NCBI GenBank assembly: GCA_025351825.1
Contig: JANXVE010000120.1
Location: 1 to 39,885 of the forward strand
DNA length: 39,885 bases
Direction: 5' to 3'
Origin: Chamaesiphon sp. 341R_metabat_111
Lineage (GTDB): Bacteria; Cyanobacteriota; Cyanobacteriia; Cyanobacteriales; Chamaesiphonaceae
Both the position numbers and the translations under genes were made by a program. Positions 1 to 39,885 of the stretch are shown here, piece after piece (within the stretch, counting starts at the first letter, position 1; the number at the start of each line of letters is the position of its first letter). The notes under the pieces are model-generated. The model had not been told where the DNA came from. It searched no databases and saw only the letters and a list, made by a program, of their open reading frames with translations.

Positions 1-2
1 CG

Positions 3-941
3 ATCTCCGACCATATCGGTCGCACCATGCGCGAAATCGTGCCCGATCTAGCAGATGAAGTGGAACCGCTATTCAGACAAATTTTAGCGACGGGTCAGCC
101 ATTGCTCAATGTCGAAATCAGCGGCGAAACTCGATCGCAACCAGGAATTCACCGGACTTGGCTGGAAAATTTTTATCCACTTCAAGATGATAGCGGGCAA
201 ATTGTGGGGATTAATGTTGTAGTGCAAGAAATCACCGATCGCAAACTCGCCGAATTAGCCCTAGCCGATCGCAACCAGGAGCTAGATAGTTTCGTCCATA
301 CCGTTTCTCACGATCTCAAGGCTCCCTTACGCGCGATCTCTAACCTGTCTCAATGGATCGAAGACGATTTAGAAGATCGGTTGCCACCAGACAACCAGCA
401 ACAGTTTCAGCTCCTCCGCACCCGCGTCAAACGGATGGAGTCGATGATTGATAGCTTGCTGCTGTACGCCCGCGCAGGCAGGCAAGAAGCGCAGCTAGAA
501 ACCTTCGACCTCGCCGAACTCCTAGCTGAGATTATCGACTCGATCGCCCCACCAGAAGGTTTTAGAATCGAGATTCAGCCACCGCTACCAACCCTTACGA
601 CCAAGCGGGTATTTTTGAGCCAAGTCTTGACCAATTTAATTAGCAACGCTATCAAGCACCACAATTCTGTTACCGGACGTTTAGATATTTCGGCGATCGA
701 ACATCCCGACTCTTATGAATTTATCATCAAAGATGACGGCCCAGGTATCGCCCCAGAACATCACGAGAAAGTCTTTGAAATCTTTGCAACTCTCAAAGTT
801 AAGGATAATAGCGATAGTACGGGAATTGGGCTGGCGATCGTCAAAAAAATCGTCGAAACAGAGCAGGGCACGATTCGGTTAGAGTCCAGCTTGGGACAGG
901 GGACAACTTTTTATGTAACTTGGCCTAAGATTCACGGCTAG
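3..941 (+). CDS. PAS-domain sensor histidine kinase, 3' part (5' end outside window)
   Basis: This is the C-terminal part of a sensor histidine kinase, which autophosphorylates on histidine and passes the phosphate to a response regulator. The frame stays open to the window edge, and residues before the first ATG (position 27) already read like PAS sequence, so the gene starts upstream. Counting from that ATG, residues 1-73 are a PAS domain ending in VVQEITDRK. The H-box SHDLKAPLRAI follows with the phosphorylated histidine near residue 95. Then come the N-box TNLISNAIKHH, the G1 box DDGPGIAP and the G2 box GIGLAIVKK, a complete HATPase_c domain. The protein ends just after TFYVTWPKIHG, usual for these kinases. 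No transmembrane segment is visible in this part. The signal and partner regulator are unknown. A decayed relative lies at about 7262-7605. Confidence 0.93.
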   Translation: MSDHIGRTMREIVPDLADEVEPLFRQILATGQPLLNVEISGETRSQPGIHRTWLENFYPLQDDSGQIVGINVVVQEITDRKLAELALADRNQELDSFVHTVSHDLKAPLRAISNLSQWIEDDLEDRLPPDNQQQFQLLRTRVKRMESMIDSLLLYARAGRQEAQLETFDLAELLAEIIDSIAPPEGFRIEIQPPLPTLTTKRVFLSQVLTNLISNAIKHHNSVTGRLDISAIEHPDSYEFIIKDDGPGIAPEHHEKVFEIFATLKVKDNSDSTGIGLAIVKKIVETEQGTIRLESSLGQGTTFYVTWPKIHG

Positions 942-969
942 AGAGGATGCGTAGATCTTTACTAGTTAA

Positions 970-1055
970 AGCATAGATCCGACGGTACCCACGAGGGGCA
1001 CCCTACACAATCAACCTGTAGGGGTGCCCTTCATGGGTACCCTTAGATCTATGCT
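970..1055. repeat. 86-bp inverted-repeat element, copy 1
   Basis: A near-palindromic element with arms AGCATAGAT...GGTACCCA and TGGGTACC...ATCTATGCT and an inner GGGCACCC/GGGTGCCC pair. It sits between the converging ends of the kinase gene and crtW, where its hairpin could end transcription both ways. A second copy is at 26911-26997. There is no coding capacity. Confidence 0.85.
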
Positions 1056-1066
1056 AATTACTAAAT

Positions 1067-1813
1067 CTACTCCAACGGACTCGTAGCTACTTGACGCGCA
1101 GAGGGCAGCTCATACCATGCCAGCCAGGGATACTCATGATGCTCCCAGTGATAGCCAAAGTGATAGCAGGTGAAGAACGACAAAATCAGCGGATAATTGC
1201 TGCTGGTGGCGTGATGAGAATTGTCGGGATTGCTGGAGCGATGCGGCAAATAAGTACCAAAGTAAAATAGCTGCATCGTACTAAAAAAAATCGGCAAGAT
1301 CCAGAACAACAACAGATTAGTCGCGGGAATATGTAACCCGAAATGCAGCAGGATAAAGACTGTTCCTAGTCCAAAAAACTGAATGGCGATTTGCCGCAGA
1401 TCTAGGTAGCCTTTCATAAATTTTAGAAACCACAGCAAGGGATGGCAATCGTGAAAATCGGGATCTCCCGCTTGTCCGGGTTGGCGATGATGTGCCCGAT
1501 GATTGACTGCTAGTTTCTGATAGTCCAGAAGCGCGTATAGTGTAACTGCAAATTGACCGATCGAGTCATTTAGTTGACGATGATTAGAAATTACCGAGCC
1601 ATGAATTGCATCATGAGCGACAATAAATAATCCAGTCTGGATAAAAGTTCGGCATAAAATAGCGGGCAAAATCCATAAAGGTAGTAACCGATCGATATCG
1701 ATAAATGATAGGAATAATAGGCTACTAATCCAGAGCATCACGACAACTATAGCAACTATTAGTCCTTTCCATGATGGCAAGTTTGGGTCATGCTGCACGG
1801 AGTTCTCTCTCAT
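1067..1813 (-). CDS. crtW: Beta-carotene ketolase, CrtW type
   Basis: Membrane di-iron oxygenase of the fatty-acid-desaturase superfamily, expected to add 4-keto groups to beta-carotene or related carotenoids (echinenone or canthaxanthin synthesis). The family histidine boxes are visible: AHDAIHG, NHRAHHRQPG, and near the C-terminus YHFGYHWEHHEYP. The segment QLFYFGTYLPHR is also typical of CrtW. Several hydrophobic segments lie between the boxes. I start at the ATG at 1813 (MRENSV, 248 aa); the frame is open further upstream to 1879, but that part overlaps the neighbouring small gene more deeply and does not look like CrtW. The start lies inside the last codons of the 1788-2018 gene, so the two may be translationally coupled. 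The window also holds crtP and crtB about 7 kb away. Substrate range cannot be read from sequence alone. Confidence 0.9.
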   Translation of the reverse strand: MRENSVQHDPNLPSWKGLIVAIVVVMLWISSLLFLSFIDIDRLLPLWILPAILCRTFIQTGLFIVAHDAIHGSVISNHRQLNDSIGQFAVTLYALLDYQKLAVNHRAHHRQPGQAGDPDFHDCHPLLWFLKFMKGYLDLRQIAIQFFGLGTVFILLHFGLHIPATNLLLFWILPIFFSTMQLFYFGTYLPHRSSNPDNSHHATSSNYPLILSFFTCYHFGYHWEHHEYPWLAWYELPSARQVATSPLE

Positions 1814-2018
1814 TAAGAAACACCATTGTTTCTGCACCCGCGCGGCCAAAAGCTGGCTCCTTGCCCTGTGGCATTTCAACTAGATACTTCCAAGTTCCAC
1901 CTTCAAATTTGGAGCTTTTTATGACTCCTTCTCCACCGACAAAGCTCACTCTTCGGTTGTGTTCGTACAGCCTTGCCAGGGGAGGATTTGCACCATCCTT
2001 GATTTTTGTTTTAGTCAT
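1788..2018 (-). CDS. Small conserved-looking hypothetical protein
   Basis: A 76-residue soluble protein beginning MTKTKIKDGANPPLARLYE. The sequence is glycine- and charge-rich with short beta-like stretches (RVSFVGGEGVI, TWKYLVEMP), resembling a small SH3-like barrel, but I cannot assign a family with confidence. I accept it as real because its composition is protein-like throughout and its stop codon falls 26 bases past the crtW start on the same strand, an arrangement expected of a co-transcribed pair. No strong ribosome-binding site is seen, only a weak purine run before the ATG. There is no signal peptide or membrane segment. A role in carotenoid metabolism would be a guess from position only. 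Confidence 0.65.
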   Translation of the reverse strand: MTKTKIKDGANPPLARLYEHNRRVSFVGGEGVIKSSKFEGGTWKYLVEMPQGKEPAFGRAGAETMVFLNERELRAA

Positions 2019-2283
2019 CGATCTTAGGTTTCCGAGTTACAGTCGATCTTTTCTAGTCCAAAAATAATGCGAGGTATTAACTTAAAATTGAACGGCAGTA
2101 TCAACGATATCCATGCTTACACCTGCGTTTTTTGCAATGTTTTTTGTAGTCACCCTCAAGATAACAATTGTAAGCAGCTAACTACATCTCCCGATCGGCT
2201 GATTAATATCTACCTCTTTAGAGTGATGTCGATCGCCCGAAACCTGCCTAGATCGATCGTTGTTCACCATGTGATTTTAGTAA

Positions 2284-2556
2284 CTAGATCTTACGATCGT
2301 GAATCGAACTCTTTTTTGCAGTCTGATAATCTGCACAGCCGATCGCTTCCTCTCGTAGTGCTTTACAAGGATGAACGGCACACTTGAGATTGTATTCACC
2401 AGTGAAAAAGAGACAGTTGCTACAGGGAATCTGATGCAATCTTTGAACCTGGATTAAACTTTTTTGGGCATTTTTCCAGACCGCTCGAAAATAGCTGAAT
2501 AGACCTAATGAAACAAAAACTATCAAAGCTAGTTTGAAAATAAATGGGATCGACAT
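2284..2556 (-). CDS. Small membrane-anchored cysteine-rich protein
   Basis: A 90-residue protein with one hydrophobic segment at residues 5-24, followed by a soluble domain with five cysteines (about 45, 48, 59, 64 and 74) in the pattern PCSNCLFF, NLKCAVHPCKAL, GCADY. This spacing could bind a metal or form disulfides. From memory, similar short proteins with a CxxC and a later LKC..HP..A....C.DY motif occur widely in cyanobacteria without a known function. The reading frame ends a short distance past the cysteine motif with a basic tail. A longer open frame on the other strand (2067-2387) overlaps its 3' part and is judged spurious. No operon partner is obvious; the next gene upstream on this strand is at 2604. 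Confidence 0.72.
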   Translation of the reverse strand: MSIPFIFKLALIVFVSLGLFSYFRAVWKNAQKSLIQVQRLHQIPCSNCLFFTGEYNLKCAVHPCKALREEAIGCADYQTAKKSSIHDRKI

Positions 2557-2603
2557 AGTAACATATTTAGATAGAATTCAACAGCATGTATTTGCTAATA
2601 ATC

Positions 2604-3377
2604 CTAAATCAATGGTCTGGATAGATTTAGGTCGTTCGCGGAGCGTCCGCTGGCGGAATCCAAATTACACCCATATAGCTCGACAAATCTCTTGAGGAGC
2701 TGCATTGTTTTGTGATTGGGAACTGCCGTCTTGGCAAATCTACCAGAAAGGTTGCGATTGGCTAACTTCCGGAGATATGGCATATCTTCAAATAAAGTCA
2801 GGTAAGAAGCAACGTGGAGTAACATTTGCAAGACTGGCTTGGGAAAAACGATCGCACTATAAATATCGATAAACAATTTGTGTGCATTGTTGCCTAGTGG
2901 CAAGATGTTGAAGACGATCGTCATCTTGCTACCATGATAGACTGGAATACTTAGCTCGATCGTGTAAGGAGTATGCAGCGTTAACTCTACTTCAACAACA
3001 GGCTGTCTCCAGATTTTCAAGAGATTTAGTGAGGGATTTAGTGTTGTCTCAAATTTAAGACTACCTCCAGTCGCGGTTGGTTCAAGCTGACCGATGTTAC
3101 CAATCTTTAATCCTTTGAGACTAAAATTATGCACCGACTCCAAATGCTTTAAATTCAGCAAATGATAGACCTGACACAGAGCTGGAACTGGTAAAACGTA
3201 TGATTGGCTGATGATATGATGTCGATCTAGCTGAAGCATTCTCCCTTCCGTGTGGTGGAGATAAGCTTCTTCTAGAGGCGCGATCGCATCAAGCTTATAA
3301 TATTTAATTGTACTAACACTCTTTGCCTGCGAACTTTTAGTTCTCACTTTTGTCATTGTCATCGCGATCGATCCCAA
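2604..3377 (-). CDS. Hypothetical protein (about 250 aa)
   Basis: I do not recognise the family with certainty. The protein is soluble, starts with a basic low-complexity stretch, and its middle (about residues 75-200) alternates beta-like segments such as VVEVELTLHTPYTIELSIP with a later helix FPKPVLQMLLHVASYLTLF. This order resembles a START-like or oxygenase C-terminal fold, but that is only an impression. Two other methionines (residues 6 and 8) could be the true start. The last roughly 20 residues are encoded by a dispersed cyanobacterial repeat at about 2630-2658, so the native C-terminus has probably been replaced. There is no signal peptide. It is flanked by unrelated small genes and seems monocistronic. 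Confidence 0.6.
   Translation of the reverse strand: MGSIAMTMTKVRTKSSQAKSVSTIKYYKLDAIAPLEEAYLHHTEGRMLQLDRHHIISQSYVLPVPALCQVYHLLNLKHLESVHNFSLKGLKIGNIGQLEPTATGGSLKFETTLNPSLNLLKIWRQPVVEVELTLHTPYTIELSIPVYHGSKMTIVFNILPLGNNAHKLFIDIYSAIVFPKPVLQMLLHVASYLTLFEDMPYLRKLANRNLSGRFAKTAVPNHKTMQLLKRFVELYGCNLDSASGRSANDLNLSRPLI
2630..2658 (+). repeat. Short dispersed repeat, GGTCGTTCGCG type
   Basis: A GC-rich partly palindromic unit beginning GGTCGTTCGCGGAGCGTC and continuing into a second small palindrome. A sibling beginning GGTCGTTCGCGTAGCGTC is at 21579-21608. Both lie inside the 3' end of a gene and supply its last codons. Confidence 0.75.
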
Positions 3378-3491
3378 GTTACAAATAGGTGTTTACAGAT
3401 GGCTATGGCTGCTCGATCGATAAATTTTAAATCAACAGAAACAAGAAATCTAAATTCACATTCGATCGACCTAATTATCAATCATCAAGTA

Positions 3492-3533
3492 ATTTAAAGG
3501 AGCGTGAGATTTAACCCCCACACTCCTTTAAAT
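3492..3533. terminator. Strong inverted repeat, possible terminator
   Basis: An 11-bp perfect stem, ATTTAAAGGAG with CTCCTTTAAAT, extended by GTG/CAC across a one-base mismatch, enclosing a 12-base loop. It is the second of two hairpins downstream of hli on the minus strand. There is no clear T-run, so a processing or stability signal is also possible. Confidence 0.5.
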
Positions 3534-3552
3534 AGCTAAGTTTTAGCGATTC

Positions 3553-3597
3553 CTTTACACCGACCAAACTTGCAGAGCGAGCATAGTCGGTGTAAAG
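3553..3597 (-). terminator. Hairpin immediately after the hli stop codon
   Basis: A perfect 12-bp stem, CTTTACACCGAC and GTCGGTGTAAAG, with a 21-base loop, beginning four bases beyond the hli stop. Position suggests a 3' stabilising hairpin or terminator for the hli transcript. It has no long T-tract. Confidence 0.6.
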
Positions 3598-3601
3598 AGA
3601 T

Positions 3602-3805
3602 CTAGCGAACACTGCTCGTATAGTGCATGATGTTGTAGAAGTGCAGAACGCCTTCACCAGACAAAAATTCGGTTAGAAGGGCTGCTACGAATCCGAGCAT
3701 TGCAAACCGACCATTCCAGATTTCAGCTTGAGGCGTAAAGCCCCATTTCCAATCGTTACGATCTTTGTTGTTATACTCTAGTGCTTTATTAGTAGAAGTT
3801 GTCAT
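3602..3805 (-). CDS. hli: High light-inducible protein (HLIP/SCP family)
   Basis: A 67-residue single-helix thylakoid protein of the chlorophyll a/b-binding superfamily. These proteins bind chlorophyll and carotenoid, protect photosystem II and associate with chlorophyll synthesis under high light and other stress. The hallmark is residues 28-39, [12 protein letters not shown], preceded by WGFTPQ and followed by the rest of the membrane helix ([11 protein letters not shown]). The length fits the family. The start ATG at 3805 has an upstream GGAG at suitable spacing. Two strong hairpins follow the gene at 3553-3597 and 3492-3533. The 287-bp upstream region is non-coding; I did not find a convincing pair of high-light-response repeats in it. 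The gene stands alone. Confidence 0.93.
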
Positions 3806-4092
3806 GATAATTGCTCCAAATACTGTAGTTGTGGAAAATGAATGACGATTGACAGTTAAAACTTACTTACCTATTTGAAATGTTAGGAGTCTCTCAACCT
3901 GTACCAGCGATTCATCAATATGTCACAATCATATCAATTCGTTATCTATCTTCACATCTCTCAAATGGGTGAGTTATCAGATGCTTTAAATCTACAATTA
4001 GACGGATGAGCTATTTCGGCTGCTATTTTATTCTTAGGTTAAGAGCGGTTATTGAAAAACAATAAACGTTTATAAAAAAAGGAGAATGCATC
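3806..4092. other. Divergent intergenic region between hli and the hemerythrin gene
   Basis: AT-rich non-coding region that must hold both promoters. The hemerythrin gene has the purine run AAAGGAGAA at 4078-4086, eight bases before its ATG. I see no operator or RNA gene that I can defend. Confidence 0.5.
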
Positions 4093-5121
4093 ATGTCGAT
4101 CGCTATTGAAGATTCTAAGCGGACAGCAATTGCCTGTAAGCTAGCTGATATCAAAGAAATGCAAAATTTACTGATTGCTAATGAAGAGAAATTAATGTCT
4201 AGTTGCAGCGACCAGGAAATTCGCGACAGGCTCGGACATATGCTCGCAGACGATCGCAAAAATCTCGGAATTTTAGATACCGTCAGTGTTCAATATGGTG
4301 TCCAGGGTCAGCCCCATGAATCAGTCATGATGATGGTTGAAAAGATCGGTCAGTTAATGGATGGATCTGAGCTTTCACTTTACGAAAAAGTCTCTCAGCA
4401 CGAATTGCTAAAACACCAGCAATTTATGTCAGGCGTTCTAATTCACAAAGCGGCTCAAGTCGTTGGCGCAGATGTGGAAGCTGCCATCACTCCCTTGAAT
4501 ACACTCAACTTTGAAAATCGCGCTCATCAAGAACAGCTCAAAGGCGTATTAGAAGTTCTCGGTGTGCGGGAATTGACTGGGCAAGAAGCAAAGCAGGGAT
4601 TGTGGGCACGAGTTCAAGATTCTGTCGCCGCGCTTTCGGGTATTGTTGGCAGTGCTGTCACCCAAATCAGCGATAAGTCTGAACTGAGTATTCAAGACAT
4701 AATTCGCATGGATCACAACAAAGTGGGTATGCTATTTACGCAAATTGAAGAAAGTAACGATCCCCAAAAAATTGAGGAGTATTTTGGACAAATCTACAAG
4801 GATTTATCTGTTCATTCCGAAGCAGAGGAACAAGTTGTTTATCCTGCCGTGCGCGCGTTTTATGGAGAAACCCAAGAACTATACGACGAACAAGCCGAAA
4901 TGAAAGTGATGCTAGCAGATCTAAAATCTTCCAGCTCTTCAGACGCTGATTTTAAATCTAAAGTTGAGCGATTGAAAACTGCGGTGATGGCTCACATTCG
5001 TCAAGAAGAAAACACGATGTTTGCAGCGATTCGCACCAACTGTAGCGACGATCGGCAAGAACAGTTAGCTACGCAGTTTAAGACTGCCAAAAGTCAGCTC
5101 CAAGAGCAGCTTGCTACGTAA
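4093..5121 (+). CDS. Hemerythrin HHE cation-binding domain protein
   Basis: A 342-residue soluble all-helical protein. The C-terminal half (about 200-310) is a hemerythrin-like domain with likely di-iron ligands: H208 in RMDHNKVG, H241 and E245 in SVHSEAEEQVVYP, H301 and E305 in MAHIRQEENTMF. Such domains bind oxygen, NO or iron. The N-terminal half (about 10-160) is another helical bundle containing DDRKNLGILD and HELLKHQQFM, plausibly a ferritin-like module, less certain. The ribosome-binding site AAAGGAG is strong and fixes the start at 4093. It is transcribed away from hli; the next gene on this strand (5226) follows after about 100 bases and may be co-transcribed. The exact ligand and function are not determined by sequence. 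Confidence 0.88.
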   Translation: MSIAIEDSKRTAIACKLADIKEMQNLLIANEEKLMSSCSDQEIRDRLGHMLADDRKNLGILDTVSVQYGVQGQPHESVMMMVEKIGQLMDGSELSLYEKVSQHELLKHQQFMSGVLIHKAAQVVGADVEAAITPLNTLNFENRAHQEQLKGVLEVLGVRELTGQEAKQGLWARVQDSVAALSGIVGSAVTQISDKSELSIQDIIRMDHNKVGMLFTQIEESNDPQKIEEYFGQIYKDLSVHSEAEEQVVYPAVRAFYGETQELYDEQAEMKVMLADLKSSSSSDADFKSKVERLKTAVMAHIRQEENTMFAAIRTNCSDDRQEQLATQFKTAKSQLQEQLAT

Positions 5122-5225
5122 GCTAAAGCCAGTTTTTCACACTTAATTAGTTTGGGACTATAGGGAATAAATCTTCTTTATAGTCCCTCTTATTAGCAAT
5201 CTATTGAATGTAGGAGGACTCTTTG

Positions 5226-5507
5226 ATGACTGGACAATTATGTTGGATGCCCGCGTTTGGCAGTAAAGGGAAGTTAGCCCTGCACCTGCGACTTGAATCT
5301 TTTCACCCTTGGAGACCCCATACAGCTTTTCCTGGACTTTGTATTCCAGATTATCCGATCGCAGGCGGCTCAAAAGGCTGGGCTACTAGCCAAAAACTTT
5401 TACAGGCGGGTTGGACTGCAATCTCTACACAGCAGGCTCAACGCTCTTTCGATCGACCCATGAGCAATTTAATCGATCTAGCCGACGATGACCGATTAGC
5501 AGCTTAG
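5226..5507 (+). CDS. Small hypothetical protein with strong ribosome-binding site
   Basis: A 93-residue soluble protein beginning MTGQLCWMPAFG. It has an excellent ribosome-binding site, AGGAGG at 5212-5217, eight bases before the ATG at 5226; an in-frame TTG at 5223 just precedes it and is unlikely to be used. The composition is protein-like (KLALHLRLESFHPW, IPDYPIAGGSKGWA), with no signal peptide or membrane segment, and the C-terminus is acidic. I do not recognise the family. It lies about 100 bases after the hemerythrin gene on the same strand and ends just before a nested repeat cluster. A minus-strand frame over the same bases (5158-5373) lacks such support. Confidence 0.65.
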   Translation: MTGQLCWMPAFGSKGKLALHLRLESFHPWRPHTAFPGLCIPDYPIAGGSKGWATSQKLLQAGWTAISTQQAQRSFDRPMSNLIDLADDDRLAA

Positions 5508-5572
5508 ATAGTTGATGTTGGAGATGATGTATAGATTTCTACCCCACCGTAGCCCTCCCCAAAGATGCGGGG

Positions 5573-5854
5573 CTACGGTGTATACACAAGTTGGATGGAT
5601 TTCGTTTCGAGATCTAGATCCCCCCTAGCCCCCCTTTTTAAGGGCTACCGTGTATACACAAGTCTGCTGGACTTCGTTTCTCGATCTAGATCCCCCCTAG
5701 CCCCCCTTAAAAAGCGGATGTGCGTACTGTTCGGGTTCCCCGACAGTTGAGCACACCAAGCGGGGGGGAACCGGATCCGGAAGTCCCCCTTTTTTAGGGG
5801 GATTTAGGGGGATCTCTAGAGTTTTCGCTTTTCTCCATACTTTATACACCATAG
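5573..5854. mobile_element. Type A MITE-like element, copy 1, with 11-bp target duplication
   Basis: A non-coding element with inverted ends (CTACGGTGTATACAC at the left, TATACACCATAG at the right), flanked by direct repeats AAGATGCGGGG at 5562-5572 and 5855-5865. Its left arm is present twice (from 5573 and again from 5645), and a 46-bp hairpin insert lies at about 5718-5763. The intact form is at 7854-8017. The apparent frame across it is only the repeat read as codons. Confidence 0.82.
5718..5763. repeat. Hairpin insert inside the type A element
   Basis: A 46-bp insert bounded by AAGCGG (5712-5717 and 5758-5763) that is absent from the other type A copy. It folds on itself: GTGCGTACTGTTCGGG pairs imperfectly with CCCCGACAGTTGAGCAC. 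It looks like a third, smaller repeat class. Confidence 0.6.
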
Positions 5855-5918
5855 AAGATGCGGGGAGGGGACAAGAGTCCCACTTTTCAAGGGGAAATTC
5901 ATCCCATATTAATGCCTA

Positions 5919-6686
5919 TTACTGGAAAGTATCGAATCGCTGACAGAGACTTGTAGTAAGTTTCCGCGTCTGAAGTAGTTCGGACAATCGATCGATTGTG
6001 ATGCCAGACAAGTTGGCGACAACCAAATCGGCAGCCCCAAAATCTTGGTCTGATGTGGTTGCACCAGGTGTGGCGATCGTGGTGATGCCAGCGGTTTTGG
6101 CGGCGGTCAGGCTCACGGGAGTATCTTCGATGGCGATCGTCTCGCCAGCAGTCAAACCAAGCTGCTGAAGGCAATAACGATATGCGTCTGGGGCTGGTTT
6201 TGGTCGCTCGATCTTGTCACTGGTGACGATCGTTGCAAATCGATTGAATGGCAATAAGCCAGAGAATGCCGCCCCGATCCCATTGACATTCTCGATCGCC
6301 GTCGAGGTACAGAATGCAACCTGAATGCCTGACTGTCTACAAGCTTCACTCAGCTCCACGACACCCGTACGCGGACGCAACGGAGTGTTTTCTAGTAAGG
6401 CAACATAGTGCTTTGTTTTGGCTTGATGGAGTGCGGCAATCTGGAAATCACTAACGCCAGTGCGGAGGGGATTTGCTAGCGGAGTAGCCTTGGCAACGTT
6501 ATCTCGATAGGCACGAAGCCGATTTTGACCGCCGTTTATTTTCAGTAGAGCGCGGTAGGTTTGAGCATCCCAGTTCCAATCGAGTCCGGCTTCAGCAAAT
6601 GCTAGATTGAATGCCTGACGCTGGAGATCTGATGTTTCGGCGATCGTACCGATCGCGCCAAAGATTACTGCTTTAAGTTGGGACAT
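5919..6686 (-). CDS. HAD-superfamily protein lacking the catalytic aspartate
   Basis: A 255-residue soluble protein with the layout of CbbY/beta-phosphoglucomutase-like HAD phosphatases. Motif I, normally FDxDGT, reads FGAIGT at residues 9-14, so both the nucleophile and the acid/base aspartate are gone. The helical cap occupies about residues 17-90. Motif II is present (AFCTST, about 125), as are the motif III lysine (ERPKPAPDAY) and motif IV acids (IAIEDTPVSL). Preservation of the other motifs argues against random decay; the protein may bind a phosphorylated ligand without hydrolysing it, or use another mechanism. It may belong to a conserved aspartate-less branch, which I cannot check here. 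No operon partner; a repeat cluster lies directly downstream. Confidence 0.85.
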   Translation of the reverse strand: MSQLKAVIFGAIGTIAETSDLQRQAFNLAFAEAGLDWNWDAQTYRALLKINGGQNRLRAYRDNVAKATPLANPLRTGVSDFQIAALHQAKTKHYVALLENTPLRPRTGVVELSEACRQSGIQVAFCTSTAIENVNGIGAAFSGLLPFNRFATIVTSDKIERPKPAPDAYRYCLQQLGLTAGETIAIEDTPVSLTAAKTAGITTIATPGATTSDQDFGAADLVVANLSGITIDRLSELLQTRKLTTSLCQRFDTFQ

Positions 6687-6797
6687 AATTACTTACCTTG
6701 AATGATAAATTATCGATTGAATTACTGTTGTCAAATGACTCTAACTACCAAAATAACTATGACCAAATAATGCCATAGTTAGAATTCATTTGCAGTA

Positions 6798-7163
6798 CTA
6801 TTTGCTTAGATCTTTCTTTAACTCTCCAGCACTATTCTTAGCTACTTCTGGATACATCGAGCCAAATTCTTTGATGGCATCTGCGGATTGTTCGCCAATT
6901 CTTTCGAGCTTTTCACCAAGATTACCTTTGGTTTCACGCGCCTGTTGCTGCCATTCGGCGGTTGTTTTAGGTCGATTTGGGTCGCGATCCTGCTGAAGCA
7001 TCTTGTCAATTTTGCCGATCGCGTCTTGCTTGCTCAGACCTGGATCGATATTATTGGTGAGGATCAGTAGACCGACAATGATAATAGCTGAAGCTTGACT
7101 CAAATACAAGCGTCTTAGTAAGGAAGTCATCTTGTCGATCGAGCCAAAAACAAATTTTTTCAT
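6798..7163 (-). CDS. Hypothetical protein with one N-terminal membrane segment
   Basis: A 121-residue protein starting MKKFVFGSIDKM. The ATG at 7163 is preceded by CAGGAGATAATT, a good ribosome-binding site; an in-frame codon at 7181 lies upstream of that site and is rejected. Residues about 20-38 (SQASAIIIVGLLILTN) form a membrane segment or uncleaved signal anchor. The remainder is a charged helical domain with KTTAEWQQQARETKGNLGEKL and IKEFGSMYPEV, probably outside the cytoplasm or in the thylakoid lumen. I do not know a function. It is monocistronic, between the HAD-like gene and the broken kinase. Confidence 0.65.
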   Translation of the reverse strand: MKKFVFGSIDKMTSLLRRLYLSQASAIIIVGLLILTNNIDPGLSKQDAIGKIDKMLQQDRDPNRPKTTAEWQQQARETKGNLGEKLERIGEQSADAIKEFGSMYPEVAKNSAGELKKDLSK

Positions 7164-7261
7164 AATTATCTCCTGTAACAAAACATCGCGTTTTGATTTA
7201 CTTTAGTTAGTTCTTAGATTTATATATTACCAATAATAGCAACAAGAATTCCTCTATCAAA

Positions 7262-7605
7262 AGGCAGAGATCGATTATCCTGTTGTTTCAAATATTTACG
7301 AATTTAATTAGCAACGCGATCGTTCATCATGACAGGTCGGATCGATCGTGATTTCTTGCCGAATATCTGGTGACTTTTATGAATTTGGAGTCAGCGATAA
7401 TAGAGCGGGAATTGCACCAGGAAATCACGCCAAAATCTTTACCATCTTCCAATCAATCAACCCGCAAAATCGACCTGAGAGCGAGGAAATTGGCCTAGCA
7501 ATTGTCAAGAAAATTATTGAAGCCGAAGGCGGTAATATTCGCCTAAAATCTGAGCTAGGTAAAGGTACCGCCTTTTATTTTACTTGGCCGAAATCATCAA
7601 ATTAA
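7262..7605 (+). pseudogene. Histidine kinase remnant (frameshifted HATPase domain)
   Basis: The 3' portion of a sensor kinase gene with no H-box or sensor domain. An N-box FTNLISNAIVHHD is readable from about 7295 in one frame, which stops at about 7350. The continuation, ISGDFYEFGVSDN through GIGLAIVKK-like EIGLAIVKKIIEAE to TAFYFTWPKSSN, lies in another frame from about 7340, so at least one frameshift separates them. The G1 box is also degraded (DNRAGIAP instead of DDGPGIAP). The C-terminus matches the style of the kinase at the start of the window, suggesting a decayed paralogue. Nothing kinase-like is visible upstream of about 7262. Confidence 0.82.
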
Positions 7606-7808
7606 TTACGATAATTTGGATCGATCCAGCAGCGTGGCAAGTTTTCGCCAGAGGCAAATGTCAAATCCTGTTTGGGGAAAGCTTGTGGGTCTTGTTCTTC
7701 CTCTCCTTCTTGAATTCTTCCCTCAATCTCATTGCGAAGCGGATTGAATAAAGTTTCTAGATCTGTAATTTCAATCAGCGTGTCAGAACTTTTATCTTGA
7801 AGAAACAT
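7602..7808 (-). CDS. Small hypothetical acidic protein
   Basis: A 68-residue soluble protein starting MFLQDKSSDTLIEITDLETL. It is acidic, with EGEEEQDPQAFPKQDLTF in the middle and ending RCWIDPNYRN. A GAGG run lies six bases or so before the ATG at 7808. From memory, short cyanobacterial proteins with a similar PxxLxFxSGExLPxCWxDPxYR ending are common, but I know no function. It converges on the kinase remnant, overlapping it by four bases. It starts beside a repeat cluster. Confidence 0.7.
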   Translation of the reverse strand: MFLQDKSSDTLIEITDLETLFNPLRNEIEGRIQEGEEEQDPQAFPKQDLTFASGENLPRCWIDPNYRN

Positions 7809-7833
7809 TTTAACCTCTTTATTAATTATCTGG

Positions 7834-8148
7834 TCTTGCCCCTCCCCTCGATCCTACGGTGTATACATAAGTCTGGAGAAAAGCGAAAACTCTAGAGATC
7901 CCCCTAAATCCCCCTTGAAAAGGGGGACTTCCGGATCCGGTTCCCCCCTTAAAAAGGGGGGCTAGGGGGGATCTAGATCTCGAAACGAAGTCCATCCAAC
8001 TTGTGTATACACCGTAGCCTTAGAAAGGGGAGGAGCTAAGTTGTCATTGACTACCTTTAAATCGATGAATGAATTCACCCTTGAAAATTGTTACTCTTGC
8101 TCCCTCCCCTTTCTAAGGGGAGGGCTGGGGTGGGGTAAAGATCTCCGC
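7834..8148. mobile_element. Type B MITE-like element, copy 2, split by a type A insertion
   Basis: In reverse orientation relative to 21391-21552. The right end GGGGTAAAGATCTCCGC (8132-8148) is the family terminal repeat, and 8023-8090 aligns with the reverse complement of the core at 21391-21552 (AAAGGGGAGGAGCTA, then CCCTTGAAAA). The left end is reduced to CCCCTCCCCT before the inserted element. Together with the type A insert this fills the gene-free stretch 7809-8165. Confidence 0.75.
7854..8017. mobile_element. Type A MITE-like element, copy 2 (164 bp, intact ends)
   Basis: Terminal inverted repeats CTACGGTGTATACATAAGT and ACTTGTGTATACACCGTAG bound a 164-bp non-coding core. The core contains runs AGGGGGA and GGGGGGCTAGGGGGG around the palindrome TTCCGGATCCGG. 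It is inverted relative to copy 1. No clean target duplication is visible here. Confidence 0.82.
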
Positions 8149-8165
8149 ACCCACGCTCCCCGCTC

Positions 8166-9098
8166 CTACTTCACCTGTGCGCGAATAAACGAACCAGGCA
8201 ACCCCCATAACTTCCTGGGCGTGCTCACATAAGCACGATGATTGAAGACATCATAATCATTGCGCTCGATCGAATCCAAAATCTGTTGATACAGCAAAAA
8301 AGCCGCCCAAACTGGCCAGCGCACATCAGGACTGAGCCGACTGATGCCGCTTTCGGCTTGCTGATAATATTTGCGGGCGCGTTGAATCTGAAACTTCATC
8401 AGAGCGCGCCAATTGTCATTCACAACTCGATCGATCAAATCTTGCTCGGTATAGCCAAATAATGCTAACTCATCCAACGGTAGATATATTCTCCCACGCT
8501 GGGCATCCTCGCCCACATCCCGCAGGATATTAGTCAACTGTTTACCAATTCCCAATGCTACCGCTTCTTCGATCGGTATATCAATCTTGTCACAATTCCA
8601 CGGTGCTGTAAATTGAAGCTCATCTACACCCACGATCGAATTTGACATCAAACCCACTGTCCCTGCTACCCGATAACAGTAGAGCGACAACTCTTCAAAA
8701 CTCTCGTAGCGATTTTTGCGTAGATCCATCCGCTGTCCGGTAATCATGTCCCGAAAGGGTTGAATCACCAAATCGGGAAATCTGGCGATCGTATCGACCA
8801 AGGCAACGTCATAATTATCAGTCGGATTGCCCCTAAACATTTCTTCCAACTGAGCTTCCCAGCGATCTAGCGTAGCTGGGGTTGTCTCGTCGGCATCCGC
8901 TCCATCAACCAATTCATCAGTATTGCGACACCAGGCATAAATTGCCCAAATCGCCCGCCGCTTGGGGACTGACATCAGTAGTGTCGCCAAATAAAAAGTT
9001 TTGCCGTATTCAGCAGTTATCTGACGACAGAGTTCATATGATTCCTCGGTCGATATCATTGTAGTCACGATCGGTAGGGACTTTTCCAGTTGCAACAT
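8166..9098 (-). CDS. crtB: Phytoene synthase
   Basis: Joins two geranylgeranyl diphosphates to make 15-cis-phytoene, the first committed step of carotenoid synthesis. The 310-residue length suits the family. The first aspartate-rich motif is at residues 61-65 (DELVD) after WAIYAWCRNT. The second is in QLTNILRDVGEDAQRGRIYLP, and CYRVAGTVGLM is also diagnostic. I keep the ATG at 9098 because cyanobacterial relatives, from memory, also begin MLQL; an alternative ATG lies at residue 14. It follows crtP on the same strand, the usual cyanobacterial order, but the 164-bp gap is filled with tandem repeats that could affect read-through. The enzyme is membrane-associated without a membrane helix. Confidence 0.97.
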   Translation of the reverse strand: MLQLEKSLPIVTTMISTEESYELCRQITAEYGKTFYLATLLMSVPKRRAIWAIYAWCRNTDELVDGADADETTPATLDRWEAQLEEMFRGNPTDNYDVALVDTIARFPDLVIQPFRDMITGQRMDLRKNRYESFEELSLYCYRVAGTVGLMSNSIVGVDELQFTAPWNCDKIDIPIEEAVALGIGKQLTNILRDVGEDAQRGRIYLPLDELALFGYTEQDLIDRVVNDNWRALMKFQIQRARKYYQQAESGISRLSPDVRWPVWAAFLLYQQILDSIERNDYDVFNHRAYVSTPRKLWGLPGSFIRAQVK

Positions 9099-9120
9099 TG
9101 CAGAGGTTTTCTAGGGGATA

Positions 9121-9258
9121 GGGTGGGAGCGTGGGAGCATGGGGGCGTGGGGGTGTGGGAGCATGGGGGCATGGGAGCATGGGAGCAAGACTTTGAGTAT
9201 TTCTATCTCTCTATCTCCCGCGCTCCCTATCTCCCGCGCTCCCTATCTCCCATCCCCA
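9121..9258. repeat. Tandem low-complexity repeats between crtP and crtB
   Basis: Two adjoining arrays. At about 9125-9186 there are 7-8 base units built from GGGAGCAT and GGGGGCGT. At about 9218-9250 there are two to three units of TCTCCCGCGCTCCCTA. The arrays are mutually complementary in part (GGGAGC against GCTCCC), so the crtP-crtB transcript could fold here. Confidence 0.8.
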
Positions 9259-9262
9259 CTCC

Positions 9263-10669
<1,407 letters not shown>

Positions 10670-10841
10670 TTATTGCTACTATCCTTAAACGATCGACTGT
10701 AAAATTATGAATACCTTATCCAGTTTAAGTATATTTGCATTTCTTTACAATCCAACATCTCGATCGATATTTGTCATTGCTGCTTGCCCCATAATCGTCT
10801 AACGGCGGCAGATCCATGTTCGATCTCCGACCATTAAGCGG

Positions 10842-11720
10842 CTAGGCAGATTTCGATCTCATCCGTTGAAATCGCTTTAGTAGACTCCAGATGGTCGATA
10901 GTTGTTGTGAACGCGGGCAATACTGCCAAATCAGATAAAAAATCGGTAGCATGAACAGATGGGATTTAGGATTAAAGAAAATGTATTTTAGGCTAGTTAC
11001 TGTCGTTGACCTTGGCAATTCTTTTTGAGCATTACTAAAGTCATTAATTGACATAATCTGTGGTGATATCCAAGCTTGAATTCCTGCTTTTTTTGCTCTC
11101 ATTATAAATTCCGAGTCTCCATGATAGTGAGGGCAAAATTTATCGTTGTACAACCCAATTTGTCTAAAGACAGTAGCCCTAATCAATACGCTATTTCCAG
11201 GTAAAGTATCAACAGTAATTAATTCTCTATCCAGAATTTCCACAGGAATATCAGATATAGCTGTATCATTGTATGCGATTTTTAAAAAACGCTCGGTGCC
11301 CCAATCTGAATAAGTACCCAAAGACCAAACTAGATCTTTGGGCGTGAGATAATCAATCCGATTGCCTAAGATTGAGAGTTGCTGTCGTTCTGCTAGATCG
11401 ACTAACTTGCTGATGTGAGTAGGTTTGACGATCGCATCATCATTAATTGTCAGTATAAAATCCACCTGTCGAGCGAGTGCAACTTTCACTCCAGCATTAG
11501 TCGCCCCTGACCAGTATGCTCTATCGCTTACTTGGACTAAAGTTACTTGGGGGAATTTGTCTTGAATAAGTGCCACAGTGCCATCACTTGAACTAGAATC
11601 AACAACAATTATCTGTAAATTAGGATAGGTCTGAGCTAGGATTAGATCTATAAATCTACACAGCTTATCTTTACGATTAAATGTCGGGATTATTGCTGCT
11701 ACTGTCGGTAAATCGATCAT
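10842..11720 (-). CDS. Family 2 glycosyltransferase
   Basis: A GT-A fold glycosyltransferase that should move a sugar from a nucleotide donor onto a growing polysaccharide. It opens VAAIIPTFNRKDKL, followed by IIVVDSSSSDGT and the metal-binding-type stretch FILTINDDAIVKP. The late motif FCPHYHGDSEFIMRAKKAG supplies acidic acceptor-site residues. The start is the ATG at 11720, whose ATGA overlaps the stop codon of the gene at 11717-12664; the longer frame to 11765 lies wholly inside that gene. The C-terminus carries a hydrophobic stretch (SHLFMLPIFYLIWQY), perhaps a membrane contact. It is likely translationally coupled to its upstream partner and the last gene of the minus-strand part of the island. 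Donor and acceptor are unknown. Confidence 0.9.
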   Translation of the reverse strand: MIDLPTVAAIIPTFNRKDKLCRFIDLILAQTYPNLQIIVVDSSSSDGTVALIQDKFPQVTLVQVSDRAYWSGATNAGVKVALARQVDFILTINDDAIVKPTHISKLVDLAERQQLSILGNRIDYLTPKDLVWSLGTYSDWGTERFLKIAYNDTAISDIPVEILDRELITVDTLPGNSVLIRATVFRQIGLYNDKFCPHYHGDSEFIMRAKKAGIQAWISPQIMSINDFSNAQKELPRSTTVTSLKYIFFNPKSHLFMLPIFYLIWQYCPRSQQLSTIWSLLKRFQRMRSKSA

Positions 11721-12664
11721 GCTCTGTTGAAAAAAGACCGAGCTTTTTGTAAAGTTCTGTGCCAATATACTTTTCGTTTCAGTCGTGATAATAGATCGAG
11801 ATTAAATTTACTCGACTGTACAAATAAATCAGCATTGCGATCGCGAACTACTGCTGCTGGATGCTTTAATGGAAACTGCAGTTTGCCAAGTGGTAAATTG
11901 GCAAACTGATTTTTGCGAACTGTATGTGTACCTTCAGATGTGAAACCGATATTAGATACTAAATCTACTTGGGGATGGATACATAAACCATTGTTCATCC
12001 AGCAAGTAAACGTCCACTGATAATCCCAAGTATCAATTTTGGCATTATACATCCGATCGAAGATTTGCCGCCAATTAGCTACCGCAGCAGGAGTATCTAA
12101 TCGAGTATCCAGCCAGTCAGTCGATCGCAGCTTTGACCAGTCAGCGATAGTATAATCATAGTGTTGCCAAGCTCGTCGCCAAGTAGCCCAGCCCCACATA
12201 TGAGCATAGTGAGAATAAAAGTAACTAGCTTCGCCTCGCTGTTGTCCAAATTGAAAGTTATTACCAGAGATATGTACAATCCGCTCATCATCATTGTAGT
12301 GAGCTAATAACTCGGTACAATAAGGGAAAAAAGTTCGATCGGGTAAGCAATCATCTTCCAGAATGATGGCACTTTCGACCTGTTGGAAGACCCAATCTAG
12401 CCCACTAGATACACGTAATCCGCACCCCATATTTCGACCTGCATAGTTTTTAAATACCTGACAGTCCCAATCAACTTCTTCAACGATTGCCCTTGTCGCA
12501 GCACATTTAGCGATATCATCAGGATAATTCGATCGAGGGGCATCAGCAATAATGTATAGCTGCTCTGGACGCGCAGCTCGAATCGCATTGAAAACTTGAC
12601 GAGTTGCGGTGGGACGATTAAAGATGATAAATACTATTGGAGTGGTGCAGCGTGCAGGGAACAT
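11717..12664 (-). CDS. Glycosyltransferase-like protein (HlpA-type annotation family)
   Basis: A 315-residue protein of the nucleotide-diphospho-sugar transferase fold. It starts with TPIVFIIFNRPTATRQVF, then QLYIIADAPR, then the acidic signature AIILEDDCLPDRTFF, a DxD-like metal site. WGWATWRRAWQHYD is a strong family marker. Homologues are sometimes called hemolytic protein HlpA-like, a name with little functional meaning. The ATG at 12664 is chosen over the GTG just before it. The stop overlaps the next gene's start by four bases, so the two form a coupled pair. A divergent glycosyltransferase gene begins 73 bases away. Likely role: adding a residue to the exported polysaccharide. Confidence 0.86.
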   Translation of the reverse strand: MFPARCTTPIVFIIFNRPTATRQVFNAIRAARPEQLYIIADAPRSNYPDDIAKCAATRAIVEEVDWDCQVFKNYAGRNMGCGLRVSSGLDWVFQQVESAIILEDDCLPDRTFFPYCTELLAHYNDDERIVHISGNNFQFGQQRGEASYFYSHYAHMWGWATWRRAWQHYDYTIADWSKLRSTDWLDTRLDTPAAVANWRQIFDRMYNAKIDTWDYQWTFTCWMNNGLCIHPQVDLVSNIGFTSEGTHTVRKNQFANLPLGKLQFPLKHPAAVVRDRNADLFVQSSKFNLDLLSRLKRKVYWHRTLQKARSFFNRA

Positions 12665-12737
12665 CACGATCGTAGTTAGGGGCTACTGACTATCATCTAC
12701 CAGTCTCAACCATTTTTGCAAAAGGAGTTATCTTCTC

Positions 12738-13919
12738 ATGACGAGCGAATCAATAAGTGATGCCGTATTCCCCAAGCTACCCGTCAACTTTTTTACTATT
12801 GTGCTAAATGGTCAACCATTTATCAAATATCATATAAATATTTTCAAGCAGTTATCCTATAAATGGCATTGGCACATTGTTGAAGGTGTCGCGAGTTTAA
12901 CTCAAGATACCAGTTGGTGTCTTGATAGTGGTGGCCAAATTATCGATCGCATTCATGATTATGGACTTAGCAATGATGGCACTACTGAATATTTAGATGA
13001 ACTCGCTCAACTTTATCCCGAACACATAACTATCTATCGTCAACCAACAGGAGTCTTTTGGAACCGTAAACTGGAGATGGTGAACGCACCACTTAAAAAT
13101 ATCCACGAAGAATGTTTGCTGTGGCAAGTAGATGTCGATGAATTGTGGACATTAGAACAATTAAATATTGCACAACAACTATTTGTTAATAATCCTAAAA
13201 AAACTGCTGCATTCTATTGGTGTTGGTACTTTGTGGGTGAAAAATTGATAATTAGTACTCGTAATTGCTACGCTCAAAATCCACAACAAGAGTGGCTTCG
13301 TACCTGGAAACTTAAGCCAGGAGCTTTTTGGATATCACATGAGCCACCTGTATTAGTAGCACCTCTAGAAAACGGCGAATATCAGAATTTAGCAGATGTT
13401 AATCCTTTTGTACATACAGAAACTGAGCAGGCTGGATTAGTATTTCAGCACTTTGCTTATGTTACCACTGAGCAGCTACAGTTTAAAGAGCAATATTATG
13501 GTTACAAAAAGGCTGTCTCTCAGTGGGGCGAATTGCAAAAACAAACTAATTTTCCATTGTTGTTGCGTGCCTATTTTGGCTGGGTAAGTGATGACGCTCA
13601 AGTAGATAGAGTTGATATATTTTCTGTTAAACCTATTGCTCAAAAAGATAATAATACTTGGAAGTTTATTCAATCATCAGTCACCGACAAGCAAATCTAT
13701 AATATTCAATATCTTCAACAGTCAACAGCAGAAAATTTAGTAACCGATCGACAGATAAATATAGAAATATTACGAGCAGAACTCGATCGAGTCTATCAAA
13801 ATCTGAGTGATGCCCAATCCAAAATCGCTTCGATGGAAAGTACCAAATTTTGGAAGCTACGTCAGCAGTGGTTCAAGCTAAAAAATCTGCTAAAATTAAC
13901 TAGTAATGTAGTTGATTAA
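12738..13919 (+). CDS. Glycosyltransferase-like protein with shared C-terminal tag
   Basis: A 393-residue protein that appears to be a GT-A type glycosyltransferase: VNFFTIVLNGQPFIKYHI near the start, SNDGTTEYLDEL in the region of the usual SxDGT motif, and CLLWQVDVDELWT as the acidic metal-site motif. The family is less standard than its neighbours. After a coiled-coil stretch (about 330-360, ILRAELDRVYQNLSD), the C-terminus has SKIASMESTKFWKLRQQW (from about 361), almost the same peptide as in the GT4 gene at 13961-15334. The start at 12738 has AAAGGAG at 12720-12726, eleven bases upstream. It is the only plus-strand glycosyltransferase of the island and converges on the GT4 gene. Confidence 0.8.
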   Translation: MTSESISDAVFPKLPVNFFTIVLNGQPFIKYHINIFKQLSYKWHWHIVEGVASLTQDTSWCLDSGGQIIDRIHDYGLSNDGTTEYLDELAQLYPEHITIYRQPTGVFWNRKLEMVNAPLKNIHEECLLWQVDVDELWTLEQLNIAQQLFVNNPKKTAAFYWCWYFVGEKLIISTRNCYAQNPQQEWLRTWKLKPGAFWISHEPPVLVAPLENGEYQNLADVNPFVHTETEQAGLVFQHFAYVTTEQLQFKEQYYGYKKAVSQWGELQKQTNFPLLLRAYFGWVSDDAQVDRVDIFSVKPIAQKDNNTWKFIQSSVTDKQIYNIQYLQQSTAENLVTDRQINIEILRAELDRVYQNLSDAQSKIASMESTKFWKLRQQWFKLKNLLKLTSNVVD

Positions 13920-13960
13920 AATGAAATTTAAAAGGTGAGCTGTACGATACTATTCTTAGT

Positions 13961-15334
13961 TTAATAAATTAATTTTTTATTAGATCGGATCCATGATTTT
14001 TTTAATTTAAACCATTGTTGCCGCAGTTGCCAAAACTTAGTGTTTTCCATTGAGGCAATCTGTACTTGAGCCGTAATTAATTGCACCTGAAAAGCGTCTG
14101 ATTGAGACTGACAAGTGGATAACTGCACTTCTAAATTAACTAGCTTTTGCTGCTTTTGCAACAGGACTTTTCTAAATTGTGTCCAAGGTAATTTGGGCAG
14201 CGGCTGTAATTCATCAGATTGGATGTCAGCGTGAGTATCGAGTATTACTTGAGCAACTGTATCAGCCATTTTTGTCCATGAAAAAGACTTTGCTCGGCTC
14301 AATCCTGCGGTAATTAATGGCAATCTCACTTCCGATTGTTGTACTTGGTACAGTGCAGTAATTAAGTCTGTGGGATTAGTCTCACTCACATAAATAGCCG
14401 CGTCTCCAGCGACTTCTGGTAGTGAAGAGTTGCGACAAGTAATCAGCGGACAACCACACGCCATCGCTTCGAGAACTGGTAAACCAAATCCTTCATAAAA
14501 AGAGGGGTAGATGAGAGCAATTGCGCCAGAATATGCTGCTTGTAAATCTAGATCGGTTAAATATAATTGATGTACATTGATTCCCTCCGTGAGATTGGCA
14601 AACTCGACTTCTAATGTAGGATTTCCCCCTACACAGACGATTTCAAACCGTTCGCGATCGGGTAATTGAGACAGTGCCCGAAAAGTATGAATTCCATTTT
14701 TGTATCCATCCAGCCCAACTCGATTGCCAACAATAATAAAATATGGTTGAGTTATCTGATGAGCCGTCCGAAATTCCTCAATTTTTTCTTCTTTACTGGG
14801 TATGAAAAGAGGCTCTACACCGCAATTTGCAACAGTAATTTCAGCTAGAGCAATTTGTGGATAGAAACGATGTAAATCTTGAGCAGTACTTTTAGAAATG
14901 GCAATGTGTCGAGCGGCATAGTAGATCGCATAGCTTTTTTCCTGCCAAGTAGCCTCAGTTAAATCTGCCCCAATTACCTCTGGAATCATGTCATGAATAA
15001 GTAAAATTCCTGGCGTAGAGATAGGGGTAGTATAGTAGGTGGAAATAAACAAGTCTGCTTGATATCGATCGCATATCTCCTGTAAAAGGAAAGAATCTTC
15101 AGCACTATTATTTTCTTCATATCGATGAATTAATTGATAATTAATTCCAGCTATTTGCGGCGCAGTCCCACCTCGATCGAGTAATATTAAATGCTTGGCA
15201 AACCCATTCTTTACCCACTCTTGCAATAAGCTTCGCCACACTCTAGCAATCCCTGAGTTGGCAAGTTGAAAGAAAACACCATCGATTAGAATTGTTGGTG
15301 CTTTTTGTCGAATTCGATCGAACGGTGCTTGCAT
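13961..15334 (-). CDS. Family 4 glycosyltransferase with shared C-terminal tag
   Basis: A GT-B fold retaining glycosyltransferase of the GT4/group 1 class. The 457-residue protein starts with TILIDGVFFQLANSGIARVW, the open N-terminal Rossmann domain. The C-terminal donor-binding domain has PYFIIVGNRVG and the E-x7-E type signature in PSFYEGFGLPVLEAMACGCP. GVEPLFIPS is a usual inter-domain linker. After the catalytic part, about 60 residues form a coiled coil (LLQKQQKLVNLEVQL) and end with VQIASMENTKFWQLRQQW at about 424, shared with the convergent gene at 12738-13919. Upstream on the same strand, 41 bases away, is another glycosyltransferase gene, so the minus-strand genes from 17705 to 13961 may be one operon. 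Confidence 0.9.
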   Translation of the reverse strand: MQAPFDRIRQKAPTILIDGVFFQLANSGIARVWRSLLQEWVKNGFAKHLILLDRGGTAPQIAGINYQLIHRYEENNSAEDSFLLQEICDRYQADLFISTYYTTPISTPGILLIHDMIPEVIGADLTEATWQEKSYAIYYAARHIAISKSTAQDLHRFYPQIALAEITVANCGVEPLFIPSKEEKIEEFRTAHQITQPYFIIVGNRVGLDGYKNGIHTFRALSQLPDRERFEIVCVGGNPTLEVEFANLTEGINVHQLYLTDLDLQAAYSGAIALIYPSFYEGFGLPVLEAMACGCPLITCRNSSLPEVAGDAAIYVSETNPTDLITALYQVQQSEVRLPLITAGLSRAKSFSWTKMADTVAQVILDTHADIQSDELQPLPKLPWTQFRKVLLQKQQKLVNLEVQLSTCQSQSDAFQVQLITAQVQIASMENTKFWQLRQQWFKLKKSWIRSNKKLIY

Positions 15335-15375
15335 TAGATCTGGCTAAGAAAGTAATAAGAAATAAAAGTCAGTTA

Positions 15376-16710
15376 TCATGAGATTTTCCCTTTGAATCGG
15401 TGCCAAAGGTGGCGGAGTTTTGGCCAACGGTGAGAATTTTGTTTGATATAATCAATCTGTACTGCAACTGGATTGGATTTAAGCTTTAGTCGCTCGATTT
15501 CGACTTGTTGCTGACGAATCAAATCCAAACAGGTTGTAAAGGATGTGGCATAGTCTGATGGCTCAGTTAACAGTGCTTCAAATCGATCGTCAATTGGTTT
15601 CCCCAATTCGAGCGACTGCCAAATCCACTCATCCATTTGCTCATTGACAAAATGGGGAGCTATCTGAGCCGCATTTTTCCGCATTTGCTGTTGTACTAAC
15701 GTTTGAGTAATCTGGGCGACAGCACTATGGAAACTGATTGGATCGTAGTCAGCAACTATTCCAATCCCCAATCTCTTCACAAATTTAGCTGCGGCAGTGT
15801 TCGGATTGCCAAGGACAATAATTGGTGTATTAGCTGTCGCTAAAACAAAGGGAATCCGACTGGGCAGGCTCAACCAGGAAACTGCTAAATTATCATCGCG
15901 ACGATCGAGTGTACCGGAAGGCACAACAACATAAGCATACTTGCGAAGTACTGAAACTACTTCTGCTTCTGTCGATAAAAAGCCCCTTTCAAGAATACCA
16001 TCATCACCAAGTTGTTCTCGATCTCTAAAATTCCAATCCGCTCCAGTGTTGCCATACCAATCAATCTTTTTACCTGTCTCTCTGGTCATAGTTCGCAGCA
16101 GATTCAACCACTGGGGACTCCAAATATTCCCAAATATTGCCCCTGTTGGTTCTCTTTGTACGGCAGGGATTGTTATGGGAGTGGAATCTGCGACTAGGAT
16201 GGCAGGAATGACGGGTGGGGCAAAATGGACGGGTGTTCGATACTTTGCCATATACACGTCACGCATTTCCGGCGAAATTGCTAGCGTCAAAGCTGATTTG
16301 GCTAATAGCTCAGTCATTAATTCATCGGGAATACTTGTAGTTATTACGTTCTGATCGTCCATCAAATATGTACAGATTTTGGCTCCAAAGATTTCATGGA
16401 CTGCCAAAGCTACAAATATTTCCTCTGCATGATAAGGAATACATAAAACTCGATTGACGGTATGACGATCGAGTACTTTTTGGATTCTACTAAAAATCTC
16501 AATTCGAGATAAACCGATTTCGCCTAGTAAATGGTCATATTTACCAAATGTGCAATCCCCCCCATATAAATTGAGGGCACGAATTGCAAAGATTCGAGAT
16601 CGATCCTTGAAAATTCGTTGCAATAAAACCCCAACTCCATGTCGATCGTTAATTTCAACAGCATTAACGATCACATCTACATCTAATTTAGTTGGGTTGG
16701 TCGTAATCAT
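15376..16710 (-). CDS. Probable GT-B glycosyltransferase
   Basis: A 444-residue soluble protein with an N-terminal domain opening DVDVIVNAVEINDRHGVGVL and a C-terminal domain with GAIFGNIWSPQWLNLLR, DWYGNTGADW and a later PIIVLGNPNTAAAKFVKRLG, consistent with a GT-B glycosyltransferase. The standard GT4 EGFG signature is absent, so the family assignment is tentative. The C-terminus has IRQQQVEIERLKLK then RWPKLRHLWHRFKGK, resembling the coiled coil plus WxKLRxxW tag of the two neighbouring genes but more diverged. It lies between the GT4 gene and a family 2 gene, all on the minus strand with gaps of 41 and 56 bases. Confidence 0.68.
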   Translation of the reverse strand: MITTNPTKLDVDVIVNAVEINDRHGVGVLLQRIFKDRSRIFAIRALNLYGGDCTFGKYDHLLGEIGLSRIEIFSRIQKVLDRHTVNRVLCIPYHAEEIFVALAVHEIFGAKICTYLMDDQNVITTSIPDELMTELLAKSALTLAISPEMRDVYMAKYRTPVHFAPPVIPAILVADSTPITIPAVQREPTGAIFGNIWSPQWLNLLRTMTRETGKKIDWYGNTGADWNFRDREQLGDDGILERGFLSTEAEVVSVLRKYAYVVVPSGTLDRRDDNLAVSWLSLPSRIPFVLATANTPIIVLGNPNTAAAKFVKRLGIGIVADYDPISFHSAVAQITQTLVQQQMRKNAAQIAPHFVNEQMDEWIWQSLELGKPIDDRFEALLTEPSDYATSFTTCLDLIRQQQVEIERLKLKSNPVAVQIDYIKQNSHRWPKLRHLWHRFKGKIS

Positions 16711-16766
16711 AGTAAGTTAATAATATTTATTTTAGTATTCAGTTTAGATGCTCATTTCTGATTCAT

Positions 16767-17705
16767 TCATAGCAATGTTCGCTGTCTCTCGTAAATGTAT
16801 CCAACATCCCAAGCTAAAGTACATAGAAAATGCTGGATCGATTGGGCTTCTTTTTGGCGATGTCGAACTCTGGGTATAATAAAACTAATTAAATCATTGA
16901 TGGACATCGGTGTAACTGGGATATTTAATGCTCGATCCAGCAGCACATTACTGCGACCATAACCATAACCTAGTTCGATCATATATATAAGCTGAAATCG
17001 CTGCGAGTTAAGATGATGGATTAATTTTAATTTTGGTTGGTAAGAGCAACTCAGCCCTAGTTGATAGCTACCTCTGGCTAATAATGAATCTTCTGAAGAT
17101 AATAATCCTCGATCTCCCTTGCGCCCTAGAAGTAAAGTATCTGGCAACTCATCTAATCGCTTGAGATACAGATTGGCAATCTCACGTCTGATAACCATTC
17201 CAGCGGTAGGTGGTTCCCATATACCCCATTCACCTATTTCCACACACTGAGTAATTTCTGTGTCACCCATATCTTTGATAGCTAAATAAGGTAAGATTGG
17301 TTCGATCCAATTCGGATAAATTAGTGTTTGGGCTATCAATAACTTACCACCAAAACAGCCTATTGTTGGATTGTTTTGAGCTATCTCTAGTGCATGTGCT
17401 AAATAGTCAGATTGTAACTCATTATCATCATCGACAAATACGATTAGTTCACCACTAGTAGCTTCTATCGCTCGACGACGAGCATACATAATACCTAGAT
17501 TAGGTTCGTAGATAGAGTGATATTTAAGACCTACGGCAACCAAGGGAGCGAGATCTCGATCTAAAATTGCTGGGGTAGACCCATTATCAATTACCCATAC
17601 TTGATAGCTGTCTTTGTCTATCGTTTGATTGGCGATCGCATTTAAGACAAGCGTCAATATTTCTAGCCTTGGGTTATGAGTGCAGATGCAGATATCGATC
17701 TTCAT
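16767..17705 (-). CDS. Family 2 glycosyltransferase
   Basis: A 312-residue GT-A glycosyltransferase. It starts MKIDICICTHNPRLEILTLV, followed by YQVWVIDNGSTPAI (the uridine-binding region), NLGIMYARRRAIEATSGE and the DxD-type motif VFVDDDNELQSDYL. A later GLLSSEDSLLARGSYQLGL matches the ED-containing acceptor motif of family 2. No membrane helix is evident, so it probably acts at the inner face of the membrane on a lipid-linked or peptide-linked acceptor. It is the first gene of the minus-strand run and is divergent from the ABC transporter genes, with 223 bases between them. The start ATG at 17705 places the conserved TxNP segment at residue 9, as expected. Confidence 0.92.
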   Translation of the reverse strand: MKIDICICTHNPRLEILTLVLNAIANQTIDKDSYQVWVIDNGSTPAILDRDLAPLVAVGLKYHSIYEPNLGIMYARRRAIEATSGELIVFVDDDNELQSDYLAHALEIAQNNPTIGCFGGKLLIAQTLIYPNWIEPILPYLAIKDMGDTEITQCVEIGEWGIWEPPTAGMVIRREIANLYLKRLDELPDTLLLGRKGDRGLLSSEDSLLARGSYQLGLSCSYQPKLKLIHHLNSQRFQLIYMIELGYGYGRSNVLLDRALNIPVTPMSINDLISFIIPRVRHRQKEAQSIQHFLCTLAWDVGYIYERQRTLL

Positions 17706-17928
17706 AATGAGTGAAATTGGGTATCAATAATTAAAATTTACTACTACTCTTGTACCTGAAACCAGATCTTGGATATATTTTTATCATGATTTATAATTTA
17801 TCATTAATTTAACTCACCCTCTGTTTAAGCTACAATTAATATGCTTCAGTGATAATCATAGGATAAAAAGTACTAAAAAGCTTAAAATATAATCCCAACT
17901 TGACACACCTTACCGAATTTATATTTCT
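17706..17928. other. Divergent intergenic region of the polysaccharide island
   Basis: AT-rich, non-coding, between the family 2 glycosyltransferase and the ABC permease. It must carry promoters for both directions. I cannot point to a specific box or operator. Confidence 0.4.
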
Positions 17929-18744
17929 ATGGCTATGTCGATTAAGACTAACTCCAGGTTATCCGCAACGCAACGCTACTGGGAATTAGTATCTGTTCTA
18001 GCTGGACGTGAAATCAAAGTTCGCTATCGTGGCTCTTTTTTAGGCGTGTACTGGTCGTTATTCAATCCCCTCACGATGACTGGGCTATACGCGGTCATTT
18101 TTGGTGCTGCATTCAAAAAATATTATCATGACTCTTTGTGGGAATATATATTGGCTGCATTTACTGGGTTAGCCGTAATTCACTTCTACAATGGTTCGAC
18201 AGCTCAGGCATTAACTAGTATTGTTGGGAATGCTTCATTGCTTAATAAAATTAAGTTACCAGTCAGCGTTTTTCCGGTTTCGATTATCATTGCAAATACA
18301 TTTCAACTGTTAGTTGGGATGTTTCCACTTCTAGTGATCGTCACATTTTTACTATCGCCGAATTTGTCAAGTTTTGTCAATATTCTGGCGATTCCATTGC
18401 CCTTGACTGCATTACTTTTAATATCTATGGGGATTGGATTTTTGATTAGTTCTCTTTATGTCTTTTTTCGAGATCTACCTTTTTTCTATGAATTAGTCCA
18501 ATTCGTGTTGATGCTGAGTAGTCCAATCTTTTATCCAGCCGAAATTGTCGATCCGATCATTCGCCCATTCTTAGAACTAAATCCCCTGTATCCAGTGATT
18601 GAAAGCTTGAGACAGATTATTTTATCTGGTGCATTACCAGATATATTTTTAATTACAAGAGCATTACTAAGTGGCGGTATTATTTTAGCTATTGGTTGGA
18701 TTTGCTTCAACTGGCTCCGTCCAAAATTCATGGATCTACTATAG
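17929..18744 (+). CDS. ABC-2 type polysaccharide exporter, permease subunit (Wzm/KpsM-like)
   Basis: The membrane half of an ABC exporter for lipid-linked polysaccharide or O-antigen-like glycan. The 271-residue protein has a short cytoplasmic N-terminus with the family motif GREIKVRYRGSFLGVYWSLF, followed by about six membrane segments (for example LYAVIFGAAF, LLVGMFPLLVIVTFLL, ALLLISMGIGFLI). A late SSPIFYPAEIVDP, which precedes the last segments, is typical. The start could be the ATG at 17929 or the one two codons on. The ATPase partner begins 59 bases downstream. Together with the adjacent glycosyltransferases this indicates an ABC-dependent export route rather than a Wzx/Wzy route. Confidence 0.93.
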   Translation: MAMSIKTNSRLSATQRYWELVSVLAGREIKVRYRGSFLGVYWSLFNPLTMTGLYAVIFGAAFKKYYHDSLWEYILAAFTGLAVIHFYNGSTAQALTSIVGNASLLNKIKLPVSVFPVSIIIANTFQLLVGMFPLLVIVTFLLSPNLSSFVNILAIPLPLTALLLISMGIGFLISSLYVFFRDLPFFYELVQFVLMLSSPIFYPAEIVDPIIRPFLELNPLYPVIESLRQIILSGALPDIFLITRALLSGGIILAIGWICFNWLRPKFMDLL

Positions 18745-18803
18745 ATAGTCACTATTCTTGAATCCTGTACATTATTAATTACAAAATTATTTACTATATT
18801 TAG

Positions 18804-19541
18804 ATGGAAGTTATCAGTTTCGATCGAGTATCTCTATGGCGACGTACTCAAGAAGAGTTTTCCTATGATATCAAACAAACTATCTTTTCGATAGCTTCAG
18901 GCAAGTATCGAGTACCTGCCAAAAAACTAATCATTGATAATGTCAATCTAATTATTAATGCTGGTGAAAAAATTGGAATTATTGGTGGTAATGGTGCTGG
19001 AAAATCAACCTTACTCAAATTAGTTTCTGGTATTCTGGAACCAACGGTTGGAAAAGTAAGGGTTAGAGGAAATATTGCCCCATTAATCGAACTAGGTGCA
19101 GGCTTCGATGAAAATATTTCAGTTCGCGATAATATTATTATGTATGGCGTGTTGCTGGGATTCTCCCGTCGGGAAATGCAGGAAAGAATCCCGATGATTT
19201 TAGATTTTGCTGAATTGAATGATTACGAGCTAGTTCCTGTTAAAGGCTTGTCTTCTGGCATGGTTGCTAGATTAGGATTCGCGATCGCTACTGATGTTCA
19301 GCCAGATATTTTGATTCTCGATGAAGTTTTATCTGTTGGCGATCAAAGTTTCAAAAATAAATGCCAGCATCGGATCGATAAATTTTTGAATGGTGAAACT
19401 ACAGTATTGGTTGTCTCTCACGATCTAGGATTCATTCGCAGTTCTTGCGACAAAGTGATTTGGCTCAATCGTGGAAGGATCGAATTCATTGGTAGTGGCC
19501 CAGAAACTGTTGACCGCTACCTTGATACAGTCGCAGTATAG
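18804..19541 (+). CDS. ABC polysaccharide exporter, ATP-binding subunit (Wzt/KpsT-like)
   Basis: The ATPase that powers the permease encoded just upstream. Walker A is GGNGAGKS at residues 61-68; the signature reads LSSGMVARLGFA, the variant usual in polysaccharide exporters; Walker B is ILILDEVLSVGD and the switch histidine is in VVSHDLGF. The aromatic-rich segment before Walker A (SLWRRTQEEF) and PLIELGAGFDENIS are typical of the Wzt/TagH branch. At 245 residues it lacks the extra C-terminal carbohydrate-binding domain found in some Wzt proteins, so any substrate check would lie elsewhere. The pair is transcribed plus-strand, opposite to most of the glycosyltransferases. Confidence 0.95.
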   Translation: MEVISFDRVSLWRRTQEEFSYDIKQTIFSIASGKYRVPAKKLIIDNVNLIINAGEKIGIIGGNGAGKSTLLKLVSGILEPTVGKVRVRGNIAPLIELGAGFDENISVRDNIIMYGVLLGFSRREMQERIPMILDFAELNDYELVPVKGLSSGMVARLGFAIATDVQPDILILDEVLSVGDQSFKNKCQHRIDKFLNGETTVLVVSHDLGFIRSSCDKVIWLNRGRIEFIGSGPETVDRYLDTVAV

Positions 19542-19553
19542 ATAGACTTTGAA

Positions 19554-19964
19554 TTAGCTGGTCTGTTCCTCACTAATAGTCGCTCTAATAACTGGACTTT
19601 TGAATGGTTTGCGTTCAGCTTTTGGCTCAAAGACGATCGGGCAAGACCAATCCACATCCCACCATTTGCAATGCTGGATGATATCATTGGGATCGGGTGC
19701 CAATCCTAGCAAGTCTTCTCGAATAGTATCTAAGAAAGCACCAGTATTCACGTCCATAAATACAGTGTTTAGCAATTTAAAGTGTTGCTTAATCTTGATT
19801 TTATCGCCATTTAGTGTATGGTAAACCCTACTCTCGAAAAACTTGTTTACTCTACCGCCGTCTCTAGACCATTGATTAGTGCTACCAGATTTCACCCATT
19901 GGACAGTACCGTTGGCAAAATAAACTATCACTAATTTAGGATCTTCGACTTTTCTTTCGTTCAT
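19554..19964 (-). CDS. Hypothetical protein (136 aa)
   Basis: A soluble protein starting MNERKVEDPKLVIVYFANG. The first 50 residues look beta-rich (VIVYFANGTVQWVKSG); the middle has KLLNTVFMDVNTGAFLDTIREDL; the later part has tryptophans and a cysteine pair in HCKWWDVDWSCPIVFEPK. I do not recognise a family. There is no signal peptide or membrane helix. It converges on the ABC ATPase gene, leaving 12 bases between the two stop codons, and has no obvious partner on its own strand. Composition is like the neighbours. The frame is open to about the same length on no other strand, which supports it modestly. Confidence 0.6.
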   Translation of the reverse strand: MNERKVEDPKLVIVYFANGTVQWVKSGSTNQWSRDGGRVNKFFESRVYHTLNGDKIKIKQHFKLLNTVFMDVNTGAFLDTIREDLLGLAPDPNDIIQHCKWWDVDWSCPIVFEPKAERKPFKSPVIRATISEEQTS

Positions 19965-20286
19965 GGGAATTCTATCCAGTAATAAATGTATGTTTGGCGA
20001 TCGGCTAGCCAGTCCAAGTTGTGAGCTGCTCTAATTCAGTGACCACCAACTGAATACTTACAAGGCAATGGCTTCAATGGCAACAGTTACTAACTGACAA
20101 CAATATATTATATCCTGTCCGCTCTAGAGAAAAATTCATATGTAGTCATAACTAGCAATTTAGCCTACCCCTGAGCTACTCGATCACCTCCGGTAGGCTC
20201 TGCCAACGATAACATGAATAGATTTTCGATCGCAAAATTTCTTATACTAGATTGATTCTGAAGTGATTATCCTACCTGGTGTTCTT
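19965..20286. other. Intergenic region upstream of the alcohol dehydrogenase
   Basis: About 320 bases with no gene. It contains a small inverted repeat, AGCCTACC at 20162-20169 and GGTAGGCT at 20192-20199, and GGTGATCG-like palindromic bits, none of which I can assign. Promoters for the divergent genes should lie here. Confidence 0.4.
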
Positions 20287-21312
20287 GTGTTAGCAGCCCT
20301 TCTCTATGGTCGTGAAGATCTTCGTCTTGAAACTTTAGACACTCCAACTCCCTCTGCGGGTGAGGTCACGATCGAAGTTGCCGTCGCGACTACCTGCGGC
20401 ACAGATCTCAAGGTGTGGCGGCGCGGTGGACACGCCAAGATGCTGAAGCTACCGACTGTTTTCGGACATGAGGCGGCAGGGAAAATCGTTGCCCTGGGAG
20501 CAGATGTGACTGATTGGCAAATCGGAGATCGGATAGTGGCAAATAATTCTGCTCCCTGCCTGAATTGCTTCTTTTGTCAGCAGAAAGAATACTCACTCTG
20601 TCCCAATTTGACCTGGAATAACGGTACATTTGCTCAGTATCTCAAAATTCCGGCACCGATCGTTCGACAAAATCTCCTCCATATTCCCGCCGATCTCGAT
20701 AGTTCGCTAGCAGCGATGACAGAGCCTTTAGCGTGCGTCCTGCATGGGGTAGCGCGGAGTGGTTTTAATCCTGATTCTAGAGTAGTCGTAATTGGCGACG
20801 GCGCGATCGGACTGATGTTTGTGGCAGTGATGGCAAGTCAGTGTCAGTCGGTGTGGCTATTTGGGGGTAATAATTCGCGTCTGGCTGTAGGTGAAAAGTT
20901 GGGAGCTGCGCGGACGTGGAATCACCATCAGTTGGACATTCCCAGCACTGTGCGGGACTTAACCCAGGGCTGGGGTGCGGATATCGTAATTGAAGCAACA
21001 GGCGTACCCAGCGTATGGGAAACCGCGATCGCTTGCGGTCGTCCAGGTGCAACGATCAATCTCTTCGGGGGTTGTCCCAAGGATACGACAATTAGCGTCA
21101 ATACCGATCGGTTGCATTACGGCGAACTCACGCTCAAGGGAGTCTTTCACAACACGCCTGAATACGTCCGTGCGGCTCTAGCATTGCTAGCAAGTAAACA
21201 AATTCCGTTTGAGCTATTAATTAGCGATCGTCGTCCTCTAAGGGATTTAGCCCAGGCTTTTGATGACATGAAAAATCGCCAGGTGATTAAGGTAGCGATG
21301 ATTCCGAATTAA
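20287..21312 (+). CDS. Zinc-dependent medium-chain alcohol dehydrogenase
   Basis: An NAD(P)-dependent dehydrogenase of the zinc MDR family (alcohol, sorbitol or threonine dehydrogenase-like). The catalytic zinc site is seen in TTCGTDLKVW, FGHEAAG and TEPLACVLHG. The structural zinc site is the four-cysteine loop CLNCFFCQQKEYSLC. The Rossmann motif is VVVIGDGAIGLMF, followed by ADIVIEATGVPSVW. I choose the GTG at 20287 (MLAALLYGREDLRLE, 341 aa) because this matches how relatives begin; a GTG eight codons earlier is also open, and neither has a clear ribosome-binding site. It converges with gcvT, with a type B element between. The alcohol substrate cannot be inferred. Confidence 0.88.
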   Translation: MLAALLYGREDLRLETLDTPTPSAGEVTIEVAVATTCGTDLKVWRRGGHAKMLKLPTVFGHEAAGKIVALGADVTDWQIGDRIVANNSAPCLNCFFCQQKEYSLCPNLTWNNGTFAQYLKIPAPIVRQNLLHIPADLDSSLAAMTEPLACVLHGVARSGFNPDSRVVVIGDGAIGLMFVAVMASQCQSVWLFGGNNSRLAVGEKLGAARTWNHHQLDIPSTVRDLTQGWGADIVIEATGVPSVWETAIACGRPGATINLFGGCPKDTTISVNTDRLHYGELTLKGVFHNTPEYVRAALALLASKQIPFELLISDRRPLRDLAQAFDDMKNRQVIKVAMIPN

Positions 21313-21390
21313 GCCAGTAAGATCTAATTCAAAATCGATATAGAAGTTAACGCAGATGATTCAGGTTGATGCAATTCTGTTGGAGATGAT

Positions 21391-21552
21391 GCGGAGATTT
21401 TTACCCCACCCTAACCCTCCCCTTGGAAAGGGGAGGGGACAATAGTCCCAGTTTTCAAGGGGAAATTCATCTTATACAAAGTTGAAGATAGTAAATGATA
21501 ACCTAGCTCCTCCCCTTTCCAAGGGGAGGTTGGGTGGGGTAAAGATCTCCGC
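21391..21552. mobile_element. Type B MITE-like element, copy 3 (complete, 162 bp)
   Basis: The cleanest type B copy. Ends are GCGGAGATTTTTACCCCACC and GGTGGGGTAAAGATCTCCGC, with two inner hairpins built on CCTCCCCTTGG/CCAAGGGGAGG. It lies between the converging dehydrogenase and gcvT genes and could act as a two-way terminator. No coding capacity. Confidence 0.85.
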
Positions 21553-21566
21553 CACTAATCAAATTT

Positions 21567-22697
21567 CTACATCCCATTGGTCGTTCGCGTAGCGTCTCGG
21601 GACGAGGATCGATAGAATGGCTTCTTCACCACAGTAGCCGGATGAAGCTTGCCGCGAATTTCGACTTCCACAACTTGCCCAAGCTTGGCAAATTCAGTCG
21701 GGACATAGGCTAGAGCGATCGCTTGTCCCAATGTTGGCGACATGGTACCACTAGTGACAATCCCCGCTGGTTGACCATTAATCACGATCGGGTAATCATG
21801 ACGAGCGATATACCTGCCCTGCATATTTAGCCCGACCAGCTTGCGGCTGACTCCTTCAGCTTTTTGGCGTTCTAAAACATCGCGCCCGATAAAATCACCC
21901 TTGGTATCGAGATGGACGATCCACCCCAACCCAGCTTCTAGGGGCGTAGTAGTATCGCTAATCTCTTGACCATACAAACACATCGCCGCTTCCAATCGAA
22001 GGGTATCCCGCGCTCCCAGACCACAGGGGGTAACTCCAGCAGCTAATAGAGCATCCCACAGCTTTAACCCAATTTCTGGGGCAACCATAATCTCAAATCC
22101 GTCCTCGCCATTGTAGCCAGTGCGGGCGATAAAAGCGGGGTTTTTAAAAATAACGGCTCTGGAATGACCAAAGTTCGTTAATTGAGTCAGGTCGATATCG
22201 ACTAGTGGTTGCAGGTGTTTGACTGTTTCTGGCCCTTGGACGGCGATTAAGGTTTGCTCGGCAGAGATATCTTGAAACTTGACGAGGTTCAGATCGAGAT
22301 GGGCCAATAACCAGTCTTTGTCTTTATCTTTGGTACCTGCATTGACTATCAGCACCACATTTCCTTCACCTTCTTGATAGACGATAATGTCATCGACGAT
22401 TCCCGCTTGAGGATTTAATAGCACTGTGTATTGAGCTTGCCCAGGCTGGAGCCGACTGAGATCGGATGGGACTAAAGCTTGGAGTTGGTCAATTGCCGCC
22501 GCGCCCTGCACGATGAATTTACCCATGTGGGAGATGTCAAACATTCCTACTCGATCGCGAATAGCTGTATGTTCGGGGACGATGCCGCTAAACTGGACGG
22601 GCATTTCCCAGCCGGAAAAAGCGGTCATTCGGGCATTGAGTGCAATTGCTCGATCGTAAAGCGGGGTGCGCGAGGTCTGGGATTCTGATGCAGCCAC
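21567..22697 (-). CDS. gcvT: Aminomethyltransferase, T-protein of the glycine cleavage system
   Basis: Transfers the aminomethyl carbon from the H-protein lipoyl arm to tetrahydrofolate, releasing ammonia. In cyanobacteria this matters for photorespiratory glycine. The 376-residue protein begins TPLYDRAIALNARMTAFSGW, followed by GMFDISHMGKF. FIARTGYNGEDGFEIM and LGARDTLRLEAAMCLYG are further folate-enzyme hallmarks. The C-terminal domain is intact up to VVKKPFYR. The last residues (SSSRDATRTTNGM) come from a dispersed repeat at 21579-21608 and are unlikely to be ancestral, though the catalytic part is complete. No other glycine cleavage genes are in the window. The start at 22697 is plausible. 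Confidence 0.96.
   Translation of the reverse strand: MAASESQTSRTPLYDRAIALNARMTAFSGWEMPVQFSGIVPEHTAIRDRVGMFDISHMGKFIVQGAAAIDQLQALVPSDLSRLQPGQAQYTVLLNPQAGIVDDIIVYQEGEGNVVLIVNAGTKDKDKDWLLAHLDLNLVKFQDISAEQTLIAVQGPETVKHLQPLVDIDLTQLTNFGHSRAVIFKNPAFIARTGYNGEDGFEIMVAPEIGLKLWDALLAAGVTPCGLGARDTLRLEAAMCLYGQEISDTTTPLEAGLGWIVHLDTKGDFIGRDVLERQKAEGVSRKLVGLNMQGRYIARHDYPIVINGQPAGIVTSGTMSPTLGQAIALAYVPTEFAKLGQVVEVEIRGKLHPATVVKKPFYRSSSRDATRTTNGM
21579..21608 (+). repeat. Short dispersed repeat, GGTCGTTCGCG type, in the gcvT 3' end
   Basis: Begins GGTCGTTCGCGTAGCGTC and supplies the last ten or so codons of gcvT on the opposite strand. It is related to the unit at 2630-2658. Confidence 0.75.
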
Positions 22698-22772
22698 TGA
22701 TTTTATTTACCTGGTAAATGAGGAGTTATGGGCTATTTTATCGTTGTTTCTGGTGTCAAATTAGATATTTGG

Positions 22773-22810
22773 TGTGAACAGTGAATAGTGGATAGTGGAT
22801 AGTGAATAGC
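22773..22810. repeat. Short tandem repeat, GTGGATA(GT) units
   Basis: About four imperfect 9-base units (GTGAATAGT and GTGGATAGT) upstream of the AAA ATPase gene, in the divergent region with gcvT. A role is unknown; such arrays are common in cyanobacterial intergenic DNA. Confidence 0.65.
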
Positions 22811-22930
22811 GTTCTAGACGGTGGGTTTCGGAGAGTGGGATCCCGATCGGCAGGGAAAATTGAGAATCGTCAATTTACTCGATCGAGATGTTAGCCTAGT
22901 GATGGTGCTATCTATAAACTAGTTTCGATC

Positions 22931-24235
22931 GTGACCAACCCCAACGATGCTTTATTCGCCTTGCGCGAAGCCCTCAAATTTTCGCCAGACAATATTCCTC
23001 TGCGCCAACATATTGCCGATACGCTGCTCAATCGGGGCGAAGCCGCCGCCGCTGCGATCGAATATCAACAGGCTCTCGCCCTCGCCCCCCAAAATCTCGA
23101 TCTCAAGCTGGGGTTAGCCAAAGCCTATTATCAAGAAGGGAAAGATTCCGCTGCACTGGTGATTATTGAAGATATTCTCGCTCGGGGTGAAACTTCGCCG
23201 ACGATTCTAACGTTACATGCGCGACTGCTGATGCGATCGGGCGATCTCTCTACCGCCGCCCAACAATTTCGCAAGGCTCTGAATGAAGATCCTAGTCTCG
23301 AACAATCCGATTTAGTCGATCGATTGGGGGTGAAACAAGCTGAAGCTGGGGATAATTTTGACTCAATGCCGGAAGGGATGGAAAAGCCTGGTATTTCCTT
23401 CCAAGATGTGGGGGGAATGGAGGAAGTCAAAGAAGAGATTCGGCTGAAGATTATTTATCCGCTCACCCATGCGGAGATGTATCGGGCTTATGGTAAATCG
23501 ATCGGGGGTGGTATTCTGCTCTATGGGCCACCTGGCTGTGGTAAAACTCATCTAGCCAGAGCAACAGCGGGAGAGATTCAGGCAGGATTTATTTCTGTCG
23601 GCTTAAATGAAATTCTGGATATGTGGATCGGCAATAGTGAGAAAAATCTCCACCAATTATTCGATCGTGCCCGTCGGAATCAGCCCTCTGTCTTGTTTTT
23701 TGATGAAGTAGATGCCCTAGCTGCCAGTCGTGCCGATCTACGCCAGAGTAGTGGTAAACAATTAATCAATCAATTTCTCACCGAACTCGACGGAGTACAG
23801 TATTCCAATGAAGGCGTACTAATTTTGGCGGCGACGAATGCGCCGTGGCATCTAGATACTGCCTTCCGTCGTCCAGGACGGTTCGATCGAATCCTGCTGA
23901 TTCCACCTCCAGATGCCGATGCCCGTGCCGCCATTCTACGGATCATCTGTCAGGGCAAGCCGATCGAAGACCTCGACTATCAATTCCTCGCTCAGAAGAC
24001 TGACGGCTGTTCTGGGGCAGATTTGAAGCTAGTTGTAGATCTGGCAGTGGAGAAAAAACTTCAGGCTGCGATGAAAACTGGTATTCCTCAACCCTTGACT
24101 ACTAAGGATCTAGCTACAGCAGCGAGTGGGGTGAAATCTTCCACTCGTGAGTGGTTTAATACTGCCAAAAACTACGCCACTCACGCCAATCAAGACGGCA
24201 ACTATGACGATATCTTAAAATACCTGAAAATGTAA
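22931..24235 (+). CDS. TPR-AAA ATPase (single-ring, Cdc48/FtsH-like ATPase domain)
   Basis: A 434-residue protein joining tetratricopeptide repeats to one AAA module. Residues about 5-125 form three to four TPR units (for example AAIEYQQALALAPQNLDLKL). The ATPase domain starts with ISFQDVGGMEEVKEEI near 155. Walker A is GPPGCGKT at 199-206, Walker B LFFDEVD at 255-261, sensor 1 is in AATN at about 300-303, and the arginine fingers lie in FRRPGRFDR (312-320). There is no protease domain or membrane segment. It probably remodels or unfolds proteins chosen by the TPR part. The start is a GTG at 22931. Its stop overlaps the next start (TAATG), so it is coupled to a TPR membrane protein that may be its docking site. 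Confidence 0.9.
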   Translation: MTNPNDALFALREALKFSPDNIPLRQHIADTLLNRGEAAAAAIEYQQALALAPQNLDLKLGLAKAYYQEGKDSAALVIIEDILARGETSPTILTLHARLLMRSGDLSTAAQQFRKALNEDPSLEQSDLVDRLGVKQAEAGDNFDSMPEGMEKPGISFQDVGGMEEVKEEIRLKIIYPLTHAEMYRAYGKSIGGGILLYGPPGCGKTHLARATAGEIQAGFISVGLNEILDMWIGNSEKNLHQLFDRARRNQPSVLFFDEVDALAASRADLRQSSGKQLINQFLTELDGVQYSNEGVLILAATNAPWHLDTAFRRPGRFDRILLIPPPDADARAAILRIICQGKPIEDLDYQFLAQKTDGCSGADLKLVVDLAVEKKLQAAMKTGIPQPLTTKDLATAASGVKSSTREWFNTAKNYATHANQDGNYDDILKYLKM

Positions 24236-25620
24236 TGGGTAAGCATCTCGATCGAGCTGAGATCCTGTTAGAGCTAGACAAATACGATCTGGCTGAAAAA
24301 GAACTCCGCCAAGAAATTGTCGAAAGTCCTGATTCCGATCTCGCTCACGGCAGTCTGGCGCGTTGTCTGATCAATCAGCGAAAATTGGGCGCGGACACCT
24401 TAGAAATAGTTGAATATGCACTATCACTGAATCCAGAAAATGATTGGTTGCACTATTTGTTGGCGGTATATTGGCACATGAGTGGTGAGTTTGACCGCGC
24501 TCAAACAGCAATCGGGGTGGCGATCGAATTAGATCCAAATTCGCCACTGTACTTTGATACATTGGCGCGGATTCTATTCGATCGAGGTAATGATAACTTC
24601 AAGACTCATAGCCGCAGAGTATTAGCAATTATCTTTATTTTCAGTCGTGGTGTTTTATGGCCGATTGGTTGGGGCATTTCAGCTACTTTCAAAAGCTATT
24701 GGCTGCGCTCTTACCTCCAACCCGTCCTTGCACCGCTCGAAAAATCTCTGTCTCTCGATCCTGAATATTTGTCCGCGCTCAATCTTCAGACTCAATTACT
24801 AATTAATACCAATCGATCGCATCGCGCTCTAGATAGTAGTTTGTACGCATTGCGAATCGACCCAAATGATGGTATTGCCCATAGATTGCACGCCCAAACT
24901 CTACTCAGGTTGGGGAAATATACCCCAGCCAGAGATCACTTCCAATCTGCTCTGAGTATCGATCCTAGCTCGACTGAATCTAAAGTCGGTTTGTTGGAGG
25001 CAACTCGATCGCAATACCGGATCTATCCCTGGATTAGTATCACCAACTGGCGGGGAAGATTAGTCTTATTATTAGGATTAGTAATCACTTTAGCGATCGG
25101 GATTTCGACGATTTGGTTCGACAGCAACCGAATATTTACAATATTTGCTTACCTAACATTTAGCCCAGCTATTTGTGTCAGTCTTGCCGCTAAACCTATC
25201 TTTAATTTACTTTTACAGCTCAATCCTAAAAGCAAGCAATCGATTACTAATTCGATCTCGATTCGAGCCACAATTTTTGGCAATTACATCGCCAGCTTAG
25301 TTATCGCCATCATTAGCTCGACCTATCTATTAACCTGCTTTCTGGTCATCTTAGATAATAGATCGATTCAAGCTACTGTTAGCTATATTTTGGCGATTAT
25401 CGCTGGCATCTTTGTCTCAATAGTAACTTTTTTACCGACGATCGATCGCCGACGCTCACAATCTTTACCACTTATCTATCTGTTAGTAGTAAGTGGATTA
25501 GGTTTAGTTACGATCGGGGTATATTTAAATACAAACCAGGCTGGATCTCTGGGTCAGCTCTTTTTCTGGTTAGTCTTCTTGTCTCCAGTATTCGCTATGT
25601 ACAGCTCTAGAAAATATTAA
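24235..25620 (+). CDS. TPR-repeat membrane protein, partner of the TPR-AAA ATPase
   Basis: A 461-residue protein. The N-terminal part, up to about residue 265, has tetratricopeptide-type repeats (for example IVEYALSLNPENDWLHYLLA and SALNLQTQLLINTNRSHRAL), interrupted by a hydrophobic stretch near 125-145 (VLAIIFIFSRGVLWPIGWGI). The C-terminal half, from about 280, has four to six membrane segments, including LVLLLGLVITLAIGIST and LVIAIISSTYLLTCFLVIL. It begins on the last base of the preceding stop codon (TAATG), so translation is coupled. I infer that it presents a TPR face at a membrane to the ATPase; no known family name is offered. A small hairpin at 25624-25648 follows the gene. Confidence 0.82.
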   Translation: MGKHLDRAEILLELDKYDLAEKELRQEIVESPDSDLAHGSLARCLINQRKLGADTLEIVEYALSLNPENDWLHYLLAVYWHMSGEFDRAQTAIGVAIELDPNSPLYFDTLARILFDRGNDNFKTHSRRVLAIIFIFSRGVLWPIGWGISATFKSYWLRSYLQPVLAPLEKSLSLDPEYLSALNLQTQLLINTNRSHRALDSSLYALRIDPNDGIAHRLHAQTLLRLGKYTPARDHFQSALSIDPSSTESKVGLLEATRSQYRIYPWISITNWRGRLVLLLGLVITLAIGISTIWFDSNRIFTIFAYLTFSPAICVSLAAKPIFNLLLQLNPKSKQSITNSISIRATIFGNYIASLVIAIISSTYLLTCFLVILDNRSIQATVSYILAIIAGIFVSIVTFLPTIDRRRSQSLPLIYLLVVSGLGLVTIGVYLNTNQAGSLGQLFFWLVFLSPVFAMYSSRKY

Positions 25621-25623
25621 CAA

Positions 25624-25648
25624 AGAGTAGGGCTTAAACACCTACTCT
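25624..25648. terminator. Candidate terminator hairpin between converging genes
   Basis: A perfect 8-bp stem, AGAGTAGG and CCTACTCT, with a 9-base loop, four bases after the TPR membrane protein stop and 68 bases from the sds stop. There are short A/T tracts on each side. A short STRR-like stretch with CCTACGGAAAGGCTACGCC follows at 25673-25691. Confidence 0.45.
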
Positions 25649-25715
25649 AAAAATTTAACTATTAACTATTTTCCTACGGAAAGGCTACGCCAACAACTAC
25701 CAATTATCAACTAAC

Positions 25716-26687
25716 TTAATAGAGTCGCTTCAAGACATAATCCGACAAATCGATTAGTGCTTGGAGTGAATCAGAAGGTGCCAAACCCTTCAATTGAGCG
25801 AGAGCTAACTGAGCGTGGTGATTGGCAAGGGCGCGAGATTTGATAATCCCGTCACTATTCATCACCAAATCCATCGCCGTTTGTAGATCGGCTGGATCTT
25901 CAAACTCAGTCGCAATCAAATCGACTAGCTGAGGATGTTCAGTCATCGCATACAGGGTTGGTGCCGTCAGATTGCCGCTGGCTAGATCCGATCCCGCAGG
26001 TTTACCCAAAACTTCGTCGGAGGCAGTAAAGTCGAGGACATCATCGACAATTTGGAAAGCTAGTCCTAAATTACGACCATATAAATATAGTTGCTCACAA
26101 ATTTCTGGGGACTCATCACTGAGCAATCCCGCTGCTTTCGCACTATTAGCTAGCAGCGATGCAGTTTTATAATAGCTCTTGTCCAGATAGGCTTCGATCG
26201 AGAAGTCCGTTTCAAATTGATTCAAGCCCTGCTGAATTTCACCTTCAGCTAAGTCCATAATCACCTGTGACAGCAGTTTAACTACTTCTAGGTTGTCCAG
26301 GTTAGCCAGGTACCAAGAGGACTGGGCAAAGAGGAAATCCCCTGCAAGTACCGCAATCCGATTATCAAACAAGCTATGAACTGTGGGTACGCCCCTGCGG
26401 GTATCGGCAGTATCTACCACGTCATCGTGAACCAGACTAGCCGTGTGAATCATCTCGGTGATTTCGGCGAGTCTGCGGTGGCGAGGCGTAATTTCGCCTC
26501 CAGGCATCGTCGCCCGCGCCACCAGCAAAACTATCGCTGGGCGCACGCGCTTACCACCAGCCCCAAATAGATGTTCTGCTGCTGCGTATAAAATTGGGTG
26601 ACGGGCACCGACCAGATTTTTGAGATTTTCGGTCAAAGCTTCTAAGTCAGCTTCAACGGGGGCAAATAGGGATTTCACTGAGGTCAT
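25716..26687 (-). CDS. sds: Long-chain (solanesyl) diphosphate synthase
   Basis: An all-trans polyprenyl diphosphate synthase. In cyanobacteria this clade makes the C45 solanesyl tail of plastoquinone-9. The 323-residue protein has FGAGGKRVRPAIVLL, the first aspartate-rich motif in SLVHDDVVDTADTRRG, and the second in FQIVDDVLDFTASD. Small residues just before the first motif (HTASLVHDD) fit long-chain products. It lies downstream of murI on the same strand, a neighbourhood known from other cyanobacteria, but 371 bases with an inverted-repeat element separate them, so it may have its own promoter. The enzyme is cytosolic or membrane-associated. Exact chain length is inferred from the family, not the sequence. 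Confidence 0.93.
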   Translation of the reverse strand: MTSVKSLFAPVEADLEALTENLKNLVGARHPILYAAAEHLFGAGGKRVRPAIVLLVARATMPGGEITPRHRRLAEITEMIHTASLVHDDVVDTADTRRGVPTVHSLFDNRIAVLAGDFLFAQSSWYLANLDNLEVVKLLSQVIMDLAEGEIQQGLNQFETDFSIEAYLDKSYYKTASLLANSAKAAGLLSDESPEICEQLYLYGRNLGLAFQIVDDVLDFTASDEVLGKPAGSDLASGNLTAPTLYAMTEHPQLVDLIATEFEDPADLQTAMDLVMNSDGIIKSRALANHHAQLALAQLKGLAPSDSLQALIDLSDYVLKRLY

Positions 26688-27058
26688 CGATCGAGCAGCT
26701 CAGAGTAGAGTTTACGAAAGTTTACATTCATTCTAAGCTATTTTTGGTAGGGAAAGTGAATAGGGGATCGGGAATAGAGGCTAGGGAGTAGAAAGCAGGG
26801 CGTATACCTCAGCATCCACAAGCATTTTGACCAATTTTAGTTGTTTGGATATTTAGGCGATCTGCACTAGATATACTCACATCTTGCACCAATGCATATC
26901 GACTAGTTCTAAGCATAGATTTTAGGGTACCCATTAAGGGCACCCTTACAAGTTACCTGTAGGGGTGCCCCTTGTGGGTACCCTAAAATCTATGCTTGGT
27001 ACTAATATTTCCGTACTAAAATAAGCTATGAGTATACCCATTCCCATTCCCCCATTCT
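26688..27058. other. Gene-free stretch between murI and sds
   Basis: Contains degenerate G-rich short repeats at about 26756-26805 (GTGAATAGGGGAT, GGGAATAGAG), then the hairpin element at 26911-26997. No ORF or RNA gene is supported. The sds promoter should lie near 26690-26750. Confidence 0.55.
26911..26997. repeat. 87-bp inverted-repeat element, copy 2
   Basis: A 23-bp perfect terminal inverted repeat (outer part AAGCATAGATTTTAGGG and its complement), followed inward by AAGGGCACCC with GGGTGCCCCTT. It is the better-preserved copy of the element at 970-1055. Flanks show shared ACTAGT/TACTAAT-like bases, so true ends may lie a few bases further out. Confidence 0.87.
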
Positions 27059-27892
27059 CTAGATAACTGCTGGCAAAGAAATCTGCCCCACCACAGGCTG
27101 ATTTGGCAACCATTGAGTTGCAAGTTGGGCAAATTGCAGCGGATCGCCACTGACAATAAATTTAGTTGGAACAGCTTGGCTATTACTGTTGATGCCGAGC
27201 AGATTGAGTTCTTTAGTTGCGGCATTGACGACATGAATTGCCGGATTGATGAACCTAACATTGTTGGGAACGAATTTGCGGAAAATTGGTTCGAGATGGG
27301 GATAATGGGTACAACCGTAGACTAGGGTATCGATCGATCGATCGAGTAATGGTTGCAAATATTGTTTGGCAATTTCTAGTGTAGCTGGCTCCTGAATCCG
27401 GTTGTTTTCAATAATCGGTACAAACTCAGGACAGGCAACTTGCCACACCTCCGCGTGAGGATTTGCCTCTTGAATCGCGTGGAGATAAGCATCACTCTGA
27501 ACGGTAGCTGGAGTCGCAATCACCCCAATCCGCTGCCCCTGAAAAGCCGCAGCCCTCGCTCCAGGTAGGATCACCCCCAGAATCGGCAAATCGTATTCAC
27601 TCCGAACTGTCTCTAGTGCCAGGGCAGAGCTAGTATTACAAGCCATAATTGCCATCTTCACCCGCTGCGACACCATCCAATCGAGGGTTTCACGGGTAAA
27701 TTGTAGAATCTCCGCCGCACTCCGAGTGCCATATGGCACTCGCGCAGTATCTCCAAAATACAGCACCGACTCGTGGGGGAGCTGACGATAGACTTCTTGC
27801 AAGACAGTCAATCCCCCCACGCCACTGTCGAATACGCCAATTCTAGTAACTTCGGCTTGGAGTCGCTGACTGGGGACAAATCGGTCTTGCAT
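27059..27892 (-). CDS. murI: Glutamate racemase
   Basis: Makes D-glutamate for peptidoglycan by interconverting L- and D-glutamate, without a cofactor. The 277-residue protein shows the family marks: IGVFDSGVGGLTVLQE near residue 17, VPYGTRSAAEI, the first catalytic cysteine in MACNTSSALALE, and the second in VYGCTHYPHLEP. The length is normal. The first 15 residues (MQDRFVPSQRLQAEV) precede the usual start of the fold, so a slightly later start cannot be excluded, but the ATG at 27892 is the clear candidate. It follows amiC by 98 bases and is followed, after a repeat element, by sds. All are on the minus strand. Confidence 0.97.
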   Translation of the reverse strand: MQDRFVPSQRLQAEVTRIGVFDSGVGGLTVLQEVYRQLPHESVLYFGDTARVPYGTRSAAEILQFTRETLDWMVSQRVKMAIMACNTSSALALETVRSEYDLPILGVILPGARAAAFQGQRIGVIATPATVQSDAYLHAIQEANPHAEVWQVACPEFVPIIENNRIQEPATLEIAKQYLQPLLDRSIDTLVYGCTHYPHLEPIFRKFVPNNVRFINPAIHVVNAATKELNLLGINSNSQAVPTKFIVSGDPLQFAQLATQWLPNQPVVGQISLPAVI

Positions 27893-27990
27893 AGAGCTTG
27901 GGAAAAGTCGAGGGGATAGAGATGGTTTGTGGCTAACCTGATGACTCCAGCGGTTTCAATCGGAGGCGTTCTGTCGGTAGCAATTTAAAC

Positions 27991-29475
27991 TTAGTTACGC
28001 TCCTTGATATACTGAACGATTCCTTTGGCAATGCCTTCTGCCATTACCTTTTGGTAATCATCCCGTCGGAGCCGAGCAGCTTCTGCTTCACTCGTCAGAT
28101 AACCAGTTTCGACCAGAATAGCGGGGATCGATGATTTTCGCAATACTAAAAATCTTGCAGATCGGACATTTCGATCCGCCAGATAGAAGCCATTCTTATT
28201 CACATAATCCAAGATTGTGCTGTGGACTGTTTCCGCAAAGGATTGACCGAGATTATAGTGATACAGCTCCAATCCATTGACATCAGGTCGTCCATCGATC
28301 GAGTTAGCATGGATACTTACAAATAGCGATGCACCAGCATCCCGTGACATCGTGACTCGTTCATCTAAACCAACAAAATAGTCGCTATCACGGGTCATTT
28401 TAACAGCAACGCCCTGTCTGCTCAGAATCTCTGCCACTCGTTTAGCGATCGGTAAAATTACATCTACTTCTCGTAATCCACTATCGTTGATCGCGCCAGG
28501 ATCTTTACCACCATGTCCAGGATCGAGCATTACTAGGACTTTGCCATTGCTGGGCGGTCTTGCTGTCGGTGTGGGGTCTACTTTATTAGCTGGATAGCGT
28601 TTAGGGGTATTAACATTGATCGGTACTTGAGACGGTGGCGGATTGACCGCGATGCGTACGCTTCCACCTACAGGCTGGAGATAAACCCAGCGATTGTCTA
28701 GATACTGACGGACGATATCGACTTTGACTCCATCAGCTCGACGGACAAGCACCGAAATATCATTGCCTTGGGTGCTAACGGTGAGGTAACGTCGAGAATC
28801 GATCGGGACTTGATAGCCAGGAGCTAATCTAGCATTGGGAATTGTCACCCGATAACTGCCAGATCCGATATCCCAACCAGTTGTGTATTTGAGCTGGGTC
28901 CGATCCTGGCGATCTGCTTGCACCAAGATGCCCGTGCGCGTTGGGTCGAGCGCGATGTAATTAACCGCAGTACCAATACTGGTATTTGCCGCAATCTTCG
29001 GACGAGCAGCTTGGGCGACGATAATTTGACCATCTTCGTTGAAAACTGCCACAGGGCCAATTGGGGCACCACGGGGAAAAGACTGAAGCAGTTGGGGTGG
29101 GGGTAGCTGCACCGACCATTGTTTGCTGGTGCTAGCTTGAATCAATACTTGCTGCGGATCGATCGAGTATTGTGGATCTAGTTCCAGGACCATCCGCGTC
29201 CGATCTACATCAAATTGACCTACTCGAAGCGACTTGATCCCATTACTGAGTAATTGGGAAGAGGTCGGCTGATTGAGCCTAGTCTCAGGTAGATCGAGGA
29301 TCAACCTACTGGGATTAGCCAGCATTTGGGCTTCAGGTTTCACTGCTGCACTGGTACTAAAATCAATCCGATTTTCGGTTGCATTAAATTGCCACGACAG
29401 TATTTCTGCCGCTGTTGCAGGCAGCGATACCATGACGAAACTAAAAATACTGGGTAATAGCCAGTTGTATCTCAC
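27991..29475 (-). CDS. amiC: N-acetylmuramoyl-L-alanine amidase with AMIN domain
   Basis: Cleaves the amide between N-acetylmuramate and the peptide stem, in the periplasm; in filamentous relatives it makes septal nanopores. The start is the GTG at 29475 (VRYNWLLPSIFSF, 494 aa), with TTAGGAG at 29490-29484 spaced by eight bases; the frame further upstream overlaps the preceding gene. A signal peptide ends near PATAAEI. An AMIN domain follows (ILSWQFNATENRIDFSTS), then a linker with more beta repeats, then the zinc amidase_3 domain: LDPGHGGKDPGA, REVDVILPIAKRV, SIHANSID and the catalytic glutamate in LVETGYLTSEAEA. It is preceded, 23 bases upstream, by an AMIN-only gene, probably a truncated tandem copy. 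Confidence 0.94.
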   Translation of the reverse strand: MRYNWLLPSIFSFVMVSLPATAAEILSWQFNATENRIDFSTSAAVKPEAQMLANPSRLILDLPETRLNQPTSSQLLSNGIKSLRVGQFDVDRTRMVLELDPQYSIDPQQVLIQASTSKQWSVQLPPPQLLQSFPRGAPIGPVAVFNEDGQIIVAQAARPKIAANTSIGTAVNYIALDPTRTGILVQADRQDRTQLKYTTGWDIGSGSYRVTIPNARLAPGYQVPIDSRRYLTVSTQGNDISVLVRRADGVKVDIVRQYLDNRWVYLQPVGGSVRIAVNPPPSQVPINVNTPKRYPANKVDPTPTARPPSNGKVLVMLDPGHGGKDPGAINDSGLREVDVILPIAKRVAEILSRQGVAVKMTRDSDYFVGLDERVTMSRDAGASLFVSIHANSIDGRPDVNGLELYHYNLGQSFAETVHSTILDYVNKNGFYLADRNVRSARFLVLRKSSIPAILVETGYLTSEAEAARLRRDDYQKVMAEGIAKGIVQYIKERN

Positions 29476-29498
29476 AATGCTTACTCCTAAGATGGGAA

Positions 29499-29933
29499 CT
29501 ACCTGGGTAGATTTGGTCGGGGTGAAAGAGTCGGGATCGTCGATCCACGTTCGGGGACGGGGATGGTGACATACCAATCGATCGGATTTTCGCCAGTAAA
29601 TTGGACTCGTTTAGGATTCATCGTATATCCAGGCTGTAACTCTAGCACTAGTCTAGTCGTAGTGCCATCAAACAAGCCCACTCGCAAAGACCTAAAGTTA
29701 CCCGTTAATTTTTGGGTAATCGTTGGCTTGGGAAAGCCAATCCCTGGCAGGTCAATCACCAGTCGAGTCGGATTAAAGAGCATCACTGCTTTGGGCTGAA
29801 CACCAGCATCAGTCTTGAAATCTAACCGATTTTTACTCGCATCGAATTTCCATGAGGCCAATTGACCTGCATGAGCTGGGATCGCTAGGATACAGAAACT
29901 CAAGACACCCAGTAGTAAACATTGAAATCTCAC
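29499..29933 (-). CDS. AMIN-domain-only secreted protein (truncated AmiC relative)
   Basis: A 144-residue secreted protein: hydrophobic signal peptide (LLLGVLSFCILAIPAHAGQ), then an AMIN domain (LASWKFDASKNRLDFKTDAG, PTRLVIDLPGIGF, TTRLVLELQPGYTMNP) and a short proline tail. AMIN domains bind peptidoglycan. It lacks the amidase domain present in the next gene, and its sequence aligns with the first AMIN domain of AmiC. I choose the GTG at 29933 because AAGGA at 29946-29942 is eight bases upstream and the leader closely matches that of amiC (both GTG-AGA starts); the ATG at 29942 is the alternative. Many filamentous cyanobacteria have two amiC genes in tandem, so this may be the remains of the first. 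Confidence 0.83.
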   Translation of the reverse strand: MRFQCLLLGVLSFCILAIPAHAGQLASWKFDASKNRLDFKTDAGVQPKAVMLFNPTRLVIDLPGIGFPKPTITQKLTGNFRSLRVGLFDGTTTRLVLELQPGYTMNPKRVQFTGENPIDWYVTIPVPERGSTIPTLSPRPNLPR

Positions 29934-29942
29934 TAATCTCAT

Positions 29943-30379
29943 CCTTAACAGTTGACACGTTGGCGTTAGCAGAGCGTCTGCATTTAGCAGTAGCATCTTC
30001 TTTGAGAAATAACCAGCAGTTGATTCTCAGTTACTAGCATTCATCTAGATGAACTTTGAGGTCTGATTGTTTCTGGATTAATAGAAAAAATTAACATTTT
30101 GGGACTCTGTGGTAAGATACCATAATATTGAGCTAGTAATTGTAATACTTAAAAATCTAAGCTTTTGCATAGTTAAGTTAAAGCAAAGTTTAGATTGAGT
30201 CTAAAATTACACCATCGACCGAGATCTATCGTCTGTCAGTACTGCACATCGAATTTAACCTACCCCAATCGCTAGATCGACAAGCTAGTTCCAGAGCTAG
30301 GGTCTACGAGCTTACTTAGCCAATTTCCACCTTCTCAATCCAACTGGCTAGTTCACTATCTTTAGTTCGTGTTAAGTAA
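29943..30379. other. Gene-free stretch upstream of the AMIN-only gene
   Basis: About 440 AT-rich bases. At 29958-29985 there is a small dispersed repeat unit (GTTGGCGTTAGCAGAGCGTC). A small inverted repeat TGGTAAGATACCA lies at 30110-30122. No reading frame or RNA gene is convincing; it should hold the AMIN-amiC promoter. Confidence 0.5.
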
Positions 30380-31303
30380 TCAAATCCCTGGCGGCAGATC
30401 CTTGCGTGCGTAGGGCATCGATCGACGCAGCGTATCTACAGCGTACTTAATTTCTTGAGTGGGATCGACAGCACTCCAGGTACCAGCAACATTGGGCATC
30501 CGACTTTCAAAATGTAAGTGTGGCCCAGTTGAATTACCAGTGCTACCAACTAGCCCGATGACGGTGCCTTGGGCGATCGTTTGCCCAGCTTGGACAGATA
30601 TCTCCGAGAGATGACCATAGAGAGTCTGCTGAGTGTCACTGTGCTGAATAATTATTGCTTTTCCATAGCCACCATTCCAGCCTGCCGAGATCACGGTTCC
30701 AGCACCTGTCGCCACGACTGGGGATCCAGACGGTGCGCCGATATCTAGTCCAGAGTGAAAGCGACGACTACCTGTGAGGGGATGCGTTCGCCACCCAAAC
30801 CGTGAAGTGATCGGTGCCGGATTTGTCAGCGGATAAATTGAGGCTACAGGTGACTGATTTCCCCCCTTAGCTGCGGGGATGGGCTGGACTGGCTGCGTTG
30901 GAACACTGGATGTTGGCTCGATTTTCACCACTGGAAGTGGTTGCGGTGCGGGTTGTCCTTTGATGATTTGAGTTAGCGGTGGTGGAACGGGGATTTCAAC
31001 CGAGGCTTCTGATTGTGCCGCAGCAGGAATGGCACTAATCTTCTTGCTAAGTCCAGGTATTGTCGCTACATCACTCATAAATACATCAGTCTGAGCGGTG
31101 GGTGCAATTGCAACATCCGGCACAATTTGGATAGCAATTAGATCTGGAATGGTAAGACTATTCACCACCGATACTTGAGTTTTTAATGTATTATTTGCTA
31201 CTGGCGTTTTGACGATCGGCGATGAGTTGTAAGCCGTTGTAGCCTGAGCACTTAGAAATGCTCCAGTAATAATTAAGAAACTCAAAGATATTTGTGTGCT
31301 CAT
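30380..31303 (-). CDS. Secreted M23-family (LytM-type) peptidase
   Basis: A zinc metallopeptidase likely to cleave peptidoglycan cross-bridges or stems. The start is the ATG at 31303 (MSTQISLSFLIITGAFLSAQ, 307 aa), giving a clean signal peptide; the frame upstream to 31339 would need a TTG start. Residues about 25-165 are a proline/alanine/valine-rich linker (PVPPPLTQI, PAPQPLPVVK). The C-terminal catalytic domain has SRFGWRTHPLTGSRRFHSGLDIGAP, with the first zinc ligands in HSGLD, and GNSTGPHLHFESR, with the HxH ligands. YGHLSEISVQAGQTI is also typical. All zinc ligands are present, so it should be active, unlike division-type LytM activators. It lies upstream of the amidase genes on the same strand, but 440 bases away. 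Confidence 0.92.
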   Translation of the reverse strand: MSTQISLSFLIITGAFLSAQATTAYNSSPIVKTPVANNTLKTQVSVVNSLTIPDLIAIQIVPDVAIAPTAQTDVFMSDVATIPGLSKKISAIPAAAQSEASVEIPVPPPLTQIIKGQPAPQPLPVVKIEPTSSVPTQPVQPIPAAKGGNQSPVASIYPLTNPAPITSRFGWRTHPLTGSRRFHSGLDIGAPSGSPVVATGAGTVISAGWNGGYGKAIIIQHSDTQQTLYGHLSEISVQAGQTIAQGTVIGLVGSTGNSTGPHLHFESRMPNVAGTWSAVDPTQEIKYAVDTLRRSMPYARKDLPPGI

Positions 31304-31744
31304 AGATACGTTACGATCGGATGATAGAGTAACAGTCAAAATTTAAGGATTAAATCTGAACTTAGAACTTTGTCAGTATAGCAACATTCGATTGCAATAA
31401 TAATAGTTCTCGCTATCAATCATAATAAGAATTGCTTATTTAGATTGACTTCAGCAATTTTCGCTAGCTGCACTTATTGCTACTTTTCTTTTGGTATGTC
31501 CCTGTCTAGTAGACAAGTCTAGCCGATCGAGTCACGGTAAATTTTAAATTAGCTATTTGTAATTGCAGCTAAGATTGCAAATACCGATCGTCAATTGATG
31601 GGGTGAGGATCTCGATCGAACTAATCATATCTAGTTAGACGCGGTTTGCTACAAAATGTGCCAGAAAGTGAATCTGGCTTGATGACTGGGTTAGCCAACC
31701 TTGAGCTAGTAACATCTAGTAATAATAACCTACTTGGATTTACT
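31304..31744. other. Gene-free stretch between the MOSC and M23 genes
   Basis: AT-rich, about 440 bases, with HIP1-like CGATCG sites. A weak dyad, ATTTGTAATTGCAGC and GATTGCAAAT, is at about 31553-31582. I see no gene, RNA or mobile element. Confidence 0.5.
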
Positions 31745-32551
31745 TTATAAAAAAGATATTAAATCACCAATAGTTAGATATTTATTAGTCTCACTACCGG
31801 AAATTTTAGTATTTACAGCTAGCCGATAAAAATGATTGAATCGCGATCGATTAATCTCTGCTGGAACTGTTTGTTTGCGATGTTGACTGAAAATCTGCTG
31901 AAACTTAGTAGTGACATTTCCGGTTAGTGAATCACGGGTAGGCACAATACAGCGTTGGCAGGGATTAATCCCCTGAAATCGAACATTGCCCACTTGAAAA
32001 TTGACAACTTCTCCATGTGTACTAAATAATCGATCTTCCCAAAAAGCGGGAACGCCATCAATCTCTACATTAGTCCGAAATCTCCGCCGAACTTCTGCTA
32101 AATCGAGGTCGGGAAACCATTCACAAATAGCTAGCAAGGTACCTGTACTGACGATCGTTGGCCCGTAAGCATCTAGGTCATCTGGAAACCCCACAATCGC
32201 GTTTTCAATTAGGCTAACTGGAAAACCAAAAAAATTGCTCAACCAAGTTGCTAGTTTATCTAGTTCAGTAGTCAAACAAAACACTCGAGCATTACGATTT
32301 TCAGCAGTTGAAAGACTAACTAATAATCTATCTTCCGATTCGACAAAATCAAACTGACTGCGAATTTGCTGAATTTTAGCCGTGCGTTTAGCATTTACAA
32401 CTTGACCATTAGCATCAATTATTGCCCACCTGCGATCGAATGCTAAAGCACCACCAGCAGAGATTTTCGATCGCTCGACTACTTTTCCATCCAATGATTT
32501 AATTGGATAAATAATAATTTGCGCTAATCTAGGTCGATCGTGTGTAGTCAT
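31745..32551 (-). CDS. MOSC-domain protein
   Basis: A 268-residue protein with a MOSC N-terminal beta-barrel (RLAQIIIYPIKSLDG, AFDRRWAIIDANGQVVNAKR) and a MOSC sulfurase-type domain. The conserved region FRTNVEIDGVPAFWEDRL precedes NVRFQGINPCQRCIVPTRDS, which contains the cysteine expected to carry sulfur or bind molybdenum cofactor. Related proteins include YcbX and the C-terminal domain of molybdenum cofactor sulfurase, so a role in detoxifying or sulfurating reactions is likely, but the substrate is unknown. The start is the ATG at 32551, two codons inside the open frame. It begins 13 bases after glcD on the same strand, so the two are probably co-transcribed. Confidence 0.9.
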   Translation of the reverse strand: MTTHDRPRLAQIIIYPIKSLDGKVVERSKISAGGALAFDRRWAIIDANGQVVNAKRTAKIQQIRSQFDFVESEDRLLVSLSTAENRNARVFCLTTELDKLATWLSNFFGFPVSLIENAIVGFPDDLDAYGPTIVSTGTLLAICEWFPDLDLAEVRRRFRTNVEIDGVPAFWEDRLFSTHGEVVNFQVGNVRFQGINPCQRCIVPTRDSLTGNVTTKFQQIFSQHRKQTVPAEINRSRFNHFYRLAVNTKISGSETNKYLTIGDLISFL

Positions 32552-32564
32552 CAGCAATCACAAG

Positions 32565-34034
32565 TTAATACTGCTCGATCCCACTAAACTTATGTGCAGA
32601 TTTAGCCGACTCACCACAGGTACGCGGCGTAGGAATAATCTTACCTGGATTAGCTAGTTCCTTGGGATTAAATACTTGCCGTACCCACTGCATTGTTTCT
32701 AGATCTGTCTCGGTAAACATCTCGGACATATAGCAGCGTTTATCCGCTCCAATCCCATGTTCGCCAGAAATACTGCCGCCGACTTTTACACAGAGTTTGA
32801 GAATTTCTCCACCTAAAGCTTCAACTTTTTCTAAAGCACCTACCTTCGAGTTATCGTACAAAATTAACGGATGTAAATTGCCATCCCCAGCATGGAAAAC
32901 GTTGGCAACAAAATGTCCATATTTTTCACCTAGCTTCTCGATTTCTTGAAGCACATAGGATAGCTGAGTGCGTGGAATCACGCCATCTTGGACGTAGTAA
33001 TCAGGACTAATTTTGCCCATTGCTGCAAAAGCCGCTTTTCGCCCCTTCCACAACCGCAACCTTTGTTCTGGCTCAGTGGCAATTGTAATATCTCGCGCCC
33101 CATTTTGCCGACAAATCTCAGCTACTTTAGCTTGATTTGTCTCAACTTCTAGTCCAGATCCATCAATTTCCACCAACAGAATCGCCGCCGCATCGCGCGG
33201 ATAACAGTTGGTTTTGACGACATCTTCGACAGCATTGATACTAAACTTGTCCATCATCTCAATTCCAGCGGGGATAATCCCTGCGCTGATAATACCTGAG
33301 ACTGCGCTGCCCGCTGCTTCAACGCTATCAAAATCAGCTAACAACACACAAATCGATTCCGGCGTTTTGAGGATTTTGAGGGTGATTTCAGTTGCCATGC
33401 CCAGAGTGCCCTCAGAACCAACGAATAAGCCTGTCAGGTCATATCCTGGCATTTCAGCAATTTCGCCACCGACATCGATGATTTCACCGCTGGGAATGAC
33501 TAATTTTAAGCCCAGCACATGATTCGTCGTCACCCCATATTTGAGACAGTGAACGCCACCGGAATTTTCGGCAATGTTACCACCGATCGAACAAATAATC
33601 TGACTGCTGGGATCTGGGGCATAATAGAAGCCGCCACCACTGACAGCCTGAGTCACCCAGTTATTCACCACTCCAGGCTGGACGACAACAGCTTGATTTT
33701 CTAGATCTACTTTAAGGATCTGATTCATCAGCGAAGTGACAATCAGCACGCAATTTTCCACGGGTAACGCGCCACCCGATAAACCCGTACCCGCTCCCCG
33801 CGCGATCCAAGCCACATTATTCTCGTCACAAATTTTCACCGCTGCGGCTACCTGCTCGGTAGTCTTAGGCAAAATTACCAAATCGGGACGTTCCCGATAA
33901 CTCGTTAAGCCATCACACTCATAAGTAATTAATTCTTCCCGCCGCTGAATGATACCCTTGCTACCAACTACCGCAGCTAGTTGTGCAATAATCGGTTTCC
34001 AGTCGCGCGCTGTAGCTTTTTCTGCAAGTAGCAT
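32565..34034 (-). CDS. glcD: Glycolate dehydrogenase FAD subunit
   Basis: Oxidises glycolate to glyoxylate in photorespiration; the FAD-binding subunit of the family that includes D-lactate dehydrogenases. The 489-residue protein has the PCMH FAD-binding domain (LVILPKTTEQVAAAVKICDE, ARGAGTGLSGGALP, SIGGNIAENSGGVHCLKYG) and the C-terminal FAD-oxidase domain (FHAGDGNLHPLILYD, SGEHGIGADKRCYM). NPKELANPGKIIP is near the C-terminus, as is usual. The final residues (SAKSAHKFSGIEQY) are an extension without known role. It is divergent from a Crp/Fnr-type regulator and upstream of the MOSC gene. Glycolate is preferred over lactate from context (cyanobacterium), not from any residue I can cite. Partner subunits GlcE and GlcF are not in the window. 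Confidence 0.93.
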   Translation of the reverse strand: MLLAEKATARDWKPIIAQLAAVVGSKGIIQRREELITYECDGLTSYRERPDLVILPKTTEQVAAAVKICDENNVAWIARGAGTGLSGGALPVENCVLIVTSLMNQILKVDLENQAVVVQPGVVNNWVTQAVSGGGFYYAPDPSSQIICSIGGNIAENSGGVHCLKYGVTTNHVLGLKLVIPSGEIIDVGGEIAEMPGYDLTGLFVGSEGTLGMATEITLKILKTPESICVLLADFDSVEAAGSAVSGIISAGIIPAGIEMMDKFSINAVEDVVKTNCYPRDAAAILLVEIDGSGLEVETNQAKVAEICRQNGARDITIATEPEQRLRLWKGRKAAFAAMGKISPDYYVQDGVIPRTQLSYVLQEIEKLGEKYGHFVANVFHAGDGNLHPLILYDNSKVGALEKVEALGGEILKLCVKVGGSISGEHGIGADKRCYMSEMFTETDLETMQWVRQVFNPKELANPGKIIPTPRTCGESAKSAHKFSGIEQY

Positions 34035-34182
34035 ATTAATTCAGGGTTTAGGGCTGGAAAGTATCTACATTAATTATCAATTATTAATTATCAATTATCA
34101 ATTACTAACTAACCTTAATCTAGCCATTACCTGGACTTTACCTCGACCGAGTAAATTGAATTCAGATTTTGGAGCGTTAATT
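34035..34182. other. Divergent region of glcD and the Crp/Fnr gene, with AT repeats
   Basis: Contains three to four short units of AATTATCAATTATTAATTATC type at about 34073-34106. Both promoters must lie here. GGAG at 34171-34174 is the ribosome-binding site of the regulator gene. Confidence 0.55.
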
Positions 34183-34827
34183 ATGCTGTCGATCGTTCAA
34201 AGTGCGGATTTAGATTACTCCCAACCACAGCATCAACAACCGTTAGTTCTCAACAAACGCCTATATTTTCATGCCAAAGGTGAGGAGATTCCCCTATTCC
34301 CAGAGGGAGTGTGGCAGGTAACTCAAGGATTGGTGCAACTGAGCGCAAACTACGAAGATGGCGAACAAGTATTATTTGGCTGGGCTGCTGCTGGAGCCTG
34401 GTTCGGTACTCAAGGATCTGATACGCTAGACTACCAAGCGATCGCATTATCACCTGTTTATCTACGCTGGTTGAGATCGGATGAGATCGAAAATTCGATG
34501 CAACTGTCTCAACTGCTACTGCCTGAATTAGTCAAACGGATGCGTCAAGCCGAACTGTTGCTAATCGTCAACGGACGCAGACACACTGTGGAACGGTTAA
34601 AAGGTTTGTTATCCTTGCTCAGGGATGAAGTAGGTGAGTCTTTACCAAATGCACAGACGCGGATTGCTTACAAATTTACTCATCAACAGCTAGCCAGCGC
34701 GATTGGGACAACGCGAGTAACCGTCAGCCGGATGATGGCACAGTTTCAAGCCAAAGGTTTTATGACGCTCGATCGGCATCGTCATCTGATCCTGGATAAT
34801 AATTATTTTGGGGAAATCGGCAACTAA
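34183..34827 (+). CDS. Crp/Fnr-family transcription regulator
   Basis: A 214-residue regulator. The N-terminal part (about 30-110) is a cyclic-nucleotide-type beta-roll (LYFHAKGEEIPLFPEGVWQV, DGEQVLFGWAAAGAWFG), but without the phosphate-binding RSA-type motif of true cAMP receptors. A long dimer helix follows (LLLIVNGRRHTVERLKGLL). The winged helix-turn-helix is FTHQQLASAIGTTRVTVSRM, with the recognition helix in TTRVTVSRMMAQF. The ATG at 34183 has GGAG eight bases upstream; the open frame before it runs into glcD and is discarded. It resembles NtcA-related cyanobacterial regulators. Divergence from glcD suggests, but does not show, control of that gene. The effector is unknown. Confidence 0.9.
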   Translation: MLSIVQSADLDYSQPQHQQPLVLNKRLYFHAKGEEIPLFPEGVWQVTQGLVQLSANYEDGEQVLFGWAAAGAWFGTQGSDTLDYQAIALSPVYLRWLRSDEIENSMQLSQLLLPELVKRMRQAELLLIVNGRRHTVERLKGLLSLLRDEVGESLPNAQTRIAYKFTHQQLASAIGTTRVTVSRMMAQFQAKGFMTLDRHRHLILDNNYFGEIGN

Positions 34828-34906
34828 ATCGATTGACAGTTGCGGTTTGGAATCTCGATAATAGTCGGTTAGGCTAACCCAATATTGACAGACTTCGATC
34901 GCAACT

Positions 34907-35176
34907 ATGGCTCATCGCTATCTACCAGAAACAACAGCACATGTGCGCGTCACCCAACACTCTTGGCAACTAAGCAAAGTTATCGGCGAAGTTAGTGCTG
35001 GTGAATTTTGCTGGGAATTTCAATGGCTCTGTCGCGAAGGACATTTTGAACTAATTGTCGAGCCATCCTTGGGGCGTGCGCTAATTCAAGATGCTTTGGG
35101 TAGATTCCTCAAGCAGTGGGATTATCAACTCGAAGCTGGCGGTGATTATGAATTTACTGTCAGAGCAAAATTTTAA
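34907..35176 (+). CDS. Conserved cyanobacterial small protein (DUF3146-like)
   Basis: An 89-residue soluble protein. It begins MAHRYLPETTAHVRVTQHSW and ends with PSLGRALIQDALGRFLKQ and GGDYEFTVRAKF, a pattern I associate from memory with the DUF3146 family of cyanobacteria; the label is not verified. Beta-rich with one helix. There is no signal peptide. The ATG at 34907 lacks a strong ribosome-binding site. It follows the Crp/Fnr gene by 79 bases on the same strand and may be in one transcript. No function is known to me. Confidence 0.75.
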   Translation: MAHRYLPETTAHVRVTQHSWQLSKVIGEVSAGEFCWEFQWLCREGHFELIVEPSLGRALIQDALGRFLKQWDYQLEAGGDYEFTVRAKF

Positions 35177-35292
35177 TTAAATTCTTAGCTGGCGAACATT
35201 TCGATCGCTAGTGGAGTCATAATGAGAATGTAACAATCAGATCGACACAGATCTTTGCTACATTTTGCACTCAAAGTTTTGTCTTATATTCT

Positions 35293-35769
35293 ATGAAAAA
35301 ATTAACTTTAACCGCCCTCACTACCGCCCTTTGCTCTGTCTCAATTGTTTCGGCTCACGTTGTTTCAGCAGTTGCCCAACAGCCCGCTGTCGCACCTGCC
35401 ACGGCACCTACAGCCGCACCAACAACAACACCTGGAACAACTCCGGCTGCGTCACCCACTCCTGCAAAAAATCCTCAAGCACAATTAATTGAGCAGCTAA
35501 AATTAACTAAAGATCAACAGCTTAAATTAGAAAAAGTCACCAAAAATTTCCGTCAAAAATACATTGCCGTATTTACTCCCAGTCAAAAAGAACAGCTTCG
35601 CACTGCAATGCAACAGGGCAAACAACCAGGTTTCACACTAACTACCGAGCAAGAAACTCAGCTCAAATCAATATTTGCTTCAGCCTCCGCCCAACGGGAT
35701 GAAATTTTCACCCCCGAACAAAAACGCAAAGTTCAAGAATTTAACAAGCAATACGCGCCCAAACGATAG
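35293..35769 (+). CDS. Secreted protein with Pro/Ala/Thr linker and helical domain
   Basis: A 158-residue exported protein. Residues 1-28 are a signal peptide (MKKLTLTALTTALCSVSIVS...AVAQ). Residues about 30-60 are a low-complexity linker of proline, alanine and threonine. The remainder is charged and helical with two similar segments, EQLKLTKDQQLKLEKVTKNF and GFTLTTEQETQLKSIFASA, a pattern like the LTxEQxxxL repeats of CpxP/Spy-type periplasmic proteins, so a chaperone or metal-stress role is conceivable but unproven. The plus-strand frame 35265-35492 over the same bases is a shadow. It stands alone between unrelated genes. Composition matches the neighbours. Confidence 0.78.
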   Translation: MKKLTLTALTTALCSVSIVSAHVVSAVAQQPAVAPATAPTAAPTTTPGTTPAASPTPAKNPQAQLIEQLKLTKDQQLKLEKVTKNFRQKYIAVFTPSQKEQLRTAMQQGKQPGFTLTTEQETQLKSIFASASAQRDEIFTPEQKRKVQEFNKQYAPKR

Positions 35770-35831
35770 TACTTAGTGGGTAGCGGGATGAAATTCTAGC
35801 GTTAGGCTGCAATTTTCCATCCCCTACCCTA

Positions 35832-36074
35832 TTACCACTGTAAAGATCCTGCTGTTTCACCTTGCGCCCTTTTCAACTCGGCATCTCGCTCGAACCATTG
35901 GGTAATTTGCTTCGGAGTGAGATCTTCGATTTTGACTTGTTCTTCCTGGGCGATTTGCTGTAGCAATCTCAACGAAGAGATCGTAATCCGCGCTAGGAAT
36001 TTCTCATGAGTAGACAGCATCGCTGTTTGTACATCTAGAGCTTCTGCTTGGGTTAAATACTTTTCATCAGTCAT
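35832..36074 (-). CDS. Small conserved-type protein downstream of sufR
   Basis: An 80-residue soluble, mostly helical and acidic protein: MTDEKYLTQAEALDVQTAML, then ITISSLRLLQQIAQEEQVKI and LTPKQITQWFERDAELKRAQ. I do not recognise a named family. It starts 12 bases after the sufR stop codon on the same strand, so it is almost certainly co-transcribed with sufR and may be linked to iron-sulfur metabolism. There is no cysteine, so it is not a cluster carrier. It has no signal peptide or membrane helix. Convergent with the secreted protein gene at 35293-35769. Confidence 0.75.
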   Translation of the reverse strand: MTDEKYLTQAEALDVQTAMLSTHEKFLARITISSLRLLQQIAQEEQVKIEDLTPKQITQWFERDAELKRAQGETAGSLQW

Positions 36075-36086
36075 TACTGTTAATCC

Positions 36087-36731
36087 CTAATTACTAATCA
36101 TCGAAATCAGATAACCGCACTGATGTTCGCCATCGACAATCCAGTGAGTGCGTTCTACATGGCAATCTGGCAACGCCGCTGCAAACATTTCTAGTTCGTG
36201 TCCACAGACAGCCGGAAAAGACGCTGCAACCTGAGAGATAGCACAGTTATGTTCGGTGAGGATGAATTTATCATTTCGATCGTCCACGGCATGATAGTCA
36301 GCCATATAACCCTCTTGGCGGCGTAATTCAACTAGCTTGGCAACTCGATCGATCAACACCCCATTTCCCAACTTCTCACGATAGTCAATGCTCTTTTTTT
36401 GCCAGTGGTGATGAAGCATCTTCGCTGCTTGCTCGTATCCCAGGTTCTCAACCAGGGTATCGAGAAACGAAATCGCAAACCTGTCGTACTGATTGGGAAA
36501 CCTGTCCCGCCCTTTTTGACTAAGCTGATAGATATGTTGGGGTCTACCTGTGCCCGAAGAAACTGACTGATAGGCAATTAAACCCTCCGTCTGTAAGTCT
36601 TTGAGATGACGACGCACAGCTTGGGGACTAATATCCATTACTGTGGCTAAGTCTTGAGCAATCGCTCGATCCTGTTTCAGAAGATATTCCAGGATATCCT
36701 GCTTGGTAGAAGTATGCTGCTCTGCGATCAT
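36087..36731 (-). CDS. sufR: SufR, iron-sulfur cluster-binding repressor of suf genes
   Basis: A DNA-binding repressor that senses iron-sulfur status and represses the sufBCDS operon and itself. The N-terminal helix-turn-helix is at about 9-70 (ILEYLLKQDRAIAQDLATVM, ISPQAVRRHLKDLQTEGLI, with the wing SSGTGRPQHIYQLS). Four cysteines at residues 163, 176, 190 and 205 form C-x12-C-x13-C-x14-C, the spacing described for SufR cluster binding. The 214-residue length fits. It is divergent from sufB, and the shared region has a perfect CAAC-N6-GTTG operator and an imperfect second one. A 60-bp inverted-repeat arm begins eight bases upstream of its ATG, so the transcript leader is unusual. The 80-residue gene follows in the same operon. 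Confidence 0.95.
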   Translation of the reverse strand: MIAEQHTSTKQDILEYLLKQDRAIAQDLATVMDISPQAVRRHLKDLQTEGLIAYQSVSSGTGRPQHIYQLSQKGRDRFPNQYDRFAISFLDTLVENLGYEQAAKMLHHHWQKKSIDYREKLGNGVLIDRVAKLVELRRQEGYMADYHAVDDRNDKFILTEHNCAISQVAASFPAVCGHELEMFAAALPDCHVERTHWIVDGEHQCGYLISMISN

Positions 36732-36738
36732 ATCAGTT

Positions 36739-36798
36739 TAAAATCCCCTCCCAGGAGGGGTGCCCGTAGGGTGGGGTGGGTAGATCTACGCACCAACT
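36739..36798 (-). repeat. Left arm of the 60-bp inverted repeat (half type B element)
   Basis: On the minus strand it reads AGTTGGTGCG...GGGGATTTTA and equals the right arm at 36946-37005 with two mismatches in 60. It starts eight bases from the sufR start codon, so it lies in the sufR leader. It carries the hairpin CCCCTCC/GGAGGGG. Confidence 0.88.
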
Positions 36799-36839
36799 CA
36801 AGTAGATATAAAACTTTTTAGTTAATTTAATGACTTTGA

Positions 36840-36853
36840 CAACAACTTAGTTG
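36840..36853. promoter_or_regulatory. SufR operator, perfect CAAC-N6-GTTG
   Basis: CAACAACTTAGTTG, an exact match to the published high-affinity SufR inverted repeat, inside a wider palindrome AACAACTTAGTTGTT. It lies in the sufR-sufB divergent region, as expected for control of both genes. Confidence 0.85.
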
Positions 36854-36879
36854 TTAAAGTATCTTAGAATATAGTTAAA

Positions 36880-36893
36880 CAATTAACCAGTTG
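36880..36893. promoter_or_regulatory. Second, imperfect SufR operator
   Basis: CAATTAACCAGTTG differs from CAAC-N6-GTTG by one base, within AACAA...TTGTT arms, exactly 40 bp from the first site. A second weaker site is also described in Synechocystis. Confidence 0.7.
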
Positions 36894-36945
36894 TTTTAAG
36901 TATATGATATTTTGTCTGCACTAGTGGACTTCATGCCTAGCTTTT

Positions 36946-37005
36946 ATAGTTGGTGCGGAGATTTACCCACCCCACCCTACGGGCACCCCTCCTGGGAGGG
37001 GATTT
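36946..37005 (+). repeat. Right arm of the 60-bp inverted repeat
   Basis: 58 of 60 bases match the reverse complement of 36739-36798. It lies in the sufB leader in the same sense as the left arm lies in the sufR leader, and is also the left half of the type B element at 36953-37063. Confidence 0.88.
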
Positions 37006-37063
37006 TACCCCAGACGAGGATCGAAAGCCCCCTTTACAAGGGGGTTGGGGGTAAAATCTCCGC
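36953..37063. mobile_element. Type B MITE-like element, copy 4, in the sufB leader
   Basis: Terminal inverted repeats GCGGAGATTTACCC and GGGTAAAATCTCCGC, with two inner hairpins (CCCCTCC/GGAGGGG and CCCCCTT/AAGGGGG). It separates the SufR operators from the sufB start codon by about 230 bases. No coding capacity. Confidence 0.82.
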
Positions 37064-37119
37064 AGCAGCACCAAATTAATATAATTCCATCCTTATTCTA
37101 GAGAGAACACAGGCGATCG

Positions 37120-38559
37120 ATGAGCACTATAGTACAAAACTTAGTTAATCAACCCTACAAGTACGGCTTTGTGACTGATATTGAATCAGACCAAATTCCT
37201 CGTGGTTTGAACGAGGACATCGTGCGGTTGATTTCATCCAAGAAGGATGAGCCAGAATTTTTGCTCAACTTTCGCCTGAGAGCCTATCGCCAGTGGCTGA
37301 AGATGACCGAGCCAACTTGGCCCCATGTGGACTATCCCACGATCGATTACAACGATATCATCTATTACTCCGCACCCAAACAAGCCGCCAAGAAATTGGA
37401 TAGTTTGGATGAAGTCGATCCTGTGTTGCTCGAAACCTTTGAGAAATTGGGGATTTCCCTCAATGAGCAAAAACGGTTGTCGAACGTCGCTGTCGATGCG
37501 GTATTTGATAGCGTCTCGATCGGCACCACCTTTAAGGCACAATTAGCCAAAGAAGGCGTGGTATTCTGCTCGATTTCCGAAGCTGTCAAAGAATATCCCG
37601 AACTAATCGAAAAATACTTGGGAAGTGTGATCCCGATCGCCGATAATTTCTTTGCAGCCTTAAACTCTGCCGTATTTAGCGACGGTTCCTTTGTCTACAT
37701 CCCTAAAGGCACCAAATGCCCGATGGATTTATCCACCTATTTCCGCATCAATACCGGAGATAGCGGACAATTCGAGCGGACACTCATCATCGCCGATGAA
37801 GGTGCTTCCGTTACCTACCTTGAAGGCTGTACCGCACCCGCATTCGATACCAATCAACTCCACGCCGCCGTCGTCGAATTGGTGGTGTTGGACAACGCCG
37901 AAATCAAATATTCCACCGTCCAAAACTGGTACGCTGGCGATGAAACGGGCAAAGGTGGCATCTACAACTTCGTCACCAAACGCGGCTTGTGTAAAGGTGT
38001 AAATTCCAAGATTTCGTGGACGCAAGTAGAAACAGGTTCGGCAATTACCTGGAAATATCCCAGTTGCGTCTTAGTAGGCGACAATTCCGTCGGTGAATTT
38101 TACTCAGTCGCGCTGACTAATAATCTCCAGCAAGCCGACACCGGAACTAAGATGATCCACGTTGGTAAAAATACCCGCAGTACGATTATTTCTAAAGGAA
38201 TTTCCGCCGGAAAATCAAAGAATAGCTATCGCGGTTTAGTCAAAATGAATCCAACCGCAAAAGGAGCGAGAAATTACTCCCAATGTGACTCGATGCTAAT
38301 TGGAGATCGAGCGCAGGCGAATACTTTCCCGTATATCCAAGTTCAGAATCAAACCGCTAAAGTCGAACACGAAGCCTCAACTTCTAAAATTGGTGAAGAT
38401 CAATTATTCTTCTTCGCTCAACGGGGAATTTCTCAAGAGGATGCAATTTCGATGATGATTAGTGGTTTCTGTAAGGATGTCTTCAATCAGTTACCGATGG
38501 AATTTGCAGTCGAAGCTGACAGACTTCTGAGTCTGAAGTTGGAAGGTACTGTGGGTTAA
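37120..38559 (+). CDS. sufB: SufB, iron-sulfur cluster scaffold subunit
   Basis: Part of the SufBCD scaffold that assembles Fe-S clusters, the main pathway for photosystem I clusters in cyanobacteria. The 479-residue length and sequence are typical: [20 protein letters not shown] near the start, then the long beta-helix with [20 protein letters not shown], and [20 protein letters not shown] before the conserved C-terminus ([19 protein letters not shown]). The cysteines and the EDQLFF region expected for cluster assembly are present. The start ATG at 37120 fits relatives. It is divergent from sufR. Unusually, sufC, sufD and sufS do not follow; a repeat hairpin and minus-strand ORF come next, so sufB seems to be separate from the rest of the operon. 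Confidence 0.97.
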
Positions 38560-38595
38560 TTAGAAACGCCTACGATTGAAATCGTGGCTAGTTTT

Positions 38596-38624
38596 GCAAA
38601 GTCCGCCTACGCGGACTGATTTGC
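38596..38624. terminator. Hairpin downstream of sufB
   Basis: GTCCGC-CTAC-GCGGAC core extended by GCAAA/TTTGC, 37 bases past the sufB stop, within a dispersed cyanobacterial repeat (preceding GATTGAAATCGTGGCTAG). It could end or stabilise the sufB transcript. There is no long T-run. Confidence 0.55.
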
Positions 38625-38732
38625 TAGACTGTAGACATTTAGAACGCTGAAAAACACAACTATAAATATGTTTTGCGACCGCTCTACCCACAGTTTTAGT
38701 CGTGCCGTCCCATTACAAAACTTCAACTGGGG

Positions 38733-38930
38733 TTACTTCTTCCATTTCTTACTTTCTTGAATACCACCAGCTATGCACAATGCCGCACCACCGAAACCAC
38801 AAACAATATTAAAAATTCTAGTTAAAGGTCCTGTCGATGGTTTTGAAGAGCTAATTGCCATGATAGCACCAAAAATTATTAGGTAATTTACTTGTGGTTT
38901 TTTGCCATGCTTGTCTACTTTCATCATCAA
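38733..38930 (-). CDS. Small putative membrane protein
   Basis: A 65-residue protein with two hydrophobic stretches, YLIIFGAIMAISSSK (about 16-29) and IFNIVCGFGGAALCIAGGI (about 39-58), and basic ends (MMMKVDKHGKKPQ and ESKKWKK). The hydrophobic pattern and positive-charge placement are sensible for a two-helix membrane protein. There is no clear ribosome-binding site, and the gene lies in repeat-rich DNA, so expression is uncertain. An overlapping longer frame (38851-39102) reads through a repeat and is rejected. No family recognised. Confidence 0.45.
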   Translation of the reverse strand: MMMKVDKHGKKPQVNYLIIFGAIMAISSSKPSTGPLTRIFNIVCGFGGAALCIAGGIQESKKWKK

Positions 38931-39027
38931 ACCGCCGATTCGTCAAAGTTGAGTTCCAATCTAGAGTACCCAAAAGCCATCTCAAATACTCAATCAACCC
39001 AAACGAAAGATATTTTTTGAATAGATC

Positions 39028-39113
39028 CGTAGGTTGGGTAGAGCGATAGCGAAACCCAACAAACACACCAACATCTTGGAAATGTTGGGTTTCGAGGCTC
39101 AACCCAACCTACG
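39028..39113. repeat. 86-bp inverted-repeat element of CGTAGGTTGGGT type
   Basis: Ends CGTAGGTTGGGTAGAG and GGCTCAACCCAACCTACG, with the inner pair CGAAACCCAACA/TGTTGGGTTTCG. I know this pattern as a dispersed cyanobacterial repeat. It lies between the small membrane ORF and the 39165 gene and is non-coding. Confidence 0.8.
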
Positions 39114-39164
39114 ATAAAAAATTTATCCGTTAATCAGGATAAGAGCTAAAACCATCTAAATATC

Positions 39165-39785
39165 ATGCCTTATAGTAGCTTCACAATTGAGGAGGTAGAA
39201 TCCAAGTTTAACCTAAACTTACAGACAGGTCATTTTTTACCAAATATAGAGCCGATTTCTCCTAGCTTGATGTTAGAGCAGTTTTTAAATATCACTTTGC
39301 CATTAGCTCGGGAAACTGGCTCGGAAAAGGCCAGATCGGAACTGATTATTTCACCGATTTTAGTAGAAGTCCGCACCTTAATGAATAATTCGATTAGTTT
39401 GTTTTCAGGGGAAGACTTTACAGTCGATCGAGAATTGGGTTTAAATGGTATTTGTGATTTCTTAATTAGTCGATCGCCCATTCAGTTTAAAATTAACGCA
39501 CCTGTAATAGCATTAGTTGAAGCTAAAAAAGGCGTACTAAAAGATGGCTGGGGTCAATGTATCGCCGAAATGGTAGCAGCACAGAGATTCAATCAGCTTC
39601 GACAACACTCGATCGAATTTATCTATGGCGTTGTTACCAGCGGTACTAATTGGCAATTTATCGAGATGAAAGGAAGTGATATTACGATCGATCCAGAAGA
39701 GTATTTCTTCCCGCCAATTGAACCATTGCTGGGTATTCTAAAATGGATGGCATCAAGAGAAGCGAAATTAGTAGATGATGATTGA
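39165..39785 (+). CDS. PD-(D/E)XK-like nuclease-fold protein
   Basis: A 206-residue soluble protein. The central part has SELIISPILVEVRTLMN, then LGLNGICDFLISRSP and VIALVEAKKGVLKDGWGQCI, a run of glutamate, aspartate and E-A-K in the order of PD-(D/E)XK nuclease folds: the catalytic acid would be D in CDFLI (about residue 102) and E-x-K in VEAKK (about 121-123). A C-terminal block IEFIYGVVTSGTNWQFI follows. Similar stand-alone proteins are frequent in cyanobacteria with no known function; there is no partner methylase here. It starts at an ATG at 39165 and ends before a probable Uma2 gene, which has a related fold. Confidence 0.72.
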   Translation: MPYSSFTIEEVESKFNLNLQTGHFLPNIEPISPSLMLEQFLNITLPLARETGSEKARSELIISPILVEVRTLMNNSISLFSGEDFTVDRELGLNGICDFLISRSPIQFKINAPVIALVEAKKGVLKDGWGQCIAEMVAAQRFNQLRQHSIEFIYGVVTSGTNWQFIEMKGSDITIDPEEYFFPPIEPLLGILKWMASREAKLVDDD

Positions 39786-39841
39786 ATTCGATCGATATCA
39801 AAATGTGGACAGTACCCACCTTACAAAATTAAAATTTTAAA

Positions 39842-39885
39842 ATGGTTGCGACACCCTTAAAAAATCTTACTTTAGAAAACTTTCT
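39842..39885 (+). CDS. Probable Uma2-family nuclease, 5' end only
   Basis: Only 14 codons are inside the window: MVATPLKNLTLENF. This reads like the start of Uma2-type (DUF820) proteins, which are PD-(D/E)XK-fold putative nucleases very numerous in cyanobacteria and often begin with a TLEEFLxLPET motif. The frame is open to the edge. There is no clear ribosome-binding site. The call depends on recognition of a short N-terminus and would need the next few hundred bases. Confidence 0.5.
   Translation, partial: MVATPLKNLTLENF

Follow-up and report, generated by a model that had tools for sequence, protein, structure and literature searches.

Inverted copies of a dispersed G/C-rich repeat of the intrastrand-triplex type flank the SufR operators between sufR and sufB in a Chamaesiphon genome

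Two near-identical inverted arms frame the SufR operators between sufR and sufB in this Chamaesiphon genome. The most probable reading, to which we give a probability of roughly 0.7, is that they are inverted copies of a high-copy cyanobacterial repeat with a G/C-rich core of the intrastrand-triplex type, and that any effects on the suf genes would be incidental and lineage-specific, the arms being no conserved paired regulator.

The sufR-sufB region

By searching the window, i.e. the whole stretch of 39,885 nucleotides that was analysed, we found sufR and sufB in divergent orientation with CAAC-N6-GTTG sites between them, which is the arrangement of a SufR divergon. A SufR match was present in 59 out of the 60 genomes searched, this genome included. 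As described in PMC7058544 (citing Shen et al. 2007 and Seki et al. 2006), sufR and sufBCDS are likewise divergent in cyanobacteria, and SufR represses both sufBCDS and itself. The features of the locus are as follows.

36087..36731, minus strand: sufR, the repressor gene (NCBIfam TIGR02702 SufR_cyano, 318.5 bits, cut-off 178.8)
36739..36798, minus strand: left arm, a unit of the dispersed repeat, in sense towards sufR and in the predicted sufR leader
36745..36779, plus strand: G-rich (class II type) triplex motif of the left arm, from sequence and motif count, with CCCCTCC (36745-36751), loop CA, GGAGGGG (36754-36760), linker (36761-36772) and third strand GGGGTGG (36773-36779)
36799..36947: spacer with both operators and, putatively, both promoters
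36840..36853, between the arms: SufR-type operator CAACAACTTAGTTG, exact CAAC-N6-GTTG
36880..36893, between the arms: second SufR-type operator CAATTAACCAGTTG, one mismatch
36948..37007, plus strand: right arm, another unit of the dispersed repeat, in sense towards sufB and in the predicted sufB leader
36967..37001, minus strand: G-rich triplex motif of the right arm, from sequence and motif count, reading on the plus strand CCACCCC (36967-36973), linker (36974-36985), CCCCTCC (36986-36992), loop TG and GGAGGGG (36995-37001)
37028..37067, plus strand: a different, palindromic, second triplex-like repeat (CCCCC..GGGGG-TT-GGGGG, then TAAAATCTCCGC) in the sufB leader, where it follows the right arm and precedes the sufB start
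37120..38559, plus strand: sufB (NCBIfam NF008773, 892.4 bits)

The arms are inverted repeats of 60 nt that agree at 58 of 60 bases (97% complementary) across a spacer of 149 nt. The original prediction had recognized this pairing, as well as the two operators inside it, but had set the right arm two bases too low and the spacer at 147 nt. It was also right in giving each arm a CCCCTCC/GGAGGGG hairpin (36745-36760 and 36986-37001). In sufR, 13 bases lie between the hairpin and the ATG and seven between the arm and that codon. The strand carrying the triplex motif is the template strand of sufR in the left arm (plus) and of sufB in the right arm (minus). Predicted RNA folds of the arms have energies of -19.8 and -19.5 kcal/mol, and an Rfam scan of the whole window gave no match at the gathering score.

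The same-sense placement of the element in both leaders holds, and the gap of L046, from the same family, speaks for its transcription. This gap is only 116 bp long, contains both operators, and its operator core aligns inside the suf spacer. Promoters of such a kind would accordingly lie between the arms, which in turn should put both arms in the leaders. The arms thus probably enclose both promoters, and both are probably transcribed. For Synechocystis, PMC7058544 describes two sufB promoters (P1 and P2), of which SufR acts on P1, so that a second transcript could begin downstream of an arm. A promoter scan of 36600-37200 gave one match, between the arms and towards sufB, which is no more than in shuffled sequences. 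A cruciform of the arms around the operators, also proposed originally, is possible.

Other repeats were observed elsewhere in the window. Long inverted repeats (74-89 nt, 83-99%) at 5571-5842 and 7869-8033 bracket about 2 kb with open frames of 255 and 127 aa. A further palindrome family, GTAGGGGTGCCC..GGGTACCC, is represented at 26904-27004 by a 50-nt inverted repeat whose arms are 1 nt apart and by a second copy at 1007-1064, with similar sequence in L150 and L173.

A dispersed repeat family

Each suf arm is a copy of a dispersed repeat unit of about 54 bp, with the consensus GTNGCGGAGATCTACCCACCCCGCCCTACGGGCACCCCTCCNNGGAGGGGATTT. A query of the genome with one arm returned at least 52 matches (40 out of 75 candidates scored), and an iterated profile identified at least 56 copies in 38 sequences, namely the window and 37 stretches around matches. 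This figure is a lower bound, as it derives from 40 of the 75 candidates and the core pattern also matches outside those stretches. The arms are thus copies of a repeat of the mobile type, as had been suspected, and it is because both belong to one family that they match each other far beyond chance. The unit was found in all nine Chamaesiphon genomes searched and, weakly, in one out of four genomes of other families (best E 2.9e-4). A 28-base core pattern, allowing up to one mismatch, occurs in 32 of the 291 genomes of the class, at 1 to 52 places each, while the reversed pattern, used as a control, was absent among the matches listed. In the literature on small repeats of Chamaesiphon and cyanobacteria, MITEs, REPs and BoxC/intrastrand triplexes, the titles and abstract openings listed held no account of the unit, though an earlier description is possible; a search with the 10-mer GGGGTGCCCG gave, by title and among the matches listed, no paper on cyanobacterial repeats.

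Among the 56 copies the two suf arms are each other's nearest relatives, with an identity of 0.963 over the unit, and only 8 out of 1540 unit pairs are as alike or more so. This points to local copying or conversion, and the two arms look, suggestively, as if they had been locally homogenised. Neighboring units no more than 600 bp apart form 17 pairs, against 0.45 expected for 56 random positions. Thirteen of these are inverted (in 13 loci) and four direct (in two loci); of the inverted ones, seven are of the suf type, with units pointing outward, and six point inward. Inverted pairs as a group are not unusually alike: their mean identity is 0.799, that of all unit pairs is 0.807, and the value of the inverted pairs was attained in 127 of 2000 pairings made by reshuffling.

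Gene context was scored from open reading frames with codon scores, independently of annotation. Of the 56 units, 49 could be placed in gaps flanked by two genes and five fall within open frames, while two have no neighbor in their stretch. Where a gap has one stop and one start codon, the stop is the closer of the two for 25 out of 38 units, and 22 out of 38 run in the sense of the genes. Of the scored pairs, that at suf alone has its two units in a gap flanked by two start codons. The five copies in long open frames are found in L150:825-1774 (frame 3-2699, minus), L146:1522-1573 and L153:1530-1579; L150 has three copies in a single 899-codon frame that runs through the whole stretch. Such units would be translated, e.g. 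as PLRGGVPEGGGG and DLPTPPYGHPSQEG.

The tendency of the units to lie nearer stop codons (one-sided p 0.036) speaks for the possibility that they are attenuators, the C/G hairpin and the ATTTT after it terminating transcription in each leader. An A and at least three Ts do follow the hairpin in 46 of the 56 copies, but in 42 of the 56 the tract has only three to four Ts after the A, and a terminator scan that requires five Ts in eight positions reports neither arm. Together with the orientation of the units, which has no clear bias towards the sense of the gene, this makes attenuation very improbable.

Three-stranded core

Read on its G-rich strand, the unit has the order CCCCTCC-NN-GGAGGGG-TGCCCNNNGGGC-GGGGTGG. 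The last segment mirrors GGAGGGG with a T opposite the A, as an antiparallel purine-motif triplex requires, the pairing rules of this motif being AAT, GGC and TAT (PMC4666352). Forty-five of the 56 copies have the perfect 7-nt triad CCCCTCC/GGAGGGG/GGGGTGG. The other 11 consist of five with a 6-nt stem and a 4-nt loop, one with a long first loop, and five with a mismatch or truncation; six of the 11 keep a stem of at least 6 nt and the full third strand. In all 45 perfect triads the first loop is 2 nt and the second 10-14 nt long (12 nt in the suf arms). Measured against the rules of the triplex finder ITxF, three compatible strands of 6-15 nt with an antiparallel third are present in the same number of units (45 of 56), but the second loop exceeds the 1-6 nt that the finder allows for both loops.

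Conservation follows the three strands closely. In an alignment of 53 of the 56 copies (a copy with a long loop, a truncated copy and the central unit of a direct array were omitted), column entropy is 0.00, 0.10 and 0.04 bits in the strands, compared to 1.84 in the hairpin loop, 1.05 in the 5' flank and 0.72 in the linker loop. As the copies are related by descent, this conservation may partly reflect recent spread. Pair counts on the alignment are equivocal. Stem positions are paired in 95.7% of cells against 95.2% in shuffles (3 of 500 shuffles as high), and two pairs have changes on both sides (82 of 500 as high). The covariation score is below that of shuffles (497 of 500 as high) because most stem positions are invariant.

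A similar tendency is seen in hairpins with asymmetric pyrimidine/purine stems. An antiparallel third strand accompanies 67 of 144 such hairpins in this genome (counted per strand), and a parallel control strand 19; for 80 loci of relatives, the corresponding numbers are 24 of 54 and 7. One case is the stem GGGGAGG, which has the correspondingly shifted third strand GGTGGGG. These counts stem from few repeat families and amount to a handful of independent cases. The linker may itself form a hairpin: with G-T pairs allowed, at least 3 bp can form in 24 of 25 distinct linkers (14.1 in shuffles) and at least 4 bp in 18 of 25 (2.9 in shuffles), an excess that is inflated by common descent. Taken at the level of sequence, these features suggest that the core may fold as an intrastrand triplex.

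The G-rich strand could instead form a G-quadruplex, as the common form has four G-runs (GGGG, GGG, GGGG and GGG), the first loop between runs being 8 nt, just over the usual limit of 7. None of the 56 G-rich strands matches runs of G3 with loops of 1-7 nt, although a looser limit would admit the common form. The C-rich stem, for which a quadruplex has no need, stands at zero entropy, and the copies with a CAGGC linker lose one G-run but keep the triad. We regard the quadruplex as hardly probable.

The suf gap across Chamaesiphon

The comparison with close relatives that had been called for was carried out on the eight Chamaesiphon genomes with a readable sufR-sufB gap, this one included (G003, whose sequence ends 53 bp upstream of sufB, was left out). 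The arms turned out to be patchy, whereas none of the eight gaps lacks an exact operator; a second operator with up to one mismatch is found in six, L043 and L044 being the exceptions. A full unit occupies the sufR leader in three of the eight (this genome, L040 and L042), and full same-sense units occupy both leaders in this genome only. In the sufB leader, L040 has a shortened same-sense unit that lacks the C-rich half of the hairpin (E 5e-7), and L042 has a different repeat. L015 has a single full unit, in the sufB leader and in the opposite orientation, and the remaining four (L039, L041, L043 and L044) have none; in L043 the sufB leader holds a repeat of another kind. Looking beyond this genome, at least one operator with up to one mismatch occurs in all 90 distinct intergenic regions between sufR and sufB, compared to only three with the unit, all of them from Chamaesiphon. 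The flanking repeats are thus no part of the known SufR system as described.

The spacer between the arms occurs once in the genome (E 0.02 for the best match elsewhere) and is, judging from its sequence, older and common to relatives. L039, L041, L043, L044 and L015 all have a sufR leader without an arm, and because this form extends to L015, L043 and L044, we take it as the older state. In a tree of sufR and sufB, the armless L039 and L041 group with L040 and L042 at only 67%; support for the key nodes is 66-67%, leaving the gain of the arms undated.

These data bear most directly on the proposal of matched post-transcriptional control, in which hairpins in the two RNA leaders would tune translation or stability and thereby match the repressor to its target. 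The sufR hairpin ends 13 nt before the ATG, its 3' side contains a Shine-Dalgarno-like GGAGG, and wherever the sufR leader carries the unit (three genomes), the hairpin is intact. The same sense of the units in both leaders of this genome fits as well, and the same-sense units of L040, one of them shortened, mildly favor the idea. However, the GGAGG sits 15 nt from the sufR ATG, which is too far for a normal Shine-Dalgarno sequence. The shortened unit of L040 has no hairpin, the orientation in L015 is reversed, and the full same-sense pair remains confined to one genome in eight, with half of the eight having no unit at all. The unit furthermore adjoins many unrelated genes, and is more often nearer their stops, as described above. 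The comparison thus gave no support to matched control as a conserved function, and we consider leader elements of this kind unlikely; a shared control switch is probably not what the suf arms are.

Pair loci in other species

Four other loci with inverted pairs (L149, L151, L141 and L142) were compared with five Chamaesiphon genomes (G001, G002, G004, G006 and G008). At three of the four, some relative has a short palindrome instead of the pair, i.e. AAATCCCCTCCCTGGAGGGAATTT at the L149 site in G001, AAAATCCCCTCTTGGAAGGGGATTTT at the L151 site in G008 and, for L141, which is of the inward type, a perfect palindrome centred on GGCGGAGATCTCCGCC in G001, where both flanks are matched. A similar, imperfect palindrome is found for L141 in G008, with only the left flank matched, while G004 has one partial unit there, and G002 and G006 have neither unit nor palindrome. 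Flanks matched on one side only in three relatives at L149 and in four at L151; for L151, the 250 bases read alongside these matches contain no remnant. The palindromes could stem from loss of the pair or mark insertion at an existing palindrome.

At L142, the orthologous pair is kept in G004 with different linkers, while in G001, G002, G006 and G008 the sequence is a different one, in which the profile detected no unit. The orthologous site (L179, L180, L181 and L182) holds different sequences in different species, some of them repeat-like, which gives the impression of a landing site for repeats.

Comparison with known systems

The closest likeness is to the E. coli repeat known as BoxC, PIT or TM_ECO (Holder et al. 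2015, PMC4666352), which is described as a C-rich stem, a loop, a G-rich stem, a loop and an antiparallel second G-rich strand. It too is dispersed, of the G/C-rich class II type, and forms inverted pairs, the 23 copies of E. coli MG1655 including five of them. Parts of pairs are missing in related strains, where a hairpin is left (PMC4666352), which resembles the short palindromes at three of the four pair loci above. The same source reports that G/C-rich triplex motifs are abundant in some cyanobacteria. The unit differs in its 7-nt rather than 9-nt stem, its 2-nt first loop and its sequence. The second loop has its own hairpin, which the loop rule of the finder leaves no room for. TM_ECO is described as always intergenic, in contrast to the five copies of the unit inside open frames, and its pattern in PMC4666352, CCCTCNCCC-N3-6-GGGNGAGGG-N3-GGGNGAGGG, matched none of the 56 units on the G-rich strand with no mismatch allowed. 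As pattern, loop limit and strictly intergenic position all differ, we call the unit a variant and not a member of TM_ECO. For the probed E. coli site, PMC4666352 describes a polymerase stop only, with no protection in in vivo footprints, and its authors saw nothing to suggest that the motif generally acts in gene expression.

REP and BIME elements, i.e. GTAG-tagged REPs with a RAYT transposase, resemble the unit in being short, palindromic, mostly extragenic and paired in alternating orientation. GTAG REPs are reported from cyanobacteria (PMC3733652), and GTAG is the commonest first tetranucleotide of the unit (8 of 56). Yet the other 48 start differently, so that there is no constant GTAG head. 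The genome, a draft of 202 contigs, has two Y1_Tnp genes, and no unit occurs in the 3.2-3.3 kb around either (L156 and L157), which leaves the family with no linked Y1 transposase found. We therefore think a REP origin highly unlikely.

The original prediction had seen a MITE duplicated into both leaders. Its repeat copies are confirmed, but an intrastrand-triplex repeat fits better than the MITE label. The unit shares with MITEs, such as Nezha in cyanobacteria (PMC3733652), the nature of a small, non-coding, dispersed element, and some of its inverted pairs are found in one species and lacking, as entire blocks, in another. What sets the suf pair apart from MITEs is its interior, which appears to be older host sequence. 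No clean target-site duplication was seen at unit pairs absent as a block in a relative, and the transposase search covered Y1 only.

Discussion

The reading that we favor is thus a structural one. A repeat core ordered as C-rich stem, 2-nt loop, G-rich stem, hairpin-clasped linker and second G-rich strand mirroring the stem would have entered the leaders of sufR and sufB within part of Chamaesiphon, around an older region of SufR operators and promoters. As DNA, the arms would be prone to form structures, to pause polymerases and to rearrange, and the strand able to fold as a purine-type triplex would be the template strand of each leader; as RNA, they would give each leader a short C/G hairpin. 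They would have no dedicated job at suf, being resident copies of a structure-prone repeat.

A bolder extension, which we rate as very unlikely, would make the unit a distinct triplex class of several cyanobacterial families, its second loop clasped by a hairpin. The mirror pair at suf would then bracket the operators, and transcription would fold the templates at both edges into a 149-bp topological domain in which sufR and sufB are coupled by supercoiling. If the arms recombined, the segment could moreover be inverted and the promoters exchanged.

Under the favored reading, what looked like a regulatory oddity becomes a structure-prone repeat residing in an important regulatory region. Cyanobacteria would gain a sequence-defined repeat of the triplex type, with a clasped second loop that the loop rule of the published finder excludes. 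Lastly, the replacement of pairs by short palindromes in relatives would make Chamaesiphon a test bed for how repeats may reshape intergenic regions and leaders.
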